Positions 1 to 64,000 of a stretch of DNA of 64,000 nucleotides are shown one piece after another. The notes below the pieces were generated by a model, which was not told the origin of the DNA, made no database searches, and saw nothing but the letters and a program-made list of their open reading frames with translations. Made by a program: the position numbers and the translations under genes. Numbering within the stretch: position 1 is the first letter of the stretch; each line of letters starts with the position of its first letter. The stretch covers positions 30,544 through 94,543 of the IMG/VR virus record IMGVR_UViG_3300050821_003463; one strand, given 5' to 3'. The DNA is from a virus.

Positions 1-85
1 TTTCGCCGCCCGGGTCTGACGGATCGTTCACGTAGCCGCCCTCGTGCCGCAGGACGGTCGGAATTGCCAACTCAAACATTGCCAT
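1..85 (-). CDS. GH108-family endolysin, N-terminus only (runs off window)
   Basis: This is the first 28 codons of a peptidoglycan hydrolase; the rest lies outside the window. The readable start carries an EGGYVNDPSDPGGE stretch, the N-terminal hallmark of glycosyl hydrolase family 108 (secretion activator/ZliS-like lysozymes), in which the Glu of EGG is the expected catalytic acid. The ATG at 85 follows a GGAGG ribosome site by 8 bases. Genes just upstream in the same direction encode a membrane peptide and a lipoprotein, which fits a lysis operon. The family call rests on the short N-terminal motif. Confidence 0.8.
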   Translation of the reverse strand, partial: MAMFELAIPTVLRHEGGYVNDPSDPGGE

Positions 86-232
86 AGTAAAACCTCCAGG
101 TCTTCGCTCTCCAACCCCACCCTTCGCGCATACCGCTGCTTCGACGCCATTTCCAGGGGATGACCACTGTCAGTGCCCACGAAGGAACAGGGTCCTGCAA
201 ACGCGAGCAGTGCTCGATCTCTATACCGATTC

Positions 233-445
233 TCATACGCCCTCATTCGTGAAACCGACGGCGCTCCCGCGCACGGTGACGAGGTAAGTGTGCCATTGGA
301 TTCGCTCGTCGTACGCATAGGGTTTGACTTCAATATCCTCGACAGGCTCTTTGAGATGAACAGCCAATGCGTGCTTCGTATCGTCGAGCCTGACCGCTTT
401 ACCCATCGCTTCAACTAACCCACCGCATGCCGGTCTGTATTTCAT
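233..445 (-). CDS. hypothetical 70-aa protein in lysis operon
   Basis: I do not recognise this small soluble protein. Its start overlaps the stop of the upstream gene as ATGA, so translation is probably coupled. The 147 bases between its stop and the endolysin start hold no credible ORF on either strand. Confidence 0.6.
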   Translation of the reverse strand: MKYRPACGGLVEAMGKAVRLDDTKHALAVHLKEPVEDIEVKPYAYDERIQWHTYLVTVRGSAVGFTNEGV

Positions 446-864
446 CGCATTCGCTCTTTCTTAAGGACTACTGTGTCCACCCGCACGAGATTGTGGCATC
501 CGACACCCTGCACGTTGTGGTGCGAGACTCGCTCGTAAGTCAAGAGAAACGGCTCCTTGACTCCCTCGAACTTGTCGGTCGGATACCCACAGAACAGGAT
601 GGACTCATCATACAGCATGTAGGTCCCAACGGGTTTCAGTCTGAGGTTCAGATTGCCGTCGATCTCATCCACCGCGTTTCCGTTGGTCGAGAGACTGGCT
701 GCGAGGTACATCAGCGGGTTCGACTTGTAGGAGATGGTGCCCAGGGAGTTCTCACGGCTGGACGTGGTTGAGCAGTGCCCGAACTGAGATAGAAGAAGGA
801 CTCCTGTGATCAGAGTGCCCCACACCAAAGCCTCAACCAGCGCGTTCAGAGTTTTATTTGTCAT
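442..864 (-). CDS. membrane-anchored hypothetical protein, 140 aa
   Basis: The chosen start at 864 gives an N-terminal hydrophobic segment at residues 9-27 followed by a polar extracytoplasmic-looking domain with scattered cysteines, suggesting a signal anchor or signal peptide. A longer in-frame start at 975 would add a serine-rich stretch that reads like the shadow of the upstream gene. Its place between the holin-like peptide and the endolysin suggests a lysis accessory or spanin-like role, which is inference only. Confidence 0.6.
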   Translation of the reverse strand: MTNKTLNALVEALVWGTLITGVLLLSQFGHCSTTSSRENSLGTISYKSNPLMYLAASLSTNGNAVDEIDGNLNLRLKPVGTYMLYDESILFCGYPTDKFEGVKEPFLLTYERVSHHNVQGVGCHNLVRVDTVVLKKERMR

Positions 865-997
865 GCCGCTTTGCCTCTTTCTGAGTGAGATCGAGCACTT
901 CGTCCTCAATGCGATCTTCGCGCCAGAGGATGTAGAGGGAGAGGAAGAGTCCGAGGATCGACGCCACGGACCCAACCGTACTAAGAACCGCTGTCAT
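854..997 (-). CDS. small one-helix membrane protein, possible holin
   Basis: The 47-residue product has one hydrophobic helix at about residues 5-24 and a highly charged C-terminal tail of alternating acidic and basic residues. This is the size and layout of small type II/III holins or of i-spanin-like peptides. It overlaps the genes on both sides and lies in the endolysin operon. The start at 997 was preferred because the longer frame encodes an arginine-rich stretch without a membrane topology. Confidence 0.6.
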   Translation of the reverse strand: MTAVLSTVGSVASILGLFLSLYILWREDRIEDEVLDLTQKEAKRHDK

Positions 998-1250
998 CGC
1001 CAGAAACCACGAGATGCTCGACGCATCCCTTTCCGCAAGAGCGATCCCACGACGTCTGGATTTGCACCCCGCAGTGCGTGTAGTAGATGTTCTCGTCCGC
1101 ATCTACGAATCGGTAGACGCGGCACCCTTCGTTCTCGAAGAGAAAGTCGACTTTGAAGTTCGAGTTGCTGGTTGGCACGGTCTTTAGCGGAGCGGAGTCA
1201 CAACCCAGCAAGCCGGTCAGCAGAACTGGGATTAAAAATAGAGTTTTCAT
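981..1250 (-). CDS. small lipoprotein, DUF4884-like
   Basis: The 89-residue protein begins with a textbook lipoprotein signal, a Lys-led hydrophobic stretch ending in LLGC with Cys17 as the lipidation site. The mature part contains LFENEGCRVYRFVD and a YYTHC segment that resemble DUF4884, a family of small phage and bacterial secreted proteins with no assigned function. In a lysis operon an outer-membrane lipoprotein could act as an o-spanin, but the proline-rich linker of Rz1 is missing. Confidence 0.7.
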   Translation of the reverse strand: MKTLFLIPVLLTGLLGCDSAPLKTVPTSNSNFKVDFLFENEGCRVYRFVDADENIYYTHCGVQIQTSWDRSCGKGCVEHLVVSGDDSGS

Positions 1251-1525
1251 CGCCCCTCCAGACTGGTTTCAAGGATGCGCAATTCTTCGCTGTTGCTGAG
1301 CACGGGTTCGAATTCACTGGTTGCTTCCAGCAGAGTCTCCCCGAACATCGGACCCATGAGGTCATCAACAGCCCGTGCTGAGTCACGGTAGTAATTTCCC
1401 TTGATCTTCGGGTTGACATACTTCGCCTCGTACCTCTCGCGCAGCGCGCGGAGCGACTTCAACCCATCGCTTTCTTCATCAACCTCGATCAGCCGTTCGA
1501 GCGGGAAATTACGAAGCTGGTTCAT
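1247..1525 (-). CDS. hypothetical protein, 92 aa
   Basis: I do not recognise this charged, probably helical cytoplasmic protein. Its stop overlaps the lipoprotein start as ATGA and its start overlaps the upstream gene by 17 bases, so it belongs to the same operon. Confidence 0.6.
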   Translation of the reverse strand: MNQLRNFPLERLIEVDEESDGLKSLRALRERYEAKYVNPKIKGNYYRDSARAVDDLMGPMFGETLLEATSEFEPVLSNSEELRILETSLEGR

Positions 1526-1772
1526 TGGTGACCTCCACGTTGCGGACGTTGCGCGTGCATTTGCACGACTTGGAACATCCAGAGCAGCGCCACGAGCCGA
1601 GTGAGCCCTCAGCCTCTGGATGCGCTCCCAGGTGAGCCTGGGTCAGTTTGTTCGCTGCGACGCAAGGCGTCTTCTTCGCTACCGTGTTGCAGCAAACCGA
1701 GAAGTACGCAAACTTGGCATCTGCCAAGGGATCGCGCACAGGAACAGGCTTCGACTTGAACGGCTTTTTCAT
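1509..1772 (-). CDS. cysteine-rich putative zinc protein, 87 aa
   Basis: Cysteines occur as CC near residue 27, C at about 37, then a CSGCSKSCKC cluster near residue 64, compatible with a zinc ribbon or knuckle. A GGAG site lies just upstream of the ATG. It is the first clear gene of the lysis-side operon. Function is unknown. Confidence 0.6.
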   Translation of the reverse strand: MKKPFKSKPVPVRDPLADAKFAYFSVCCNTVAKKTPCVAANKLTQAHLGAHPEAEGSLGSWRCSGCSKSCKCTRNVRNVEVTNEPAS

Positions 1773-2079
1773 AGTGTCTCCTCAAAAAATCTGGGTGTTA
1801 GAAACTGCTCTCTACCGCCCCTCCGCGACGAGGATTGGTGAAGGTGTTCGCGTTACCTCCGACCCTGCGTGAGAGCCGAGAGCAGTCACTAACGACCAGA
1901 AATTACATGCGTGTTATGTGGTTTCAACGCATGGAACAGGGTAAGTCAGAACTCGAACCGCGTTTTTATTACGCGATTGCCTGCTTCTCAAACCCACCCC
2001 TGCTTCGAATTCTATTTACCCTTGGGCTCTTGATCCTTCTCAAAACCCCATAAAGTCGGTCATAGGTTCCTCCAAAGAT
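1773..2079. other. gene-poor gap with hairpins and a 7-codon ORF
   Basis: No convincing gene is visible. On the minus strand a strong GGAGGA site precedes ATG at 2063, but the frame closes after seven codons (MTDFMGF). A GGGTAA/TTACCC pair (1939-1944 with 2016-2021) encloses a perfect 5-bp stem with a 7-base loop at 1959-1975. The layout recalls a tRNA, but the D and T arms do not form. Confidence 0.4.
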
Positions 2080-2268
2080 TTAGTGGGCGAGTGAGCCGTC
2101 CTCGCCCCAGGGCACAGCAGCATTATGACCGTGTTCGGCGGGGGCTACCCGCTTCTCCGTGTTCTGCGGTATCTGCCTATCAATTAGGTGCCCAAAATCA
2201 AACTTAACACCGGGAGATTCGAACTCCGGTTCGGAGGGATGACTGGGAGTGACGTCCCACTTTTGCAT
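2080..2268 (-). CDS. possible small protein, 62 aa
   Basis: The frame from ATG 2268 has a natural-looking mixed composition, rich in Pro, Glu and His, but its ribosome site is poor: GGAG touches the ATG and AGGTGAG lies 13 bases away. The frame stays open to 2370 with a less protein-like N-terminus. A hairpin GGGCGAG/CTCGCCC (2085-2107) overlaps its 3' end. It could be a real small gene or an open stretch in a structured spacer. Confidence 0.35.
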   Translation of the reverse strand: MQKWDVTPSHPSEPEFESPGVKFDFGHLIDRQIPQNTEKRVAPAEHGHNAAVPWGEDGSLAH

Positions 2269-2331
2269 CTCCGAACTACGCTCACCTACGTTTAAGCCTC
2301 TCACGCACAGTGCCAAGATCAAGAAAGTACC

Positions 2332-2394
2332 GGGAGAGGTACGGCGAAAAGGTCGGGGGATCGTGCCCAAGTCGACCTTGGCTAATCCTCTCCC
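2332..2394 (-). other. nested inverted repeats downstream of recA (possible structured RNA)
   Basis: GGGAGAGG (2332-2339) pairs perfectly with CCTCTCCC (2387-2394), and inside it AAGGTCG (2349-2355) pairs with CGACCTT (2373-2379). The element lies 77 bases after the recA stop and upstream of the possible gene at 2268. It has no U-tract, so a leader or processing element is as likely as a terminator. Confidence 0.45.
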
Positions 2395-2470
2395 TTCAAG
2401 TGGCTGACGTAGGGTCTAGAATGCGCTTCGTCTCCACCGGATGTTAAGAGCAGAAACTTCCTGCATTTCG

Positions 2471-3643
2471 CTAAATGGCTTCCAGGGCAGCGGCAACTTG
2501 TTCATCGTTCAACCTCTCCGTCGTTATCTTCTCGGCTTCTGATTTAATAGTATCGAAGAGAGGTTCCTGTGTCAAGTCCAATCTTCGATAATTTTCGTTC
2601 TTGAAACCGTACCAGCCTTTCGGAACTCCGTTGCCCGTTCCTGCCTTGACGTCTTCCTTCGTCTGGTCGCCTTCGATCACCGCGCCGATTTTGATCGCGT
2701 ACGCAACGACATCGCTCTTGAGATCGAACCCAGTCTCGTACAGCAGGTTGACTATCGTCTCGCGGAACGGAGGACCCACTTTGTTCTTCACGTTTTTGAT
2801 CCGCATCTTATGCCCGATGTGGACTGCCTGATCATCTCTGATCTCGCCCCCATCTGTCTTCGACAACCGACGCACTTCCAGTCGTACAGATGACCAGAAC
2901 TTCAGCGCGCGCCCACCAGTAGTGACTTCCGGATTTCCGAACGTCACGCCGATCTTCTCGCGCACCTGATTGATGAAGATCACCAGGACTCCTGCCCTGT
3001 GCGCCTTCGCTACGATCTTACGCATCGCCTGGGACATTAGCCGCGCGTGCAGACCCATGTGACTATCGCCCATGTCGCCTTCGAGTTCGGCTTTAGGAAC
3101 GAGAGCCGAGACAGAGTCAACGACGATGATGCGAAACGCTCGCGTGTCGATCAAGCCATCGAGAACTTCCAATGCCTGCTCGCCGTAATCCGGCTGGCTG
3201 ATCAGCAAGTTGTCGACGTCAACACCCAGCTTCTTCGCATAGTTCGGATCGAGTGCGTGCTCTGCGTCAATGAATGCTGCGAAGCCGCCCGCGCGCTGCG
3301 CCATCGCGATGAAGTGCAGGCTGAGCGTGGTCTTACCGGATGATTCCGGTCCATAGATTTCAACTACGCGACCATCCGGTAGACCGCCGCAAGACATTAA
3401 AATCTCGTCAAACGTTGGCATGCCTGAAGCAAGGCAAGGTAGACGGACTCCCGTCTTCTTGCCCAGCTTCTGGATGAGTTGCGTCTCGTACTCGGCGTTG
3501 AACGAGCGGATGACACCGTCAATCGCCTTTAGCTTATCAGCCTTCGAGAGTTCCGGCAGCTTGACTAACTTCTCCGCTTTCTTCGACGGGGGTGCCGTCA
3601 CCGAGGACTCCTGGTTGGGACTGACCTTGACCTGTAGAGACAT
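2471..3643 (-). CDS. recA: RecA recombinase
   Basis: This 390-residue protein is a bacterial-type RecA that pairs homologous DNA in an ATP-dependent filament. The Walker A motif GPESSGKTT is at residues 98-106, the Walker B region FRIIVVDSVSAL near 170-181, and the DNA-binding loop region follows with MSQAMRKI and a VTTGGRALKF segment. The N-terminal 35 residues are an extra polar extension, and the C-terminal acidic tail of cellular RecA is short. Its start lies 107 bases inside the upstream gene, an unusually long overlap. A phage RecA supports recombination-dependent replication and repair. Confidence 0.95.
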   Translation of the reverse strand: MSLQVKVSPNQESSVTAPPSKKAEKLVKLPELSKADKLKAIDGVIRSFNAEYETQLIQKLGKKTGVRLPCLASGMPTFDEILMSCGGLPDGRVVEIYGPESSGKTTLSLHFIAMAQRAGGFAAFIDAEHALDPNYAKKLGVDVDNLLISQPDYGEQALEVLDGLIDTRAFRIIVVDSVSALVPKAELEGDMGDSHMGLHARLMSQAMRKIVAKAHRAGVLVIFINQVREKIGVTFGNPEVTTGGRALKFWSSVRLEVRRLSKTDGGEIRDDQAVHIGHKMRIKNVKNKVGPPFRETIVNLLYETGFDLKSDVVAYAIKIGAVIEGDQTKEDVKAGTGNGVPKGWYGFKNENYRRLDLTQEPLFDTIKSEAEKITTERLNDEQVAAALEAI

Positions 3644-4052
3644 TTGCCTGCTCCTGTGCTTTCAGTGCCGCCTCTTCCTTCGCCAGTCGAATGTAGGTCG
3701 ACATGAAACGAAAGAACATAGTAGCGTACTTCTTCCCGCGCATCGCGATGAGCGGCTGCTTGCCCTGCGTGCGATAGAACTGGTCGGTCGTCTCGACCAA
3801 CTGTGGGTGATGCAAGAACCACTGCCACCAGCAGTTCTCACAATTGGTTCGCGGCTCTGTGATCATATCGAGCCTATGCCCGCACTGTTCGAGCAGGACG
3901 TGCTTGACCGTGAAGTAGTGACCGCGCATCTGGCGCAGTAACTTCTCCGTCATTACGGGCGGTTTGCCGTCCGGTCCTGGACGAAGCTCGGGCGGGAGCC
4001 GCTGTAGTTCTTCGGCTGTGAGCCCCGGTTGTTCAGTTATTGGTTCTGACAT
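3537..4052 (-). CDS. hypothetical protein with zinc-like cysteines, 171 aa
   Basis: The N-terminal third is proline-rich, the centre has a C-x(13)-C-x2-C pattern near residues 57-74 followed by a Trp/His-rich segment, and the C-terminus is a Gln/Gly/Glu-rich tail. The tail lies over the start of recA in another frame. An AGGAGG site sits 5 bases before the ATG. I do not recognise the family. Confidence 0.7.
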   Translation of the reverse strand: MSEPITEQPGLTAEELQRLPPELRPGPDGKPPVMTEKLLRQMRGHYFTVKHVLLEQCGHRLDMITEPRTNCENCWWQWFLHHPQLVETTDQFYRTQGKQPLIAMRGKKYATMFFRFMSTYIRLAKEEAALKAQEQANVSTGQGQSQPGVLGDGTPVEESGEVSQAAGTLEG

Positions 4053-4579
4053 TTAATCCTCCTGAACCACGAAGTCATGTTATACCACTCGTCGTACGTG
4101 AAGTCCTCCCGCTTGCTTAGATTACACCTAGGACAGCAGGCAACACAGTTTTCGTAGGAATACCCGAGCGCTGAATTTTTGCGATCTAAGTTATACCGCT
4201 GTTTTGAACGAGTGCTTCCGCCATGTTGGTGCGGTTCCCACACAAGCTGTGCTAAGCAGTAGTGACATTGAGGGTGACGCGTGAAACGTAGAAACTCTTC
4301 GTAGGTCAAAGTATTCTCTCGTTTCAACCGTGTAGCCCAATAGCACAATGCCTTGTATAGCCATTCATAAGGGCGAAGGGTACGTCGAGTGTGACAGGCG
4401 TCGCAGCCTTGATGCGCGTTGTCATTTGCAAGGCTGCGCTTGAGGTTTTCTCCTGTTCGCAAAAAGATATTTCCACAAGCGCATTTGCAATCCCACAAGC
4501 TGCGTCCTGCTTTGTTAGTACCGTTTCGTTGAAGGACGATGACTTGTCCTATCTGACGTCCGATTAGATCGAGGGTCAT
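4037..4579 (-). CDS. HNH homing endonuclease, freestanding
   Basis: The 180-residue protein carries two zinc-type pairs, CKCACG near residue 32 and CDAC near 59, and a C-terminal HNH-like core with CHYC near residue 105, YNLDRKNSALGYSYENC near 130-146 and CCPRCN near 149-154. This is the layout of phage HNH endonucleases that cut DNA and promote their own spread. It overlaps the genes on both sides, and the upstream gene's C-terminal tail over this start looks like frame-shifted filler, as expected after insertion into an operon. Confidence 0.8.
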   Translation of the reverse strand: MTLDLIGRQIGQVIVLQRNGTNKAGRSLWDCKCACGNIFLRTGENLKRSLANDNAHQGCDACHTRRTLRPYEWLYKALCYWATRLKRENTLTYEEFLRFTRHPQCHYCLAQLVWEPHQHGGSTRSKQRYNLDRKNSALGYSYENCVACCPRCNLSKREDFTYDEWYNMTSWFRRIKCQNQ

Positions 4580-4946
4580 GTTGAGTCTTTCGTCGAAACT
4601 GATCTTTCGCGACCAGATTTTTTGTCGCTTGGTAGAATTCCGCTTTCAATGTCCGCCATCTTCCCTCGGACATCCATCCCGGCTTCGTTACCGCGCGATC
4701 AATGCGAGCCGCCGCGACCCCGTACTTCTGGAGCACCTGGAACTTCTGCTCGCTCGTGGGCTCGCCGTTAGGTCCGAGTTCGTACGCGACCTGTCGTCGT
4801 ACGGCTAGGTCTACCGTCGCCGCTGTTACTCTCTTGCGTTTGAACGTAGGACGCTCTCGCTTCTCCCGTTTCTGCGCCAGCTCCTCCGGACTGTGTGGAC
4901 AGACCTTGCAGTCCAGCCAGCTTCCGTTGTGAATCCGTGTTCCCAT
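4515..4946 (-). CDS. hypothetical basic protein, 143 aa
   Basis: The second ATG (4946) is preferred to 4958 because AGG lies 6 bases ahead of it. The protein has a CxxC (CKVC) near residue 13, a long Lys/Arg-rich segment and a helical middle. The last 25 residues, over the HNH gene start, are low-complexity Arg/Ser/Thr. The N-terminal part overlaps the upstream gene by 179 bases. Function is unknown. Confidence 0.65.
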   Translation of the reverse strand: MGTRIHNGSWLDCKVCPHSPEELAQKREKRERPTFKRKRVTAATVDLAVRRQVAYELGPNGEPTSEQKFQVLQKYGVAAARIDRAVTKPGWMSEGRWRTLKAEFYQATKNLVAKDQFRRKTQHDPRSNRTSDRTSHRPSTKRY

Positions 4947-5340
4947 CTGTTGCCTCATTCTTGCTGCTTTGATTTGACTCCAAAAACTCTATGTGACTCC
5001 TGAACGATGCGATGCGGTCTACCAGATAAGAGAGGTGATATGCAACCATCTCGTTATCCAGCTCCGCGCCCGCCCACTCGAACATGCGGAACACCGCGTG
5101 CCACGCCTCGTGCGCTATGATGCCCTCGCTATTGTCCAGCTTGAAGAAGAGGTGACCGTGCCCGCCTACTGCTACAGAAGACAGCGCCGCCGCGCCCTCT
5201 GCCGCCCCCTCCGTTCCGTATCGCGCCTTACGCGAGCGGGCGATGCTGTCAGTAAATATGACGTGGACAAAGTAATTTGAGAGGACGGGGAACTTCACGA
5301 TGTGCTCGTAATCTCCCCACTTCGTCAGTTTGATCTTCAT
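4768..5340 (-). CDS. putative zincin-like metallopeptidase, 190 aa
   Basis: Residues 75-90 contain IIAHEAWHAVFRMFEW, an HExxH-type motif (HEAWH) in a helix, with further acidic residues in LDNEMVAYHLSYLVD downstream that could supply the third zinc ligand. Similar short proteins occur in phage replication regions. The catalytic domain spans residues 1-120, and the last 65 residues are a polar low-complexity tail lying over the next gene. Peptidase activity is inferred from the motif alone. Confidence 0.6.
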   Translation of the reverse strand: MKIKLTKWGDYEHIVKFPVLSNYFVHVIFTDSIARSRKARYGTEGAAEGAAALSSVAVGGHGHLFFKLDNSEGIIAHEAWHAVFRMFEWAGAELDNEMVAYHLSYLVDRIASFRSHIEFLESNQSSKNEATDGNTDSQRKLAGLQGLSTQSGGAGAETGEARASYVQTQESNSGDGRPSRTTTGRVRTRT

Positions 5341-5741
5341 CAGACCCTCTTGTGCGAAAAGTATGCCGCTGGGGTGAACAGACCGACCTCTATGAACTTC
5401 CCGCCGAGTCGCTGCTCCCAGGAGTGCCGCCGATCTCCAACTAGTCGTTGGGCAAACAGCTCGCGCTCAATTGCGTCGTCACTGTCGAACCAACTGTACG
5501 CTGCCCAGAACCACGGATGATATTTCTTGGCGACCAACTTCTCGACCGTGTTCTCAACGTCAGCTCGGAATTCCGACATGTTAGGTTTCGCGGGGTCCTG
5601 CGCCGTCGCTCCCTTTGAGGCACTCCAGCTTGCTGCGCCGAGTCCGTTGCTGCTTCTCGACCTTCGGTACGCTGCGAGCACTTGATCGAACGCGCTTTTT
5701 TGTTTTGCGTAGTTTGGAGCCTTCTTCTTTTTTTGGTTCAT
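5340..5741 (-). CDS. hypothetical protein, 133 aa
   Basis: A Lys-rich N-terminus leads into a helical segment and a Trp/Phe-rich middle near residues 70-85, then a compact C-terminus. The N-terminal 53 codons overlap the endonuclease VII gene in another frame. No family is recognised. Confidence 0.65.
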   Translation of the reverse strand: MNQKKKKAPNYAKQKSAFDQVLAAYRRSRSSNGLGAASWSASKGATAQDPAKPNMSEFRADVENTVEKLVAKKYHPWFWAAYSWFDSDDAIERELFAQRLVGDRRHSWEQRLGGKFIEVGLFTPAAYFSHKRV

Positions 5742-6096
5742 AGCCCCCTCGTGCTGCGATCTTCTCGTGCCACTCCTTCAGATAGATGAATGCCTTCTCT
5801 GCAGGGATGTTAACTTTTGCCATGAACTCCAGGGCACCTATCGCCCACTTGTTGCATAAGTAGCAAAGCCAGCCTCGGTTGCACTTGCCGCAGAACACTG
5901 CGTTGTTGCCCTTCTTGCCTCGGGGTCGCTTGCAGCATGCGTGGTCGTGATCTTGGTTGAGAATGTACTGTGGGTACGGTCGCCCGCAGATCGCACAGCC
6001 GCCACCCTGGTCCGCGATCTCCTGCAGCTTATCCGCGAGGGTCTTCTTATAGACGCGCCGTAGGCGGGCATCCTGCGCCTTCTCCTTCGTAGTCAT
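5581..6096 (-). CDS. recombination endonuclease VII-like nuclease
   Basis: The 171-residue protein matches the endonuclease VII fold: CAICGRP near residues 34-40, the DHDH catalytic segment near 53-56, then CGKCNRGWLCYLCNKW near 69-84. These cysteines bind zinc and the DHDH histidines and Asp bind the catalytic metal. The family resolves Holliday and other branched DNA, so it pairs naturally with RecA nearby. Its Lys-rich tail overlaps the next gene by 161 bases. Confidence 0.85.
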   Translation of the reverse strand: MTTKEKAQDARLRRVYKKTLADKLQEIADQGGGCAICGRPYPQYILNQDHDHACCKRPRGKKGNNAVFCGKCNRGWLCYLCNKWAIGALEFMAKVNIPAEKAFIYLKEWHEKIAARGGYEPKKEEGSKLRKTKKRVRSSARSVPKVEKQQRTRRSKLECLKGSDGAGPRET

Positions 6097-6500
6097 TAGA
6101 TGCAGCCGCCACTTGGACTGTCACCTTCAAACTCTGCCTTGCGATGTTTATTATAGACCGCACAGGCTATCGAATGTCTGAAGTCGTTCGGCTTCGGGAT
6201 ACACAGGCATTCATACTGGTAACCGACGCGCTGTGTCTCGACGTCGGTGTCTATAGTGTACATGATCGCTTTCACGCACATCGCCGCGAGATGGATCAGC
6301 TCCTTACGCATGTGCGGGCGCGTATCCTTCCCCTTGCGGAGATTGAAGGCGAACACGTCATCCTCATACTCGATGTACTCCTCGCGTATGACACCTAGCG
6401 CCTCATGCACGCTGTGCATCGGGACCGGGAAGAGTTCCATCGTTCGGGCGACCTCAGCCGAAATTTCACTTGTGATCTTTGCTACGCGTGAATCGATCAT
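6096..6500 (-). CDS. MazG-like helical protein, 134 aa
   Basis: The segment EALGVIREEYIEYEDDVF at residues 34-51 and a following helix ELIHLAAMCVKAI recall the acidic EExxE-type helices of all-alpha NTP pyrophosphohydrolases (MazG/DUF550 relatives), which hydrolyse NTPs or dNTPs. The full EExxE…ExxD signature is not complete, so catalytic activity is uncertain. It overlaps its upstream neighbour by ATGA. Confidence 0.5.
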   Translation of the reverse strand: MIDSRVAKITSEISAEVARTMELFPVPMHSVHEALGVIREEYIEYEDDVFAFNLRKGKDTRPHMRKELIHLAAMCVKAIMYTIDTDVETQRVGYQYECLCIPKPNDFRHSIACAVYNKHRKAEFEGDSPSGGCI

Positions 6501-6688
6501 CGGTCCCCCATTGCTTTCGAGATTGCCTTATCAGTGTGCGCCTTTAGCGCATGACGAAACATCTTCGCTACGAATCTTGCGTCTTCCTGATCTCTCTCAA
6601 CTCCGAGATAGAAGGTCTGGTTATTCTGGGTGAGTCGCACTCGATAACTTCCGCGCTGTAACAGAGAAGGTTCGACAATGACTTTCAT
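6497..6688 (-). CDS. hypothetical protein, 63 aa
   Basis: This small basic protein has the beta-strand-like N-terminus seen in small AP2-like DNA-binding domains (RGSYRVRLTQNNQTFYLG), followed by a helix. DNA binding is a guess. It is coupled by overlaps to the helicase upstream and the MazG-like gene downstream. Confidence 0.6.
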   Translation of the reverse strand: MKVIVEPSLLQRGSYRVRLTQNNQTFYLGVERDQEDARFVAKMFRHALKAHTDKAISKAMGDR

Positions 6689-8349
6689 GCTTTCCTCGCT
6701 AGCCTTTCGCTTATGACTTTGCTCGCTTGTCCGCTGGTCATCAGATCAAACGCAAATGCCTTGTGCGGGAATAACCGCTTGAGCATCGCCTTCTGTCCAC
6801 CGGTGACCGGCTTGCCGTGCCAAGTCGCCTCGCGCAGTATCTTCGTGAGCGTCATCTTCGTTACGCGCTTGCGGACCTGCTCATCGCTCACCTTGAAGAT
6901 TTCTTCTATGCTCGGGCGAGTGCCGTGGAACTCATCCTCGTTGATGCGCCCGACCAACTCCCACTTACCGAGTGCGTTTTCGAAGACGCGCACAAAGCCA
7001 GCGCGCGAGTCTTCCTTCGGGATAAGCATCTTGTAGCCGCCGTCAACAGCGCGGAACCACATCAACTCGCTATTTGATTCTACCTCAGCCGGGAAGCGTA
7101 CCTGGAACAAGTCAACCTGCTCAATAAGCCACTTCGCTTTATCGAGCGATTCTAGTTTAGAGAAGTCAACGCTCGGATGTTCTTCCTTCAGCGCTTCCAA
7201 CTCTTCGACGGCTTCCAGAAGACCGCGCCCCTGGAGATCGAGCGACGCCTGCATGCCCATCAGCGTTGGTAGCGTGAGCAGACTATGCTTGCTCGTGCCG
7301 TCAACGACGTCTATGACGATCAAGTCCTGCTTGCCCGCGAATAGTCGCGTGCCGCGTCCTACCATCTGGGTAAATAGGACACCAGACGTGGTAGGACGAG
7401 CAAGTACCACGCACGCAATACCCGGATCATCGTATCCTTCAGTGAGCACATTGCAATTAGTAAGAACGTTAAGACTACCCGTACGGAAAGCATCGAGTTT
7501 CTCCTGTCTGAGAGGATCATCGCCCCACACCGCTTCGGCGGCAATACCGCGATCCTTAAACGCCTGCGCCTGATCCTTCGCGTGCTGGATGTCCACCGTG
7601 AAGACCAGCGTCCGCCGATCTTCGCCTAGCTTCTTCCAGACGTCTACGATCTGTCGGTTGCGCTTCTCCTGGTTAACAGCAGCGGAGAGTTCGCTCTTGA
7701 CGAAGTCCCCATCGCTCTTGCTGACTTCGTCTAGCTTCGTGTCTGTGACGGTGCGAAACCCACGGACGGGCACGAGCCACTGCTCTTTGATCGCCTGTCG
7801 GATGCTGTAGACGTATGCGACCTTCTCGAAGAGATCACTGAGTGGTGTCCCGTCGGGTCTGTTGGGAGTAGCGGTAACACCCAGTAGCAACTTGCGAGTA
7901 TCATCGCGAAGAGAGCCAGCAGCATCAAGGATGCGACGGTAGCCGTCAGTAACGCCATGATGAGCTTCATCGATAACGATCTTGTCGATCTTGTCCCAGT
8001 TGAATTTGTCAACACGTTTAGTATCCTTCCGACCGAGAGTCTGTACGCTGGTGCTGACGACGTCATCAAAAAGAGGGTCGCACTGCGTTCCCGCCATCTC
8101 AATCCCGACGCTGAGCGCAGGGTTGACCGCTTGCATCTTATCCGCGTTCTGTTTGACCAACTCTTCAGTATGCGCGATCACGAGCATCTGCCCGGGTAGG
8201 CGCGACTTCATAGCATCGTACAGCTTCGAGAACACGATAGTCTTGCCCGTGCCGGTCGCCATCACATGCATCATGCGACGTATGCCCTTATCGTACTCAG
8301 AGAGCGTCGCAGCGATAGCTTCAGTTTGATACGGTCGATCTTGCATCAT
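6685..8349 (-). CDS. superfamily 2 DEAH helicase
   Basis: The 554-residue enzyme has Walker A MATGTGKT at residues 30-37, VIDEAHHG with the DEAH box at 127-130, motif III region LLGVTATPNR near 155, and motif VI QMVGRGTRL near residue 340. The arrangement matches the ResIII/Type III restriction helicase branch of SF2, and residues 420-554 form an accessory region. It probably unwinds or translocates on DNA during replication or repair. A GGAGA site lies ahead of the double ATG. Confidence 0.92.
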   Translation of the reverse strand: MMQDRPYQTEAIAATLSEYDKGIRRMMHVMATGTGKTIVFSKLYDAMKSRLPGQMLVIAHTEELVKQNADKMQAVNPALSVGIEMAGTQCDPLFDDVVSTSVQTLGRKDTKRVDKFNWDKIDKIVIDEAHHGVTDGYRRILDAAGSLRDDTRKLLLGVTATPNRPDGTPLSDLFEKVAYVYSIRQAIKEQWLVPVRGFRTVTDTKLDEVSKSDGDFVKSELSAAVNQEKRNRQIVDVWKKLGEDRRTLVFTVDIQHAKDQAQAFKDRGIAAEAVWGDDPLRQEKLDAFRTGSLNVLTNCNVLTEGYDDPGIACVVLARPTTSGVLFTQMVGRGTRLFAGKQDLIVIDVVDGTSKHSLLTLPTLMGMQASLDLQGRGLLEAVEELEALKEEHPSVDFSKLESLDKAKWLIEQVDLFQVRFPAEVESNSELMWFRAVDGGYKMLIPKEDSRAGFVRVFENALGKWELVGRINEDEFHGTRPSIEEIFKVSDEQVRKRVTKMTLTKILREATWHGKPVTGGQKAMLKRLFPHKAFAFDLMTSGQASKVISERLARKA

Positions 8350-8503
8350 TCGTCTCCTCGTACACCCACCACATCAGAACGGAATCTACACATTGCTCCA
8401 GATAAACGCGCCCTGCAGGAGTAGTCTTAAAGCGCATGGGAAAGTCTACGAGGGGGTCGTCATCAATTGCCGCCGACCAACGAAACTTCTGGATGCGAAG
8501 CAT
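8321..8503 (-). CDS. hypothetical protein, 60 aa
   Basis: This small acidic and aromatic protein is squeezed between two genes, and its 3' end contains the ribosome site of the helicase. Its start directly follows the stop of the upstream gene. It is not recognised. Confidence 0.55.
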   Translation of the reverse strand: MLRIQKFRWSAAIDDDPLVDFPMRFKTTPAGRVYLEQCVDSVLMWWVYEETNDARSTVSN

Positions 8504-8881
8504 TTACGCTTTCTCAAAGAACAGCGTTGGCTCACGATCACCGTCCTGTAACCGAATGATGGAGTGCCCTTCGCGCCGCCGATCACTGCCAAGGATAGCC
8601 TGCAGCGCGATGCGCTCCAAGGGAGTGATTTTGTTGTAGAGAATTACGACGATATGTTTCCCTTCAGGCTTCGAGCGAGAGGGCGTTGTAAAGACGTTCT
8701 GGATGCCTGCGAACCGGTCTACGATGTCGTAGTTTCGCACGAACTGGTCAAACTCCAGGCTGTTGTCGATGTCAATAAACAATTCGTTGTCGGCTGGGGT
8801 CCTGACGGTGAGCCCTTCCTTCGTCGCCCACTCGCGCGCTTCTGCTGAGGTGTTGCCGCCCGCTGTGATAAATTCGCTCAT
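8504..8881 (-). CDS. hypothetical protein with RIALQAILGSDRRRE-type motif, 125 aa
   Basis: The ATG at 8881 is chosen because GGAGG lies 10 bases ahead of it; ATG 8890 touches the site. The protein has an acidic strand FIDIDNS near residue 34 and a conserved-looking ERIALQAILGSDRRREGHS segment near 90-108, ending in LFFEKA. Proteins with this signature recur beside phage replication genes without a known function. The DIDN strand hints at a nucleotidyltransferase or primase-like fold, which is speculative. Confidence 0.6.
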   Translation of the reverse strand: MSEFITAGGNTSAEAREWATKEGLTVRTPADNELFIDIDNSLEFDQFVRNYDIVDRFAGIQNVFTTPSRSKPEGKHIVVILYNKITPLERIALQAILGSDRRREGHSIIRLQDGDREPTLFFEKA

Positions 8882-9147
8882 GGTTTCCATCCCTCCAGGT
8901 GCCAGAATTTTACTTCCAGATCGCGAGCCGTGGTCCGGAGAACCTCGATTCGCAACTTCCCGCCGTGAACTCCATCGATATGACAGTGCCTGCAAAGCGT
9001 CAGGAGATTTGACATCTCATCAGAGCCGCCCGCGCTCCGGTAGATCACATGGTGCGGATCGAGCGTCTGTCGGTTCCCGCAGTGTCGGCACTTCCAGCTA
9101 TCCCGCTGATACACCGCGTTGCTGATCGCTCTTGGCAGGCTCGGCAT
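8878..9147 (-). CDS. HNH endonuclease, 89 aa
   Basis: The ATG at 9147 follows GGGAG by four bases. The protein is a classic short HNH nuclease: CRHCG near residues 19-23, DPHHVIYRSAGGSDEMSN near 29-46 and LCRHCH near 50-55. Zinc-bound cysteines hold the beta-beta-alpha metal finger with catalytic His. In phages, stand-alone HNH proteins act as homing enzymes or as packaging partners. Here it lies among replication genes, away from the terminase. Confidence 0.85.
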   Translation of the reverse strand: MPSLPRAISNAVYQRDSWKCRHCGNRQTLDPHHVIYRSAGGSDEMSNLLTLCRHCHIDGVHGGKLRIEVLRTTARDLEVKFWHLEGWKP

Positions 9148-10150
9148 AATACTCCCATATCCCGTTTGCGTAGTCAACGATAATCGTATCGCTCGGCAAG
9201 ACTTGCCCAGTCGCAACGAGTCTGCCCAGGGGTGTTGCGACGTGCTGGTCAATCGTCCGTTTCAGGTTACGGGCGTTATATCTCCGGTCGTACCCTTCCT
9301 TCAAGATTTGCCGCAAGCCCGAAGGGGAGACTTGAAACTCAAACTGTACGGGTGAGTGCGATGCGATCCGGTCCCACAGTTTCTCCAGCTCCAGGCTAAG
9401 GATCGAGTCGAGGTCGCTCGGCGTCAAAGTCTTGAACATGATGACCTTGTCGAGCCGGTTCAAGAACTCAGGCTTGAACTTGCTGCGTGCCGCAGCCATA
9501 GCGATCTCTTTCATCTGTGATTCGCTACGTTCCTTGGTGCTGCCAGTAAAACCAATTGCACTTTCATCGGCTAACTCAGCGGAGCCGACGTTGCTGGTCA
9601 TGATGATGACGGTAGAGGTCAAGTCGACGACCTCGTTCGCGCCCGTAGTCAGGGTACCCTTATCGAGAATGCCCAGCAAGAGATTCCACAGAGAGTCGCT
9701 CGCCTTCTCGATCTCATCGAACATGATAATCGTGAAGGGCATTAGCTCGCTGTGGGCAGTCCCTGAGCGTGCCGCGAGGACGCTTGCGTTCGTGAAGAAC
9801 GGGTGCGTCTCACGGTGTCCCAGGTAGCCTGGGGGAGAGCCGACCAACTTTGCGATCTCGTGGCTGTGTTGGAACTCCGCACAGTCCACCTTCAACATCT
9901 TCTTCGGGTCGCCAAATAGACCTTCAGCAAAAGCTTCCCCGACACCGGTCTTGCCGACTCCGGTAGGTCCGAGAAACAGCAGACTCGCTATCGGCTTCGT
10001 CCGGTCGTAAAATCCGCTCTGGAACTTCTCCAGAACGGAGGAGAGGGCTGTGGTCGCTTCAGTCTGTCCCACTATACGGAGAGAGAACCGCGACGCGAGT
10101 GCCTGTGCCTTGTAGCTCTGTCGATTCAGGTCTAGCTGTCGAACTGTCAT
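9098..10150 (-). CDS. single-ring ClpB/ClpA-like AAA+ unfoldase, 350 aa
   Basis: The ATG at 10150 follows a GAGGTG site; the longer frame starts with shadow sequence. The protein holds one AAA+ module: GPTGVGKT near residues 61-68, the pore-loop region GSPPGYLGH near 107-115, Walker B IIMFDEIEKA near 141-150, sensor-1 TSNVGS near 183, the arginine-finger region FKPEFLNRLDKVI near 220-232, and a C-terminal D2-small domain with RYNARNLKR. Only the second ClpB/ClpA ATPase module is present, with no N-domain or first ring. It may remodel replication or host complexes. Confidence 0.85.
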   Translation of the reverse strand: MTVRQLDLNRQSYKAQALASRFSLRIVGQTEATTALSSVLEKFQSGFYDRTKPIASLLFLGPTGVGKTGVGEAFAEGLFGDPKKMLKVDCAEFQHSHEIAKLVGSPPGYLGHRETHPFFTNASVLAARSGTAHSELMPFTIIMFDEIEKASDSLWNLLLGILDKGTLTTGANEVVDLTSTVIIMTSNVGSAELADESAIGFTGSTKERSESQMKEIAMAAARSKFKPEFLNRLDKVIMFKTLTPSDLDSILSLELEKLWDRIASHSPVQFEFQVSPSGLRQILKEGYDRRYNARNLKRTIDQHVATPLGRLVATGQVLPSDTIIVDYANGIWEYYAEPAKSDQQRGVSAG

Positions 10151-10160
10151 GCAACGCACC

Positions 10161-10916
10161 TCACTGGTCTTGAAGTTTTTGTTCGAGTTCTGCGATCTGT
10201 TGGTTGATGTCTTCAATCGGGTCGTCGTCGACGTCCGAAAGGTCAGGAGCGCCCATCTCTGCGGGTTCCGTGGGGTTGAAGTTCTCATCCGCCAGGAAGT
10301 TCGCACAGATCATCTCCAGCGCTGCGCCGTCGCTCGGATCGACGAAGTTTCCGTCATCATCCTTCGTCTGGGACTCAGGCATGTGCTTCTTCGCCAGAGC
10401 CAGAGCGGGCTTAACGCAGTTCTCACGCGCGAGTTTCTTCAGGTGGATGTTGAGCCACACCATTGATTCGTCTTCAGTAAGCCCAAGGATCGTTTCGACC
10501 TCAAACGTTACCTCTTCCAGGGACATACCGCTAGCTTTCTCGGTGAGTTCCTTGATGATGAGCGGCATTGGAACGCCTTTAAACTCACCCTCTAAATTCA
10601 GCCGAGAGATCACACGCAGCTTGCCCATCCCAACGGGCTCATACACATCGCGCCCCAGACCGACGCCCTTCATAAGTTCGATGACCTTGACGTAGTAGTA
10701 GGCACGGCTGTACTTAATGCTCAAACTCTTTGCGAACTTTGAGAAAGACTCGAAGTCAGGTGAGTAGTAGTGATTCGACTTCGCCTCGTGCAGCAAGTCA
10801 GCGATGTCAAATTCACTGCTGTTAAGACCTTTGATCAGCTTGTTGATATCCCTGCGCACCTTCGCGGCGCGCCCAGCTTCGATCTCTCCAACTACAGCAG
10901 GAATGTTTGGTTCCAT
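10161..10916 (-). CDS. hypothetical helical protein, possible DNA-binding, 251 aa
   Basis: The N-terminal half is helix-rich, with SFSKFAKSLSIKYSRAYYYV near residues 57-76 looking like a helix-turn-helix. The C-terminal 45 residues are strongly acidic (DVDDDPIED) and end in a Gln/Glu coiled coil. It sits next to the AAA+ gene and may be its partner, but that is positional inference. Confidence 0.65.
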   Translation of the reverse strand: MEPNIPAVVGEIEAGRAAKVRRDINKLIKGLNSSEFDIADLLHEAKSNHYYSPDFESFSKFAKSLSIKYSRAYYYVKVIELMKGVGLGRDVYEPVGMGKLRVISRLNLEGEFKGVPMPLIIKELTEKASGMSLEEVTFEVETILGLTEDESMVWLNIHLKKLARENCVKPALALAKKHMPESQTKDDDGNFVDPSDGAALEMICANFLADENFNPTEPAEMGAPDLSDVDDDPIEDINQQIAELEQKLQDQ

Positions 10917-10952
10917 TTACTTCCTCCCAAAGATGCGATTCAGATGACTCTC

Positions 10953-11087
10953 CTATTTCTTTGCTGGTTTTAGTCCGACATTCTCCATGCTGCATTCGAG
11001 AAACAAGTCAATGATCTTGACGTATGCAGCCGTAACATCACCCAACGCTTTGCGTAGCCGTCGATTTTCCTTAGCTAGGTCTTTCAT
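10953..11087 (-). CDS. small helical protein, 44 aa
   Basis: A short amphipathic protein with a Lys/Arg-rich N-terminal helix, started at ATG 11087 behind an AAGGGTG site. The longer open frame upstream is the shadow of the membrane peptide gene. Function is unknown. Confidence 0.55.
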   Translation of the reverse strand: MKDLAKENRRLRKALGDVTAAYVKIIDLFLECSMENVGLKPAKK

Positions 11088-11089
11088 TT

Positions 11090-11236
11090 TCACCCTTTCA
11101 GATGCACTATCATGAATGCGATGACGTTGATGATCGAGAACAAGAACACGCCAGCGGCAACGCTGTGCAACGCGAACCCCAGAGAGATCGACGCAGCAAG
11201 CAGCCACGCCAGAGCCGATACCTGTGTGTTCGACAT
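11090..11236 (-). CDS. small membrane protein with two hydrophobic segments, 48 aa
   Basis: Residues 6-24 and 26-43 are both strongly hydrophobic, consistent with two membrane passes. Its ATG overlaps the stop of the GroES-like gene as TAATG, so translation is coupled. It is not recognised and not part of the lysis group. Confidence 0.6.
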   Translation of the reverse strand: MSNTQVSALAWLLAASISLGFALHSVAAGVFLFSIINVIAFMIVHLKG

Positions 11237-11721
11237 TACGCCCGCCCAACGTAGCTAACGAACCGGCTGGGGTCTGATAGCGGGTCATCTGCAGGACGTT
11301 CGTTCTCGACCGTGCCCTTGATATCTTCTTCGATAATGAGAAGAAGGATTTCACCGTTCAGCTTGAACTCGGTCCCGCTGTACTTTCCAAATACTACACG
11401 GTCGCCCGGGTTCACGTCAACAACTTTCGGTCCAATGGCGATCACGGTTCCTTCGGCGGGCTTCTCTTTCTCCATGTTCTCGGTGATCACGATGTTGGAC
11501 AACTCTTCAAGGGTGACGCGACGCACGAGGATTGTCGTTCCACGCGGACGGAAGGTTTGTTTAACGACGGGGGCGTGCTCAACGACGATGTCCGTCTCGT
11601 CGCGGGTCCCTTCGGGTGCGACGTTGCGGAAGATATCAGTATTTGCGTCGGGCACTTCGGTACCGCCCACTGCGAACTTAGCGCTGCGCGCGCCTGCTGC
11701 GAGATAATCTTTACGTGACAT
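11236..11721 (-). CDS. GroES-like co-chaperonin, 161 aa
   Basis: Residues 60-140 match the GroES fold: PRGTTILVRRVTLEE opens the beta-barrel, then EGTVIAIGP, VNPGDRVVFGKYSGTEFKLNG and EILLLIIEEDIKG, the standard GroES order. The mobile-loop region between them carries the hydrophobic SNIVITE. The protein is longer than cellular GroES (about 97 residues) because of an N-terminal extension of about 55 residues. No GroEL is in the window, so it probably works with the host chaperonin, as T4 gp31 does for capsid folding. Confidence 0.9.
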   Translation of the reverse strand: MSRKDYLAAGARSAKFAVGGTEVPDANTDIFRNVAPEGTRDETDIVVEHAPVVKQTFRPRGTTILVRRVTLEELSNIVITENMEKEKPAEGTVIAIGPKVVDVNPGDRVVFGKYSGTEFKLNGEILLLIIEEDIKGTVENERPADDPLSDPSRFVSYVGRA

Positions 11722-11730
11722 GATCCCTCC

Positions 11731-11913
11731 CTAAATTCCTAACCAGTCTTTTCGAAACTCAATCCCGGCTCGATTCGCCACCTCTACGATGCGGTCCCCC
11801 AGCTTCGGATCGATGCACGTCTCGGATGACATGCCCAGGGGCTCTTGACCAGAAGCAGCCAAGAAGTGCTCCATGAACACTCGCCCGTAATACGCCTTTG
11901 CGGAATCAAACAT
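11731..11913 (-). CDS. hypothetical protein, 60 aa
   Basis: This small mixed-composition protein lies 9 bases upstream of the GroES-like gene with a GGAGGG site before its own start. It is not recognised. Confidence 0.6.
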   Translation of the reverse strand: MFDSAKAYYGRVFMEHFLAASGQEPLGMSSETCIDPKLGDRIVEVANRAGIEFRKDWLGI

Positions 11914-11921
11914 GCGCCCTC

Positions 11922-12245
11922 CTAAAAAATGAGATTCTGCGGGATGTCGGCTGGTTCGTCCACGAAGATGAAGTCGAGCCGCCCACCGTTATCCGCACCA
12001 AACGTGTTGATCTGGATATTCTTACCCAGGCGCTTCGCAGTGCCGACGATAGCCAACAGTTCGGGCGCTGAGATGGTGCTCGGTTTCAACTTGCCGTCGA
12101 CCTTCTCATACCCAACGACTGAGAAAAACGACTGGGTTGCGGGGTTGCGCAGGGTGCGAATATACTGCAGCGCTGCGGTCTTATACGCCTCGAACTTCTG
12201 CTTCGCGCTGATGCGCGTGACTGTCTCTTTGACTTGCTTCGCCAT
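11922..12245 (-). CDS. hypothetical protein, 107 aa
   Basis: The protein has a basic helical N-terminus and a beta-rich C-terminal half ending in an FVDEPADIPQNLIF stretch. An AGGAGG site precedes the ATG. It lies in the RNA-ligase operon and is not recognised. Confidence 0.6.
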   Translation of the reverse strand: MAKQVKETVTRISAKQKFEAYKTAALQYIRTLRNPATQSFFSVVGYEKVDGKLKPSTISAPELLAIVGTAKRLGKNIQINTFGADNGGRLDFIFVDEPADIPQNLIF

Positions 12246-12254
12246 GACTTCCTC

Positions 12255-13421
12255 CTATGTGTGCGCGTCGACCATCGGGTTCTTTCCCGAGGTCATCTGC
12301 TTGACCATCTTCCAGATGATAGCACGTTCGTCCTTGCCGTCCAACCTCGCGAACAGAATACCTGAATACTTTACAAACTCTGGTCGCTTTATGATCAGCG
12401 CCCAGTCCTTGCGAACCGGAATGTTGCCCGATTCTTTCCACTGCTGATTGAGCACTCCTTGGATTACGCTGTAAGAGGCAGCGGCTCCGTGCTCGATCTC
12501 TTTGTACTCGGCGGTCAGCGCACGCATCCACTTCTGTACGAATGCGCTGAACCACGGAGTGCTTTGCTTGAGATATTCGTCCAACTCTGATGACTGATTG
12601 GTCGCCAGAACTTCCCAGATTCGTTTGGGTGACACGCCTGTGACCATGCGGTGCAGTCTCAGGTATTCGATGAACTTCAGTTTCAAGCGGAAGGGCGGTT
12701 TGCCCTTCTGATACCATGTGGTGACATATCCCTCTTCGTCGAGCCCGCAGTAGATCATCGTCTCGTCGTGAACTGTCTTCAGAGTGGCGTTCTTCAGCTT
12801 TGGAGTCGCCAGCCCCCGCGAGTCTGCGAACGCGATCAGAGCCCCCGGTGAATACTCTTCGCCCGTCTCGTTATTGATCAGAGCTAGCAGGACCAGTTCC
12901 TTGCGCTCTTTGTAGTCTACGACGATACGTAGGTCGGGGTGTAGCCCTTCGAACACTGCAGTATAGCCAGGGAGCACTCCCAGAGATTCACCAAAACTCT
13001 TACGCAGCCATGCGGTCGCCCACTTCGCGTGAACGGAGTGAAACGAACCCTTGGACGCGAGGTAGTCAACTCCGTCCCAGGTGTATAACGTACACATGAA
13101 CCCATCCATCTTCTCCCACACAACGGGAGCCTGGAACGCCTCAGTACCGAGAACCCCCAGAACGTCTGTCGCCATCGGGTTCCCGTAGTTGTGGAACTTC
13201 TCGAACGGGCGCGAGACGATGTCGCCGGTCAACCAGTTAATAACAATGCCACGGCACTTGCTCGTGACCCCGTCCCACCTCTGCTCTTGCACAGTCTTGC
13301 GCGAGTAGGCGAAGATCGAAAGCGGGAACTCGCTATGGTTCTGCTGCGATACGTACCCCGTCTCGATATACTTCTCGCTGAACTCTGCGGGAGACATGCC
13401 GATATAGGTGAAGAAGTTCAT
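12255..13421 (-). CDS. T4 Rnl1-type RNA ligase
   Basis: The 388-residue protein carries the nucleotidyltransferase signatures of ATP-dependent RNA ligases of the RnlA class: CRGIVINWLTGDIVSRPFEKFHNYGN ahead of the active site (given here as landmarks from about residue 57), the KxDG motif in WEKMDGFM near residue 104 whose Lys is expected to be adenylated, the motif III-like FEGLH near 157, and a later KLKFIEYLRL basic segment. Such enzymes seal cleaved tRNA anticodon loops and so defeat host tRNA-cleaving defences. A separate RNA-repair nucleotidyltransferase is encoded 2.6 kb upstream in the same direction. Confidence 0.88.
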   Translation of the reverse strand: MNFFTYIGMSPAEFSEKYIETGYVSQQNHSEFPLSIFAYSRKTVQEQRWDGVTSKCRGIVINWLTGDIVSRPFEKFHNYGNPMATDVLGVLGTEAFQAPVVWEKMDGFMCTLYTWDGVDYLASKGSFHSVHAKWATAWLRKSFGESLGVLPGYTAVFEGLHPDLRIVVDYKERKELVLLALINNETGEEYSPGALIAFADSRGLATPKLKNATLKTVHDETMIYCGLDEEGYVTTWYQKGKPPFRLKLKFIEYLRLHRMVTGVSPKRIWEVLATNQSSELDEYLKQSTPWFSAFVQKWMRALTAEYKEIEHGAAASYSVIQGVLNQQWKESGNIPVRKDWALIIKRPEFVKYSGILFARLDGKDERAIIWKMVKQMTSGKNPMVDAHT

Positions 13422-13624
13422 TTTCCATCCGTGAGCAGCACTGGCGTAGGCTGGGACTCGATGTGCGCGAGTACGTTAGCCGCCAGCAGAAAGTTGATCT
13501 TGTTCGCAGCCGCATGCTCCATCGCGTTGCCGGGGCGGTTGCGCCGACTGAGTCCTTGCTGTGGGTAAGTCTTGCCACCAAGCCACGAAAGCCTGGGGAC
13601 GTCGTGCCCAAATGGTTGCGCCAT
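13418..13624 (-). CDS. hypothetical protein, 68 aa
   Basis: The frame ends with ATGA overlap on the RNA-ligase start and begins behind a GAGGAG site just downstream of a strong promoter. It contains a small helical segment near residues 38-55. No family is recognised. Confidence 0.6.
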   Translation of the reverse strand: MAQPFGHDVPRLSWLGGKTYPQQGLSRRNRPGNAMEHAAANKINFLLAANVLAHIESQPTPVLLTDGK

Positions 13625-13644
13625 GTGTGATCTCCTCTATGTAC

Positions 13645-13674
13645 AGAATAGACGATTCAGTTGATGCTTGTCAA
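13645..13674 (-). promoter_or_regulatory. sigma70-type promoter TTGACA-18-TATTCT
   Basis: On the minus strand a perfect -35 TTGACA (13669-13674) and a -10 TATTCT (13645-13650) are 18 bases apart. The same -35, -10 and spacing recur at 47976-48005. It would transcribe the 68-residue gene and the RNA ligase. Confidence 0.75.
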
Positions 13675-14744
13675 GGTTTTTCCGGATGAACCTCGAAATA
13701 TTTTTTCAGGCACGACAGACAGCCCGTGCCCGTGGGTCCGCACTTCGGAACCCTTATCCCCTTGTACTTTTTCGAGCCCTCACACGCTAGCGCCAAGCGC
13801 TCGGCGCGCGCCGCCTCTGCCGCTGCCTTGCGCACCTCCCGCCGCGCGTCCCGTATGACCCCGATGCGCCCGTCTATCGCCTTGAGCGACCGTGTCAACG
13901 CTAGCGCCTGCAGAAAGGCGTCGAAGTCCTGGGTGAACGCCTCGCGCCCCTCCGCGTGCCAGGGGTCGAAGTCGCCCGTCTCTTTGTCCAGTCGGAGGAC
14001 CCAGCGATCCTCAACCTGCTCGCCCGTCTCGCACTCGTACGCTGCCTGATACGCAGCCACCTGCATGAGATAAGTCACGTACAGGTAGTTGCTCGTCTTC
14101 CAGTCGGAGATGGTCAGCCGATCCTTAAACTCACTGGGACAGCAGAGTCGATCACTGCATGAGTCGACGATACATAGACCGTCCATCGTGCCCGCATAAA
14201 GGTGCTCCCGGTGAAAGACCTTCCGCTCGGTACTGCGCCACCGGACGTTGTGCGCGACCATCCACTCCACGGCTCCAATACAGCAGGAAGCGGCGCGCTC
14301 GTCCGTAGGTAGCTTCGCAAGTACTTCCAGTTCTCGATTGCGATTGTCCGAGAGGTTGCTCTTGATGAGTTCTTCGATCCACGAGTGCGCGTCATGCCCC
14401 GTCTCCCCCGCAGATTCGAGTTCCTCCCGATCTGCCTTCTTTGCCTCTGCGATGATTGCGTCTAGCTCAGCCTCGAACACCTGGATGCAGTCATCCGGTC
14501 CCAGGTGCCCCTCGACCAGCAGACGGCGCAACTTCTCCATTGCCTTTCGAACTGCCCACGGCATCAGCGCTGCTGACTTGTCGATGATCTTGACAACGCC
14601 AGTGACGCCCGCGAGTTCCTGAAGCTTGCCTTCGACTTCGCGCACCCACAGCCACTTGCTCGGACTAAAGCGCAGCCGTTCCGTGTCGCCGTAGAAGAAG
14701 TGAATCGCGCTTAGGTCATTGTACTTCTTGATGATCAGACTCAC
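13671..14744 (-). CDS. PD-(D/E)XK nuclease, RecB/Cas4-like, 357 aa
   Basis: The central domain reads AGTMDGL near residue 189, then LTISDWKTSNYLYVTYLMQVAAYQ near 214-237, the GxxD…DxK motif pair and following helix of RecB-family PD-(D/E)XK nucleases (Asp of TMDG, Asp and Lys of SDWKTS). A conserved Gln-Tyr pair lies in the helix. The C-terminus has a CGPTGTGCLSCLKKYF cluster that, with an earlier cysteine near residue 160, could hold the Fe-S cluster seen in AddB/Cas4 relatives. It likely processes DNA ends together with RecA. Confidence 0.82.
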   Translation of the reverse strand: MSLIIKKYNDLSAIHFFYGDTERLRFSPSKWLWVREVEGKLQELAGVTGVVKIIDKSAALMPWAVRKAMEKLRRLLVEGHLGPDDCIQVFEAELDAIIAEAKKADREELESAGETGHDAHSWIEELIKSNLSDNRNRELEVLAKLPTDERAASCCIGAVEWMVAHNVRWRSTERKVFHREHLYAGTMDGLCIVDSCSDRLCCPSEFKDRLTISDWKTSNYLYVTYLMQVAAYQAAYECETGEQVEDRWVLRLDKETGDFDPWHAEGREAFTQDFDAFLQALALTRSLKAIDGRIGVIRDARREVRKAAAEAARAERLALACEGSKKYKGIRVPKCGPTGTGCLSCLKKYFEVHPEKP

Positions 14745-15019
14745 GCGATCCTCCGGATGTTTCGTGCTGCGACCCAGAGCCTGCCTGTCAGAGCGTGGAG
14801 GATTCGCACCTCGCCGTATCTAGGCTCGTCCGCTGCTGGCAGCGTTTCAATCTTGCCGTACCGCCAGCCGTCGTGAAAGTACTGAACGGCTTCCCCCTCA
14901 GTGAGCAGGTCCGCTGCCGCCTCATTCTGCTTCTGGTACCCGTCGATGATATCTCGCCCGACCACCGCGTCAGTCTGTGCTACAGGTTCCGCCTTCGTGC
15001 GCCGAGTCATTCGACCCAT
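14741..15019 (-). CDS. hypothetical protein, 92 aa
   Basis: A basic N-terminus is followed by a small beta-rich domain (YFHDGWRYGKIE…GEVRIL) resembling SH3/Tudor-like barrels. Its stop overlaps the nuclease start as ATGA. It is not recognised. Confidence 0.6.
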   Translation of the reverse strand: MGRMTRRTKAEPVAQTDAVVGRDIIDGYQKQNEAAADLLTEGEAVQYFHDGWRYGKIETLPAADEPRYGEVRILHALTGRLWVAARNIRRIA

Positions 15020-15022
15020 GAT

Positions 15023-15235
15023 TCACCTGATCTCTCTATACGTCGGTTTTGCGATTGCCTTGTGACACGCTATGCGCCCTTCATTCTCGTAGCAGAGCCA
15101 CCCATCAGCGAAGGCACCGATGACTACGACGTGATCCCTCACAATGAGCGTCATGCCCTGGTCACCTTTGACGTGCGTGTGGACGTGAAACGCTAACAGC
15201 ATATTCAAAACTGCGAGCGCTGCTCTGCATGTCAT
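15023..15235 (-). CDS. hypothetical protein, 70 aa
   Basis: The N-terminal 16 residues are hydrophobic and could form a short signal or membrane anchor. The rest is beta-like with two cysteines. It is tightly packed between neighbours. Function is unknown. Confidence 0.5.
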   Translation of the reverse strand: MTCRAALAVLNMLLAFHVHTHVKGDQGMTLIVRDHVVVIGAFADGWLCYENEGRIACHKAIAKPTYREIR

Positions 15236-15246
15236 CTGTTTTTCCC

Positions 15247-15501
15247 CTAGTTGGTGAACTCGATGTTGCGCTGGATATCAGCGAAGATGCGCGCCCGGGC
15301 AGAGGCTTCGTCCACGGTGATGTAGAAGACGCCGCGCAGACCGTTAGACTCTTCGCGCGTGGCGATATCATCACTGTGAACGTGGTCGAGTAGAGATTTC
15401 ACGGGCGGGCTAACTCGCGGAACGTACACGAACGGCTCCGTCACCGGCATGCGAAATCCTGTATCTTCCGCAGGTGTGTTGTCTTGCGCGAGGAGTCTCA
15501 T
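15247..15501 (-). CDS. hypothetical protein, 84 aa
   Basis: A proline-rich N-terminal half leads to a beta/alpha C-terminal half. It overlaps the upstream gene by ATGA. It is not recognised. Confidence 0.6.
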   Translation of the reverse strand: MRLLAQDNTPAEDTGFRMPVTEPFVYVPRVSPPVKSLLDHVHSDDIATREESNGLRGVFYITVDEASARARIFADIQRNIEFTN

Positions 15502-15710
15502 CGAAGGTCCCCGTTATTGCGGCGCAACAGGTCCGCGAAGGATTTACTGGCTTGGTCGTACCCGATGTCCCACAGCTTGCGCTCGCCTTCAGTCTTGCGC
15601 GGGTTATTGCGCTTCTCGATTCCCATCTTGTATCCGAGTGCGCCCAGTGCGATGATTTCCTCGCGATTGGTGAACTTGATTCCAGCGACAGCTTCTTTCA
15701 GACCCTTCAT
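15498..15710 (-). CDS. hypothetical protein, 70 aa
   Basis: A charged, mostly helical small protein with ATGA overlaps on both sides. It is not recognised. Confidence 0.6.
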   Translation of the reverse strand: MKGLKEAVAGIKFTNREEIIALGALGYKMGIEKRNNPRKTEGERKLWDIGYDQASKSFADLLRRNNGDLR

Positions 15711-16045
15711 TGTGCGACCTCCGGTAAATTCTTGTAGCCGATCAACTTTGCAACCGCGAGTATGACCGCAGCGTCAGCCGTGCCCTGAAGGAACGAACCG
15801 ATGTTGTAGCGATTCTTACTCGCCCACTGTGCTAGGGCTTGATCCGCCTGGGTGCCGAAGATATATCCCTTCCCTGACTTTGGCAACTTCCTAGCGTAGC
15901 GGTCAAGAGCTGTCTTTTGCCAGCCAGCCGCTCCGACAGGGAGAACTAGCCAGCTACGCGACGTCTCTCCCACAACTTCGTATCCTGCGTAGGTCACTTG
16001 GTACTCGTTTCGGACGTAGATGACCTCGCCCACTTTTGGTTTCAT
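15707..16045 (-). CDS. hypothetical protein, 112 aa
   Basis: The protein begins with a small beta barrel-like region (VGEVIYVRNEYQVTYAGYEV) and ends with a hydrophobic helix. An AGGAGG site precedes the ATG. It is not recognised. Confidence 0.6.
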   Translation of the reverse strand: MKPKVGEVIYVRNEYQVTYAGYEVVGETSRSWLVLPVGAAGWQKTALDRYARKLPKSGKGYIFGTQADQALAQWASKNRYNIGSFLQGTADAAVILAVAKLIGYKNLPEVAQ

Positions 16046-16054
16046 TCAATCCTC

Positions 16055-16879
16055 CTAGTTGTCGTTACACACTGCGTAATAGTGTTCTTCGTACATCTCC
16101 ACCAGCAACTTGTCGACCTTAGCATAGTCGGGCTTCGACTGCAAGGGAGAACTTTTATGCGCCTCTTCGAGCACCTTCAGACGCGCGCTCACGACGGAGC
16201 AAACCGTATCGAGTGACCACTTGCCCTGTCGAACTTCAAGCAACAGAGGCTTGTCGGGTCGAGGGTAGGTGATAGTGCCGGTCTGCAGTAGCTCAAAGCC
16301 TTCACTGCACAATCGGATCGCGTGCATCGCCGCCTTGGTGTCATACCCGTGCGTCTCCGTGAGTTCAGGGCGCTGTCCGTGCCTGCCCAGCCCCTTCTCT
16401 CCCAGGAGCCGCTTCATCTGCCCAGTTACGAAACCAGTGAAGTGCCCCGCCGCCGACTTCGCGACGATAGCGCCGCGCAGCTCACTCGCGTACGAGCCCC
16501 AGAGGGAGATATCCTGCATATCCCAGTTAAGCGCTAGCGCGTTCTCTGCGAAGAGAAAACTTAACGCAGTCGGGTTCCCCTGACACGCAAGCCGCGCCCA
16601 CCGACGCAGAGTGTACAATGTAATATCTGTATCCTCCGCGTTGTTGCGCCTGCTCATGTCACTAGTGCTCGTGACGCAGTGCTCGAACGGATGGAGCCCG
16701 AAGACGTGTTCCTTCGGCTCGATGAAGATGCCGTAGATATCTAGATCAGACTTCTCGGTCAGCCGCGCGCCGTGCAACGCAGAGCCGCCCTCGAAGAGAT
16801 GGAGCACATCTCTCGCCTCGCACGTTTGGCTAAACGCTGACTCGGTCACTGCATGCAGTAGCTGTTCTTTAGTTGCCAT
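16055..16879 (-). CDS. RlaP-like RNA-repair nucleotidyltransferase, 274 aa
   Basis: The motif GGSALHGARLTEKSDLDIYG at residues 31-50 is the GS…DxD signature of polymerase-beta-type nucleotidyltransferases, with Asp46 and Asp48 as metal ligands. A long helical C-terminal domain follows with HGYDTKAAMHAIRL near 177-190. This layout matches the predicted nucleotidyltransferase family RlaP (PF10127), named for its association with RNA ligases. Phage copies are thought to act in RNA repair, and an Rnl1-type ligase lies nearby. The substrate is unknown. Confidence 0.75.
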   Translation of the reverse strand: MATKEQLLHAVTESAFSQTCEARDVLHLFEGGSALHGARLTEKSDLDIYGIFIEPKEHVFGLHPFEHCVTSTSDMSRRNNAEDTDITLYTLRRWARLACQGNPTALSFLFAENALALNWDMQDISLWGSYASELRGAIVAKSAAGHFTGFVTGQMKRLLGEKGLGRHGQRPELTETHGYDTKAAMHAIRLCSEGFELLQTGTITYPRPDKPLLLEVRQGKWSLDTVCSVVSARLKVLEEAHKSSPLQSKPDYAKVDKLLVEMYEEHYYAVCNDN

Positions 16880-17337
16880 GCGATCCTCACTTTCGGTGCG
16901 AGTTCAAAGTACTCTTCCAGCGTTGTGCTCGGCGTGACGCCCAGATTGCGCGCGACGTTCTTCGCCCAGCGCTGCCAGTTGCCCGCATACCATTTTGCTA
17001 CCTGATTCAGCGTCATGTCCTGGCGATAATAGCGAGACTCCCCTATTAGCGCCTTCGCAATTTGGTGATCGAGCGCAGCCCAGCCCGCCGCGTCACTCTT
17101 GAAGATCACATGGTTCGCCTTGCCGATTCCGATCTGTCCTGGGTAGCGCTCACCGCGTCGCACCTTCAGGTCGCCCGGGTTGTGGTAGCGGTTAGGGATC
17201 GATCTGTATGTGTAAAAGCCCTCCGCGCGAGCAATCGCGTGTGCGAATAGATCAACTCTGTCCTGCGCCCAGCACGTACCCACCATACAGAAGCCGACCA
17301 ACTTCAGGATGACCAGCCGTAAGAGTGTGCGCGTCAT
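16846..17337 (-). CDS. secreted lysozyme/transglycosylase-like protein, 163 aa
   Basis: The ATG at 17337 overlaps the upstream stop (ATGA) and begins a signal peptide of about 25 residues ending in CWA-Q. The mature region contains AIARAEGFY near residue 35 with a Glu in the position of a lysozyme-type catalytic acid, then NRYHNPGDLKV, YPGQIGIGKANHVIF, DAAGWAALDHQI and YAGNWQRWAKNVARNLG. This pattern recurs in phage and bacterial proteins annotated as structural or lysozyme-fold hydrolases. With the GH108 enzyme it would be a second cell-wall enzyme, exported by Sec. Confidence 0.7.
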   Translation of the reverse strand: MTRTLLRLVILKLVGFCMVGTCWAQDRVDLFAHAIARAEGFYTYRSIPNRYHNPGDLKVRRGERYPGQIGIGKANHVIFKSDAAGWAALDHQIAKALIGESRYYRQDMTLNQVAKWYAGNWQRWAKNVARNLGVTPSTTLEEYFELAPKVRIAWQLKNSYCMQ

Positions 17338-17729
17338 TCGCACCCCGCATTCTCCGGATTCCCCCTGCTGAAGTCCCACATGGTTAGTTCTTTCGTTACC
17401 TGCTCGAACCTGTCGCACAAAAGATTCCCGGCGCTGCGTCGTGTCTTGAAGTCAATCGCACCTTCCAGGTATAGCTTCTCGATGAACCGAAACGCGTTGC
17501 CGAGATGCAGCAAGCCCTGCGCGCCTTGCGCGCCAGTTGTCGGTGGATTCTGAGCGCGCCGCGCCGCGTACGCGACTTCTAGATCGTACTCGCGCATCGC
17601 TTCGGAAAAGATCATCCTCGTGCCTGATGCCGTGCGCTCCGCAGTGAACCGGGGGATCGGGCGCAACGTCTCGATGTCCAGAGTGATATTCTCAGGTTCA
17701 GTGATACCAGATGGTTCAGGGTTATGCAT
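17334..17729 (-). CDS. hypothetical protein, 131 aa
   Basis: The protein has an acidic Pro/Glu-rich N-terminus and a helical core rich in Arg and Ala. It overlaps the secreted hydrolase gene by ATGA. It is not recognised. Confidence 0.6.
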   Translation of the reverse strand: MHNPEPSGITEPENITLDIETLRPIPRFTAERTASGTRMIFSEAMREYDLEVAYAARRAQNPPTTGAQGAQGLLHLGNAFRFIEKLYLEGAIDFKTRRSAGNLLCDRFEQVTKELTMWDFSRGNPENAGCE

Positions 17730-17738
17730 TGTATCCTC

Positions 17739-18221
17739 CTATTTGCCGACCGCTGCTGCGAATGCACTGCATGCTTCTGATTCGTCCGCTTCCATGTAGA
17801 TCAGTGAGTTGCCCGGGTTCTTGTGTCCCAGGTACGCGACCAATTCCGCTACTCCCATGCCGCCTTTGTAGCCCAGCCGCCCGCAGGTGTGTTTCAGAGA
17901 GTGCGGATGGAGCAGGTGCTTCGGGATTCCGACCTTCGCGCCGTAAGCCTGCATCCTGCGCCATACTGTCATGCGACACAGGGGGAAGAACTGTCCTTTC
18001 ATCCCGACCAGCGCCAGCTCATCTGGCAGCAACTTCTGGGTCGTCTTCTTGCTACCCTTCAGCCGCTGCACTACGAGGTGCCCGTCTATCACGTTCGCAT
18101 CCGTCAACGCAATTACTTCGCTGACGCGCAGACCGTGATTAAACATCACCGTGAACATCAGCCGGTCACTGCCCGTGACATCGAGAAACCGTCCCAGTTC
18201 GTCCTTCGTGAGTGATTTCAT
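17739..18221 (-). CDS. minimal tyrosine recombinase, catalytic domain only, 160 aa
   Basis: The protein contains only the C-terminal catalytic domain of tyrosine recombinases: the first Arg in NHGLRVSEV near residue 32, a Lys in the beta-hairpin (RLKGSKKT near 54), HPHSLKHT near 105-112 in place of the usual HxLRH, GHKNPG near 132 and the nucleophile Tyr in NSLIYME near 142. The core-binding domain is missing. The second Arg is replaced by Lys, so activity may be altered. No ribosome site precedes the ATG, and a promoter positioned only six bases upstream predicts a leaderless mRNA. Confidence 0.82.
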   Translation of the reverse strand: MKSLTKDELGRFLDVTGSDRLMFTVMFNHGLRVSEVIALTDANVIDGHLVVQRLKGSKKTTQKLLPDELALVGMKGQFFPLCRMTVWRRMQAYGAKVGIPKHLLHPHSLKHTCGRLGYKGGMGVAELVAYLGHKNPGNSLIYMEADESEACSAFAAAVGK

Positions 18222-18227
18222 GTTTCG

Positions 18228-18256
18228 ATACTACACGGTCGGGTCGACCTTGTCAA
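18228..18256 (-). promoter_or_regulatory. sigma70-type promoter TTGACA-17-TAGTAT
   Basis: The -35 TTGACA (18251-18256) and -10 TAGTAT (18228-18233) on the minus strand are 17 bases apart and lie in the 3' end of the 56-residue gene. The expected start point falls on or next to the A of the recombinase ATG. Confidence 0.75.
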
Positions 18257-18401
18257 CCCCCTTGAAGAGAATCGCTAGCCGCAGTACGTTCGCCTTTTGT
18301 TCGACCTCTGCTTTTGGCTTACGTTCGAGGACCACCTCGCCCTCAAGTAGCAGCGTCTGCGTGCCGTCCCACTCGTCTCGGATTGTGATTTCATTCGCCA
18401 T
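18231..18401 (-). CDS. hypothetical protein, 56 aa
   Basis: A small charged protein (beta-rich N-terminus, Lys/Glu helix) whose start overlaps the upstream stop. Its last codons contain the promoter of the recombinase gene. It is not recognised. Confidence 0.6.
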   Translation of the reverse strand: MANEITIRDEWDGTQTLLLEGEVVLERKPKAEVEQKANVLRLAILFKGVDKVDPTV

Positions 18402-18555
18402 CGCGCGTAGCCCTCTCCTGGCACTGTTTGCACAGATGCGTCTCAGTGACCTTGGGCGTGCCCTTGCCCACGCCGTACGTTAGCTTCGTACCGCAGGGCA
18501 GTGCGCCGCCGCTCACGACCTTGCCGTTATTGTCCAGCTTTCCGCATCCTGTCAT
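18391..18555 (-). CDS. small putative zinc protein, 54 aa
   Basis: Cysteines at C4, C21 and a CKQC pair near residues 42-45 suggest a treble-clef or ribbon zinc site. The start overlaps the upstream stop as ATGA. It is typical of small phage zinc proteins of unknown role. Confidence 0.65.
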   Translation of the reverse strand: MTGCGKLDNNGKVVSGGALPCGTKLTYGVGKGTPKVTETHLCKQCQERATRDGE

Positions 18556-18773
18556 GATGTCCTCTGATTCGGATATGTCATCCGAGGAAAACGCATCTTC
18601 CCATATTGTCCCGGGCTTGTGCGGTTGTCGCTATCCTCATCTACCACTACCGCGCCACAGTCGATGCACCAGCGCACGACGGCATCGCTCGCGGCACCGT
18701 GCCGTCGATAGATTTCAATGAGCATGTGATCATGCCCATCGCACTTATCTTTGACGGAGTCCATCCCCCTCAT
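18552..18773 (-). CDS. hypothetical protein with WCIDCG motif, 73 aa
   Basis: An N-terminal CDGHDH segment and a central WCIDCGAVVVDEDSDN make a probable zinc site, and the protein ends with a PGQYGKMRFP motif that recurs in small phage proteins of unknown function. It is translationally coupled on both sides. Confidence 0.65.
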   Translation of the reverse strand: MRGMDSVKDKCDGHDHMLIEIYRRHGAASDAVVRWCIDCGAVVVDEDSDNRTSPGQYGKMRFPRMTYPNQRTS

Positions 18774-18970
18774 CGCTTGCCAGCCTTGCCCGACTCTGGG
18801 TCCATGACACTACTTGCGTACGCAGTCTTCACGGTCCAGACGCGCCGGTCGCCCTTGAACGCGATGACCATACCCGCCTTCGGCTTGAGCGATTCATCCA
18901 CCCAGTCGACCTTGTTGATCTCGCCCTGAGACGCGGGCGTTGTGAGGTGGCACTGCATCTGTAGACTCAT
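18770..18970 (-). CDS. hypothetical protein, 66 aa
   Basis: Started at ATG 18970, overlapping the upstream stop as ATGA, the protein has a KAGMVIAFKGDRRVWTVKTAY core typical of small phage beta-barrel proteins (key residues K-G-M and W-V). The longer frame is the shadow of the next gene. Function is unknown. Confidence 0.65.
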   Translation of the reverse strand: MSLQMQCHLTTPASQGEINKVDWVDESLKPKAGMVIAFKGDRRVWTVKTAYASSVMDPESGKAGKR

Positions 18971-19107
18971 CGCGCACCGCCACGTTGCGTGAACAGCCCG
19001 CTCTGGTGTCGGGGACCGATCTGCTGGATCGCCGCGCGCATACGCACGATAGTCCAGTCCTGCGACGGGTCCGACTTCTGAAGCAGCTTCTCGATTAGCT
19101 TTCGCAT
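18967..19107 (-). CDS. hypothetical basic protein, 46 aa
   Basis: A small Arg/Gln-rich protein with an amphipathic N-terminal helix. AGGAG lies 7 bases ahead of the ATG and a strong promoter is just upstream, so this is the first gene of a transcription unit. It is not recognised. Confidence 0.6.
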   Translation of the reverse strand: MRKLIEKLLQKSDPSQDWTIVRMRAAIQQIGPRHQSGLFTQRGGAR

Positions 19108-19128
19108 GATGTTCTCCTATCCTCGAAA

Positions 19129-19157
19129 ATACTATCAGCACCCCAGGTCGCTGTCAA
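19129..19157 (-). promoter_or_regulatory. sigma70-type promoter TTGACA-17-TAGTAT
   Basis: The -35 TTGACA (19152-19157) and -10 TAGTAT (19129-19134) are identical to those of the recombinase promoter. It lies in the gap after the gene at 19169 and would start transcription of the small-gene run at 19107. Confidence 0.8.
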
Positions 19158-19168
19158 GAGATAAAATC

Positions 19169-19381
19169 TCACCGGAAGTGCCTTCCTGTCTTCGGCGCGG
19201 AGGGGATTGGCTTCTTCGCCGTCAGACGATACGTAAGATAGTTAGACGGCTGAGGCACGACGATTGAGAAAACTTCCCAACCATCCTGTGCCCACTCGTT
19301 GCACGCTTGCTGTATCTTGTCGGGTTGCGTCCAACTGTCGACATTGTTTACGACTATGCGCGAACGGAATTCATATGTCAT
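19169..19381 (-). CDS. DUF4177-like small protein ending in GRHFR, 70 aa
   Basis: The fold looks like two beta strands around a helix with NEWAQDGWEVFSIV, similar to DUF4177-type proteins of phages. The last residues KTGRHFR match a C-terminal peptide shared with four other proteins in this window. The start overlaps the SWIM-protein stop as ATGA. Confidence 0.7.
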   Translation of the reverse strand: MTYEFRSRIVVNNVDSWTQPDKIQQACNEWAQDGWEVFSIVVPQPSNYLTYRLTAKKPIPSAPKTGRHFR

Positions 19382-20406
19382 CGAAATTTTCTCCCAGTGG
19401 TAAAAAGGGGCTTGCTCGCACCAGCCGGTAACGCTGGCGTGCCCGCCGCTGCCTGCTGTCGAAGGAACTTCTGGAACGCTTCCTGCTGATCTTCCGGCAT
19501 CAGCGCGACCGGCGCAGCGCTCGGCTTGACGCCTTCTGATAGCATGACCTTCAGGATGTGCTTACACTCTGTACGTGGGGAGTGCTGCGTAAAGTTAGGG
19601 CACGAGCAAGCCCAGCCCTCAGCCGTTGTCGAGCCCTTCGGATTCACAGTGCGACTGACCACGTAGGGTGCCTTCGCCGTGCCTTGCACAGTCCACTGCG
19701 TTGTCCACATCGGGGAGTTCGACTTCGGCAGTTTTCGCACCTCACCGTTCTTCATCGGAGGTGTGACCTTCTTTACCTTCACGAAAGACGGCTTTACGTG
19801 ATCTTCGATATTCACAGTTCCCTTTCCGCTGCAGGCAGGGCAATGCGTGCCCGACCAGTCTGCCTGATTGTGATACAGATTGCAACCGAGACAGCGCACG
19901 ACAGCGTACTCTATCTTCGGTCCAAAGACTTGCGCCCAGCTTTTAATTTTCTGAGAAACCTGCTCCACCGTAGTCGGCGCAGTGATCGTGTCGCCCCACT
20001 TCTCGTACTTCCACATCGGCTTGCCGTCTTCGAGCACTCCACCTGAAGTGTCATTGAGCGCGCGCCGATAGTAGCCCTTCAGGTTGCTGTGGATGGGAAC
20101 TGTAGGTTTTTCTTCCATCGCGTCCGCGTTATCCCAGATACCGGTTATGTCTTTCTGGAACGGAGACGCATAGTGGATGGGGTGTTTCGACAGCGGTATC
20201 CTGGGCGTCTCGTTCGTTATGGTCTTGACCTTCTTGCCGCACTTCGTGCAAGTGAAAACTATCTTGGTGCCCGCCCAGTCTGCTGCGCCCACCGTGTTGA
20301 AGTGCGCGCACTTTGCCTGCTCAACGCGACAGGATGAGCATAGCCCGTCCCCGTGGGGAAAGTCTTCCGTATGGGTCGCGCACTTCGAGCAGTTGACTTT
20401 TGCCAT
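19378..20406 (-). CDS. SWIM zinc-finger protein ending in GRKFR, 342 aa
   Basis: The N-terminus has two CxxC pairs (CSKC near residue 6, CSSC near 23), followed by CTKCGKK near 53, and a middle C-x2-C…C-x2-C ribbon (CLGCN…CPACS near 175-195). Near residue 270 the pattern WACSCPNF…TECKHILKVML is a SWIM zinc finger (CxC…CxH), a domain tied to DNA or protein contacts. ATG 20406 follows GGAGG by five bases. The C-terminus TTGRKFR matches the shared tail peptide. DNA binding is probable but unproven. Confidence 0.8.
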   Translation of the reverse strand: MAKVNCSKCATHTEDFPHGDGLCSSCRVEQAKCAHFNTVGAADWAGTKIVFTCTKCGKKVKTITNETPRIPLSKHPIHYASPFQKDITGIWDNADAMEEKPTVPIHSNLKGYYRRALNDTSGGVLEDGKPMWKYEKWGDTITAPTTVEQVSQKIKSWAQVFGPKIEYAVVRCLGCNLYHNQADWSGTHCPACSGKGTVNIEDHVKPSFVKVKKVTPPMKNGEVRKLPKSNSPMWTTQWTVQGTAKAPYVVSRTVNPKGSTTAEGWACSCPNFTQHSPRTECKHILKVMLSEGVKPSAAPVALMPEDQQEAFQKFLRQQAAAGTPALPAGASKPLFTTGRKFR

Positions 20407-20420
20407 CACATCCTCCGGTT

Positions 20421-20457
20421 AAAAATGAGGCTGGCTACCCGACGGATCGGACCAGCC
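20421..20457 (-). terminator. probable intrinsic terminator
   Basis: On the minus strand GGCTGG and CCAGCC form a stem with an inner CCGA/TCGG helix, followed after TCA by TTTTT (plus-strand A-run 20421-20425). It lies between the 30-residue peptide gene and the SWIM gene. Confidence 0.6.
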
Positions 20458-20476
20458 CCTGCCAACAACAAAAACT

Positions 20477-20569
20477 TTACGCCCGTACCCAGGCTTCCAG
20501 CTTCGCGACGATCCACATCACTTCAAGCAGGATAAACATGCCCAGCCCTTCGGTCACCCATGCGCGCAT
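20477..20569 (-). CDS. membrane peptide, 30 aa
   Basis: One hydrophobic segment (residues 9-22) is flanked by charged ends, and a GGAGGG site lies 4 bases before the ATG. Its small size makes function unknowable from sequence, but the strong ribosome site supports translation. Confidence 0.5.
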   Translation of the reverse strand: MRAWVTEGLGMFILLEVMWIVAKLEAWVRA

Positions 20570-20598
20570 AGAACCCTCCCGTGTACTTTGTATACTGA

Positions 20599-20624
20599 TG
20601 CTCCAATCCCGTTAGACTGGAGCA
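20599..20624. repeat. inverted repeat TGCTCCA/TGGAGCA
   Basis: Perfect 7-bp arms with a 12-base loop lie between two small genes. No U-tract follows on either strand, so the role (weak terminator, RNA processing site, operator) is open. Confidence 0.4.
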
Positions 20625-20665
20625 CCAATTTGGCGTCATGCCCGTTCTTTGCGTTTACAGCCCGT

Positions 20666-20836
20666 TTAAGCGCCCCAGGTTTCGTGGGGTGCCTGAGACT
20701 CACCTTTGCCCTCCGACCCCCTGTTTTCGGGCGGGAAAGTGGGTACGTTTGCGGGTACAGTGAGCCCGCAGCACCCACATCGCCAGGACACCCCGTACTT
20801 TTGGGGTCGGGGGAGTCCGCAGCGAGGACAGCTCAT
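20666..20836 (-). CDS. small double zinc-ribbon protein, 56 aa
   Basis: CPRCG at residues 3-7 and CGCCG at 20-24 form a compact zinc ribbon, followed by a polar tail. Its ATG overlaps the upstream stop. Likely a metal-binding structural or regulatory peptide. Confidence 0.65.
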   Translation of the reverse strand: MSCPRCGLPRPQKYGVSWRCGCCGLTVPANVPTFPPENRGSEGKGESQAPHETWGA

Positions 20837-21018
20837 CGAGTCCTCCGCGCCTGCTCGCCCTCATCCTCCCACCCCGTGTACGGCTCAGGGGTAGGCTGCT
20901 GGCGACAGTCGGCGCATAGGAGTTCCGTCTCGCTCACGGTCACGCCACACGCACCGCACAGGTTAACCCGTGGCTTGCGCTGTTGGTTGATGCGGGCTTC
21001 CTTCGCTCCGTACGACAT
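20833..21018 (-). CDS. small zinc-ribbon protein, 61 aa
   Basis: CGACG near residue 21 and CADC near residue 35 form a CxxC…CxxC ribbon in a basic protein. It overlaps the preceding zinc protein gene, so two adjacent genes encode similar ribbons. Confidence 0.65.
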   Translation of the reverse strand: MSYGAKEARINQQRKPRVNLCGACGVTVSETELLCADCRQQPTPEPYTGWEDEGEQARRTR

Positions 21019-21019
21019 G

Positions 21020-21439
21020 TCAATTTCCTCCTGCGGCTGCTGCCGCTGCTAGATTCAAGCTGATGATATGCGGAAAGCAGGCATCAGTATGGTACTGCTT
21101 CGCTGTGAAGTCAACATAAAAATACGATGTCTTGACGATGGCGTGCCAGGATGACTTGTTATAGGCAGCGCTGTCGTGCTTGCCGAGGGAGTAGAGCGTT
21201 GGATCGGGGTTATGCTGTCCAAAGGCGTAGTCGACTCCATGCGGATAGATGCTGAAGTCGTAGCGAGATAGTTCTCCCTGGTAGCCCTCTGTGCGTGCAA
21301 AGCGGATGAAGGCGTCGCTCGTGCTATCGCACATGCAGTACGCACCGTCGGGAGTGTCGAGCCCGTACAGCCCGGGCTCGCAGTTCTTGCTATGCCGAGA
21401 CTCCGCGAACTTCTCGATGAGTTTCATGAGTTCATCCAT
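21020..21439 (-). CDS. possible papain-fold protein, 139 aa
   Basis: A CMCDSTSDAFIRFAR helix near residues 35-49 (possible nucleophile Cys), WHAIV near 98 (His) and YVDFTAKQY near 107-115 (Asp) follow the Cys-His-Asp order of papain-like or transglutaminase-like folds. The VDxTAxQ segment resembles one in the 137-residue protein at 30668. The tail is an Ala run. Catalysis is inference from residue order. Confidence 0.55.
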   Translation of the reverse strand: MDELMKLIEKFAESRHSKNCEPGLYGLDTPDGAYCMCDSTSDAFIRFARTEGYQGELSRYDFSIYPHGVDYAFGQHNPDPTLYSLGKHDSAAYNKSSWHAIVKTSYFYVDFTAKQYHTDACFPHIISLNLAAAAAAGGN

Positions 21440-21441
21440 CG

Positions 21442-21648
21442 CTAGTTGCCCTCGAAGAACAGATTGTTGTGTTCGTGTTCACGCTCCAATGCCACAATGA
21501 GCACACGTATCGCAGCCTTCCCTCGTTCCGTCAGAGGGTCGTTGATCATCCAGAACTTCAGGCGTCGTGCCACTTCGTCGAAGTTAAGCCTGTGGTCCCT
21601 GGTGTACAAGCGACCGTCACCGCTGTAGTAGATATCTTCCTGTGGCAT
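21442..21648 (-). CDS. hypothetical protein, 68 aa
   Basis: A helical protein with a Tyr/Arg-rich N-terminus and a Glu/His-rich C-terminus (EREHEHNN). It is packed directly upstream of the papain-fold candidate and is not recognised. Confidence 0.6.
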   Translation of the reverse strand: MPQEDIYYSGDGRLYTRDHRLNFDEVARRLKFWMINDPLTERGKAAIRVLIVALEREHEHNNLFFEGN

Positions 21649-21670
21649 AGTTTCCTCCGAGTGAAATGAT

Positions 21671-21700
21671 CGAGCGGGTTGGTGGTCCCCGCCCGATTTT
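21671..21700 (+). terminator. hairpin with U-tract, plus strand
   Basis: CGAGCGGG and CCCGCCCG form a stem with one mismatch, followed by ATTTT on the plus strand. It is antisense to the surrounding genes and could stop antisense transcripts or act as a bidirectional hairpin. Confidence 0.35.
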
Positions 21701-21755
21701 ACTGAGACGACTTAGCGCGCCTCGTTGCTCCACGCCTCAGCGGGAATCGTTGCAT
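21699..21755 (-). CDS. possible 18-aa basic peptide
   Basis: The ATG overlaps the stop of the upstream gene as TAATG, the coupling used elsewhere in this genome. The product is an Arg-rich 18-mer. It may be a chance frame. Confidence 0.25.
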   Translation of the reverse strand: MQRFPLRRGATRRAKSSQ

Positions 21756-22060
21756 TAGCTTCCGGTGCATTTTATATGAGTGCCATCGTGCAACGTCCAG
21801 AGAGTCCGACAAAGCGACCCCCTGGGAAGAGGTTTGCCACATGAGGAGCAGCGATCCTCGCGTGCGATCTTGCCGATGGCGGACTGTATGACATCAGTGA
21901 GCGGGATTGACTTGCTGACCGGCGCGCGTAGCCCTTTGATGATCGATAGCGCGCCGCGTCTATCGCTCACATGCATGCCGCCCAGCTTCGAGCGTTTCAG
22001 CATGAGTTGTGCGAGCAGTATAACGGGGGAGTCCGGTACGCCGACGCCCCAGTTATCCAT
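21755..22060 (-). CDS. hypothetical protein with CSSC/C zinc pattern, 101 aa
   Basis: The first 65 residues are helical and basic. The C-terminus holds CSSCGKPLPRGSLC and a final Cys near residue 98, a probable zinc knuckle of the form used to bind nucleic acid. It is not recognised. Confidence 0.6.
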   Translation of the reverse strand: MDNWGVGVPDSPVILLAQLMLKRSKLGGMHVSDRRGALSIIKGLRAPVSKSIPLTDVIQSAIGKIAREDRCSSCGKPLPRGSLCRTLWTLHDGTHIKCTGS

Positions 22061-22289
22061 TCTTAGCTCCTAACTGCTGCTGCTTGTGAGCGTCGAGCCG
22101 TTTTCCAACTGCGTCGCCCAGGTCATTTACATTTGATTTCACAGCCAGCGTACTGTTTGACGGTGCGTTGAAGAGGACGAGATCGTACACACAACCCTCG
22201 CACTCTTGGATGCCGACGTACTTCGCGCCAGCCTTCTCGACTTGCTGCTTGAGATACTGCTCGTAGACATCATCCAGCATTCGCTTCAT
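22053..22289 (-). CDS. hypothetical protein, 78 aa
   Basis: A central IQECEGCVYDLVLFN segment resembles the core of small nuclease-like or PD-(D/E)XK-like strands, but no catalytic set is complete. It is coupled to both neighbours by overlaps. Confidence 0.6.
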   Translation of the reverse strand: MKRMLDDVYEQYLKQQVEKAGAKYVGIQECEGCVYDLVLFNAPSNSTLAVKSNVNDLGDAVGKRLDAHKQQQLGAKNG

Positions 22290-22447
22290 TGATTCCTTCC
22301 GTAGATACAGCCTATGCCGTACATCGCAGCGTCGATTACCTTCTTCGCCGCCCGCAGCGTCATGCTACGGGGGCGAAGCACAAGGCGAGCGACGCGTCGC
22401 CAGTAGACGTCACGCTCCGCTGCTGTGTAGAGTAGCGCGTCCCTCAT
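22286..22447 (-). CDS. hypothetical basic protein, 53 aa
   Basis: An Arg-rich helical protein with ATGA overlaps at both ends, which supports it despite its size. It is not recognised. Confidence 0.55.
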   Translation of the reverse strand: MRDALLYTAAERDVYWRRVARLVLRPRSMTLRAAKKVIDAAMYGIGCIYGRNQ

Positions 22448-22659
22448 CGTTTGCCTCGATTCAGTTCCGCGTTCAACCTCTGGAACGGAGTCTCGGCGCG
22501 GGGAGGTGGAGTCGCGAGGACGCAGAGTACAGGGAAGCCACAGATGGTCTGTTCAACCAGCCGTGTCTTGAACCCGACAGAGCGCAGGCTGAGCGCTCTC
22601 GCGATAGCTTGATTCAACCCTGCGACTGTTAAAGGAAGCGTACAACTGATCTCTTCCAT
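22444..22659 (-). CDS. hypothetical protein, 71 aa
   Basis: Started at ATG 22659 behind GAGGAG, the protein has a helix followed by a strand with CGFPVLCVLAT. The frame is open further upstream but that part lies over the membrane peptide gene. It is not recognised. Confidence 0.55.
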   Translation of the reverse strand: MEEISCTLPLTVAGLNQAIARALSLRSVGFKTRLVEQTICGFPVLCVLATPPPRAETPFQRLNAELNRGKR

Positions 22660-22784
22660 AAGATTCTCCTCAAGAGTTTGGTTGCGACGTGGACAGCGAC
22701 AGCGATAAAGTTGATGGTTGACAGAAGAATAGCATACCACATCAGCCATAGATCGGGGTGCGTGAAGTGCCCGTGATAGAACAT
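22629..22784 (-). CDS. small membrane protein, 51 aa
   Basis: A single long hydrophobic helix (residues 13-36) precedes a Lys/Arg-rich cytoplasmic tail. ATG 22784 follows GAGGTGAGC. It is a possible inner-membrane peptide. Confidence 0.55.
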   Translation of the reverse strand: MFYHGHFTHPDLWLMWYAILLSTINFIAVAVHVATKLLRRILWKRSVVRFL

Positions 22785-22786
22785 GC

Positions 22787-23296
22787 TCACCTCGTGCAGT
22801 AAAAACCCTGTTCGATGAGCAGCCACACGAACCCGATTCGATTGATAAATCCAGGTCGCTGCACCATCAGTGACTTGATTGGCGTAGGGAGTTCAAAAGG
22901 CGGCATCACGAAGGTCACACAGCCCTCGCAGCCTGTCTTGTTGGAGCGCGACGGTGCGACGTGGTAGCCCTCGCCCTCTTTGAGTTCTGCCCCACAGGTC
23001 AGCTTGCGGTACTGCTGGCGCACTGCGAAGTCCATCTCAGGGCACTGCGCTTCTAGGTGCAGGCTGGTCTGCGCTTCAGGAGTGCGCAGGTAGTCTATGA
23101 ACCGGTCGAACTCTGCGACCTCTGAGTCGTGGGGAGAGAGCACAGTGAGGGAACGCGGGACGCGTGAAGCGGGGACAGGTTTCAGCGAGTTGGTCTTGAC
23201 GGTGAACTCGTTGTCGTTATCATCCCGTATCTTTGAGAGGGTGCCGGATTGCTCCAGCACCTCCACAGTTGACTTGCGATAGATCATGAGTGACAT
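22787..23296 (-). CDS. hypothetical protein, 169 aa
   Basis: A beta-rich N-terminal 60 residues are followed by a helical region and a CEGC motif near residue 120, then a hydrophobic C-terminus. It is coupled to the next gene by a one-base overlap. It is not recognised. Confidence 0.6.
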   Translation of the reverse strand: MSLMIYRKSTVEVLEQSGTLSKIRDDNDNEFTVKTNSLKPVPASRVPRSLTVLSPHDSEVAEFDRFIDYLRTPEAQTSLHLEAQCPEMDFAVRQQYRKLTCGAELKEGEGYHVAPSRSNKTGCEGCVTFVMPPFELPTPIKSLMVQRPGFINRIGFVWLLIEQGFYCTR

Positions 23297-23475
23297 TATC
23301 GGCTCCCTACAGGCAGAACGCGAGCCGCGCCTGTGGCGGTATCAAATTCTACGGATATGTATTCATCATATTCGATGAACTTATCTTTCAGCGCAACAGT
23401 AGCGCTCGCGGCATTCATATACTCGCCTTCTGTTGCGTAGTCGGGGTCCTTGAACGTGCAGATGAATTTTGCCAT
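23296..23475 (-). CDS. hypothetical protein, 59 aa
   Basis: A small beta-grasp-like protein (FICTFKDPDYATEG…EYISVEFDTATG). ATG 23475 overlaps the upstream stop, and GGAGGTGCGGTG lies ahead of it. It is not recognised. Confidence 0.6.
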   Translation of the reverse strand: MAKFICTFKDPDYATEGEYMNAASATVALKDKFIEYDEYISVEFDTATGAARVLPVGSR

Positions 23476-23906
23476 CACCGCACCTCCTGATCGAGCAGAT
23501 GGTTGACGATGATTGCCTTGCCCTTCGCGATGCAGCCAGGGCACGTCACAACCCAGGTATCCAAGTAGCAGCGGGTCACTGCGCCAGCCTTAGCACAGAG
23601 CGTGCTGCCTTCCTGGATAACGTGGCTGTTGGTTTCGACATCGTACGCGCTGGTGTTCAGGATGTGAAAGTGATGCTCCCCTGCGACCAGCACCGTATTG
23701 AACGGCAGAAGCTTCTGCACGTCTCCGTCTGCGATGCTGCGTTTGAGTACCTCGCGCTCCAGCCGATCAAAGTCAAGTATGATTAGCGTTGCCGTGGGTG
23801 TGAGTAAGTCGACGCTTGGGTCGACAACGTCAAACGTGGTGGATGCCTTGGCGAGCGCTGCTCGAAGTTCAGACTGGCGCAAAGCTTGATATTGAAATTC
23901 GTTCAT
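23475..23906 (-). CDS. hypothetical protein with C-terminal cysteines, 143 aa
   Basis: The protein has a helical N-terminus and a C-terminal region with CYLDTWVVTCPGCIAKGK, a plausible zinc site. It is coupled to genes on both sides. It is not recognised. Confidence 0.6.
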   Translation of the reverse strand: MNEFQYQALRQSELRAALAKASTTFDVVDPSVDLLTPTATLIILDFDRLEREVLKRSIADGDVQKLLPFNTVLVAGEHHFHILNTSAYDVETNSHVIQEGSTLCAKAGAVTRCYLDTWVVTCPGCIAKGKAIIVNHLLDQEVR

Positions 23907-24247
23907 AGGGTTACCTTTCGCTTGGCGAGTTCCGCCAAAAGTTCGAACGTTGAAAAATTTTTCAGAGTCTTTCGTCCCTTCGGATGCCTCTGGTTTTTAA
24001 TGCTCTGCCTGCGGGTTGCCCACCGTACGTTGCCTACAGCATAATGCCCATCGTTTTCAATTCGGTCAAGCATGCGACGTGAGGGGCGTTTGCCGAGTTC
24101 TGCGAAGAACTCCTCGAATGAGGTGAACAGGAATTTTATTCCCCGTCCACCATAATTCGGGAAGTCTGTGCAATTCGGATTCGTGCAACGATTACGAGCA
24201 TCGTAGTAAGCCCGCCATTCGACGGGGTGTGTCTTGTAGGGTTTCAT
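23903..24247 (-). CDS. homing-endonuclease-like protein (HNH/AP2-associated), 114 aa
   Basis: The pattern RCTNPNC…YGGRGIKF…FEEFFAELG…RMLDRIENDGHYAVGNVRWATRRQS (landmarks between residues 20 and 82) is typical of phage proteins annotated as HNH or AP2-associated endonucleases, where DRIENDGHY…VRW forms the DNA-recognition/nuclease core. It is probably a freestanding mobile nuclease inserted between small genes. Confidence 0.7.
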   Translation of the reverse strand: MKPYKTHPVEWRAYYDARNRCTNPNCTDFPNYGGRGIKFLFTSFEEFFAELGKRPSRRMLDRIENDGHYAVGNVRWATRRQSIKNQRHPKGRKTLKNFSTFELLAELAKRKVTL

Positions 24248-24249
24248 GT

Positions 24250-24441
24250 TTACTGCTTCAGCGTGTTCTTGTGCTGAGCAGGCTTGTTGAATTCACCCTT
24301 GTGTGTGACCTTCACGGTTTGCCCGATTGCATTCCCGAAAGCCTGTGCGACTGCGTCGCAGCCTTTGCCCTGGTACCCATTCAGGTCTACCGTTTGGTCG
24401 CCGGTGGCGATGTCAATGTTGATGGTGATTATCTTAGCCAA
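24250..24441 (-). CDS. DUF2997 protein, 63 aa
   Basis: Begun at TTG 24441, five bases after GAGGG, the protein starts MAKIITINIDIATGD and contains a DLNGYQGKGCDAVAQAF core, the signature of DUF2997 (strand, GxxGxxC, helix). An upstream in-frame TTG at 24465 lacks a ribosome site. DUF2997 is normally found next to DUF1257 and a Ycf46-like ATPase, as here. Function is unknown. Confidence 0.75.
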   Translation of the reverse strand: MAKIITINIDIATGDQTVDLNGYQGKGCDAVAQAFGNAIGQTVKVTHKGEFNKPAQHKNTLKQ

Positions 24442-24448
24442 AGTGCCC

Positions 24449-24856
24449 TCACTTTCGGTTGTCAATGAATTGGAGTTGAACTTTCCCGTTGACGATCTTC
24501 TTGCCGAGGAACTGCAGACCGTTCTTGCGCGCGGTCTTCATGTCCACCTTCTCGGTATACGCGACCTTCAGTTTCGTCATCCAGGTAGCGTCGTGCTTGT
24601 TGCTATCGTAGTCGCTGACGATTGCGCTGTAGGTCCCGTCCGCTGCTTTGACAAAGCCGAGATCGTTCGCTGCGCTACCTATGTGCTGGCGGCGCACGAT
24701 GACGTTGGCTGTCTGTGCTCGCTTGTCGCCGTGATAGCCGAACAAGTTCTGTGCGACTTCGTTCACTTCCACGTTCTTGTAGCCCATCTCACCAAGGGCT
24801 TCGACAAGACAGTCGCGATCTTTGTACTGTGTCTTCTGTGTGTGGTATGCGCTCAT
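24449..24856 (-). CDS. DUF1257 (Ycf35-like) protein, 135 aa
   Basis: The segments TQYKDRDCLVEALGEMGY, GYHGDKRAQTANVIVRRQ and IGSAANDLGF followed by SAIVSDYDS match DUF1257/Ycf35, a small family of unknown function known from chloroplast genomes, cyanobacteria and phages. It directly precedes the DUF2997 gene and is 1.8 kb from the AAA ATPase, the classic trio. Confidence 0.82.
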   Translation of the reverse strand: MSAYHTQKTQYKDRDCLVEALGEMGYKNVEVNEVAQNLFGYHGDKRAQTANVIVRRQHIGSAANDLGFVKAADGTYSAIVSDYDSNKHDATWMTKLKVAYTEKVDMKTARKNGLQFLGKKIVNGKVQLQFIDNRK

Positions 24857-24857
24857 G

Positions 24858-25019
24858 CTATTCGTTCTCCCTTCGAATTTGTTTGCCCGCGTTGACGAGA
24901 ATGTCGATTACGTTAACGGCGTCTTGCTGTGAAAGTTTGCCCGCGTTCATCGACCAGCCGACATACAATAGCGCGTGGGATATCTTGAGATACCCGGGTG
25001 TGTGCCACGGTTGCTTCAT
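24858..25019 (-). CDS. hypothetical protein, 53 aa
   Basis: A small helical protein preceded by GAGGGGAACACG with an ATGA overlap upstream. It is not recognised. Confidence 0.55.
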   Translation of the reverse strand: MKQPWHTPGYLKISHALLYVGWSMNAGKLSQQDAVNVIDILVNAGKQIRRENE

Positions 25020-25135
25020 CGTGTTCCCCTCTCATAATAGTTGGCGCGCGCTTCGAGTGCTGCGCGCTTTGCCTGTGATCCGCGCCGCCACATGTAGACC
25101 AGCGCGACGATTGCGAGACTGAAGATAACTTTCAT
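25016..25135 (-). CDS. small membrane peptide, 39 aa
   Basis: Residues 3-14 are hydrophobic, followed by a basic Arg/Ala-rich tail. It is ATGA-coupled on both sides with a GAGAGGA site. Confidence 0.5.
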   Translation of the reverse strand: MKVIFSLAIVALVYMWRRGSQAKRAALEARANYYERGTR

Positions 25136-25590
25136 AGTGTCCTCTCAGCAAAGAATTTATTGAGGAAGGCGATCTCCGCACTGATAGCTGCTTGTCTGTC
25201 GTGCGTCGTGAACGTCCGGTGATCCATCCACGCAGCGACGGGCGACGGTGCGACATGCTCCCAGGTTAGAACAGGTCCGCCGACAGGGGACGTATCGACT
25301 CGCCACTCGCATGCCCACGTTCGTGTCCACGCTGCGACCTTGCTCGTGTCGCTGGAGAGTATACGAAGTAGATTGAAGGCGAGACGCAGTAGCCAGCCTG
25401 CGGGTTCTACGTGCGACGCGCGCTTCGTGATCACCTCTCCGAGTTCGAGGAAGCAATCTGCGCTGTCGGTCTTCAGGAAGACTTGGTCACCATTCTCATC
25501 TATCGTGACGGTGATAATCTTGTGCGCTGGAATCGGGAACGTCTTGGGATATCGCGCGTCGTACCCTTCAGGTTTTGAGATGTGCTTCAC
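25132..25590 (-). CDS. hypothetical protein, 152 aa
   Basis: The protein has a beta-rich N-terminal 55 residues (KIITVTIDENGDQVFLKTD) and a Trp-rich C-terminal part. It is not recognised; the early strand recalls DUF2997-type strands but the match is too short to use. Confidence 0.6.
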   Translation of the reverse strand: MKHISKPEGYDARYPKTFPIPAHKIITVTIDENGDQVFLKTDSADCFLELGEVITKRASHVEPAGWLLRLAFNLLRILSSDTSKVAAWTRTWACEWRVDTSPVGGPVLTWEHVAPSPVAAWMDHRTFTTHDRQAAISAEIAFLNKFFAERTL

Positions 25591-25617
25591 AGATGTTCTC
25601 CAGTGTTATAGAGGTGA

Positions 25618-25641
25618 GGGGCGGCTGTGTGAGCCCGCCCC
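25618..25641 (-). terminator. GC hairpin after the 303-aa gene
   Basis: GGGGCGG and CCGCCCC pair perfectly around a 10-base loop, just after the stop of the 303-residue gene. It has no U-tract, so it may be a weak terminator or an mRNA 3' stabiliser. Confidence 0.4.
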
Positions 25642-25649
25642 TGTTGAGT

Positions 25650-26561
25650 CTAGCGAAACTTTCTGCCAGAGGTGATAACCATCGTCTTCAGTTCAGCGCG
25701 TACGCCTTCGAGTTGAGAGATGACGTACTGTTGAAGGTTGCCCGACTCTTTCAGGCGTTCGACCGTGACACCCTGCATCGCGTTCTTCACGACTTGCATG
25801 TTCTTCATGAAGTCCACGTCGTTCGCGAGATCACGATCAGGCAGCGTGTCGAGGAACTCTTGCAGGTGCTCGACGTGACAGCCGTACATCTTCTTCGTCT
25901 TGCCCGCTTCAGGCTTGAGCATCGCGAAGAGTGCGTCGACCATCTCAGCACCAGCCAAGCGCATCGCATCGCGCCACTCGATAACAGCCTGCATGCGGAT
26001 GCTGCGTTCCTTCTCCTGCTCACGGGCGATAATGATATCGCTCATGCCGGTGAGGTTCACGCTGCCGACGTTGCGGTAGTTGAACTCCAGAACGAAGCCA
26101 GCCTCTACTGTGTCGCTCGCTGGATAGTCGCTCCGGTCAAAGTTCTCAGCAAGAACCTCGCGCAGCGGTTGAAAGTCTACCGCTTCGAGTTCCCTGTACT
26201 TCGTCATGAACGCCTCGACTAACTTGGGGCGTCGAATCGTCTGGTATGCGACGATGGCGCGGTCCACTTCGTTCAGCCACTTGCGCGGAAGGAAGCGCGT
26301 TGCCTCGCGATACCAGCATGACTTGGACTCGACGTAGCGCTTCAGGAAGCCGTCCTGTGAGCGAATCTCTTCGAGTTCGGGTGAGTCCATCAGGCGTTTC
26401 TGGTGACGCAGTTCACTCGCCTGTGTAGCGGTTTCGACTTTCAGATTCTTGATCTGGCGCATGCGACCGATGCCCATGCGGAAGTTGATGGTGATTGAGA
26501 CGCAGCTTTCAGTCTTGCTCAGGTCAACGTTCGCGACGGGTGCCACTGCGGGTGATGCCAT
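25650..26561 (-). CDS. hypothetical protein ending in GRKFR, 303 aa
   Basis: A largely helical, charged protein with a beta segment SCVSITINFRMGIGRMRQIK near residues 19-38. It lies between the DUF1257/DUF2997 genes and the AAA ATPase and ends in VITSGRKFR, the same C-terminal peptide as the ATPase (ITEGRKMR). The shared tail and position suggest membership of one assembly. I do not recognise a known family. ATG 26561 is used, as the upstream ATG at 26576 adds only five residues. Confidence 0.7.
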   Translation of the reverse strand: MASPAVAPVANVDLSKTESCVSITINFRMGIGRMRQIKNLKVETATQASELRHQKRLMDSPELEEIRSQDGFLKRYVESKSCWYREATRFLPRKWLNEVDRAIVAYQTIRRPKLVEAFMTKYRELEAVDFQPLREVLAENFDRSDYPASDTVEAGFVLEFNYRNVGSVNLTGMSDIIIAREQEKERSIRMQAVIEWRDAMRLAGAEMVDALFAMLKPEAGKTKKMYGCHVEHLQEFLDTLPDRDLANDVDFMKNMQVVKNAMQGVTVERLKESGNLQQYVISQLEGVRAELKTMVITSGRKFR

Positions 26562-26703
26562 TTTATTTTCTCCCATAAGAAGTTTGTGGCGCGATTTATT
26601 TTGTGACTACGTCGCGCCGTCGGTCAGCCTGAGCCGCCGTGCTTACTGCGACTTCAGTTCACTACAGTTTAACGTCATGGAGTGAGCGTATGGACGGTTG
26701 CTA

Positions 26704-28254
26704 CTACCGCATCTTGCGTCCTTCCGTTATCTTCACGGTCGGCGCGTGCTTGGTTGCGGGTGGAGTGTACTTGTAGACGCCCTGGTTAGATGCCGACAGG
26801 AAGCGGTCGGTAGCTCCAGCGCGTAGCACCTCCATCTCTTCTTTATGACTGGTCATCAGAGGGATGATGTATTGACCAGCATCTTCCAGCGTGACGCGCA
26901 TCTTCCGCGCCTTGTTAGCGCAGTTCTTGATGTCGCGCCCAGTCCAGCCCGTCATGTCGGGGTAGGTCTGTGCGGGGAGTTTGTTCGCTGTAACTTTCAG
27001 GTCCATGATGCCCTTCTTCTCTTCGTCGTTCGGCGCATCAAAGAAGAAGATGTCAGCGAAGCGGGAGAGCAGTTCGGGCGGTAGACCGTCCAGTTTGTTT
27101 GCGGTTGCGATGAGCCACACGCGACCGTCGCTAATGGATTGCACGGTGTGATTCGCGCTCACCATGTTTTTGTTCGAGTTGCCAACCAGTGAGTCTTGCA
27201 TTTTTGAGATGCTGTAGTCGATGACTGGCTTGTCGAACTCACCAGCGATGCAGTCGATGCTGTGCGACTTAGACGAGCCCGGTACACCCAGGAACAACGA
27301 GCAGTAGATGTCGTTATCGTTCACCCAGGTCAGCCACTCGCCAAGTAGGTCACCCTTGACGCCGCTGCTGTCGGTGTCGTTCCCTGAGAACTGGCGTTGT
27401 ATCTCATCCATCCTCAGAATCACGGTGGGTGATTGCTCACCAGTCATCAGCTTGCGACCGTATGCCTTGATCGATTCAACCCCGTACAGGTCCTTCAACT
27501 TCAGACCACCTGCGCGGTAGGTCAAACCTTTCTGCTGGGAGACGATAGTCTTCTTGCGAAGCCACAGCGTCTCGATATCCAAAATGCCCTTCGCTTTGTC
27601 CAAGCACATCGCAGTCGCCTGCTCTGCTGGGAAGAGAGGGATTCCGATGAGTGCGTCAACAGCGTTCAAGACTACCGCTTCACTCGGTCCAGCCTTGCAC
27701 GCTGCGTACTTCACTTTGTCACTCGCGTATGCGTACGCGTATGTCTCGCGGACGATTGCTGCGAGTTCAGCGCGCGTCGGCAGTGGATGCTCTAGCACCA
27801 GCGTGTCTTGCTGCAACACGACTGGGATGCTGTCACCGATTCCGAGGAGTAGCACGCACATGTTACCGCGCGCCTTGTAATCGTTGCGCAGATTGGCAAC
27901 ACCCTGGATGACTTTCTTGTCATCGTCCCAGGTGAGCTGCGGATTGAGGATGAATGCGAGGACATCTTCCTGCGCTGCTTCGAGGATGCCAAGCGCGATG
28001 GGCAGGTCAACCGATGCGCCGACTTCCATGCCGCTCTCGCTCGCCATCTTCTGTAGAGCGCTCGTGCCAGCGTCTGTAAGCCCGCGTAGCCCGTGGATGC
28101 TGTCCCAGGCTATGAAGGGGGTGACCTCTGCGAGTTCAGCGCCCAGCGAAGCCTGTATCGTCGTAATGGTCGACGTAGGATCGAAGGTGCGGATAGCGAC
28201 GGTCGGGGTCGATACCGCGCGTGCGTCAGTGAACATCTCAATGAATGACTTCAT
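26704..28254 (-). CDS. Ycf46-like AAA ATPase ending in GRKMR, 516 aa
   Basis: The N-terminal half has a degenerate AAA-like fold (TPFIAWDSIHGL near residue 45, FILNPQLTWDD near 96). The C-terminal half has an active AAA module: FLGVPGSSKSHS near 320 as Walker A (Ser in place of the usual Gly-Lys-Thr order, GSSKS), RVWLIATANKLDGLPPELLSRFADIFFFD near 376-404 with sensor 1 and arginine finger, and a GWTGRDIKNC sensor-2 region near 442. This matches Ycf46-type ATPases that travel with DUF1257 and DUF2997. The tail KITEGRKMR is shared with four other proteins. Confidence 0.85.
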   Translation of the reverse strand: MKSFIEMFTDARAVSTPTVAIRTFDPTSTITTIQASLGAELAEVTPFIAWDSIHGLRGLTDAGTSALQKMASESGMEVGASVDLPIALGILEAAQEDVLAFILNPQLTWDDDKKVIQGVANLRNDYKARGNMCVLLLGIGDSIPVVLQQDTLVLEHPLPTRAELAAIVRETYAYAYASDKVKYAACKAGPSEAVVLNAVDALIGIPLFPAEQATAMCLDKAKGILDIETLWLRKKTIVSQQKGLTYRAGGLKLKDLYGVESIKAYGRKLMTGEQSPTVILRMDEIQRQFSGNDTDSSGVKGDLLGEWLTWVNDNDIYCSLFLGVPGSSKSHSIDCIAGEFDKPVIDYSISKMQDSLVGNSNKNMVSANHTVQSISDGRVWLIATANKLDGLPPELLSRFADIFFFDAPNDEEKKGIMDLKVTANKLPAQTYPDMTGWTGRDIKNCANKARKMRVTLEDAGQYIIPLMTSHKEEMEVLRAGATDRFLSASNQGVYKYTPPATKHAPTVKITEGRKMR

Positions 28255-28255
28255 G

Positions 28256-28351
28256 TTATTTTCTCCTCCGAGTAGGCCAGTAGTGATCCGCGAGTCCGTT
28301 CAAGGAACTCACCGTGAGATACAGTACCGCCAGAAATCCTATCGTGTGCAT
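28256..28351 (-). CDS. small membrane peptide, 31 aa
   Basis: One hydrophobic helix (residues 3-18) is followed by an Arg/Lys tail. CAGGAG precedes the ATG. It ends two bases before the ATPase start, and its 3' end contains that gene's GGAGG site. Confidence 0.5.
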   Translation of the reverse strand: MHTIGFLAVLYLTVSSLNGLADHYWPTRRRK

Positions 28352-28432
28352 GGTGTGCTCCTGTTGACGTAGTCGCTTCGCGCAACACTCGGCTCAGGAT
28401 TTTCGCAGGAGCAATAATTGCACGAGTGCTGC

Positions 28433-28450
28433 GCGAGGCAACTGCCTCGC
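28433..28450 (-). terminator. 8-bp hairpin after the 82-aa gene
   Basis: GCGAGGCA and TGCCTCGC pair perfectly with almost no loop (effectively GAGGC-AACT-GCCTC). It directly follows the stop of the gene at 28457. There is no U-tract, so termination is uncertain. Confidence 0.4.
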
Positions 28451-28456
28451 TGTCGG

Positions 28457-28705
28457 TTAGAGTTCTTCGAGTCGAGGTGCGGTGCGATACACCAGACCGG
28501 GGGTGAGCCGTTCTTTGAACGCGGCATCATCCAGCGCACTCTGCCAGCGCGACCAGTCATCAGGCCACGCGCCCCACAGTGTCCAGCGCGTGACTGCGTT
28601 CTTGCAAGCGGTGAGCACTGCGCCGTAGCCTTTTTTCTCGGCGCGGGTGAGTGCTGCCTTTAATTTCGGTCCCTCTTGTTTCGCGAGTGCGTAGTCGATT
28701 GGCAT
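28457..28705 (-). CDS. hypothetical protein, 82 aa
   Basis: A helical Ala/Lys-rich N-terminus precedes a Trp-rich central segment (WTLWGAWPDDWSRW). Proteins with this Trp pattern are frequent among small phage genes of unknown function. Confidence 0.65.
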   Translation of the reverse strand: MPIDYALAKQEGPKLKAALTRAEKKGYGAVLTACKNAVTRWTLWGAWPDDWSRWQSALDDAAFKERLTPGLVYRTAPRLEEL

Positions 28706-28713
28706 GTTGTCTC

Positions 28714-28980
28714 CTAGATGAAGCGGGTTCTAATCTTAGCGCCCAACGTCCAGCATGGACGCGGCGCGCCAAGGTTCTGTGAGCTGAAGGGGTAGTTCAC
28801 GAAGGGGTCGTGTATATTCAGTGCCTGCTCGAAGCTTATCGAGCGCTCACGAGTAGTGCGGAACGCGCGTCCACTCTCGTGTACCGTGATTGATATTTTC
28901 ATGATGCCCTCTCTACGTTGCTGCTCACAGTGCCGCAGCGCATTCAGAAGCCGCTTGGTGCGGCGCGTACTTCGTTGCAT
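28714..28980 (-). CDS. hypothetical protein, 88 aa
   Basis: ATG 28980 has an AGGAGGG site four bases away. A second in-frame ATG at 28902, behind GAGAGGG, would give a 62-residue product starting MKISITVHESGRAFR. Both products could be made. The N-terminal addition is very basic. It is not recognised. Confidence 0.55.
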   Translation of the reverse strand: MQRSTRRTKRLLNALRHCEQQRREGIMKISITVHESGRAFRTTRERSISFEQALNIHDPFVNYPFSSQNLGAPRPCWTLGAKIRTRFI

Positions 28981-28988
28981 AGACCCTC

Positions 28989-29525
28989 CTACTGATGGCA
29001 CAAGCCTGATTGGATGAGCGATACTGCAGTGCGCCCGTAGCTGCCCTGCAGCGACCACGCCATGCCGTTGTCGATGAGGTGCTGGAAGAGGATCACCAAG
29101 TCATCCTGTTCGAGTTCACCGTTTTCAAACGCGATGATGTTGCCAGTGATATCATACTGCGCTCGCACGTTCTTCTGTGCGAAGTTCGTAATGATATACG
29201 CGATGCCCTGCTCGAAGGTGCCGTCACTGTTCTTGCTACCCAACCCGCCGAATGACTTCGAGCCGGTGGGCAGTGAGACGTGGATGCTAGCAGAGCCAAA
29301 GCACTCGCCGTTCGATGCGTGTGAGACGCCGTACTTGATATTGAAACCACCAGGGAGAGTCGGTTTAGCGAACGCCTGCTCCCTGTAGCAGAGCGAAGCG
29401 TATGAGTAAGCGGTGCCTTTCACGTAAGCGACCGATACGCCAGCGCGTTCAAGCTGTGCTTGGATTGACTTCAAGCGACTGTAGATGCGTGAGGTGATCT
29501 GCTTACTGCTCAGTCCTGCGCCCAT
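28989..29525 (-). CDS. hypothetical protein, 178 aa
   Basis: A helical N-terminal third precedes a Gly/Ser-rich centre and a C-terminal NGMAWSLQGSYGRTA segment, a motif that recurs in phage proteins of unknown function. A strong GGAG site precedes the ATG. Confidence 0.65.
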   Translation of the reverse strand: MGAGLSSKQITSRIYSRLKSIQAQLERAGVSVAYVKGTAYSYASLCYREQAFAKPTLPGGFNIKYGVSHASNGECFGSASIHVSLPTGSKSFGGLGSKNSDGTFEQGIAYIITNFAQKNVRAQYDITGNIIAFENGELEQDDLVILFQHLIDNGMAWSLQGSYGRTAVSLIQSGLCHQ

Positions 29526-29556
29526 GATGTGCTCCTAAAAGAGAGATTGAATAGCC

Positions 29557-29624
29557 TGCACAGCACCTCGCTCGCCCTTCTGTCATCTAGCGGACAGTCC
29601 AAGGCAACCACGGGGCACTGTGCA
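29557..29624. repeat. nested inverted repeats in a 124-base gap
   Basis: TGCACAG (29557-29563) pairs with CTGTGCA (29618-29624), enclosing a CTGTC/GACAG stem. The pair brackets most of the gap between two genes and may form a small structured RNA or a processing site. Confidence 0.4.
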
Positions 29625-29649
29625 GAGCACTCAGCCCTGTTCGCGCGGC

Positions 29650-29871
29650 CTATATACTCTTGTGCGCGATTGTGAAGTCGAGCAGGTTGAAGTCATGCTT
29701 GACGCGTTTGAATGCTTGGTGAAGGATGTCCGCTGTATCGAGCAGCGCCTGTCCCTCTGCAGTCTTCCACGTCGTAGTGCTGTAGGCTTCGCGCAAATAC
29801 AAGTACGCGTTGCCCAGGGTATCGAGCGCCAGGACAGTCTGAAGGCCCTTGTTGTTTCGCTTGTAGCTCAC
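29650..29871 (-). CDS. hypothetical protein, 73 aa
   Basis: A helical protein (LALDTLGNAYLYLREAY) typical of small phage alpha-hairpins. It overlaps the upstream gene by ATGA. It is not recognised. Confidence 0.6.
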   Translation of the reverse strand: MSYKRNNKGLQTVLALDTLGNAYLYLREAYSTTTWKTAEGQALLDTADILHQAFKRVKHDFNLLDFTIAHKSI

Positions 29872-30014
29872 TGTTTGATCTCCTTTGCCGTGTGCTTAGG
29901 ACACGGTGTGTAATCGCCCTTCGTACGCCAGAGGCAATTCGGAACCGGACAGAACTGCTCAGGATGTTTTTCTTTCGAGAGACGAACTGCTTTTGCAACG
30001 CTACCGTGTGTCAT
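29868..30014 (-). CDS. small zinc protein with CPVPNCLWRT motif, 48 aa
   Basis: CPVPNCLWRTKGDYTPCPKH at residues 22-41 has two Cys pairs plus a His, a compact zinc site seen in many small phage proteins. The ATG at 30014 follows AGGAGC. The longer upstream frame runs through the terminator and is not used. Confidence 0.65.
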   Translation of the reverse strand: MTHGSVAKAVRLSKEKHPEQFCPVPNCLWRTKGDYTPCPKHTAKEIKQ

Positions 30015-30041
30015 GGTGCTCCTAGTGATAAAGTCGAGGTG

Positions 30042-30078
30042 AAAAAGGTGGGGACCGAGTTCACTAGGCTCAGTCCCC
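30042..30078 (-). terminator. intrinsic terminator of the ncRNA unit
   Basis: GGGGAC and GTCCCC pair, extended by an inner GAG/CTC helix, and the transcript continues CACC then TTTTT (plus-strand A-run 30042-30046). Confidence 0.65.
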
Positions 30079-30592
30079 GATGCGTAAAGTGGGGGAGTAT
30101 CTTGTGTTCGATTCAACGAACTCGCACAGCATGCCGGTCGACCCTGCGAGCGCACTCTCAGATTGTGAAGGCCCGCATGCTGTACACGTTTTTGAATCGG
30201 CTGTCGTTCTTTGCGCCGTGCCCGTCAGGAGCACCGCTTGGTAGTCAGGATATTTACCAGCGAGGCGATTGTGTCTCAATCGTATAGGGAGTCTTTACCG
30301 TGCATCGTCGCCTGTCCGCTTGTGTGGACTCAGGTCTGATTACCTTCGCTGTCGCATCCTCGTTTGCGTCGGCTGTATTACTCTGCTGTGGCGATTAGTG
30401 CGGCATCACAGCGCGACTGGATTAGTGCGACGGGCTAGGCAACGATGGTTTGGAACCCTTACTCGTCTTCTATTCGGCTACTACCCGCTAGTCTCAGGGG
30501 CTTTTGCTTTGCCTCTCCCCTGTGGGCGGTTGCTCTAACTTTTCACGCCTGCTTTGTTTCGGTTCGGGTGAGTGTCTTGCACTTCCGAACTG
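30042..30592 (-). ncRNA. candidate large structured ncRNA, about 550 nt
   Basis: The unit starts at a strong promoter and ends at a hairpin-plus-U-tract, and no frame inside it has a normal start with a ribosome site. Helices seen directly (plus-strand coordinates): 30556-30567 with 30585-30596 (one mismatch) at the 5' end, 30385-30390 with 30407-30412, hairpin 30266-30282 (6 bp), and 30126-30134 with 30175-30183 (9 bp). Size and phage setting recall GOLLD and ROOL RNAs, but I cannot match any conserved motif. Confidence 0.6.
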
Positions 30593-30597
30593 AAACA

Positions 30598-30626
30598 ATC
30601 TTAGCTGGTGGTCTAGAACCTGTCAA
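30598..30626 (-). promoter_or_regulatory. sigma70-type promoter TTGACA-17-TAAGAT
   Basis: The -35 TTGACA (30621-30626) and -10 TAAGAT (30598-30603) on the minus strand are 17 bases apart and are preceded by an AT-rich stretch that could act as an UP element. The predicted start near 30592 falls at the first helix of the ncRNA. Confidence 0.75.
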
Positions 30627-30667
30627 CAACAAAATAAAATTATTTTCAAGCCTTTGTTATCAAACGT

Positions 30668-31081
30668 TTACGGGCGATAGTCTGCAAGCACTGCCGGATC
30701 ATAGCCCACGCGTCGCATGATCTCCTGCGCAGCGTTAGAAGGCGTTTCGCCTGTTAGGAACCCGCAACCCTTCGCGAGTCTATAAGGTATACGGACGCGC
30801 CCGAACTGTGCCGCTGTGATATCGAGCACCTCACCCTGGTATTGCCCCAGCCAATCACGCCGCAGAAACCAGTGGCTATAGCGCACGCCATTGCCGGTAT
30901 GCACGTACATCTGCGCAGGCTTGAAACCTCGCACGCTCGCCCACAGGTGATACAGCGCTTCAGACGCGACATAACAATAGCCGTTCAAAGGTTTTTCTCG
31001 CGCCTGATCCTGCCAGGATCGATCAATTAGATCGGGCGATAGTGAGTCTTGAATGCGCTGGATTAGTTTGTCGCGATTCAT
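30668..31081 (-). CDS. possible papain-fold protein, 137 aa
   Basis: NGYCYVASEALYHLW near residue 34 (Cys), SHWFLRRDWLGQYQ near 68 (His) and EVLDITAAQFG near 84 (Asp) give the ordered Cys-His-Asp triad of papain-like or NlpC-like enzymes. Proteins with GHCY…HWFL…DxTAxQF recur in phages without assigned function. The active-site reading is inference. Confidence 0.6.
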   Translation of the reverse strand: MNRDKLIQRIQDSLSPDLIDRSWQDQAREKPLNGYCYVASEALYHLWASVRGFKPAQMYVHTGNGVRYSHWFLRRDWLGQYQGEVLDITAAQFGRVRIPYRLAKGCGFLTGETPSNAAQEIMRRVGYDPAVLADYRP

Positions 31082-31188
31082 AGGTCAGCCGTGCCTCTCT
31101 TGAGCCATTGATACGTGACATACGCCAGGGGCACGAGATCAGCCGGTTGCCACGCGTACCAGATGACATAGCGCAGCGCGTGCATCAT
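31078..31188 (-). CDS. hypothetical peptide, 36 aa
   Basis: An aromatic, mildly hydrophobic peptide with ATGA overlaps at both ends and an AGGGAGGGG site upstream. It may be membrane-associated. Confidence 0.5.
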   Translation of the reverse strand: MMHALRYVIWYAWQPADLVPLAYVTYQWLKRGTADL

Positions 31189-31364
31189 CGCCCCTCCCTG
31201 TGCCCCATTGGTTCGTTCGCAGGACCGACCACAATGCACGATGCGCCTGTGTACCGGTTGCGCCCGCAGTGCGCGCAGACAGAGACGCGTTCACACGCAC
31301 GCTCAAGTACGGGAATGATACGAGACAAGATCATCTCAGCGAATTGCATCAGTTGAATTCTCAC
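31185..31364 (-). CDS. small zinc protein, GTG start, 59 aa
   Basis: The GTG at 31364 is chosen because GAGGAGG lies 5 bases ahead and its GTGA overlaps the upstream stop. The protein has a helical N-terminus and CAHCGRNRYTGASC near residues 30-43, a probable zinc knuckle. Confidence 0.6.
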   Translation of the reverse strand: MRIQLMQFAEMILSRIIPVLERACERVSVCAHCGRNRYTGASCIVVGPANEPMGHREGR

Positions 31365-31558
31365 TGCATCCTCCTCACGCGATGCAACAGCTCTGCGTCG
31401 CGACATGCCCTGCTAACGTGGTCGTAAGCCGCCTCTGCCTGCTCGCGCGTTGTCGTGATACCCTCGCGCGCCTGCGATGCGATGATGCAGCGCACGAGCA
31501 GCGCGCGCCGTTTGATTGGATCACGCAGTATCGCGCGGATGTCGACTCGCTTAGTCAA
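31361..31558 (-). CDS. hypothetical basic protein, TTG start, 65 aa
   Basis: A GGGAGGGG site lies 3 bases before TTG 31558. The upstream ATG in frame contains that site. The protein is helical and Arg-rich. It is not recognised. Confidence 0.55.
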   Translation of the reverse strand: MTKRVDIRAILRDPIKRRALLVRCIIASQAREGITTTREQAEAAYDHVSRACRDAELLHRVRRMQ

Positions 31559-31766
31559 GTTCCCCTCCCTTGGCATTATCCCACGCCATCTGAATCACCT
31601 GCTCTGTCTCTGCGATGCGCCGCTTGATGATGACGCGAGCCGCAGCGCGCGCCTTATAGCAGCCATCGTGAACTCGATACCGTGGCTGCTTGCCTTGTTC
31701 TTCTTCGCTGAGATGATGCAACACGCGTCCCAGCGCGTAGATCGTGACTGCAAGGTTAGTTGACAT
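31551..31766 (-). CDS. hypothetical protein, 71 aa
   Basis: A basic helical protein started at ATG 31766. The longer upstream frame reads as shadow of the 93-residue gene. It is not recognised. Confidence 0.55.
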   Translation of the reverse strand: MSTNLAVTIYALGRVLHHLSEEEQGKQPRYRVHDGCYKARAAARVIIKRRIAETEQVIQMAWDNAKGGELD

Positions 31767-32037
31767 ATGCCACCACCTCATAGCGACCAGAGTCATACTT
31801 ATGCCACGACAGGGAGAGATAGGTATACGTGCCGACGCGCATGGGAGAGCAGTTGCCATCGCGCCCGCAGTAGATCGCGGGCTCAGTCTCCTCGAAGCCA
31901 TTCGCTGCAAGTGCAGCATCTATCTCAGCGATAGGCAGCGAGTCATGCCGCAATAGCCCCAGCGCATGCAGCGCATTGTTGACGCGTCTGCGTGCGACGC
32001 GTTCCTGCTGTGCTGTCATCTGCGTTAGCTTATCCAT
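31756..32037 (-). CDS. hypothetical protein, 93 aa
   Basis: A helical N-terminus (QQERVARRRVNNALHALGLL) precedes a beta-rich C-terminus with two Cys and YTYLSLSWHKYDSGRYEV. It is not recognised. Confidence 0.6.
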   Translation of the reverse strand: MDKLTQMTAQQERVARRRVNNALHALGLLRHDSLPIAEIDAALAANGFEETEPAIYCGRDGNCSPMRVGTYTYLSLSWHKYDSGRYEVVAYVN

Positions 32038-32636
32038 TAGAAACCCCTTTGATTGACTGTGAGGTGCGCCACTGCCGCCGACGCCTTCTCCTGTGCCTCG
32101 ACTTCACTGGAAGCGATGATCCGATTGACGCCAGTCACCTGCGTGCGCGCGCCAGCCGCACCGTTATCATACACAACACCGTCAACCATAGCAAACGCGT
32201 GATTGTTCGACCAGAGCAGCCAACGGCCCGTGCGATGTGTCCTGACGAATTCTGCGAGCGTCGCATAGCGTGCGCGAGTGTAGCGCGTGCGCTGTCCGTA
32301 TGAGTTCACAGAGACGCGCGACGTTGTGCCCACCTGCGACGCGGGCTGAACGAAGGCGCGGAAGCCGAAGATGCACTCGCCTGTCGTGGCGATATCGCGC
32401 ATGATTAAATTGACACTCATCGTCGCCTTTTTCGGCTTGCGACCGAAGCGCTTGGCAACGTAGGTATGCGCGTCCCTGTATGGCACGCCTGTCACTGCCT
32501 GCACTGCCTTGACAAAGCAGTCGTTCGTCTCATACTCGAAGCCCTCGTCTCTGGTCTTCATCGCGACGGCCTTGACGCCCGACCTGCTCAGCTTCGTGTG
32601 CTCTGTCTTGATCCGTTCGTACTCTGCGTTTGGCAT
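32037..32636 (-). CDS. possible cysteine-peptidase-fold protein, 199 aa
   Basis: ETNDCFVKAVQAVTGVPYRDAH near residues 36-57 puts a Cys at a helix start, and GRWLLWSNNHAFAMVDGVVYDN near 136-157 supplies His and Asp/Asn, the order used by papain-like and C39-like peptidases. The KRFGRKP segment between recurs in phage homologues. Third such candidate in this window. Confidence 0.6.
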   Translation of the reverse strand: MPNAEYERIKTEHTKLSRSGVKAVAMKTRDEGFEYETNDCFVKAVQAVTGVPYRDAHTYVAKRFGRKPKKATMSVNLIMRDIATTGECIFGFRAFVQPASQVGTTSRVSVNSYGQRTRYTRARYATLAEFVRTHRTGRWLLWSNNHAFAMVDGVVYDNGAAGARTQVTGVNRIIASSEVEAQEKASAAVAHLTVNQRGF

Positions 32637-32684
32637 GTACCCAGGATAGGTGAGCGCGCGAGATAGCGCAAGAGCACTAAGGTG

Positions 32685-32984
32685 CTATGCCTTTCGTTCT
32701 AGTAGCGGATGGCAATTTAGGCAGACCCACAACAGGTTGTTAAGTCCATTGAAATCATCAACATCTAAGCGACGGTGATGTACGTGCCCTGGTCCTTCGA
32801 TTATCTTGAAACACGATTGACACATGCCGTCCGCGCGTCCGACCACTTTTGCATACACTAACGGCTGTGGCTTAATCAACTGTTGAGCGCGTTGACGTGA
32901 TATACCGAGTTGCTCTCCAATCTGCGTGTATGTAAAACCGGTCTTTTTCAACCTTACTGCTCGCTGCCTTTGCGTTTCGTCCAT
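32685..32984 (-). CDS. HTH-HNH endonuclease, 99 aa
   Basis: Residues 1-36 form a helix-turn-helix (FTYTQIGEQLGISRQRAQQL). Residues 50-97 form a short HNH core with CQSC, HVHHRRLDVDDFNGLNNL and CLNCH, whose Cys pairs hold zinc and His residues are catalytic. ATG 32984 follows GGGAGG. A promoter with two upstream palindromes precedes it, so the HTH could serve autoregulation as well as target recognition. Confidence 0.82.
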   Translation of the reverse strand: MDETQRQRAVRLKKTGFTYTQIGEQLGISRQRAQQLIKPQPLVYAKVVGRADGMCQSCFKIIEGPGHVHHRRLDVDDFNGLNNLLWVCLNCHPLLERKA

Positions 32985-33002
32985 GATATCCTCCCAACTA
33001 TT

Positions 33003-33031
33003 ACAATAGCACAACTGTGCCATAGAGTCAA
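33003..33031 (-). promoter_or_regulatory. promoter TTGACT-17-TATTGT for the HTH-HNH gene
   Basis: The -35 TTGACT (33026-33031) and -10 TATTGT (33003-33008) lie directly upstream of the HTH-HNH gene. The first operator-like palindrome begins two bases from the -35. Confidence 0.65.
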
Positions 33032-33032
33032 C

Positions 33033-33052
33033 CGATAGGCTGTGACCTATCG
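33033..33052. promoter_or_regulatory. operator-like palindrome 1
   Basis: CGATAGG and CCTATCG flank CTGTGA. A closely similar 20-bp site begins 33 bp further on, about three helical turns away. Confidence 0.5.
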
Positions 33053-33065
33053 CGCACGGCGCGCA

Positions 33066-33085
33066 CGATAGACTGTGACCTTTCG
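33066..33085. promoter_or_regulatory. operator-like palindrome 2
   Basis: CGATAGA and CCTTTCG flank the same CTGTGA as site 1, with 17 of 20 positions equal. Phasing with site 1 suggests cooperative binding. Confidence 0.5.
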
Positions 33086-33956
33086 GTGCCATTTACATTG
33101 TACACGGGCTGTGAACCAATTCGGGCGTTCACTACCTGCGCCTCCATGATGCATGAACAAGGGGTACTCACAGTGAGCACAGGCGTACAGATTGAGCACA
33201 GCGTCGTGGCCTGGATAACTATCATGGACACGACTAGCGCAGCGAATACAAGGCGAAAGCCAGTCACCACGCGTAGCACAGTCGGTGACATGGCACAGCG
33301 AATCAAAGGCGAAAGTGTCACCGTACGCAGTACACTGCAATCCCAGGGTCGGGACGTTAAGGCGAATGCGGGGCAATTCGGGCAAACCGTGCCTGAGCCA
33401 GTGAGCATGATAGGGAGACACTCAAGAGAGAATAGGAAGCGAAGGACAGCGAAGGACAGCGAAGGCTGATCGCATAGCGCAGCGCCCCAGGTCACAGCAC
33501 GCTGACTGTAGCGAAGGATAAGCGAAGCACTCTTGCCGCGTAGCGACCCCAGTGATCTACAATGTAAACGCATGTCTTGGTTACTACGCCTTTTGTTCGC
33601 TATTCGCGAATACAGAATATCATAGATGAACTCTCGTTCGCTTTGTCTTCGCTGTGACGCGACACGCAGCACGCAGCACGCAGGCGGCTACGCAATCTCT
33701 TCGCCCTGTGTGGCACACAGTATACGCGTGCCCCGCGCCCGGTGTTACAATATAGCGTTTTGTAACACATGCTCGTAAACCCTTGATCCTGCGTGCCTTA
33801 TCCTACATTTGGGGCACTCGCGTCGCTCCCACCGCGTAACGTGTACTAGATACACGACTTAGCACGGGGCGAACGCATAGCGAAGGCTGCACGCTGCGTG
33901 CTGCGCAAAGTGATGATAACAAAGGGGATCATAGGGGGTCTTAACTGGGCGCGAGA

Positions 33957-34021
33957 GGGCACCGGCAGGGGCTCCCCGTACCCCTCTGCGCCGAGCGCAG
34001 CTTGGCTTAGCCCCGGTGCCC
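33957..34021. repeat. branched inverted repeat (cruciform or structured RNA)
   Basis: Outer arms GGGCACCGG (33957-33965) and CCGGTGCCC (34013-34021) pair perfectly. Inside, AGGGG/CCCCT (33967-33971 with 33981-33985) and CTGCGC/GCGCAG (33986-33991 with 33995-34000) form two hairpins. The whole sits 18 bp from an AT-only-like tract. Confidence 0.6.
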
Positions 34022-34038
34022 TTGAACACGGTAGGGGG

Positions 34039-34064
34039 TATAAAATTTTTTATAATTTTTATAT
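34039..34064. other. AT-rich tract
   Basis: Twenty-six bases composed only of A and T interrupt an otherwise GC-rich region next to the branched repeat. Such tracts serve as DNA-unwinding elements at replication origins; that role here is inference. Confidence 0.45.
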
Positions 34065-34315
34065 GGGATTTCATATCAACTTGAGACAGGAGTCTCACTA
34101 TGAGATTCAGGATAGGGTGGTTACCTCCTTCTCTGGGTCCCCCTATGGGTGGTATCGGGTATAAGTGGGTGAGATTGGTACTGGACTCCTCCTGGAGCGC
34201 AGCGGGCGGGGAGGGGGTAACCTGGGGGCGGGCTAGTCTAGACGCAGGAAAGCCCCACCGGATGCCCGGGAGCGGCTGAATTAGCGTAGGATATACTTGG
34301 TACAGTTAAATCTCC

Positions 34316-34597
34316 CTACGAGACGTCCCCGGTACGCGTGTTGAAAGTCAACCCGCAGTCGCAGATCAAATCATTTCCCGAGCGCCGAGAGTACCAGTGG
34401 GCGTGAGGTTTCCTTCGCCATACGACGCCGTTAGCCAGCCGAGTCTCCTGCCACTGCCCGCCCCAGTAGCTAGAAGAGACGATCCTATCGGGGGACGTGT
34501 CCACATGGACCCAGGAGCCCCCGTCACAGCAGGCAGCTATAGCGACCCCGCAAGTTCTACAGTGGTCTGTACCATCCGTATCAATCCGGTGGATCAT
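34316..34597 (-). CDS. hypothetical zinc-like protein, 93 aa
   Basis: CRTCG near residue 13, CC near 23 and CDCG near 82 suggest metal binding. The middle is Trp/Arg-rich. It is coupled to the upstream gene by ATGA. It is not recognised. Confidence 0.6.
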   Translation of the reverse strand: MIHRIDTDGTDHCRTCGVAIAACCDGGSWVHVDTSPDRIVSSSYWGGQWQETRLANGVVWRRKPHAHWYSRRSGNDLICDCGLTFNTRTGDVS

Positions 34598-34800
34598 CGA
34601 GGTCCTCGTAGGTCCATCTCTTCGTCACTATCTGTGAACTTACTCGCTGTCGAATTGAGAATGCGGCAGAGCGCCCGCTCGATCCTCTTAGGCTCATCCC
34701 GGTTGAACACTCGGAGGTGCGTCTCACCGTCCGGTGAAACGATGAACCAGTTCCCGCCGATATTCTCTCTGTGCCACAGACTAAAAGGGGATATCGTCAT
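34594..34800 (-). CDS. hypothetical protein, 68 aa
   Basis: A beta-rich N-terminus (NWFIVSPDGETHLRVF) and a helical C-terminus. It overlaps the upstream gene by 20 bases. It is not recognised. Confidence 0.6.
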   Translation of the reverse strand: MTISPFSLWHRENIGGNWFIVSPDGETHLRVFNRDEPKRIERALCRILNSTASKFTDSDEEMDLRGPR

Positions 34801-34999
34801 TTGGTTGCTCCACGAGTCGAAACTTCCGGCTCTTGTGAATCTTCCTCAAATCCTTAAGCAAGCTGGCCCCGTACGCGGGGTGTAGGGCGACTCCGAAGCG
34901 GGTCATCCTGCGCCAGCTCCCGGTCGCCGCGCCCAGGTCTGGCATCCACTCCTCAATGAAGACGAGCGGTTCAATCGGATCACTCTGTTTCACAGTCAC
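34781..34999 (-). CDS. hypothetical protein, 72 aa
   Basis: A mixed alpha/beta protein with a basic Lys/Arg patch near residue 55. It is not recognised. Confidence 0.6.
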   Translation of the reverse strand: MTVKQSDPIEPLVFIEEWMPDLGAATGSWRRMTRFGVALHPAYGASLLKDLRKIHKSRKFRLVEQPNDDIPF

Positions 35000-35183
35000 A
35001 GATCGCCTCCAGGAAGTTCTCCATCAACTTCATCTCACTCAGCCGCATCCAGGCGACCGGAATCTTTAGCTCACCAGCGTAGAACCCCCGGGACCGATCC
35101 CGGCGCGTGGTGAATGATTCTGCAGGTTTGTACTTTCGGGTGAGCGGGGTATCAGGTACCCCGTCATCATATTCTACGGTCAT
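34980..35183 (-). CDS. hypothetical protein, 67 aa
   Basis: ATG 35183 overlaps the upstream stop (ATGA). The protein has an acidic N-terminus, a Thr/Arg-rich middle and a helical C-terminus with CDC. It is not recognised. Confidence 0.55.
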   Translation of the reverse strand: MTVEYDDGVPDTPLTRKYKPAESFTTRRDRSRGFYAGELKIPVAWMRLSEMKLMENFLEAICDCETE

Positions 35184-35386
35184 CGTATGATCTCCGTCCA
35201 CGGTTTCCCGCAGGATGGACAGCCCTGGTCGAGCAGGTGAGGCAGGGACATCCCCGACCACATGCAGGTCACACACTTGGTTATACACCAGCCCGTGTCT
35301 GTACTACCTGACTCGGGGAGGACGAACTTCAGCAGATCGCCCTTGGAACTCCAACCCAACCGCGCGTACGCTTCTCTTTCAGTCAT
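35180..35386 (-). CDS. zinc-ribbon protein, 68 aa
   Basis: CITKCVTC near residues 33-40 and CPSC near 56 make a zinc ribbon. ATG 35386 overlaps the upstream stop. It resembles other small phage ribbon proteins with no known role. Confidence 0.6.
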   Translation of the reverse strand: MTEREAYARLGWSSKGDLLKFVLPESGSTDTGWCITKCVTCMWSGMSLPHLLDQGCPSCGKPWTEIIR

Positions 35387-35565
35387 CGCAGACCTTTCAC
35401 CATCCGAAATGGCTCTCCGAAGTGAAATGCGCCGGAACCCGTGAGCCCTTCTGTAGCTTCCTGGTAACGATCCAGCGCGTCCCAGACCTCCTGCGGAACA
35501 GCGGGAGGCAGGAGATGCGGGCACGGGTCCTCCGTGCAGTCGAGCCCGTTAGAAAGGGTTGTCAT
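35383..35565 (-). CDS. hypothetical protein, 60 aa
   Basis: Short acidic N-terminus with CTEDPCPH, then a helix (EVWDALDRYQEATEGL). It is not recognised. Confidence 0.55.
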   Translation of the reverse strand: MTTLSNGLDCTEDPCPHLLPPAVPQEVWDALDRYQEATEGLTGSGAFHFGEPFRMVKGLR

Positions 35566-35788
35566 TATATTCTTCGGTCTGAGCCCCTCCAGCCGGTGTC
35601 TCGCTTACCGCGCTCGGCGCATAGAACGTGGAGCTGGGGTCGGGGTTGGTTATCCAGGGGAGTGGCGCTGGATTGAACACCGGAGGGTTGTACACGTACG
35701 GCGCGGGGAAGAAGGTGAACGGCGGGACGGGTTTGAGTGTCAAACTCTCTACCTGATAGCCGTCGGGAATGTCCAGTGTGATCTTCAT
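35549..35788 (-). CDS. proline-rich protein, 79 aa
   Basis: After a beta strand start (KITLDIPDGYQVESL), residues 20-50 are Pro/Phe/Tyr-rich, suggesting an extended linker or a binding arm. ATG 35788 follows GAGGAGC and overlaps the upstream stop by one base. Confidence 0.6.
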   Translation of the reverse strand: MKITLDIPDGYQVESLTLKPVPPFTFFPAPYVYNPPVFNPAPLPWITNPDPSSTFYAPSAVSETPAGGAQTEEYNDNPF

Positions 35789-36144
35789 TAGCTCCTCATT
35801 TCTAGGGAGGGTATGAACTCTCCCAATCTGTCGTTCGAAGAGACGTAGGTCCCAGACCACTTCGTCTCCGGTCGGTCGACCTTCATCTTGTTGAAGCAGG
35901 CGAGCGCTGGGATGGTGAAATGCATAAACTCAAATCTGGTCGGGAGTGACTTCCACTTCAGCGCATATCCCGTCTGCAGGAGTTCATAGTGACGGACGTG
36001 GATCACGACCCCCTCGTCGTTCTTTTGCACGGTAGAGAAAAACACGCGAGGCGAGTAGGACTCTGGATGCTCCTCGTGCGTAGTAGCGTTCTCGCTCATC
36101 ACCGTCTCTGTGGTGATGTCGCACTGGATTAAGGGTTCAGTCAT
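35788..36144 (-). CDS. hypothetical protein, 118 aa
   Basis: A polar N-terminus with several Thr/Glu residues precedes a beta-rich domain. It is not recognised. It is coupled to the 77-residue gene by ATGA. Confidence 0.6.
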   Translation of the reverse strand: MTEPLIQCDITTETVMSENATTHEEHPESYSPRVFFSTVQKNDEGVVIHVRHYELLQTGYALKWKSLPTRFEFMHFTIPALACFNKMKVDRPETKWSGTYVSSNDRLGEFIPSLEMRS

Positions 36145-36374
36145 CGCTTCTCCTTTTCCAGCGGTTCATTTTCGTAGAAGTGCCAGCCGTCAGTCCCCTT
36201 CAACTTCTCAACAGCCTCTTCAAACCGGGACATCATGTGCTCACTGTGCATGATGAGCGCGGCTGCTGTGTTGTCAAACTTGTCCACCTGTTGCCCGAAT
36301 GCGTGGAGCGTCGTGCGCAGGTGTGTCGCGACCTTAGTCAGCCCCTCCGCGTTGATGCTTAATTCAGTTTCCAT
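36141..36374 (-). CDS. helical protein, 77 aa
   Basis: Heptad-like helix through residues 10-60 suggests a coiled coil. It is not recognised. Confidence 0.6.
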   Translation of the reverse strand: METELSINAEGLTKVATHLRTTLHAFGQQVDKFDNTAAALIMHSEHMMSRFEEAVEKLKGTDGWHFYENEPLEKEKR

Positions 36375-36588
36375 CTCTCCTCGCTTTCATCTGCGTCTCG
36401 ATAAAGTCTGCGATCTCTCGCAAGCAGGAGACGTCAAATATTCCATTGCATTCGAAGCAGTATCGCCGCCACGGTGCGTACCACCTGATCACTCCGAGCA
36501 CATTATCAGGGCGCGCGTTGAGGACTCTCCAGACCTTCGTGATGTTCCCTCGGGGCGGAACGCCCTCTTCAAATGTCAAAAAACTCAT
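36364..36588 (-). CDS. hypothetical protein, 74 aa
   Basis: A Trp/Arg-rich core with CFECNG and a C-terminal Cys suggests a small zinc-bound fold. GGAGAG precedes the ATG. It lies just downstream of the terminator of the secreted-protein gene. Confidence 0.6.
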   Translation of the reverse strand: MSFLTFEEGVPPRGNITKVWRVLNARPDNVLGVIRWYAPWRRYCFECNGIFDVSCLREIADFIETQMKARRDGN

Positions 36589-36603
36589 CTCTCCTCCAAG
36601 GTG

Positions 36604-36632
36604 AAAAGAACCCCCAGCCGAGCCAGGGGTCC
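36604..36632 (-). terminator. intrinsic terminator after the secreted-protein gene
   Basis: On the minus strand GGACCCC and GGGGGTTC flank a 9-10-base loop and are followed by TTTT, within 36 bases of the stop codon. Confidence 0.75.
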
Positions 36633-36639
36633 TCAGTGT

Positions 36640-38232
36640 TTACGGATTATACGTACAGACGCCGCTTGCGAGGTTACCCGTTCCGATGGTGAGGATGGCG
36701 GTTCCTTGAACGCATAGCCACGTACTGTGCCCCGTGGGGAAGTCAACCCGTGAGCAAAATCCTACAGAGTTCCAAGCGGGGAAGTCATAATCTCGAATCC
36801 ACGCGTCTCCAAAGTTTCCGCTGGCGTACTTATAGTCGGGGTTGTTGGTGTTCGAACAGATCGGGACCACAGTGTACGTACATTCCCAAAACCCAAACAC
36901 TAGCCTGCAAGGAGGGGTAGCTCTCGTCGCTACATTCCCGTACTTAGTGAAGGCTATCTCCTTCTCAATAGTATACTTCGGGACAGAGGGTGGCGGGTTA
37001 GAAATAAATCCCATCACCGAACACTGCACCTGTGACGTGGTGGTTCCGACCCAGCATTCCCCTGGTCCGTCCCATCCACCAAAGTATGGGTCGCACACAA
37101 GAGAGAGGTCATTCGATTGCACCGCTAGGTTAGACCCCGGTGCGCCGGATACTTGCTGTTCGCCATTTCCGATACCGTGAGGAAAGGCGAGGTTGAAGTG
37201 CAGGGTGTGAACCGCCCCTGCAGGGCAGTGTCCTCCCAAGACGGTGCAGTCGTAGTACCCCGAAAGAGTCCCGCCGACAGTCATCGCTATCACTAAGTAG
37301 TGGGAGGGAACGCCAGCGCTGTTAAGGGCAAACACGCCGAGTATGTCAGTTCCGTAGAGAGAGGTGGTCCCGCCGAGGTATGTGCCACCTTGCCTCGCCC
37401 ACACCGGAGAGGTGACGTTGAGGTCCATCGTGTAGAGATAACCATCCATCCCCACGACAAGTGCGGTCCCATCACTCGCGACAGTAAAGCCGGTTCCGTT
37501 TCCGCCGCCCATAGAGGTGGCTGTTCCTGTTGAGGGGTCTACGACGTACATCACTACGCCTTTTTGAGCGTAGATCAGCCCGCCGTAATAAAAGGAATTC
37601 GTCCACCCTGTACTTGAGAAGTGAGCCCAGGTAGCGTTAGGCGTAGCAGGGTTTTTAGAGTAGAACAGTTGTCCCTTTGAGGTGCCTACCATTATACCGT
37701 CCAGAGAGATACTGAACTGGGATAAGCATCCGTTATGTACAGCCCAAGAGGATTGGCTACTCTGCCATTCGTAAATGGCGTACACTCCAGCTCCTCCGAC
37801 ACTAGTGCAAGTTGCATTCGGCACGAGCGCGTAGATTTCAGTGCTGTTGCGAACCGCGAGTTGCTTAATCGGACCTGTAGCGCCTGTCAGACCGGCAGTA
37901 GTGGTCTGGGGAGCTAATGCCCACAAGGATTGCGCGCCCGAGTCGGCTCCGGTAGGAAGGGTATAGACGCCACCCCACTGATTCAATCCAAGGACGTAAC
38001 CGCCGCCTGTGGAGATAGAAGAGAAGCTCGCGTTAGCTCCTGTGGATGTGTAGTTCTGGGGTACGAAACACTGGTAGGTCGCACAGTTCGCGCGGTTATC
38101 AACCAGATTATAGTTGCCCGATGCGCTATAGTGTGCGCCTGATGCCTGTCCGAGAGACGGTACTACTGATGCGGCAAGCAAAGCCGCAGTTGCCACGATG
38201 GTTTTCCAACAACTCTTAAACGTTTTGAACAT
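36640..38232 (-). CDS. secreted 530-aa protein, beta-propeller-like
   Basis: A clear Sec signal peptide (basic start, hydrophobic residues 12-26, cleavage near LGQA) is followed by a Gly/Ser/Thr-rich beta protein. Repeated blades such as YVLGLNQWGGVYTLP, IYALVPN, GQLFYSKN and GYLYTMDL suggest a tectonin/kelch-like propeller. The C-terminal third holds about ten cysteines, probably disulfide-bonded. It has its own terminator and no structural genes nearby. Secretion of such a large protein from an infected cell is unusual. It might bind the cell surface or block reinfection, which is speculation. Confidence 0.75.
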   Translation of the reverse strand: MFKTFKSCWKTIVATAALLAASVVPSLGQASGAHYSASGNYNLVDNRANCATYQCFVPQNYTSTGANASFSSISTGGGYVLGLNQWGGVYTLPTGADSGAQSLWALAPQTTTAGLTGATGPIKQLAVRNSTEIYALVPNATCTSVGGAGVYAIYEWQSSQSSWAVHNGCLSQFSISLDGIMVGTSKGQLFYSKNPATPNATWAHFSSTGWTNSFYYGGLIYAQKGVVMYVVDPSTGTATSMGGGNGTGFTVASDGTALVVGMDGYLYTMDLNVTSPVWARQGGTYLGGTTSLYGTDILGVFALNSAGVPSHYLVIAMTVGGTLSGYYDCTVLGGHCPAGAVHTLHFNLAFPHGIGNGEQQVSGAPGSNLAVQSNDLSLVCDPYFGGWDGPGECWVGTTTSQVQCSVMGFISNPPPSVPKYTIEKEIAFTKYGNVATRATPPCRLVFGFWECTYTVVPICSNTNNPDYKYASGNFGDAWIRDYDFPAWNSVGFCSRVDFPTGHSTWLCVQGTAILTIGTGNLASGVCTYNP

Positions 38233-38282
38233 AGGGTTTTTTCTCCTGATTTGATTTGTCCTTTCCGGTCATGATGCCTTTA

Positions 38283-39044
38283 TTATTTAATGCCACTCCC
38301 GCCCAGCGCATCCCAGAGTCGCACATACCAAGACACGTTGCGTGCTTCGTCCAGCTTCTCGCGGAGGATGCGAACAGTGTCTTGCCATGCATCCCGTTTA
38401 CTGCGCGCTAGGTCGCGCTCAAAAGTCACAGTAGCCAGATCATCTTTCAGTTTACGAATGTCACCCGCCTGGGTTTCGAGTTCCTTCCCCCATCGCGTTA
38501 TGATGTTGCTCTGGGTCGTTACGCGCTCGGAGAGATGTGTATTCTCAGCCCCCAGGTAATCTCTATCATCTCTGATAGCATCCAATGCCTTCAAAGTTTT
38601 CTGAAGAGAGTCACACCAAAAGTTCAGAGATGCATTGTTGATAGTCAGTTCCTCTCGGGTCTTCTTGAGTTGATCGTGATAAAAATCTCCGAGAGAGGTC
38701 AACGCGGCGATATGCTCCTCCGCTCGCGTTAGGTCTGCGCCTAGCCCCTTGACGTGCGCGAGTAGACCGGTATGATCTCTCTGGAGACAACTGTACGCCA
38801 AGTCTGAAGTTTTGAGTTGCTTCTCTAAGTCCGCGATCAACAGAGTGGTGTTCTCAACCGTGGCGAACTCTTCCGTCGGCTCAATCGGGTCCTGTGGTTT
38901 CGCAGGTGCCATGTCTCTGTAGAACCGGTCGACCTCTTCGTCCCCCACGCTAGCGCATGCGTCGCAGACGAACGGAGCGTTAATCGTAAGCGCCCGCGAA
39001 ACATAATCCACCAACCGGTAGCATTGGCTGCAAGTAATGATCAT
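38283..39044 (-). CDS. zinc-ribbon plus coiled-coil protein, 253 aa
   Basis: CSQC at residues 5-8 and CDAC at 27-30 form an N-terminal ribbon. Residues 60-235 are one long Leu/Lys/Glu heptad coiled coil. The C-terminus has a Trp-rich patch. It may act as a scaffold or tether. It overlaps the GNAT gene upstream by ATGA. Confidence 0.65.
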   Translation of the reverse strand: MIITCSQCYRLVDYVSRALTINAPFVCDACASVGDEEVDRFYRDMAPAKPQDPIEPTEEFATVENTTLLIADLEKQLKTSDLAYSCLQRDHTGLLAHVKGLGADLTRAEEHIAALTSLGDFYHDQLKKTREELTINNASLNFWCDSLQKTLKALDAIRDDRDYLGAENTHLSERVTTQSNIITRWGKELETQAGDIRKLKDDLATVTFERDLARSKRDAWQDTVRILREKLDEARNVSWYVRLWDALGGSGIK

Positions 39045-39478
39045 AGCACTCTCCTCATCAAAAGTCCATCACCCTCGTCGCCGTAGTATCGCTTCGCGAC
39101 TCGCTCGACTCGATACCCACAATCGAAGTAGAGTTTCTGAGCGGGGTTGTCCACCTTGCACGATAGTCCGATGCTGCCGTGCCCGAGACGGCGGTAGCGC
39201 CGTGTGATCTGTTCTAACAGGTCCGTGCCGATTCCGCAACCCCTATATTTCGCAGTGACTGCGATGCTCCAGATGTACCGCCCTTCGGAGGATCGCTGTT
39301 CTACTATGGCGAAGGCGACTACGACGGAGTTAATACTAGAGACGAAGACGTCATCTCTGTCGAAGTGAATTCGGAAGAGTCCGATTGGCGGACGCTCGAC
39401 CCCGGCGAACGACTCGTCACTGATGGCGTGGACCTTCTCGAACATCTCTTCTGTCTTCTCGGTCGGTAAGAGTATCAT
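39041..39478 (-). CDS. GNAT acetyltransferase, 145 aa
   Basis: Motif A of GNAT enzymes is visible as IWSIAVTAKYRGCGIGTDLLEQI (Q/RxxGxG/A form YRGCGIG near residues 77-83), which binds the acetyl-CoA pyrophosphate. The terminal LSCKVDNPAQKLYFDCGYR is motif B. The substrate is unknown; phage GNATs modify host proteins or antibiotics. Confidence 0.85.
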   Translation of the reverse strand: MILLPTEKTEEMFEKVHAISDESFAGVERPPIGLFRIHFDRDDVFVSSINSVVVAFAIVEQRSSEGRYIWSIAVTAKYRGCGIGTDLLEQITRRYRRLGHGSIGLSCKVDNPAQKLYFDCGYRVERVAKRYYGDEGDGLLMRRVL

Positions 39479-39825
39479 CGAAATCTCCTGCCCTGGGTGA
39501 TCTTCGCCGTGCGTTTGAAATCCGCTGTGACCGGCACGGGGTTGACCAGAGCCTTGCGCGCGGCGATCAGGTCTAATTGAGTTTCGTCAATGTTGTGCGG
39601 ACCCCCGGGCTTGTGCCGTCGTACGTAATCTTGCAGCGTCCAATCTATCTTATCAGAGTCTATAGGTACCGGTAAGATTTCCACCGTGTGACATTGCTTA
39701 CAGCCTACTCGCATTCGGTCTGCATGCCAAGCAAATTGAATGTTGACGTCCAATCCCGCAGTCTTCATCCACTGGTGGAGATAACTCTGGATTGTCGTTT
39801 GCACATCCGCTTTGCTCACCGGCAT
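39475..39825 (-). CDS. hypothetical protein ending in GRRFR, 116 aa
   Basis: The protein has a CKQCH site near residue 42, a central WTLQDYVRRHKPGG segment and a Lys/Arg-rich end. Its last residues KITQGRRFR match the C-terminal peptide of the AAA ATPase and three others. It is not recognised. Confidence 0.65.
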   Translation of the reverse strand: MPVSKADVQTTIQSYLHQWMKTAGLDVNIQFAWHADRMRVGCKQCHTVEILPVPIDSDKIDWTLQDYVRRHKPGGPHNIDETQLDLIAARKALVNPVPVTADFKRTAKITQGRRFR

Positions 39826-39833
39826 ACAGCCCC

Positions 39834-39995
39834 CTATAAAGTCTCAGTGATCGCTTTCACCGCCACGCCGAGCACCATCAGTATCAAGCCCCACTCGACA
39901 CAGCCCTTAGCCTGCCACGACAGTACCGCGAGCGTCATGCAGATCGCAGAACCAACCAGAGCCGAGATAAGAAAGCCCAGCGCGTAGAATTTCAT
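39834..39995 (-). CDS. small membrane protein, two helices, 53 aa
   Basis: Hydrophobic stretches at residues 4-26 and 34-48 predict two membrane passes. ATG 39995 overlaps the phosphoesterase stop and follows GGGAGGA. Confidence 0.6.
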   Translation of the reverse strand: MKFYALGFLISALVGSAICMTLAVLSWQAKGCVEWGLILMVLGVAVKAITETL

Positions 39996-40762
39996 GCGTC
40001 CTCCCGTCGAGCTAAAGTTTCAAAATACTCAGCGAGATCAAAGCGAGAGGTTCTCTGGATTTTACAGAAGCCGCAGGACTCTCCGACCGGATGAAGATGG
40101 TACGTGGAGCCAGCGGAGGGAATCGAACCCCCGACCTCGGGTTTACAAAACCCTTGCTCTGCCGTCTGAGCTACGCTGGCAGTTTTCCACACCTTATCTG
40201 GCGCGATGACATGATGCGACTCAGTCTTCGCCATCTTCGCTTCAATCTCTTCCAGTGACCAGGGCTCGAAGTCGTGACTGTCTACGCCAATATCAAAAGA
40301 GTGCCCGAGTTCTTCGATCTCCCCGTGCGAGTGTCCGTAGACGTGCCACGAACCCTTGTGCGAGTTCTGCCATACGCGCTGGGCGAAGTGAGAGATCACT
40401 ATCATATGTTTGTTGAACTTCACGCTGTGACTCGTGTTCTCTTTGTTAACTCCCCGAACCCACTCGAACTCTTTCTGCAGTGTAACGCGGCGCTCCATCA
40501 GCTCATCGTGATTGCCGTAGAGAAACGCATGTCTTCCGTTTAGACGATGAACGATGGATCGCGCTTCCATCTCACTCATTGTCTGCCAAAACATGTCCCC
40601 GGCGTGGATAGTCAGGTAGGATGGCTTATTGGGAACCTTCTTGTTGTGGCGCTCGATGATGATCTCTCTCATCTCCTCAGTCGAGGAGAACGGGCGATTG
40701 CAAAACTGAATGATGTTGTTGTGCCCGTAGTGCTCGTCACTGGTGATGAAGATTTCGCTCAT
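39992..40762 (-). CDS. calcineurin-like metallophosphoesterase, 256 aa
   Basis: All metal-binding motifs are present: SDEHYGH near residues 8-14, GDMFW near 54, GNHDE near 77, ISHFAQ near 122 and GHSHG near 141. These enzymes hydrolyse phosphomono- or diesters, including cyclic nucleotides and RNA ends. The catalytic domain ends near residue 185. The last 70 residues are encoded across a tRNA gene lying in frame inside this ORF, so the functional protein may end earlier. Confidence 0.85.
   Translation of the reverse strand: MSEIFITSDEHYGHNNIIQFCNRPFSSTEEMREIIIERHNKKVPNKPSYLTIHAGDMFWQTMSEMEARSIVHRLNGRHAFLYGNHDELMERRVTLQKEFEWVRGVNKENTSHSVKFNKHMIVISHFAQRVWQNSHKGSWHVYGHSHGEIEELGHSFDIGVDSHDFEPWSLEEIEAKMAKTESHHVIAPDKVWKTASVAQTAEQGFCKPEVGGSIPSAGSTYHLHPVGESCGFCKIQRTSRFDLAEYFETLARREDA
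40105..40180 (-). tRNA. tRNA-Thr (anticodon TGT)
   Basis: The acceptor stem GCCAGCG/CGCTGGC, D-arm GCTC…GAGC, anticodon loop TTTGTAA, T-arm CGGGGGTTCGATTCCCTCC and an encoded CCA are all present. One mismatch lies at the base of the anticodon stem. The gene is inside the coding frame of the phosphoesterase, on the same strand. A phage tRNA may compensate for codon bias or for host tRNA cleavage. Confidence 0.92.
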
Positions 40763-41127
40763 TTTACTCTCGTTGCCTCCGATGAAGTGCCCTGTGTGTA
40801 CGTCAGAGGTGCCGTGTTTACCAGCACGAAAACTTTGCTTTCCAAAGTGACGACTTCGGGTATTTCCGGTACAGATGTCATCACAACCTTGACTCGCGCG
40901 AGAAACGTCTGGGAAATATGCCCGAATTTGGGTGTCTCGACCATGCGCGCGACGATGGAAAACATTTGAGATGGAACTCTCGTCTCATTCCAACGCAAAG
41001 CAGCAGGCGGGGGTGGCAGGAGAGTTCCGAGTTTTCGTTTGACTTCGCTTAGAGCGAACCTAGCCATTTCTTCAGGACTGGCGTCTTGGATGCGTGTCTT
41101 TCTCCGCGCCTTCTTCTTTATCGCCAT
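40759..41127 (-). CDS. hypothetical protein, 122 aa
   Basis: A very basic N-terminus precedes a Pro-rich turn and a beta-rich C-terminal domain. AAGGAG precedes the ATG, just downstream of the tmRNA. It is not recognised. Confidence 0.6.
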   Translation of the reverse strand: MAIKKKARRKTRIQDASPEEMARFALSEVKRKLGTLLPPPPAALRWNETRVPSQMFSIVARMVETPKFGHISQTFLARVKVVMTSVPEIPEVVTLESKVFVLVNTAPLTYTQGTSSEATRVK

Positions 41128-41154
41128 GTCTTCTCCTTAAAACCAGAAATTAAC

Positions 41155-41510
41155 GGGGACTTTCTGTTCCAAGGTCGTCCCCTGAACCCGCTGACGCGGC
41201 AGCTTTAGGCTGCGGCGGCAAATGCTTTCGGCTTTTCAGTCGTAGCAATTATTGTTTCTGTGTCCTGTTAACGGTAGCCACAGCAGCCCGACACGCAAGT
41301 TAAAACCCTGATGCGCCGCAATCGAAACCATGACGCCCCCATCAAAGTCGCCCACTTGACGAATCGCGCTCTGCCGTATTCCGATGAGAGCAACGGGTCG
41401 TTTTCTCGTAGTGGTCAAACACACGCCCTTGCGCTTTCTTGGGCGACTTTGGTGGAGGCGGGGAGAGTCGAACTCCCGTCTTACAGCGTCAATGCTAACC
41501 TTCTACGTGT
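41155..41510 (-). ncRNA. ssrA: circularly permuted (two-piece type) tmRNA
   Basis: On the minus strand the acceptor part comes first: T-arm GGGAG-TTCGACT-CTCCC, then CGCCTCC-A-CCA ending at 41450. About 109 bases later the coding part starts at 41340 with GGGGGCG, which pairs with CGCCTCC across all seven positions including a G3-U70 pair, the alanine signal. The spacer ends form a perfect 10-bp repeat (41344-41353 with 41441-41450). The tag frame (41205-41246) reads ATTEKPKAFAAAA then TAA, with the stop in a hairpin loop. The 5' limit of the acceptor piece is not known. Confidence 0.88.
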
Positions 41511-41915
41511 GTTCTTGAAGAAGCGTTTCTCAAAGTCCCGCTTGCTCCTCAATTTCTCCTGCGTGTACCGTCCGTTTCGCGGAGTCACGCTTTTATATTC
41601 TTTGATTAGCATGCGAGCCCGTCTAACCTTTTCAGGCTCGCGCAGATATGGAAAAATCAAACCTAAAAATTTTATCGCCGCATCTCCGCTCAATGACCAA
41701 ACCCCGCTCGGAGAGTGACTCTTCTTAGAAGGTCGTTTCCCGCTTATACAGCCGCCAAAGCGGGTCCACATCCAACTCAACAAAGCTGGCGTGCAACTCG
41801 GAATTGAAACAGTCGGCGCTCGGTGTTCTCCCTTATGACGATGAGTCAGAGTCACCGTGCCCTCGCCATCGAAGAGTCCTGCTGCGTACGATAAGTCAAG
41901 AGAGTCATTTGTCAT
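41481..41915 (-). CDS. LAGLIDADG homing endonuclease, 144 aa
   Basis: YAAGLFDGEGTVTL near residues 10-23 is one LAGLIDADG helix, and GAGVxS-like and Lys/Arg-rich C-terminal parts follow, so a homodimer is expected. The final codons overlap the acceptor piece of the tmRNA. No ribosome site precedes the ATG. Such enzymes favour tRNA and tmRNA target sites, and position alone suggests the tmRNA is or was its target. Confidence 0.78.
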   Translation of the reverse strand: MTNDSLDLSYAAGLFDGEGTVTLTHRHKGEHRAPTVSIPSCTPALLSWMWTRFGGCISGKRPSKKSHSPSGVWSLSGDAAIKFLGLIFPYLREPEKVRRARMLIKEYKSVTPRNGRYTQEKLRSKRDFEKRFFKNTRRRLALTL

Positions 41916-41924
41916 AGTAACTTA

Positions 41925-42259
41925 TTGGGAACTCGACCTACTTCGAAAGGCTCGGTCGAATTTTACGAGGGACAGTTTAGCCTTCTTGGGACCTCAACCA
42001 CTCAATATCAGGTGAGCACCTGCGGAATCGAACCGCCTCTCCTCATGGCTTACTGGCGTGGTACTTGGTATACCTTCCCACGTTTTCTCTTCTGTCGCAA
42101 AACAACCATGAGGTACTGTCAGCCCATAGACGCGCGATTGGGGCTGTTCCATAACAGCGTGTGCCCATAAGAGGGTAGTCGGGTTTATCCTCCTCGTGAC
42201 TGTTGCGCCCGCGTTATAGCTGGGCGCAGTGTCCGCAAGGTGGCAACCTCGCTCCCTCT
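41925..42259 (-). ncRNA. structured leader RNA upstream of LAGLIDADG gene
   Basis: Between a strong promoter and the homing-endonuclease gene no ORF is credible, but helices are dense: 42041-42048 with 42106-42113 (8 bp), hairpin 42143-42158 (6 bp), 42204-42210 with 42222-42228 (7 bp), and a T-arm-like GCGG-TTCGATT-CCGC at 42022-42036. It could be an intron core, a tRNA-like element or a long structured leader. I cannot name it. Confidence 0.5.
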
Positions 42260-42265
42260 ATTTAC

Positions 42266-42294
42266 AGATTACTGCTACTCCCGTCGCGTGTCAA
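42266..42294 (-). promoter_or_regulatory. sigma70-type promoter TTGACA-17-TAATCT
   Basis: The -35 TTGACA (42289-42294) and -10 TAATCT (42266-42271) lie over the 3' end of the 58-residue gene. It would transcribe the structured leader, the homing endonuclease, the tmRNA and genes beyond. Confidence 0.65.
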
Positions 42295-42451
42295 GAGAAT
42301 TCTTTGGGATACTTTCTCCGCAATAGATGCGGGGATTAAGACCCTCAATCTTCGCAAGATGCTTAGCGAATGCATCTCTGAAGTCGACGGTATACCGCTC
42401 CATGAAAGTCCCCGGTTCGCGCCCTTCATACAAACCCTCTGTGTAGTTCAT
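42275..42451 (-). CDS. hypothetical protein, 58 aa
   Basis: ATG 42451 follows GGAGGGG. The protein has a Glu/Arg-rich helix and is not recognised. Its stop region contains the -10 of the following promoter. Confidence 0.55.
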   Translation of the reverse strand: MNYTEGLYEGREPGTFMERYTVDFRDAFAKHLAKIEGLNPRIYCGESIPKNSLDTRRE

Positions 42452-42459
42452 CACCCCTC

Positions 42460-44538
42460 CTATTTCTTGTAGTACGGACCTTCCCATCCTTCAGCCTTGA
42501 GCACGAAGCCCATTCCCTCAGCCCACTCCGGTATGATACACATCGCCGCCAGCAGGTCCTTCTCTCCGAGAGGAGAATCAATCGGCACCTCACCTACTAT
42601 TTCATCATGGATCGTCATGATGATCGTGAACCCCAGCTTCTCGGCTTCGAGCATGCCGCTAAGCAGAAGGTCCCTGGCGATAGCCTGTACGACGTTTTCT
42701 GTTAGAAGTCCGCCGTAAAGTCGGTTGTCCTTCGCGCCCTTCGAACCATACATGATGAAGTGGATGCCCTCTCTAGGAGGACCGCCCCACGGTGGAGGTT
42801 CGCAAACGAGGCGCGGCTGATGGTAGTGGATGTATCTTCCGCTGGGCAGCTTGATCTTCAGGCAGTTCTCATCGCGCCCATCCACCACAAGACCGTTCAC
42901 ATAAACACAAATACCAGCCTTCAACGCAGTCAGTGTCGCCGCATTCAGCGCAGCCCAGAGATCGCATATCTCAGGGTACGTCTCGCGGAATCCATAGACT
43001 GCTTCCTTCGCTTCCTTCTCGTTCAAGACGATGCCGTATGTCGCGGCGTAGTCAATGAACTTCTCCCAGCCCATCCCGTATCCGCAACCGAGGATGATGA
43101 CCTTGCCTCGATCTCTGTGTGACTTCGTGACCTCGCTCAGCGGAATGCCGAGCTGTGCTGCCATGACTTCTTTGTAGAGATCGCGCCCTTCTGCGTAAGC
43201 TGACATCATTCCCGGGCACTGTGCAATCGCCGCGAGAACGCGGGACTCGATCTGCGCAAGATCGCCCGCGACCAACTTGTTTCCTGGTGCTGCGGCGAAC
43301 GCGCCGCGAATCGTCGACGCTACGACCTCCATCACCGTGAAGATATCCACTTGGAGATGCGGCTGTGGCTTCTCTGTCGGGTGCGCCGCGTTCCACTCAT
43401 CCATCACCGCGTCATACGCTGCAATAACGGTCGGGATATCGAGCGTTCCACTCCGGATAGCCGCCGTCAGAGCATCGGTGCATTTGGAAACTTCCCGGTT
43501 CGGCTTGTACAAGTTCTGCAACTGCACACCGCGCCCCGCCCAGCGCCCCGTGTGCGCGCCGTGATAGATGAACTGGTCGTGCAGACGTCCGTCCGCGCCT
43601 ACGAGGTCTTCTATCTTCTGCAGCTTCGTATACGCGGAGCCGCCGATCTTCTGTTTGAGTTCAAGAATCTTTCGCGGCAGAGGTTTCAGATAGGGGAGCT
43701 TCAGCCCTTCTTCGACGTGCTCAGCATCAAGACTGTCGAACGGATAGCCTCTCTGTTGCAACCATTCGAGCAACTGGTCACGAGAGTTAGGATTCTCCAA
43801 CCCAGTTTCTATCTTCATCTCACTGATGAACTGGTCAACTGCGCCGAGCGCGAGCGCCTTCGCATTCGCTACGTACGCTTTGTCGATCCAGACGCCCGTG
43901 CTGTTCATGCGCTGGTCAAGCAGCCACGCCTGCTTCTCCCCGGGAGTGATGGGAGAGTTGAACGCAACCGCCGCGTGCCACACGCCACGCTCCGCGATGA
44001 CGTCCATGATGCAATACTCACAGAACTGTTTCCATTCCTCCGGATGCGAGTTCCAGTCCTTGAAGTAGAGAGCCGGTGCGGTCGGGTCTTTCTTCAGAAT
44101 GCGCTTGAACTGTTTGCTCGGCTGGGAGAACAGCTTGACGCCGCGCTTATCGCCCGTCGTGTGGATTTTCTTCTCGTCGATATTGAGCGCGTTGCCCGCT
44201 CGGTCCAAGCCGATAGGAAGGGACATGTACGCGCACAGGACGTTCGGGTCATACCATTCGACGAGAGGGATCGCGATGCCGAGTTTATAATGTAGAATGT
44301 CCTTCTCGAAGTTGAAGTTCCAGGCGCACTTGATCACGGTCGGGTCTGTCAAACCGGCGAGGAGTTCCTGGGGCATCGGCTCGCCCAGGCACGGGAGCCA
44401 GAGCTTGGGATAGTCTTCGTCGAATGCCCACGCGAGCATCAGAACGCTGGTCGTCGGGTCCTTGGCGTAGCGATCCAGTCCGCATAGCTTGATGCTGGTC
44501 ATCGAGCGCGTTTCAAAGTCTAGCCAAAGTCGTCTCAT
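42460..44538 (-). CDS. family A DNA polymerase with 3'-5' exonuclease, 692 aa
   Basis: The N-terminus has the exonuclease motif WLDFETRS at residues 5-12 (DxE), with later Exo II and Exo III (YCIMDVIAE) segments. The polymerase palm has motif A VAGDLAQIESRVLA, the fingers motif B HRDRGKVIILGCGYG (O-helix Arg, Lys and Tyr-Gly), and motif C TIHDEIV. It lacks the 5'-3' nuclease domain, as in T7-type phage polymerases. It is the replicative polymerase of the phage. Confidence 0.95.
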   Translation of the reverse strand: MRRLWLDFETRSMTSIKLCGLDRYAKDPTTSVLMLAWAFDEDYPKLWLPCLGEPMPQELLAGLTDPTVIKCAWNFNFEKDILHYKLGIAIPLVEWYDPNVLCAYMSLPIGLDRAGNALNIDEKKIHTTGDKRGVKLFSQPSKQFKRILKKDPTAPALYFKDWNSHPEEWKQFCEYCIMDVIAERGVWHAAVAFNSPITPGEKQAWLLDQRMNSTGVWIDKAYVANAKALALGAVDQFISEMKIETGLENPNSRDQLLEWLQQRGYPFDSLDAEHVEEGLKLPYLKPLPRKILELKQKIGGSAYTKLQKIEDLVGADGRLHDQFIYHGAHTGRWAGRGVQLQNLYKPNREVSKCTDALTAAIRSGTLDIPTVIAAYDAVMDEWNAAHPTEKPQPHLQVDIFTVMEVVASTIRGAFAAAPGNKLVAGDLAQIESRVLAAIAQCPGMMSAYAEGRDLYKEVMAAQLGIPLSEVTKSHRDRGKVIILGCGYGMGWEKFIDYAATYGIVLNEKEAKEAVYGFRETYPEICDLWAALNAATLTALKAGICVYVNGLVVDGRDENCLKIKLPSGRYIHYHQPRLVCEPPPWGGPPREGIHFIMYGSKGAKDNRLYGGLLTENVVQAIARDLLLSGMLEAEKLGFTIIMTIHDEIVGEVPIDSPLGEKDLLAAMCIIPEWAEGMGFVLKAEGWEGPYYKK

Positions 44539-44813
44539 CGTCGTCTCCCAAGACTAGGAAGCCCCGCGCTGCAAGCTTGTCCACATTGTTTGCCATACAG
44601 AGCAAAATACGCTTTGTCAACCTCTCCCTTAAACATCAACCGTGCTGACTTCAAAAGAGCTGGGTGTAGTCGGGGGTCGAGGTCTGGGGTTTTTTCCAAC
44701 TGAAGCCACACAGACAGCAAACCCATCGCGGTCTGAAAGCATTCCAGCTTTGTAAAATCGACGGGCTTTTGCATGGTAGCTATCAAAGTATCGTACCGTT
44801 CTTGTAGAGTCAT
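44535..44813 (-). CDS. hypothetical protein, 92 aa
   Basis: ATG 44813 overlaps the GIY-YIG-type gene stop and is preferred to 44873. The protein is helical with a C-terminal basic end. It is not recognised. Confidence 0.55.
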   Translation of the reverse strand: MTLQERYDTLIATMQKPVDFTKLECFQTAMGLLSVWLQLEKTPDLDPRLHPALLKSARLMFKGEVDKAYFALYGKQCGQACSAGLPSLGRRR

Positions 44814-45106
44814 GCGCCCAACCTCCTCATCTCTTCTAAAAAGGTTTTGATCTCTGGAGTCATTCTGAACCATTCTCCCGCGAGACGTGCTTTACGAAAT
44901 CTCCGGTGCATAGCAGCTTCGTCCCATTCTCCTGATTTGCAGTCGCCCATGAACTCTATGCCTATCGGCAAGATCATGGCGATAGACAAAGGGTTGGCAC
45001 ACCCTGTCTGGAGTTGTCGAAGACGCGCGAAGACATTGAAAGACTTTCCAATCTTTACAGCGCGAGACTTTTTGTCTTCAATGAAGTATGTTGATAGATG
45101 TCCCAT
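44810..45106 (-). CDS. T5orf172/MUG113-like GIY-YIG nuclease, 98 aa
   Basis: STYFIEDKKSRAVKIGKS near residues 5-22 carries the GIY-YIG-type Tyr and a KIGKS strand, NVFARLRQLQTG supplies the Arg helix, and EAAMHRRFRKARLAGEWF holds the Glu. This is the T5orf172/MUG113 branch of the GIY-YIG superfamily, often freestanding DNA nucleases in phages. ATG 45106 follows GAAAGGAAG. Confidence 0.75.
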   Translation of the reverse strand: MGHLSTYFIEDKKSRAVKIGKSFNVFARLRQLQTGCANPLSIAMILPIGIEFMGDCKSGEWDEAAMHRRFRKARLAGEWFRMTPEIKTFLEEMRRLGA

Positions 45107-45122
45107 GCTTTTCTTCCTTTCA

Positions 45123-45358
45123 ATCACTGTCAAACGTGACAGTGATCCCGTCGCGGCAAGTTCATTGATTCTAAAAGACTTTACCGTGGGGGGAGTCAAT
45201 CACTGTCTACTGTCTTCTCTTACACCCCCCACCACACATACCATCCCCCTATAGGGGTCTATCAGGAGACAGTAGACAGTGATTCTGCTTTTTCTTGGCA
45301 TTTCTGTTGATTCTAAAGTAGTTAACTTAGGAACAGTTCACTGTCACCCCTGACAGTG
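45123..45358. repeat. cluster of CACTGTC/GACAGTG inverted repeats
   Basis: Six copies of CACTGTC occur in three inverted pairs: 45123-45132 with 45137-45146 (10 bp, 4-base loop), 45199-45215 with 45267-45283 (17 bp perfect), and 45339-45346 with 45351-45358 (8 bp). TTGATTCTAAA is repeated at 45165 and 45307, CCCCTATAGGGG (45246-45257) is a 12-bp palindrome and GTGGGGGG/CCCCCCAC (45186, 45224) pairs too. No ORF is present. Confidence 0.7.
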
Positions 45359-45360
45359 AT

Positions 45361-47442
45361 TCATTGAATACCCTCTTCGAGCGAGAAAACCTCGGTCCCT
45401 TTGTGCGTCTTACCAACAACTCGGATGGCGTTACCCTTCAGTAGAGCCCCCCAAGCCCTATTGAAAGTATCCATACCACCGCTGCCCGCACGGAACACGT
45501 TGCATGAACTCTGAAGCGCTGACTTTGTGAGTGTTTCGTTTTTCTTCAGAGCCCGTCGCATCGACTGCTCCATTCGTTCGATAAGGTTCCCTTTGTCAAC
45601 GGGCCACAGTTCTTGACGTAGGTATAGTTCATAAGTCGCCCATGCAATGGCACGCTCTACATTGTCCGCAGTGATAACAGCGGGAGTAGTCTCGGACCCT
45701 GAGAACAGCGACCGGAGTAATATGTCTCGTTTGAAATAAGACTCTAAACGGGACAGGTAGTCGACATCTGGATTGTCTTCGTATAGCTTTTTGGTTTGTC
45801 CTGAAAGATAGGCTTGAAAGTCGCCTTGCAACTTTTTCGCAGCTTCTTCTCGAACAGGAATGACCCGCGTGTTCTTTTGGTCCGCGAATAGATTGGAGAT
45901 ACTTTGCCAACGAGCCATCATTTTTGCAGTCACAGCTTCGATTTTTTCCAGGTCTAAATCGGGCCACTCCCCCGTTTTTTTGGTTAATCCCGTATACGCG
46001 AGGACAACACGGGACATGAATCCGTCGCCGCCTTGCCCTTTGCCCGCGAGAGCACTCTCGAAGGACGAGCGAGTGAATCCGCCCGTCATAGACAGAGATA
46101 GATTGTCGAAGGCTCCGCCTTTATGCGTCAGACTTCCCGCGCTAGCATCCCCCCGGTCGAAAATGGAGATCAAATTAGACATGAGAGTAGACCCGGCAGC
46201 GGAGCCTTTATCAAATAGAAACTTCATCTCATCGAAGTTCACGAGGCAGCGTTTGTTTGTGAATTCGTCCTCGCTCAGATATCTCACCATGTGCTCTCCA
46301 GAGGAGAACATCCCCGATTTTGGGCGCATCATTCCAACTTTGGCAATGTATGTCGCCAGGGCAAATTCAGCCGTGCGGGTCCACGACATCCCCTTTCCCG
46401 CTTCGGGGTGTTGCGACACTAGAAATGTCCAGTGTTTCATGTGCAAATCGGGGTGAGACGGAAAACCTACCATACCGTCAAGTGACGCGGCAAGGATAGT
46501 TTTGATTTGGGCTCGTGCAAAACTGAGCGGGATGAACGTCCCATCCGTGACGAGGTGCGCCAATTCTGCGATCCAATCTCCCTCAAGGGCAACACATGGG
46601 ATTTCTTGAATTGCGGTATCGACCTTTTGGGTATCGCTGAAGAAGACAGCCGCTGTCGGCGCTTGGGCGTCGAATTTGCTGATAGCAGCGTGTGCGATTT
46701 CTTTTATCTTATCGTCGGGGTAGTTCTCGCCATCTTCGCAATTTTCCGCTGCAAAATCTTTCAGAGCGTTATAGATTCCCTCCTCTGACAAAAATGCGTT
46801 GCGAAGTTTTCCCGCAACACTTTCGAGGTGCATCCAACGGTTGCCCGCAGGGATCAGCCCGCCGTGATCTGCTTTTGTCTGATTTACATCTAAGGGTGCC
46901 TTGCTTTTTTCTTTAGAGAGAGTTATGAATCCTTCTGGCAACGGAACAATTTCAGTCTCAATGACAATCCGATATTCTTCACCGCTAGGGTGGATAGAAC
47001 CGGGACCGACGACGTAACCGCCGATACCTTTGAGTTCACCAGTGACACTCCCCACTTTGAAACCTGTTGTGGTCACAGCCCCTGAGTAGTATAGGTGGAA
47101 TCCCGCTTCGGTCGTTCTGCCCGACTGTACAGTGAACGTTTGAGGGAGATTATGCTCCTTCATCCACGAGCGCAGTTCTTCCAGGCTATTAACTCCGTGA
47201 TCAACGTCGACAACTGTAATGTTGCTGGGACCGCATCCGACGCCATAGTTAGCAGCTTCGCCATTGTCCCACGCAGCAAAGACTACAGACTCGGGTTTTC
47301 GAATTGCTGAGTTGATAGCATGAGGAGAGTATTTTGGGTATGGACCCTTATCCCCGGGCAAGCAGGTCAAAACAGCAAACCCCCTATTCAGGGCATCCGC
47401 TACAGCAGCGCGTAATTTTGCTACAATCTTAGGATCGTTCAC
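45361..47442 (-). CDS. prim-pol and DUF3987-like replication protein, 693 aa
   Basis: GTG 47442 follows GGAGGTG and is preferred to the upstream ATG. The N-terminal 200 residues match the bifunctional prim-pol domain: NYGVGCGPSNITVVDVDHG near 64-82 (catalytic DxD), SGRTTEAGFHLYY near 107-119 and GGYVVGPGSIHPSG near 142-155. The C-terminal part is helicase-like of the DUF3987 type with PEAGKGMSW near residue 350 in a Walker A position and RCLVNFDEMKFLF as Walker B. It should prime and help open DNA. The repeat cluster follows its stop. Confidence 0.85.
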   Translation of the reverse strand: MNDPKIVAKLRAAVADALNRGFAVLTCLPGDKGPYPKYSPHAINSAIRKPESVVFAAWDNGEAANYGVGCGPSNITVVDVDHGVNSLEELRSWMKEHNLPQTFTVQSGRTTEAGFHLYYSGAVTTTGFKVGSVTGELKGIGGYVVGPGSIHPSGEEYRIVIETEIVPLPEGFITLSKEKSKAPLDVNQTKADHGGLIPAGNRWMHLESVAGKLRNAFLSEEGIYNALKDFAAENCEDGENYPDDKIKEIAHAAISKFDAQAPTAAVFFSDTQKVDTAIQEIPCVALEGDWIAELAHLVTDGTFIPLSFARAQIKTILAASLDGMVGFPSHPDLHMKHWTFLVSQHPEAGKGMSWTRTAEFALATYIAKVGMMRPKSGMFSSGEHMVRYLSEDEFTNKRCLVNFDEMKFLFDKGSAAGSTLMSNLISIFDRGDASAGSLTHKGGAFDNLSLSMTGGFTRSSFESALAGKGQGGDGFMSRVVLAYTGLTKKTGEWPDLDLEKIEAVTAKMMARWQSISNLFADQKNTRVIPVREEAAKKLQGDFQAYLSGQTKKLYEDNPDVDYLSRLESYFKRDILLRSLFSGSETTPAVITADNVERAIAWATYELYLRQELWPVDKGNLIERMEQSMRRALKKNETLTKSALQSSCNVFRAGSGGMDTFNRAWGALLKGNAIRVVGKTHKGTEVFSLEEGIQ

Positions 47443-47503
47443 GACACCTCCGACCAGAAACACCGCGAGGGATGCCGAAGCATCCCCCCGTGTATTTTGT
47501 AGA

Positions 47504-47902
47504 TTAAACTTCTTGCGCGGGCTTGCGGTTCTTGAGAACCGTCGCGATGCTGGCGTACGACTTGCCAGTTTCCTTGTTCGTGTTCTCTTCGATCACGACT
47601 TGGCACTTCACGCCGACCAGAGAGTTGAGGTCAAACGTCTCACTCGCCTGGATGCCGAGCGAGTTGAGCAGCTTCGCCAACTTGCTCTTGGGGTGAAGAG
47701 AGGTGGTAGTGACCGTCATCGGGACGTCAACTGCCTTGCCTTCCTTGTCTTTCTGGTCTTGCGCGGTGAAGAAGATTCGGGCTTGATCTTTCGTGCCGAA
47801 CTTCGTCTCCTGCAATCCGAGGTCTTCGACCTTGGTAATCGTGACGTTGTGCAGACCTTCGGACATCTGCTCGAATACGCGATCCTTTACGATGAGACTC
47901 AT
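47504..47902 (-). CDS. probable ssDNA-binding protein, 132 aa
   Basis: The protein opens with GLHNVTITKVEDLGLQET, then QARIFFTAQDQKDKEGK, SKLAKLLNSLGI and LVGVKCQVVIEENTNKETGKSYASI, a beta-rich, OB-fold-like order seen in phage proteins annotated as DNA-binding. It is the first minus-strand gene after the divergent promoters and adjoins the primase. The name is inferred from fold pattern and position. Confidence 0.6.
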   Translation of the reverse strand: MSLIVKDRVFEQMSEGLHNVTITKVEDLGLQETKFGTKDQARIFFTAQDQKDKEGKAVDVPMTVTTTSLHPKSKLAKLLNSLGIQASETFDLNSLVGVKCQVVIEENTNKETGKSYASIATVLKNRKPAQEV

Positions 47903-47975
47903 GTGACTCCTGCTTTCTGCCTCAATTTGGGCTTGGGTACTACAGACGAGAGAATGTGTGCATCTCCCTACTTCC

Positions 47976-48005
47976 AGAATATCGCGCCGCGCGCCGCACT
48001 GTCAA
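47976..48005 (-). promoter_or_regulatory. leftward promoter TTGACA-18-TATTCT
   Basis: The -35 is at 48000-48005 and the -10 at 47976-47981 on the minus strand. It would start the replication operon. Sequence and 18-base spacing equal the promoter at 13645-13674. Confidence 0.75.
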
Positions 48006-48040
48006 TAAGAAAAAGCAGTTAAGTTTTTCTGAATGAAAAC

Positions 48041-48069
48041 TTGACATCGGGCGACCGAAGTGAGAATCT
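48041..48069 (+). promoter_or_regulatory. rightward promoter TTGACA-17-GAATCT
   Basis: A perfect -35 (48041-48046) and a weaker -10 (48064-48069) are 17 bases apart, 36 bp from the leftward promoter. It leads to the plus-strand genes. Confidence 0.6.
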
Positions 48070-48086
48070 AAAGGTAGGAGGAGCAA

Positions 48087-48158
48087 ATGAAAAAATTATA
48101 CAGAGTGGTGAGAGCCGTAGAGCTGCGTTTGCTCCGCTGGTTCAATGTGTGGATGTAA
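48087..48158 (+). CDS. leader peptide-like small protein, 23 aa
   Basis: A strong TAGGAGG site lies five bases before ATG. The basic peptide (two Lys, several Arg, Trp near the end) is the first gene on the plus strand and is followed directly by the next ribosome site. Confidence 0.5.
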   Translation: MKKLYRVVRAVELRLLRWFNVWM

Positions 48159-48168
48159 GGAGAAGACA

Positions 48169-48390
48169 ATGACACCTGAGACGGAACGGGAACGCCGCGC
48201 GAATCAGATCGTACGGTACGCTGACATCTACGGCATCGACAAACATTTCCACAAGATGGTGGACAACACGGTCTACCTCACCCACGAAGAGAAAGAGAAG
48301 TCCGCGCTTGAAGTGGACAGGGTGTACGGGTCCGCGCACGGGAAACTCGACGCTGCCTACTATGAACTGAAGAGGCAATATGGCGCGTAA
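48169..48390 (+). CDS. hypothetical helical protein, 73 aa
   Basis: ATG 48169 follows GGAGAAG. The protein is charged and helical with a Tyr/His-rich middle. It overlaps the next gene by 11 bases. It is not recognised. Confidence 0.65.
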   Translation: MTPETERERRANQIVRYADIYGIDKHFHKMVDNTVYLTHEEKEKSALEVDRVYGSAHGKLDAAYYELKRQYGA

Positions 48391-48592
48391 GCAGAAACGG
48401 GTAGAGGATTCTCCCGAGCACTGGGAGAAGGTTCTTCGCGAAGCCGGTCTTTCGATGGAGCGCGGGCGATCTAAGCGCATCTCGTACGTTGGGGGTACGG
48501 CTATACTTGACAGCTTACACGGGGCTCAAATGGCTGGCACGAGGCTCAAGGGAGGGGACCTCGACATCTCCTACCACGAAAAAGGGAATTAG
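48380..48592 (+). CDS. hypothetical basic protein, 70 aa
   Basis: A Lys/Arg/Glu-rich helix at residues 1-30 precedes a Gly-rich C-terminus with GGDLDISYHE. It is not recognised. Confidence 0.6.
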   Translation: MARKQKRVEDSPEHWEKVLREAGLSMERGRSKRISYVGGTAILDSLHGAQMAGTRLKGGDLDISYHEKGN

Positions 48593-48911
48593 GCTGAGCG
48601 ATATATTTGACTTCTTTTCAACACTTTACAGACACTGAGGGGCGAAAAGAAGGAAAAGCGGTGCATATAGTAGAGGACATAGTAGGAACAAGCGATCTTT
48701 TGGCTCGACCGCGCCATACCGAGCATCGAACCGGGACGCACAGCGATCCCACTTACCGAGCAAGTCTCAGTTCAAAGCGGTCAAACTTCATACAAGAGAC
48801 GGGCGTGACCTCCTCCTCGACGTGCTCACGCACGGCGACACGCCCGAGTTCGACAAAGCCCCGCTCCGCAGCCATGCGTTGAGCGGGGTTTTACCTTTTC
48901 CTGGAGGACCT
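48593..48911 (+). pseudogene. coding-like stretch without a start, ending in a terminator
   Basis: From about 48648 one plus-strand frame reads through to 48911 with natural composition (SKSQFKAVKLHTRDGRDLLL, then THGDTPEFDKAPLRSHAL), but the only in-frame start is a GTG at 48822 and no ribosome site precedes it. The frame flows into the next gene. It may be a decayed or frame-shifted gene. Confidence 0.35.
48859..48892 (+). terminator. intrinsic terminator before the glycan cassette
   Basis: CCCCGCTC and GAGCGGGG pair perfectly around a 14-base loop and are followed by TTTT. It separates the small leader genes from the glycosyltransferase genes. Confidence 0.75.
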
Positions 48912-49649
48912 ATGAAACTCTTAGTTTGTATAATGACGTGCCACAAGCTGGACTACTTCATAGACGACCTCACCATCGACTGGTGCTCCCAGCAGGGTCT
49001 TCGATCCCTGGATCAGCAGGCGCGAGTCAACACGATTCGGGCGACATGGCTCACAGAGCTGCCCGAGGGATTTGACTACAAATTCTTCTACGGCACCAAA
49101 CTTCGCGACGCCAAGCAAAACCAGCGCGTCCCCAGTAAGGTCACCCTCCGCGATCCTCTTAGCGATGAGATTTTTCTTGACTGTGGCGACGGGTACACGT
49201 CGAATCCATACAAGATGAAAGAGATATGTCGCTGGGCGCTCGACCACGGATACGATTGTATCCTGCGTTGCGATGATGATACTTTCATCTATCCCGAAAG
49301 GCTCCTTGTCAACGACTCGTCCGAATGGACAGGCAAGGACTACGTAGGTGCGAGCGATAACAACTTCCACCCGGGCGGATGCGTATTCTTGTCGCGCCGT
49401 ATGATGGAGCTGGTGATATCTGAGCGCGTAACGACTTACGCTGATGATTTGTGGATGGGACAGATCGCAAAAGACTACCGCATCCCGATGACGACTCTTC
49501 GGACGATGCGGAACCAGTGGGGGACGGGCTATAAAGTGCCCGCTAGCATCAACCCTACCGGCATCTCCTCATTCCACTCCTGCACTCCGGATGTCATGAG
49601 GGTTCTCTATGCGCAGAGCGAAGTACGCAGCCGACGGATTGACAATTGA
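48912..49649 (+). CDS. galactosyltransferase-like glycosyltransferase, 245 aa
   Basis: GGAGG lies five bases before ATG. CILRCDDDTFIYPERLL near residues 117-133 contains the acidic DDD (DxD-type) sugar-nucleotide site of beta-3-galactosyltransferase-like GT-A enzymes. A YKMKEICRWALDHGYD helix precedes it. It likely adds a sugar to phage or host surface glycans or to phage DNA. Confidence 0.75.
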   Translation: MKLLVCIMTCHKLDYFIDDLTIDWCSQQGLRSLDQQARVNTIRATWLTELPEGFDYKFFYGTKLRDAKQNQRVPSKVTLRDPLSDEIFLDCGDGYTSNPYKMKEICRWALDHGYDCILRCDDDTFIYPERLLVNDSSEWTGKDYVGASDNNFHPGGCVFLSRRMMELVISERVTTYADDLWMGQIAKDYRIPMTTLRTMRNQWGTGYKVPASINPTGISSFHSCTPDVMRVLYAQSEVRSRRIDN

Positions 49650-50514
49650 TTGGTACGACACACAGCCTAGCGTTCCTGCGAATCGCGCGGACTGGTGGGC
49701 GACCAACCCAGATAAGAGCAACCCTTTTGGGTTTTCATACTGTATCGTCAACGCGCACAATCCTGCGCACATCGCAGCGATCACCACACAGCTCAGCGAG
49801 TTGACCACAGTGCCGTACGAGATTCTCACCTTCACAGATGAGAAGCAGACGATGCCTGAACTGTACCCCTATTGCAAATATAGCTGGACGCAGCGCATCA
49901 GTGATGACAGCCCGAATATCATAAAGGGCTACAACCCTAAAGTTTCAATAGTGCTGACTACTTTCAAACGACAGCACTGTTTACTTCGCACAATCGGATG
50001 GGTCCGAGCACAGAGTTACGAGAATTGGGAGTTACTCGTTATCAATAATGAGAAGAACGGTCCACCTCTTCCTCCGATGCCCGTCGATCCCCGCATTTCT
50101 GTTTATAATCCAACAGCCGAAGCGAACGGATGCTACTCGCGCAACGAAGGCGTTAAGTTAGCCACCGGCGATCTCGTCTGCAACTTTGATGATGATGATG
50201 AGATGCTCCCTGGATATCTCGCTAAGATGGTCGCCCCGTTTAGCGACCCCGACGTGCAAGTCGTTCGATGCGGCATGTTGCTCACGAAGGGTGCATGTGA
50301 TTTTAGCTACTCCACGCAAGAGGCGTGGCTCCGCAGACAGTACGCCACCCCGACGTGGTTGAAGGGTACCGCCATACACGATCAGATTTACTACCACAAC
50401 ATCATTGAGAAGAACCAGTGGACGCGAAAGAACATCGTCCAGCTAGGCGAGGTGCTAGTCAAAGCGTACTCCGAACCGATGGGCGGACGACGCTCACAAG
50501 GCGCGGAGGATTAA
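49609..50514 (+). CDS. GT2 family glycosyltransferase, 301 aa
   Basis: KVSIVLTTFKRQHCLLRTI near residues 111-129 opens the GT-A fold and CNFDDDDEMLPGYL near 191-204 is the DxD metal site of GT2 enzymes. The N-terminus carries a KYAADGLTIDWYDTQ module also found at the C-terminus of the glycosyltransferase ending at 52305. The start overlaps the previous gene by 41 bases with GAGGG ahead. Confidence 0.82.
   Translation: MRRAKYAADGLTIDWYDTQPSVPANRADWWATNPDKSNPFGFSYCIVNAHNPAHIAAITTQLSELTTVPYEILTFTDEKQTMPELYPYCKYSWTQRISDDSPNIIKGYNPKVSIVLTTFKRQHCLLRTIGWVRAQSYENWELLVINNEKNGPPLPPMPVDPRISVYNPTAEANGCYSRNEGVKLATGDLVCNFDDDDEMLPGYLAKMVAPFSDPDVQVVRCGMLLTKGACDFSYSTQEAWLRRQYATPTWLKGTAIHDQIYYHNIIEKNQWTRKNIVQLGEVLVKAYSEPMGGRRSQGAED
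49623..49643 (+). repeat. 21-bp direct repeat, left copy
   Basis: GTACGCAGCCGACGGATTGAC occurs here inside the GT2 gene start and again, exactly, at 52260-52280 inside the last glycosyltransferase gene. Flanking codons are similar but not identical. Confidence 0.85.
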
Positions 50515-51399
50515 ATGGTAATATACGTTCTCGGCGGGCACGGGATGTTGGGGCAAGCCTTTTGCTCTTACGCTCGACAGTACCATACCATTTACAGACC
50601 TACTCATAGCGAGCTAGACGCGACGGATTACACAGCGCTTCTCTCTAGCGTAAAGAATTTGACGCCTGACGTCATTGTGAACTTCATCGCAGTGTGCGAC
50701 ATGGAGAAATGCGAACTCGACCCTGCATCCGCAGTTCGAGTCAACGCCATTGTCTCCGCTAATGCTGCGCTTGTAGCATCAACGCTAAAAACTGAGTATA
50801 TGTTCATCAGTTCTGCATGCGTGTTCGACGGCGAGAAATATGCGTACGACACGCAAGACAAGACGAACCCCGTCTCGGTTTACGGAAAGACGAAGCTGAT
50901 GGGCGAAGAGATCGCCCGCACAATCGAACGTCACTACATAGTTCGGTCGGAGTGGTGCTTCGGTGGCGGACCAATTCATGATACGAAGTTTCTGGGCAAG
51001 CTTTACCGCCAGATCGCTTCCGGAAGTCGAGAGGTCAGAGCAGTTACAGACAAGTTCAGTTCACTTAGCTACATCGCAGACCTGAGCAAAGGCATTGAAA
51101 AAATTCTCCTGCACAAACTGCCAGGAACATTTCACATCACCTGTAAAGGTTCGGCGTCGCGGTATGAAGTCGCATGCGAATTTATTCGGCTGCTAGGCTT
51201 GCAAGACAAGGTGCAAGTGAAACCTGTGCTCTCATCGGCATTTAAGGATTCATATTTTGCGCCCCGTCCCACGAGCGAGCGGCTGATAAACACATACATA
51301 CCGGGATTTGAAGCGCGAGAGTGGAAAGAGTGTCTTGCAGAGTACAGTCAAGAATTCGTAAAGGACCTCGCCGCCCGCTGGCGTACACAGGAGTGCTAG
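50515..51399 (+). CDS. dTDP-4-dehydrorhamnose reductase-like (RmlD), 294 aa
   Basis: GGHGMLGQ at residues 7-14 is the nucleotide-binding glycine motif, SSACVFDGE near 98-106 and YGKTKLMGEE near 122-131 (Tyr and Lys catalytic) are the short-chain dehydrogenase core of RmlD enzymes. It would reduce a 4-keto sugar nucleotide to the rhamnose-type donor using NADPH. Together with the transferases it supports synthesis of a deoxysugar glycan. Confidence 0.85.
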   Translation: MVIYVLGGHGMLGQAFCSYARQYHTIYRPTHSELDATDYTALLSSVKNLTPDVIVNFIAVCDMEKCELDPASAVRVNAIVSANAALVASTLKTEYMFISSACVFDGEKYAYDTQDKTNPVSVYGKTKLMGEEIARTIERHYIVRSEWCFGGGPIHDTKFLGKLYRQIASGSREVRAVTDKFSSLSYIADLSKGIEKILLHKLPGTFHITCKGSASRYEVACEFIRLLGLQDKVQVKPVLSSAFKDSYFAPRPTSERLINTYIPGFEAREWKECLAEYSQEFVKDLAARWRTQEC

Positions 51400-52305
51400 A
51401 TGGACGCGACGAACGATCTCCTACTCGGTGTGTTCTCCAACTACTCCTTTGAGTGGTTAGAAGCTTACATGGTTAGCATCTCACGGTGCGGGTTCCGAGG
51501 ACGGAAGATTTTGATGGTATGGAATCTCGCGGCGGATGTTCGCGCTAAGCTTATCGAGTACGGGTTTGAGTTAGTCGACGTTCCTCCCGCAAATATGTCT
51601 GTCGAATTTTGCCACAACTTCTTCGAGTACCGAGATAAGTTGGCGTATGAATTTTTGCGCGACCGCTGGCAAGAGTTTCGATTTGTTTTCTGGATGGACA
51701 TACGCGACCTTGTATTTCAGACTGACCCATCCGTCTGGATGGAGAAAAACATCGGATCGTATAAGATCGTAGTTGCGTCAGAGTGCATCCGCATTAAAGA
51801 CGAAGCGTGCAACGACAATTGGGTCAAGGCAGTATTTGATCCAGAGACGTACGCTCGCGTTCGCGAGTTCGAAGTATTGAACGGCGGCACCTTCGCAGGA
51901 ACCGCAGAAGCAATGCGAGATGTGTTCGATAGAATCTACCATATCGCAAAAGGTAAAAACGTAATTGTAGAGCAAGCCGCACTCAACTTCGTGTTGAGGG
52001 AGCCCGAATTTCGCGACATCACTCTTGTCCCCAGAATGGCTCAGGGGTTTGCGGTGGTCGGATATGGATTCGGCAACCAGCTAGAGTGGGTGTGGACTGA
52101 CCAACAGCCTGACTTCAGAAGCGGAGTTCTCTACCCCAAAGGACAGACCGAACCGTTCTCTATTGTCCATCAGTATGACAGGCATCGCGACTGGAAGTGG
52201 GGCGTGATGGAACGGTATAGATCGAATCTGATACCGCCAGCACGACGTCCCAAACGCGGGTACGCAGCCGACGGATTGACCCTCGACTGGTTCGACACAC
52301 ATTAG
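51400..52305 (+). CDS. glycosyltransferase-like protein, 301 aa
   Basis: The protein directly abuts the RmlD-like gene. FVFWMDIRDLVFQTDP near residues 91-106 has a DIRD acidic pair in the place of the DxD of GT-A enzymes, and a RYKIVVAS-type strand follows. The C-terminal 19 residues (GYAADGLTLDWFDTH) match the N-terminus of the GT2 protein. Substrate is unknown. Confidence 0.7.
   Translation: MDATNDLLLGVFSNYSFEWLEAYMVSISRCGFRGRKILMVWNLAADVRAKLIEYGFELVDVPPANMSVEFCHNFFEYRDKLAYEFLRDRWQEFRFVFWMDIRDLVFQTDPSVWMEKNIGSYKIVVASECIRIKDEACNDNWVKAVFDPETYARVREFEVLNGGTFAGTAEAMRDVFDRIYHIAKGKNVIVEQAALNFVLREPEFRDITLVPRMAQGFAVVGYGFGNQLEWVWTDQQPDFRSGVLYPKGQTEPFSIVHQYDRHRDWKWGVMERYRSNLIPPARRPKRGYAADGLTLDWFDTH
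52260..52280 (+). repeat. 21-bp direct repeat, right copy
   Basis: Exact second copy of the repeat at 49623-49643, in the same orientation, 2.6 kb away. Recombination between copies would remove or swap the genes between them. Confidence 0.85.
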
Positions 52306-52319
52306 AAATAGGAGATATC

Positions 52320-52691
52320 ATGGCAGCAGTTATCGAAGCAAATGGCGGCGGAATCTCGGGTCAACAGCCCGCAGGAATCGTAGCTCAGTATCAGATCGAC
52401 GCTACGGCGGGAGTTTCTGAACTTTCGAACACCAGTATCAACCCAGGCGGCGGACCTTCTGGCGTCACACCGTATGACAGCGGTACCATTCTGGGCACCG
52501 TGCCTCCTGGTAAGCCGGGACTGAAGTTGGTCAACGGAACTATCCAGAGAGCCTCAGCGCTTGTGTGTGATGCAACTCCCGGCGTTGTGGGGAATGCTTT
52601 GGTATGCACTTCTGGCGTTGGGCTGGTTCCAACCCCGCCCGTGGGACAAGGTAAGAGCGCAGGTCTATCTGTACTCCCCTCAGCTAGCTAA
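52320..52691 (+). CDS. hypothetical Gly/Pro-rich protein, 123 aa
   Basis: The protein is low in charge and rich in Gly, Pro, Val and Thr, like small virion decoration or tail-associated proteins. GGAGATATC precedes the ATG. Its style resembles the N-terminus of the protein at 63100. Function is unknown. Confidence 0.6.
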   Translation: MAAVIEANGGGISGQQPAGIVAQYQIDATAGVSELSNTSINPGGGPSGVTPYDSGTILGTVPPGKPGLKLVNGTIQRASALVCDATPGVVGNALVCTSGVGLVPTPPVGQGKSAGLSVLPSAS

Positions 52692-52704
52692 ACTAGGAGG
52701 AATC

Positions 52705-52890
52705 ATGCACACTATCGTCGCTGCAGCACTCGCGTACCTCGTTGGGGTCTTCACCCCCGCCGTCTCGCGCAAAGTAAAATCCTTTTTCTCCGCCGAAGGC
52801 AAGAAAGCTGAAGTCGCCGTCACTGCGGATGTCAAGGCAGAAGTTTCCAAAGTGGAAGCAGACGCCAAGGCTGAATTGAAGAAACTGTAA
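52705..52890 (+). CDS. membrane-anchored helical peptide, 61 aa
   Basis: A hydrophobic helix at residues 4-18 is followed by an Ala/Lys/Glu helical tail with repeats of VKAEVSKVEADAKAEL. AGGAGG precedes ATG 52705. It may be a structural or holin-like accessory. Confidence 0.6.
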   Translation: MHTIVAAALAYLVGVFTPAVSRKVKSFFSAEGKKAEVAVTADVKAEVSKVEADAKAELKKL

Positions 52891-52982
52891 TCGCAGAGGA
52901 CGCTCTGCTATGGGGGCGCGTGATACGGCTAACGCCAGCATCCGCGCCCCACGCGTACTTCGGAGGAGAGAAGTAGGGAACT

Positions 52983-53150
52983 GTGCAAGGCATCTATGAT
53001 GTTTTGTTCGATCCATACCACGCCACAGACTATTGTGACGAGGCATTAGCTCCAAACGAAATCCAAAATCGAGGAGGAGCAGATGCCCAGGAAACGAAGA
53101 GACGAAGAAGTAATCATATCCTTTTGGAAACAATTCGCTCGCGACGCTAG
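52983..53150 (+). CDS. possible small protein, GTG start, 55 aa
   Basis: The GTG lies behind GAGGAGAGAAGTAGG, with AGTAGGG ten bases before it. The first half is natural in composition (YDVLFDPYHATDYCDEALAP), the last third overlaps the next gene and reads as shadow. It is tentative. Confidence 0.4.
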   Translation: MQGIYDVLFDPYHATDYCDEALAPNEIQNRGGADAQETKRRRSNHILLETIRSRR

Positions 53151-53385
53151 CTGCCCGTGGGCGCTGCGAGTGTACTGTGTAAACAACCTAGCGCTGGCGA
53201 CGAATTTGTTGACAGAGACTTTGCCGATACCGGGCACCGCCCAGCGCAACAAGGCGATTGAGCCCTCCCCATTAGTTTCACAGCAAGCCCCTACCCCGAT
53301 AGAAGCGGCAGCGGCAAACGCAGTAGAAGACATGAAGCGGTTTATGAAACAGTTAGGTGGAACCCCAGAGTTACCGACAGACTAA
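53083..53385 (+). CDS. hypothetical protein, 100 aa
   Basis: A GAGGAGG site precedes ATG. The protein has an Arg-rich start, an aromatic helix (SFWKQFARDASCPWALRVY) and a Pro/Ala-rich linker. It is not recognised. Confidence 0.6.
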   Translation: MPRKRRDEEVIISFWKQFARDASCPWALRVYCVNNLALATNLLTETLPIPGTAQRNKAIEPSPLVSQQAPTPIEAAAANAVEDMKRFMKQLGGTPELPTD

Positions 53386-53397
53386 TTACCTGTTGGC

Positions 53398-53420
53398 GGG
53401 GAGTGCTTAGCACACTCCCC
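53398..53420 (+). terminator. hairpin terminator
   Basis: GGGGAGTG and CACTCCCC pair perfectly with a 7-base loop, 13 bases after the stop, followed by AATTTCT. The U-tract is short. Confidence 0.5.
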
Positions 53421-53443
53421 AATTTCTATGCTAAGGAGAAATT

Positions 53444-53863
53444 GTGAGGAAAGCAAGAGCGCCAAAAACGCACTGTAATCACGGGCATGAGTTAACCCCC
53501 GACAATCTTATCATACAATCTCAGCGAGACGGTTTTCTGCGCAGGTGTAGAATCTGTCGCGACGGATATCGGAATAGCTGGAATAAAACTCACAAGAAAT
53601 ACAAACAAGAGTACGCTCGACAACATGCGTACGGAGTGAGCCCTGAAGTTTATGACGCCTTATGGAAAGAACAACAGGGGCTTTGTGGATTAGGCTGCGG
53701 TCGTCCTATTGACGCCACTGATCATAACCATAAGACTAAAAGGTTTCGCGGTCTGCTTTGCAGGCAATGTAATACGGGTTTGGGGATGCTGAACGAAGAC
53801 CCCGACTTGATGGTTCGTGCTGCCGAATACGTGAGGAGACACAATGGCGATCCCCAAACTTAA
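53444..53863 (+). CDS. endonuclease VII-like nuclease, GTG start, 139 aa
   Basis: AAGGAG lies 7 bases before the GTG. CNHGHEL near residue 11 and CRIC near 35 form an N-terminal zinc pair, then LCGLGCGRPIDATDHNHKTKRFRGLLCRQCNTGLGM gives the DHNH catalytic segment and the last Cys pair of the endonuclease VII family. It is the second such gene; the two differ in length and tail. Confidence 0.85.
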   Translation: MRKARAPKTHCNHGHELTPDNLIIQSQRDGFLRRCRICRDGYRNSWNKTHKKYKQEYARQHAYGVSPEVYDALWKEQQGLCGLGCGRPIDATDHNHKTKRFRGLLCRQCNTGLGMLNEDPDLMVRAAEYVRRHNGDPQT

Positions 53864-54158
53864 TTTCACAGTCACCGAAGCCCAGACGAGATCATTCGCT
53901 AATGCCTGGGACAGTGGTGGGATCAAAGTCATCCTCGATACAACCTCAGTGAAGTTCGCCACCGATTGGGCCAACATCGTGCTCAAGTCCTTCGTCGCAG
54001 ATATGGCGGCACAAGTAGCCAAGGTCGCAGAGGCGAAACTCGCGGCACAGAAGACAGCGGAAGGCGCGGGACCGAAAGTCGCTACCCCGGCGAACGCTGT
54101 CGCTACGCAGACCGTCCCTGCCCCGTCCGCTCCGTCGCGCATCGTTTTGACAGATTGA
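53844..54158 (+). CDS. hypothetical protein, 104 aa
   Basis: An alpha/beta start (TEAQTRSFANAWDSGGIKVILD) precedes a helix and an Ala/Pro-rich C-terminus. Its position before the phosphatase and terminase suggests a head-assembly accessory. It is not recognised. Confidence 0.6.
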   Translation: MAIPKLNFTVTEAQTRSFANAWDSGGIKVILDTTSVKFATDWANIVLKSFVADMAAQVAKVAEAKLAAQKTAEGAGPKVATPANAVATQTVPAPSAPSRIVLTD

Positions 54159-54526
54159 TGAAGCGAGAACTTCGCAAGGCATTAGATAAGATTCAAGACA
54201 TGCTGGACGGCAAGTCTTACTCTGCCGATTTATGGGATATCTTAGTCGCGCTTCGCGGACCTGATTCGCGGAATCGCAAGATTAAGAACGCGACTACTGC
54301 CTTGATTCGCACCACAGCCTTCCCCAAGCAGCCTTGCCTTGAAAGATCAGTCTTCGCAATCGCGGACTCTCCTAAGTTGGCAAAGCGGCGTAGAAAGATG
54401 CTACGCAAAGAAAAAGACTTGAACCACTTTCGCGAACACATCGTTGACGCGTTCGCCGCGTTGGGCTTACTGCTGGAGGAGTCAAATGGCACAGTACAAG
54501 CCCATAGTCGAAGAGATCATAGATAG
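54158..54526 (+). CDS. hypothetical protein, 122 aa
   Basis: Started at ATG 54158, one base inside the upstream gene's TGA. The protein is helical and basic with RNATTAL and Arg/Lys-rich segments near residue 90. It overlaps the phosphatase start by 41 bases. It is not recognised. Confidence 0.6.
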   Translation: MKRELRKALDKIQDMLDGKSYSADLWDILVALRGPDSRNRKIKNATTALIRTTAFPKQPCLERSVFAIADSPKLAKRRRKMLRKEKDLNHFREHIVDAFAALGLLLEESNGTVQAHSRRDHR

Positions 54527-55007
54527 GTTGTACGTGGGGGATAAAGAGGGAGCACCTATTGCGGAACGGCGAGGGTATTCAGTTCTCGCAGCTTGCAAAG
54601 ACGGCTCTCCTGATTGTCACCGCGCAGTGCTCGGGTACACTACGCTCGGCGCGCCGAAAGATGAGAATTACTACTTCTACCGGTCTGACGCAAAGCACAT
54701 GGCGCTGAACCTCATAGACTCTGAAGACCCTGCGATGATTCCGGATTCGGTAGTTGACGCGGGATTGCAGTTCATGAAAGAAAGATACGATGCGGGAGAT
54801 AAGGTATTCTCTCACTGCATCGCGGGTCACTCCCGTGGTCCGACCATGATGCTCATGTTTCTTCGAGCTATTGGCGAGATGCCAGATAGTTTTCTTGGCT
54901 CTGAGCGAAAGTACGGCGCACTCTACTCCGAATACGATCCCGGTAAAGGGATGAGGAAGTATGCCCGCGAACGTTGGGCTAGTCTGCCGAAGTTTTTCAA
55001 AGGATAA
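54486..55007 (+). CDS. dual-specificity protein phosphatase-like, 173 aa
   Basis: VFSHCIAGHSRGPTMMLMFL near residues 105-124 is the HCx5R phosphate loop (Cys109 and Arg115 expected) of protein tyrosine/dual-specificity phosphatases. An upstream general acid candidate is the Asp in NLIDSEDP near 78-85. The ATG 54486 is behind GGAGG. Its location just before the terminase is unusual. The target is unknown. Confidence 0.8.
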   Translation: MAQYKPIVEEIIDRLYVGDKEGAPIAERRGYSVLAACKDGSPDCHRAVLGYTTLGAPKDENYYFYRSDAKHMALNLIDSEDPAMIPDSVVDAGLQFMKERYDAGDKVFSHCIAGHSRGPTMMLMFLRAIGEMPDSFLGSERKYGALYSEYDPGKGMRKYARERWASLPKFFKG

Positions 55008-55010
55008 ATC

Positions 55011-55724
55011 ATGCCGCAAAAGTCAAACCCAATCTCGGACCTAGTCAAGAACCTCTCCGATAAATATAAGGCTGGGGATAAAGAAACGACGGGCTTGGGC
55101 GACGAACTACACGCCCGCGCCCAGATGAACAAAACAGCCGAGAGCGCTCTCGATCAACCTGCGCCCGAGAAGGCTGCGACTCCATCTTCTAAGCCTACGA
55201 GCACTCTGCCGTACGGCTCCAAAAAAGGGGAGAAGCGTTTGGACACTTCCTACCTTGACAAGCCCTCCGCTGTCAAAGTTTATGACAAGGGCGGTAAGGT
55301 CAACGTCAACGATGGCAAGCACGAAGTTGCTATCCTGAAGCATGGCGAGCGAGTATTGACTCAGAAGCAGAACGAGAAGTACGAGAAGAGTAACCCCGCC
55401 GAGGACGCGACTGAAATGAAGATTTACGACCAGGGAGGCAAAGTGGCAACACCTTACGATATGATCACGGGCGGCAAGAAAGCCCCCAAGACGATTCAGA
55501 AACACGAATATTCGCGCACCCACAATGGCAAGCACGTCGTGACTCACAAACATCACGCTGCGGATCACAAAGACGAGACGCACATGTTTGATAAGTTCTC
55601 CGAAGCAGCGGATCACATGAACTCGAATCCGCCCCAACCAGAGCCGGAAGCCGCTACCGCTGCCCCCGCTGCTGGTGCTGGAGCCCCGCCCGCCGCTGGC
55701 GCAATGCCGCCCACAGGCATGTAA
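55011..55724 (+). CDS. hypothetical repetitive protein, 237 aa
   Basis: Two copies of a KVYDKGGKV / KIYDQGGKV motif (near residues 88 and 137) lie in Lys/Glu-rich repeats, a His-rich region follows (HKHHAADHKDETH), and the C-terminus is Ala/Pro-rich. It may be a scaffold or assembly factor. It is not recognised. Confidence 0.6.
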   Translation: MPQKSNPISDLVKNLSDKYKAGDKETTGLGDELHARAQMNKTAESALDQPAPEKAATPSSKPTSTLPYGSKKGEKRLDTSYLDKPSAVKVYDKGGKVNVNDGKHEVAILKHGERVLTQKQNEKYEKSNPAEDATEMKIYDQGGKVATPYDMITGGKKAPKTIQKHEYSRTHNGKHVVTHKHHAADHKDETHMFDKFSEAADHMNSNPPQPEPEAATAAPAAGAGAPPAAGAMPPTGM

Positions 55725-55734
55725 GAGGTTACCT

Positions 55735-55923
55735 ATGGCAGAAGCAAAACTGGGAAGTGGCGACCGTTTCAAGAAGCTGGAGAGTAGCCTTAGTGCTCGC
55801 ATGAAGCGTCACAGCCACGGCAACAAGGAAGTTCACGACCCTGCAGCTCTCGCTGCCTATATCGGTCGCAAGAAATACGGCTCCGCGAAGATGGCTAAGA
55901 TGTCTGCCGCTGGGCGAAAATAG
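55735..55923 (+). CDS. small basic protein, 62 aa
   Basis: A Lys/Arg-rich protein with IGRKKYGSAKMAKMSAAGRK at the end, a segment that recurs in small phage proteins next to terminases. GAGG precedes the ATG. A DNA-binding or packaging accessory is plausible. Confidence 0.6.
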   Translation: MAEAKLGSGDRFKKLESSLSARMKRHSHGNKEVHDPAALAAYIGRKKYGSAKMAKMSAAGRK

Positions 55924-55935
55924 TTCGGAGGAGTC

Positions 55936-57933
55936 GTGAAGTTAGATCAACTGCAAGCCCTGTGCGAGCACCACAAAGACGACAAAAACTATCAACACCG
56001 AGATTTGACTTGGGAGCAGATAGACGTACTCGCAGCGCAAAGTATCAAGCGGTTGAATGACGAGCACCTCCAGAAGTTGATCCAGGTCTGTAAGACATAC
56101 GGTCTTGAAGACGCGAAGATGATTGCGCGTTACCGATTCATGGCACAGACCAATCTGTACTTCCTCTGCAAATTGCTAGAGAAGTACAGCGACACGACTG
56201 CCCAAGAATACGTTTGGTCGGACGGGAACACCCACAACACGCATGAGGAGATTTGCAACGACTTTTTTGTCCGCAAAAATCCGACATACCTGACGTTCAA
56301 AGAATTCGCAGGACAGTACATCGACAAGAAAGAGCGTCTTCTGCTCGTGCCTCGCGGCGGGTTCAAATCCTCTATCGACATGGCGGACGTTGTTCAATGG
56401 GTCATCAATTATCCAGAGATCACGATCCTCGTGCTTACCGGCGTGCTCTCCCTGGCGAATGACTTCGTCGGTGAAATTAAAGGGCACTTCACGTTGGAAG
56501 ACGGCGGCACTCCGAACCTATTCGGCAAGAAGCCGCTTCGCCCCCGTCGGATGAACGACGGCACGATGAGTTTGTTCCAGGTCATATTCCCTGAGCACTG
56601 CATTCCGCCCGATGACGGGAAAAGTTACGAGTATCAGACCCCCGCAGTCAGCATGGTCGAAAAAGAAACGACCGTGTTCGCTGCGTCCATCGAGCAGAAC
56701 CTTGCTGGATGGCACGTCTGCATTCTGAAGCTGGATGACGTGGTCACGGAAGAAAACTCCCAGACCGTCGAGCGGATGAAGAACATCAACAAGAAGGTCA
56801 GTATCGACCGCGCTATTCTCCACCCCTTCGGTTTCTACGACAAGATCGGGACGTGGTACGACAGCGAGGATACGTACGGACAGGACATCAAGAACCGGGA
56901 TAAATACGCCGCTGAAGGCGAAGAGTTCCCGATGAAGGTTTACATCCGCGCCGCATGGTGGGCCAACGCAGCAGCGAAAGCCCAGGGGAAGATTGAAGAA
57001 GAAATGCTGGAGGGGGATTATGATCTCTGGTTCAACGAACCGGGAAATCCGCACTCTCTGACCTACGAAAAACTTCGCTATCTCCGCAAGACCGATCCGT
57101 GGTTCGCGATTAAGTACCTCAACGATCCGACCCAGATGCATGTTATCAAGTTCCCTCGGGAACTTCTGATACGACGCACCGTGAACGCAGCAGAGCTGCC
57201 TGGGACGGGAATGATTGTGACCTGTATCGACACAGCCTACTCTACGAAGAGTTGGGCGGACTTTACAGTCATCGTCACCGCTTTGATCTACGGCGGCAGG
57301 TTCTACATCATTGACATGAAACGCGGTAAGTTCAACGAATACGAGCTGCCCGCGATGATCGCAGCGACGGCGCTGCAGTGGCGACCGAAACGCATCTGTA
57401 TCGAAGACACGGGCAAGGCTGAGAAGTACGTCCAGCGCGAAGTTTACCGCGAGATGGACAAGCTGAAAATCCGCGTCCCGATTGAGATGGTTCCGCTCGG
57501 GCAAGGCAGTAAGGCGAACTCGAAGAAGGTCAAGGCAGGTCCGGTACTCCGTATGCTGGGAGACGACAGACTGCGGTTCATAAACACATGCCCCAGCCTG
57601 GAAGACATGTACGACGAGCTATCGAAGTTTGGCACAGCCGCAGGCACGCACGACGACATCGTTGACGCGCTGGCGATCCTGATCCAACAGTTCGGAGCCT
57701 ACGCCGACATCGAGGGTAAGACTACCTCGGCATCTTTTGGCTACACGTTGGACAACAAGATGAAGACCTTCGCGGACCTGATGCACTGTGACGGGAAGTA
57801 TTCGAAGCACAATGTCAACGTGCAGAACGCGATGTTAGAATTCCCCGACATGGCTCCTAGCCAGTTGGCGCAACAAGCTGCAGAGGAAGCGTACGCAGCC
57901 TCACAGGACCCTCTGGGTGACCTGTTTAGTTAA
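55936..57933 (+). CDS. terminase large subunit, GTG start, 665 aa
   Basis: GGAGG lies before GTG. The ATPase motor has a Walker A-type LLLVPRGGFKSS near residues 135-146 (GGFKSS replacing GxxGKS) followed by an adenine-binding-like strand. The RNase-H-like nuclease has CIDTAYS near 432 (first Asp), ICIEDTGK near 494 (Glu/Asp) and GTHDDIVDALA near 570 (last Asp). It translocates and cuts DNA during packaging. No small subunit is recognised next to it. Confidence 0.9.
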   Translation: MKLDQLQALCEHHKDDKNYQHRDLTWEQIDVLAAQSIKRLNDEHLQKLIQVCKTYGLEDAKMIARYRFMAQTNLYFLCKLLEKYSDTTAQEYVWSDGNTHNTHEEICNDFFVRKNPTYLTFKEFAGQYIDKKERLLLVPRGGFKSSIDMADVVQWVINYPEITILVLTGVLSLANDFVGEIKGHFTLEDGGTPNLFGKKPLRPRRMNDGTMSLFQVIFPEHCIPPDDGKSYEYQTPAVSMVEKETTVFAASIEQNLAGWHVCILKLDDVVTEENSQTVERMKNINKKVSIDRAILHPFGFYDKIGTWYDSEDTYGQDIKNRDKYAAEGEEFPMKVYIRAAWWANAAAKAQGKIEEEMLEGDYDLWFNEPGNPHSLTYEKLRYLRKTDPWFAIKYLNDPTQMHVIKFPRELLIRRTVNAAELPGTGMIVTCIDTAYSTKSWADFTVIVTALIYGGRFYIIDMKRGKFNEYELPAMIAATALQWRPKRICIEDTGKAEKYVQREVYREMDKLKIRVPIEMVPLGQGSKANSKKVKAGPVLRMLGDDRLRFINTCPSLEDMYDELSKFGTAAGTHDDIVDALAILIQQFGAYADIEGKTTSASFGYTLDNKMKTFADLMHCDGKYSKHNVNVQNAMLEFPDMAPSQLAQQAAEEAYAASQDPLGDLFS

Positions 57934-57942
57934 GGAGAAGTT

Positions 57943-58158
57943 ATGGCTGGATCGATGAGTGGCTCAGCATTGAGCGGTCTGTCTCTGAAAAGAGCAGGTA
58001 GTAATTGGATCGAAGCGACGGGATGCCCCGGCAAGATCGCGGGCAAGGCAGGGTTCAACTCTGCCGGTACGAAGCGCGCAGGAAACCCTTATGTGCCAGC
58101 AACCGGCTGCATGGGCTATGATGGCAAATGCCCAACGATGGGCAAGAGCAGCAAGTAA
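57943..58158 (+). CDS. small Gly/Ser/Lys-rich protein, 71 aa
   Basis: A low-complexity protein with three Cys residues in GCPG, GCMG and GKCPT contexts. It lies between terminase and portal with AAGGAG ahead. Virion or assembly accessory is possible. Confidence 0.55.
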   Translation: MAGSMSGSALSGLSLKRAGSNWIEATGCPGKIAGKAGFNSAGTKRAGNPYVPATGCMGYDGKCPTMGKSSK

Positions 58159-58183
58159 CTAGCATTACTGGGAAGGGGATAAC

Positions 58184-60319
58184 ATGTCAGAACCTATCAC
58201 CGATGGCGTGGGCATAATCCCCGACGGTAACCCGAATCAGATTATCACACAGCAGAGTTTCACGACCGCAGGAGAAACGAAGACGATTGACGTCGACCTC
58301 GCACTCGTAGTTCAGAGCGCGGCTCTCGCGAAAGCTTTTATCGCAAACAAGCAGTGGACTCTTTTATGGCGCGATGCGGACTTGCTGTATCAATCGCCTC
58401 GTCCGATGACGGTCTATGAGAACACGTACGTTCTCGAACCGAACGTCCAGAGATTCACGGTCGCCAAAGTCTGCAACGCAGTTGTTCCGCAACTCTACAA
58501 GGGTCTGTTCTACGACGACCCGCCGATGCTCCTGCGTCCGCGTCCAGGTACAAGCCAGAAGGTGATCGACGCTAAGACCGCGCTTTTCTCGTTCATCATG
58601 GATCAATGCCAATTCAAGACCCAGACTAAGTGGGGTCTTGAGCAAATGGCCCACCTCGGAACCAGTATCTTCAAGTGGGGATATGACTGGAAAGAGATCG
58701 TCTCTTACAAGCGCAAGGCGACGACGTTAAACATACCTCACGGAGATGAGACGACCGTTGGCGCGGTCACGATTCTGCCTACTGACGCACCGCCCGATAT
58801 CACTCAGGACATCCGAACTATCCCGCTTCCTTTTTTCGAGTGGCGACCGGTAGATAAAGTCCTCGTCGACCCACAGTTAAGTGTGTCTGACATTCGCAAA
58901 GCGGGATGGGTGGTCGATGTCCGGTACATGGACTGGTATCAACTTAATGATCTTCGCAAAGCGATTGAGCAGGCTATCGCAGACGGTGAAGACGGCGAAG
59001 CAATCAAAGGCTGGAGGATACCGACTCTTGAGCAGTTGAATCAAATCTGGACTAACCCTCCGAAGGCGCAAACTCTGGAGACAGAGCAAGCCGCTTACAT
59101 CGAAGGCGTGGTTCATCACTCCGAGAGAAACAATATAAAAGCCAGCCCCGATCCGCATCGCACGAAGCTGGAAGTTCTTGAGTACTGGGATAAAGATCGA
59201 AAGATCATGGTCCTGAACCAAGAGATGGTCATCTTCGTTGGCAAGAACGAATTTCGCAAGATTCCGTTCCTATCCGCCAACTGGTGGAATCGCCCGCGTG
59301 CGTTCTACGGCATGGGTCTTGGACTCATCGTCGGACAGAACCAGCGCGTCGATCAGGGCACCATTAACGCCATCCTCAAAATTTTGAGCTACGGCGTCAA
59401 TCCGATCTACCTCCGCAACCGCGAAGACAACGCTCCAACGCAGACTATCCGCACCGGCATCGGCAAGATCATGTCAGTCACGGATACTGCGAAGTCATAC
59501 GCGCTGCTGGAGACTCCGAAGATGCCCGCCGATATCTGGGCGGCTCTCAAGGAATCTGAGCAAGCGACCGAATCTTCCTCGGGCGCAGACCAGACGCTCG
59601 TGCAGGGCAGTTCCGCAGGTCCTCGATCCTCTATGGGTCGCACGGCAGGTGGCGCAAACATCCTGGCAGGAGCCAGTGCAACCCGAATGGATGGTCCTCT
59701 CGATAACTTTATCGAGCAGGTGTTCAAACCGTTCCTCGGGATCATCGACATGCTTGTGTTCAACATCATGTCGGACGCTTCGATCTACCACATCCTCGGC
59801 AAAGAGCAAGGTGGAGATTTCCTGACCGACTTCAATCTTCAGGACTTCCATAACGCTCAAATCGAGTATGAGGTTCTCGCCGGATCGTCCCTCGCTGCAA
59901 AGCGAACGATGGCACAGTCGATGGTCATGCTCACGCAGATTCTCGACAACCCGCAGATTCAGCAGTCTCTCGCTGATATCAACGAAGAGTACATTGACTT
60001 CAAGCCGATTATCAACATGTGGCTCGAAGCCTCAGAGTGGAAGAACAAGAACGACATCATCAAGGCGATGACGCCTGAGATGAAGGCGAAACGAAACGCG
60101 AACTCGAAAGCCGCTCAGATGCAAGCACAGATGCAGATGAAGCAGCAGAGCGACCAACAGAAGTTTGCGCAGAAACAACAACTGGAAGACCAAGCATCGG
60201 ACAATCGAATCAAACGGGACATCACGCGTGAAGCAGCGAAAGCCAGCGGCATGAGTGAGACGGTTGAAGGTACTCCGAGCACGCAGGGTATTCAAGGGCA
60301 ACTGCCCACGGTTGCTTAG
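58184..60319 (+). CDS. portal protein, 711 aa
   Basis: The length, position after the terminase, and a long helical C-terminal region rich in Met and Gln (AAQMQAQMQMKQQSDQQKF near residues 644-662) fit podovirus/P22-like portals. Wing and crown segments include VYENTYVLEPNVQRFTVAK near 85-103. It forms the DNA entry ring. The call rests on order and length as much as on motifs. Confidence 0.85.
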   Translation: MSEPITDGVGIIPDGNPNQIITQQSFTTAGETKTIDVDLALVVQSAALAKAFIANKQWTLLWRDADLLYQSPRPMTVYENTYVLEPNVQRFTVAKVCNAVVPQLYKGLFYDDPPMLLRPRPGTSQKVIDAKTALFSFIMDQCQFKTQTKWGLEQMAHLGTSIFKWGYDWKEIVSYKRKATTLNIPHGDETTVGAVTILPTDAPPDITQDIRTIPLPFFEWRPVDKVLVDPQLSVSDIRKAGWVVDVRYMDWYQLNDLRKAIEQAIADGEDGEAIKGWRIPTLEQLNQIWTNPPKAQTLETEQAAYIEGVVHHSERNNIKASPDPHRTKLEVLEYWDKDRKIMVLNQEMVIFVGKNEFRKIPFLSANWWNRPRAFYGMGLGLIVGQNQRVDQGTINAILKILSYGVNPIYLRNREDNAPTQTIRTGIGKIMSVTDTAKSYALLETPKMPADIWAALKESEQATESSSGADQTLVQGSSAGPRSSMGRTAGGANILAGASATRMDGPLDNFIEQVFKPFLGIIDMLVFNIMSDASIYHILGKEQGGDFLTDFNLQDFHNAQIEYEVLAGSSLAAKRTMAQSMVMLTQILDNPQIQQSLADINEEYIDFKPIINMWLEASEWKNKNDIIKAMTPEMKAKRNANSKAAQMQAQMQMKQQSDQQKFAQKQQLEDQASDNRIKRDITREAAKASGMSETVEGTPSTQGIQGQLPTVA

Positions 60320-60363
60320 CTGTAAAAGCATAGCTCGTCAATCAGCTAAAGGTTGACCGCGCA

Positions 60364-60399
60364 CCGCTGGCGTCCGTGAGGAGCAGCGGAAAGATTTTT
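60364..60399 (+). terminator. hairpin and U-tract after the portal gene
   Basis: CCGCTG and CAGCGG pair around a 14-base loop and are followed within four bases by ATTTTTC. The ribosome site of the next gene starts here, so it may be partial. Confidence 0.45.
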
Positions 60400-60412
60400 C
60401 GGAGGAGGAGCC

Positions 60413-60775
60413 GTGATTAGACCTACAGATGGGACGAACGTGTTCAAGCCGACGTTCAAGTTAGATGATCGGTCGCTCGGAATCATGTGCGCCGCTCTAA
60501 AGCAAGAGTGGTTCGATATCCTCCAGAGGTTGATGGAGGAAGAACTTCGCCTGATGAACGTCAAACTTCTAAACTCTAACGATGAGAAAGAAGTGATGGA
60601 GTCTCATCGCATGGTGAAGTACGCGTCGATGTTCTATTCAGGTGTCATGAACCGCATTGCGGAACTGACCGCGATAGACGCATACAATCAATCAGGTATC
60701 GGTAACCCTGGAACCCCAGAGACGCCGCAGTACCCTGATGAATTTTCTACACCGGTCGACGAAAGCCAAATCTAA
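60413..60775 (+). CDS. hypothetical head-region protein, GTG start, 120 aa
   Basis: A GGAGGAGG site precedes GTG. The protein is helical in its middle (WFDILQRLMEEELRLMNVKLL) with acidic ends. Its place between portal and scaffold suggests a head-assembly accessory. It is not recognised. Confidence 0.6.
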   Translation: MIRPTDGTNVFKPTFKLDDRSLGIMCAALKQEWFDILQRLMEEELRLMNVKLLNSNDEKEVMESHRMVKYASMFYSGVMNRIAELTAIDAYNQSGIGNPGTPETPQYPDEFSTPVDESQI

Positions 60776-60786
60776 GGAGGATAGTC

Positions 60787-61965
60787 ATGGCGATTACACT
60801 GCAGGACCTCGATAACATGCCGAGTGCGGAATACCGCAAGAAGTTAGAAGACCCCACGTTCTGCGCGGAGGTCGACGCTCTGCTGCATAGCCCCCAAGCG
60901 GCGCTCGCAGTCACAGCCCAGCCGGGAGCCGAAGAAGTTGATCCGTCGATGCCCGATAGGACCTCGCGCCCCATCGCGCGCCGCACGGCTGACGCCGCGC
61001 CTACGGCACCGCCCGCAGCAGCACCCGTCGTACCGGCAGTTCAGCCTGAACTCATCTATGAGTATCAGCCGATGGACGAACTCAACCGCCCGCTGGGTGG
61101 CAAGCAAGTCATCAAGTATCGCACGCCCGACGAACTCACCAAGAAGCTAGTCGAGCAGAACACTTCCATCCTGCGCCAGTTGCGGAAAGTCTCCCGCGAA
61201 GCGCGACTTGGCAACTCCACGGAGAACATCCCGTCAGAAGCCCAGCGATTCACAGGCGTGGTTGAGTTCAAAGAGAAGACCCTGACCGCCGATGAGCGGT
61301 TCCAACTGACCCAAGACTTGAACGATCCCGAGAAGTTCGCTTCCGCGCGTGATCGTTTGCTTGAGTCCGCTGTCGGAGTTCCCCCCGCGCAATTGAGGGA
61401 GCAACTCAACCGGCAACAGATGGAGATTTTGCAACTGCGAGCGAAGGACAACTTCCTTGTGTTCGCAAAGAACGAATCCTTCCTGACGGGCGATCAATCG
61501 ACTGACCAGGAGAATGCAACAACTCTGACAGACTGGATGTTCAAGAACCAGCTAGCGCCAACTGTCGAAAATTTCAACTTAGCGAGTTCGCAACTTCGTT
61601 CAGCCGGATTGCTGAATGAAGCACCTGTAGTGCAACAGGTGCCCGCGCCGACCGTATCTGTCGTGCCCGTGGAGTCCGTGGTTCCGCAAACGCAGGAACC
61701 TGTGGTACCGTCCGCTCGGATTAGCGCGCCGGAACCAGTGCAATTAAAGCGACATAGTCAAGTCCCGTCAGGATTGAACGACCGAGTGTCTTCATCCAGT
61801 GGAGTATCTCCTCTCTCTGCGACGAATTCCTTGACTCTTGCTGACATTGAAGCTATGTCAGGCGACCAGTACAAGAAGGCAGCGAGAAATCCTGAGTTCT
61901 TGAAGGTAGTCAACCGTCTCTCGAAAGAGGCGGAAGACAGACGCCGACAACGCAGCAATGCCTAA
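60787..61965 (+). CDS. scaffolding-like protein, 392 aa
   Basis: The protein is acidic and highly charged with Ala/Pro-rich linkers (residues 50-95 and 280-320) around a helical centre (residues 130-255). This is the usual look of scaffolding proteins, and it directly precedes the major capsid gene. No protease motif is seen. GGAGG precedes the ATG. Confidence 0.7.
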   Translation: MAITLQDLDNMPSAEYRKKLEDPTFCAEVDALLHSPQAALAVTAQPGAEEVDPSMPDRTSRPIARRTADAAPTAPPAAAPVVPAVQPELIYEYQPMDELNRPLGGKQVIKYRTPDELTKKLVEQNTSILRQLRKVSREARLGNSTENIPSEAQRFTGVVEFKEKTLTADERFQLTQDLNDPEKFASARDRLLESAVGVPPAQLREQLNRQQMEILQLRAKDNFLVFAKNESFLTGDQSTDQENATTLTDWMFKNQLAPTVENFNLASSQLRSAGLLNEAPVVQQVPAPTVSVVPVESVVPQTQEPVVPSARISAPEPVQLKRHSQVPSGLNDRVSSSSGVSPLSATNSLTLADIEAMSGDQYKKAARNPEFLKVVNRLSKEAEDRRRQRSNA

Positions 61966-61981
61966 GAAAAGGTAAAAGCTA

Positions 61982-63013
61982 ATGAGTTTCTCTCCTAGCG
62001 GTAACCAACTTTCCAACCTGCCCCAATCCACGGTAAAGTATTACGACAAACGTTTCCGTGAGAACTTGAAGGCGCAGACCCCGTTCGTCGCATGCGCAGA
62101 GCGTCTTGATCTGCCCATGAAGTCAGGTAACCAGTACGAGATGTTCATGTACGTTCCCCTGGCAGCGAACACCAACCAGACCACCGAAGGGACCGTCGGT
62201 TCCTCGTTGTCTGTGAGCGTGCTGACGACCACCGCAACTATCGGTGAGTACGCTGACTACGCGAACTTCTCTTCGCTGTCCCTGGCTACCGCCATCGACC
62301 AGACCGTTGAGAACGTCGCGAAGGAAATGTCCTATCGCTTGGGCGAATCGTTGAGCGCACTGGTGCGGGCGACCGCAGACGGCGCGTCCAGCATTGACGC
62401 CTCGGTCCTGACGCAGCTCGCTGCGACCAGCACCACTTCGTTCACGGCACTGTCTCTGAGCCAAATCCGTAACAGCGTTCAGTCGCTGGCGGGTCGCTCC
62501 GTGCGTCCGTTCGACGAAGCTTCCAAGTCTTTCGTCGGCGTCATCCACCCCTTCGCTCTTGGCGACGTGTTGGCTGACAACAGCAACGACAGCCCTATCG
62601 ACATCTTGAAGCACACCCCCGTGGGACAGGCCAAGATGGACGAGCTGGTTAGCGTTGATCTGACCGAAGTCATTGAACTGCCCTCCACCGGCGTTCATTT
62701 CTTCCAGACGAACCTCGTCACGAAAACCTCGAACTACAAGGGCGTGACTGGGTTGTCCGCACTTCGCACGTACATCTTTGGTCGCGACGGAATCTTCGCC
62801 ATTAACCTTGGCGCACAGAACGACACGACTTTCGGTGACGGCGATTGGCGCAACATCAAGTGCAACATCGTGCAGAACGCAGAGCCGACCGTTGCCGATC
62901 CCGAAGGGTTGATCCCGGGATGGACCAGCTATCGTGTTCACTTCACGACCAGCTTGGGTCCGGACACCACGATCCGCATGCGGCAGATTGACGCCGCTTC
63001 CGCGATCAGCTAA
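61982..63013 (+). CDS. major capsid protein, N4-gp56-like, 343 aa
   Basis: The start FSPSGNQLSNLPQSTVKYYDKRFRENLKAQTPFVACAERLDLP (landmarks from residues 3-45) and TEGTVGSSLSVSVLTTTATI are typical of N4-gp56-type HK97-fold capsid proteins. The following helical and beta domains end in a strand-rich C-terminus. It forms the icosahedral shell. Codon use is richer in C at third positions than in nearby genes, as expected for a highly expressed gene. Confidence 0.85.
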   Translation: MSFSPSGNQLSNLPQSTVKYYDKRFRENLKAQTPFVACAERLDLPMKSGNQYEMFMYVPLAANTNQTTEGTVGSSLSVSVLTTTATIGEYADYANFSSLSLATAIDQTVENVAKEMSYRLGESLSALVRATADGASSIDASVLTQLAATSTTSFTALSLSQIRNSVQSLAGRSVRPFDEASKSFVGVIHPFALGDVLADNSNDSPIDILKHTPVGQAKMDELVSVDLTEVIELPSTGVHFFQTNLVTKTSNYKGVTGLSALRTYIFGRDGIFAINLGAQNDTTFGDGDWRNIKCNIVQNAEPTVADPEGLIPGWTSYRVHFTTSLGPDTTIRMRQIDAASAIS

Positions 63014-63021
63014 AGACATAC

Positions 63022-63050
63022 GGGGCGGGCAGTTCTCGCCGCCCCCTTGT
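63022..63050 (+). terminator. terminator after the capsid gene
   Basis: GGGGCGG and CCGCCCC form a perfect stem with a 10-base loop, followed by CTTGTT. The stem is nine bases after the stop. Confidence 0.65.
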
Positions 63051-63099
63051 TCCTTAGTCGCACGCAGGTAAGTGCTGCGTGTTAGATAGGAAGAACATA

Positions 63100-63699
63100 A
63101 TGGCTAATCCTAATCCTCAGCACGTCCCCACAGACGGACTCGGCGTAGCAGCTTACGTCGTACTGTCAGGTGGAACAGGTCTTAGCGCCCTGTCGAATCC
63201 CGCAGGCGGAAGTCTCGGGCATCCAGGTGGAATCGGTTCCCCGATCAATGGTCAGGGAATTGGCGCGACCGAAGGCGGATCAGGTTCCGTCGCTACTGCT
63301 CCCGGCTTCCCGGTTGCCCAGTATGCAATCACCTTGTCGCTCAGCGCGGCAAGCACGTATGAGACGACCGCAGTGTTGACTGCCGCCGCAGTGGACGCGA
63401 AGAACAACGCGTACTCGCCGGTGGGCAACTTCACCGCGTTCTCGTACAACAATCCTGCAGCGGGCTCGCCCACATGGTACCGTCCGAGCAACTTCGCTGG
63501 CTACAACGCCAACGTGTGCTCTGCAGTGGCATCGAGCACCAATGACGCGACCATCACGGTCACGGCTCTGGCGCTTGGTCAAGGCATTGTGGAAGTCGCG
63601 TTCCCAGTTTTCGATAACACCATCGGAACTGACACGCAAGCGGAACTCGAACCGACGAACTTTGTGTACGTTCAGGTGATCGTCACCGTAATTCCGTGA
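63100..63699 (+). CDS. Ig-like putative decoration protein, 199 aa
   Basis: ATG 63100 follows AGGAAGAAC. The first 80 residues are Gly/Pro/Ala-rich, then a beta-sandwich-like region (TTAVLTAAAVDAKNNAYSP…GNFTAFSY…TITVTAL) recalls Ig-like (Big) domains found on capsid decoration proteins. It follows the major capsid gene directly, a normal place for a decoration or head protein. Confidence 0.65.
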   Translation: MANPNPQHVPTDGLGVAAYVVLSGGTGLSALSNPAGGSLGHPGGIGSPINGQGIGATEGGSGSVATAPGFPVAQYAITLSLSAASTYETTAVLTAAAVDAKNNAYSPVGNFTAFSYNNPAAGSPTWYRPSNFAGYNANVCSAVASSTNDATITVTALALGQGIVEVAFPVFDNTIGTDTQAELEPTNFVYVQVIVTVIP

Positions 63700-63721
63700 T
63701 CTCGTAACAAATCTGGAGAAT

Positions 63722-63745
63722 GTGCCGTTCGATAACGAGCGGCAC
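63722..63745 (+). repeat. strong hairpin GTGCCG/CGGCAC
   Basis: A 6-bp outer stem with an inner TCG/CGA helix around ATAA lies 21 bases after the stop. No U-tract follows. It may stabilise mRNA 3' ends. Confidence 0.45.
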
Positions 63746-63783
63746 GCTCCGCATCAAAAGAAAAGCCAGGAGAGGAGCCTGTG

Positions 63784-64000
63784 ATGGAAAATGATTTTAC
63801 GATTGAAAGCTTAGTGGAAGCTAACGATATTCTACAAGACGAAGTCACAAAGTTGCGAAACAGTAATCGCATCCTTCGCACGGTTCATCGCGCACTGCGC
63901 GCCTCTAACGAGAGCTTGCGCCGTCAGGTCGAGCTAGGACAGTTCAACGATGAGACGTTCAAGAAGTTTTGTGCGGGCGAATTTGACGCCCCTAATCAGT
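63784..64000 (+). CDS. coiled-coil protein, partial (runs off window)
   Basis: GGAGAGGAG precedes ATG 63784 (a GTG one codon upstream is also possible). The 72 visible residues are helical with a heptad-like Leu pattern and many Arg/Glu. The frame is open at the window end, so length and family are unknown. Confidence 0.6.
   Translation, partial: MENDFTIESLVEANDILQDEVTKLRNSNRILRTVHRALRASNESLRRQVELGQFNDETFKKFCAGEFDAPNQ

Follow-up and report, generated by a model that had tools for sequence, protein, structure and literature searches.

A circularly permuted tmRNA gene with altered tag ends in a phage group that includes Tunturiibacter phage Tunturi_3

Positions 41137-41566 of the window, on the minus strand, are a circularly permuted tmRNA gene of the two-piece type in a phage, and this gene is a stable feature of the group to which the phage belongs. 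(The window is the whole 64,000-nucleotide stretch that we analysed, from positions 30,544 to 94,543 of the 94,543-base IMG/VR virus record IMGVR_UViG_3300050821_003463.) ARAGORN calls a permuted tmRNA at 41114-41542 (minus strand) with the tag ATTEKPKAFAAAA, and the Rfam model RF04321 (tmRNA_permuted) matches 41205-41510 over its full length (1-213), with 75.5 bits against a gathering cut-off of 47 bits (E = 1.1e-12 over 64 kb). Both matches bear out the original prediction of a permuted tmRNA, which had the locus right but, at 41155-41510, drew it slightly short; the beta_tmRNA model aligns end to end with 41137-41566, scoring 43 bits against its own cut-off of 84. The region has a minimum free energy z-score of -3.2 relative to shuffled sequences, and its P2 helix and acceptor-plus-spacer hairpin emerge unprompted from the folding. 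The Rfam E-value, the ARAGORN call, the folding energy and the covariation over 13 homologues described below together make the tmRNA more than a chance resemblance. Its parts are as follows.

41450..41510, minus strand: acceptor piece (distal P2 strand, T-arm, acceptor 3' strand, A73 and encoded CCA)
41503..41510, minus strand: distal P2 strand ACACGUAG, which pairs with UUGCGUGU at 41291-41298
41461-41477, minus strand: T-arm, with 5 of 5 T-stem pairs and the loop TTCGACT
41454-41460, minus strand: acceptor 3' strand CGCCUCC
41453, minus strand: A73
41450-41452, minus strand: CCA
41341..41449, minus strand: intervening spacer of 109 nt, expected to be removed
41440-41449 and 41345-41354, minus strand: inverted repeat of the spacer, AAGTCGCCCA and TGGGCGACTT, forming a 10-bp stem
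41137..41340, minus strand: coding piece (acceptor 5' strand, D-loop region, P2 strand, tag frame and 3' region), with an approximate 3' end
41334-41340, minus strand: acceptor 5' strand GGGGGCG
41205..41246, minus strand: tag reading frame ATTEKPKAFAAAA plus stop, with resume codon GCT at 41246 and UAA in a hairpin loop

The acceptor half lies ahead of the coding half exactly as had been claimed, with CGCCTCC-A-CCA ending at 41450 and GGGGGCG running from 41340, and all seven pairs of the acceptor stem re-form across the permutation, G3-U70 included. The 5' end of the acceptor piece depends on the model used (41542 by ARAGORN, 41566 by beta_tmRNA). The predicted 13-codon tag was also found as described: it opens with GCT, reads GCT ACG ACT GAA AAG CCG AAA GCA TTT GCC GCC GCA GCC TAA, and has its stop in the loop of GCAGC-CUAAA-GCUGC. 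Acceptor-first order, re-formed stem, G3-U70, T-arm, CCA and tag frame place the gene in RF04321; the order of the standard one-piece family RF00023, in which the 5' acceptor strand comes first, is not found, and ARAGORN classes the gene as tmRNA*. The alpha, beta and cyano two-piece tmRNAs of RF04321 share with it the leading acceptor, the spacer, G3-U70, P2 and a tag with UAA in a hairpin, but the lineage-specific models, beta_tmRNA for example, fit the window poorly. In the folded model, the P2 helix (ACACGUAG/UUGCGUGU) would hold the acceptor and coding pieces together. The same 8-bp helix is present in Tunturi_3, and distal P2 is firm for the window and Tunturi_3 only, because an automatic search for the longest helix took proximal helices in several relatives.

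The spacer was originally described as bounded by a 10-bp perfect repeat. A repeat is present but it is inverted, and a repeat search found no direct one; its full arms are 21 nt long and 90% complementary. The resulting stem starts the spacer and leaves four nucleotides (UGAU) before G1, opposite A-CCA, as a 4x4 internal loop. We measured covariation in a construct consisting of the acceptor stem and the spacer stem from 13 phages. In it, 95.2% of cells pair, where shuffles give 66.8%, and it has a covariation score of 0.784 compared to 0.215 +/- 0.035 in shuffles (0 of 500 as high), a signal that is lost when the partners are slid. The acceptor helix is 100% paired, with all 7 pairs formed and G3-U70 invariant in 13 of 13 sequences; three pairs are altered on both sides, and there are six stem types. 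Acceptor pairing helped to locate the halves, so this 100% is partly due to selection, although the changes are real; the spacer stem was unselected, and it is 91.5% paired over the 13 family members with double changes at all nine pairs. We considered the spacer stem as a novelty and dropped this idea, because most of the other viral permuted tmRNAs that we checked have a similar stem; it is ordinary anatomy, and probably a guide for processing.

The genome encodes a family A polymerase, a Prim-Pol/DUF3987 protein, a terminase and an SU10/P22-like portal. Of 50,697 phage records, a single one matches the portal: Tunturiibacter phage Tunturi_3 (61% identity over the whole length), a podovirus of 97.6 kb whose isolation host is an acidobacterium (PMC11924767). 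By local comparison the two phages are largely collinear, with identities of 82.5% for the major head protein, 52% for the recombinase, 49% for the terminase and 45% for the helicase. From its genes, the window phage appears to be a lytic-type podovirus related to Tunturi_3, and this homology and collinearity suggest that the host of this soil phage is probably a member of the Acidobacteriota.

Permuted tmRNA genes are present in 12 relatives, including Tunturi_3, so that 13 genes were compared, counting the window's; the IMG/VR relatives were found by their polymerase, portal or tmRNA pattern. Every relative examined whose contig includes the tmRNA locus has the gene. Longer contigs without it (G357 and G358) end near or inside the polymerase, and the portal contigs without it are all shorter than 28 kb, so the locus probably lies off the contig. 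In Tunturi_3 (L027, PP885686.1) the gene is unannotated, at 39673-39897 (63.3 bits), and was missed by ARAGORN; it has the acceptor stem GGGCUUG/CAAGUCC and a spacer of 25 nt. The paper describing the phage does not mention a tmRNA (PMC11924767). We found no DNA similarity between the tmRNA locus and phage records. Two members depart from the tmRNA consensus: in L005 (8385-8560) the T-loop is shortened and CCA is not encoded, while L354 has no canonical T-loop. In view of these departures, part of the family may be in decay or altered, and the RNAs of L005 and L354 are possibly decaying or inhibitor-like.

The genes around the tmRNA are these.

42460..44538, minus strand: family A DNA polymerase, the syntenic marker upstream of the tmRNA in polymerase-bearing relatives
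41481..41915, minus strand: 144-aa ORF matching phrog_5046 'HNH endonuclease' (E = 8.5e-21), with a LAGLIDADG-like motif AAGLFDGEG
40759..41127, minus strand: downstream ORF, with AAGGAG directly 3' of the tmRNA
39992..40762, minus strand: phosphoesterase (phrog_547), the downstream syntenic marker common to the relatives and Tunturi_3

The phrog_5046 ORF is the homing endonuclease that had been noted beside the tmRNA. It is indeed there, its last codons sharing at least 30 bases with the acceptor piece, but it has no detectable homolog in the tmRNA-bearing relatives, so it is probably an independent mobile insertion; no relatives of it were found in viral contigs. A GIY-YIG-like T5orf172/MUG113 ORF at 44810-45199 adjoins the polymerase, and by eye the gap that holds the phrog_5046 ORF in the window contains other HNH-looking ORFs in the relatives L004 and L330. 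Together these ORFs suggest a hot spot for mobile endonucleases, and the gap looks like a site where they come and go, with no sign of action on the tmRNA. No terminator-like site was found on the minus strand between the tmRNA and the ORF at 40759..41127, and a promoter and terminator scan around the locus gave results near chance level. A tRNA-Thr(TGT) at 40105-40180 falls within the phosphoesterase open frame as called (39992-40762); in L003 the same tRNA-Thr(TGT) lies just past its phosphoesterase match.

Among the likely hosts the tmRNA gene has another form. In the family to which Acidobacteriaceae bacterium KBS 83 belongs, a standard tmRNA exceeds the cut-off in 51 of 60 genomes, and we recognised no permuted tmRNA gene in 297 Acidobacteriota genomes. 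Nine of the 297 exceed the RF04321 cut-off, and we rejected these loci as permuted genes: ARAGORN calls eight of them standard, and the ninth (L190, with no ARAGORN call) is probably standard as well because it adjoins the same tRNA-Val/tRNA-Asp pair. All 44 acidobacterial tags called end in -ALAA or -AYAA. The RF00023 tmRNAs of Acidobacteriota resemble the phage gene in having an alanine tRNA-like domain and, in nearly all cases, an Ala resume codon, but they are unpermuted and made in one piece. The phage gene therefore differs from that of its likely hosts in both form and tag; its sequence appears nearer to permuted tmRNAs of the proteobacterial type, and some relatives pass the alpha model.

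The tag frames are open and similar across the family although their codons differ, and the group is set apart by how the tags end. The window's tag ends AAAA, with the terminal Ala-Ala present and the usual L or Y before it absent; L332 and L351 also end AAAA, and five relatives (L003, L004, L006, L019 and L330) have tags ending -AGR, of which AETKPLAMAAAAGR is an example. One (L005) ends -AGM, and the others end AAHA, EAAA, ASA or LAA, the last being Tunturi_3, whose long tag, in a frame read by eye, apparently ends MLAA and begins at a non-Ala resume codon, GAC. Tags with a non-alanine end make up 6 of 13 in the group and 0 of 22 outside it (Fisher p = 0.001, which is only a guide because the sequences are related); among the 22 unique viral permuted tags outside the group, 20 end in AA and all 22 in Ala. 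The -GR tags fall in three subclades of the polymerase tree, and the window's sister L003 has one. Their last two codons are GGT CGG in four relatives and GGA CGC in L006, in differing hairpin contexts. A frame error as the source of -GR was rejected, since the other frames of L003 stop early or mismatch.

A ClpXP-type degron has an Ala-Ala-COO- C-terminus, usually as -[LVY]AA. In E. coli the ssrA degron has this Ala-Ala-COO- end, which is bound in the ClpX channel (PMC10638403), and in 2014 the only species described as having a tag with a charged last residue was Carsonella (PMC4131195); on this comparison, tags ending -AGR would probably be poor ClpXP degrons.

Gene form, pairings, covariation, tag frame, presence across the family and the lack of a recognised SmpB gene are all read directly from the genomes. 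We think it likely that they reflect a functional permuted tmRNA, cut in two, charged, and rescuing ribosomes with host SmpB beside the host's own tmRNA, under selection acting more on rescue than on degradation. In the single folded transcript the acceptor stem would continue into the spacer stem; host RNase P and 3' trimming enzymes would excise the spacer, and P1 and P2 would keep the resulting acceptor and coding pieces joined. Host AlaRS would charge the molecule through G3-U70, and host SmpB would deliver it to stalled ribosomes for reading of the 13-codon tag and release of the ribosome. During infection the phage RNA would supplement the one-piece tmRNA of the host. Processing, charging, timing, host identity and the benefit to the phage are steps that we infer. 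Searches for SmpB (PF01668) gave no match in the window's record (G000) or in 10 related records, some of them fragments, whereas 12 of 14 control genomes were positive; the phage RNA must therefore use SmpB from the host. A protein with an RF-1 domain (ArfB-like) occurs in Tunturi_3 (gp125; L027 33970-34308) and is absent from the other ten records searched; judged by its domain, gp125 is a possible second ribosome-rescue factor. Selection appears to act more on rescue than on degradation of tagged products because the C-terminal tag residues are relaxed or altered in the group. For its growth in E. coli, lambda immP22 relies chiefly on ribosome rescue, and degradation through the tag is of secondary importance (PMC2862035): plating is 0.1-0.5 with ssrA-DD and 0.9 with an early-stop version (PMC2862035). 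This dependence agrees with a phage tmRNA that is retained for rescue and whose tag end is relaxed. Against a functional gene stands the fact that the host already has a tmRNA, which leaves the need for a second one unexplained.

It is unlikely that the RNA serves mainly as a decoy, binding host SmpB and alanine and thereby blocking host trans-translation, a role proposed for the RNA of mycobacteriophage DS6A, which consists of the tRNA-like domain only. Molecules of the DS6A type are strong inhibitors of tmRNA, perhaps through titration of SmpB (PMC4131195), and the absence of a recognised phage SmpB and the altered T-loops of L005 and L354 point in the same direction. However, the tmRNA relative of mycobacteriophage DS6A lacks the tag part (PMC4131195), which in the window is intact, and the family keeps a full tag frame, resume codon, stop and 3' pseudoknot-like region, all needless for a decoy. 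We consider it very improbable that the gene is a decaying passenger without function in the window phage: the deviations of L005 and L354 from consensus would suit such decay, but the window's seven acceptor pairs, P2 helix, T-loop, CCA and tag frame are intact, and the family shows compensatory changes. The ssrA gene is a common phage integration site. Such integration is discussed in PMC9004378, and Tunturi_3 has an ORF annotated as an integrase, but carriage of a host tmRNA fragment or whole gene by a temperate phage is the least credible explanation, because the gene is complete and permuted with no permuted counterpart recognised in the 297 Acidobacteriota genomes, its interior position between polymerase and phosphoesterase is conserved in relatives with those genes, and it is too diverged to be recent.

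The view that a permuted tmRNA in a phage is unusual was overstated. A 2022 survey reported 133 unique structures in 402 phages, 53 of them two-piece tmRNAs predicted by ARAGORN (PMC9004378), PMC11915505 contains 79 phage tmRNA sequences of all forms, and our IMG/VR scans matched many more viral permuted tmRNAs, so the window's gene is not new in kind. Like the two-piece tmRNAs of Melnitz (OM43) and other phages, it is a complete permuted tmRNA with a proposed origin outside the host lineage (PMC9004378). Those phages are mostly marine or aquatic, whereas ours are soil-type podoviruses whose host lineage has the standard tmRNA. Melnitz, a myophage, carries a glutamine riboswitch; for the window the Rfam scan reported no riboswitch family. 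Four unrelated phages (L014, L018, L020 and L021) have permuted tmRNAs with an unusually long 28-aa tag ending TEAVAA, and the two checked against Rfam, L014 and L020, pass the beta-type model.

What is worth following is the family-level change in the tag together with the mismatch to the host's gene form. We suggest tentatively, and with more doubt than belief, that this acidobacterial phage clade has a rescue-only tmRNA, dependent on host SmpB, whose tags ending in -Ala-Gly-Arg (or AAAA or AAHA) escape host ClpXP. If this is true, stalled phage products would be spared degradation, with dilution of the host's degradative tagging; should the -AGR tags prove stable, they would be nature's equivalent of the engineered ssrA-DD tag. 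Because the gene sits unannotated in a cultured pair, Tunturi_3 and Tunturiibacter, the question is directly testable, and a phage rescue RNA unlike the host's in form would offer a natural test of rescue alone versus rescue plus proteolysis.
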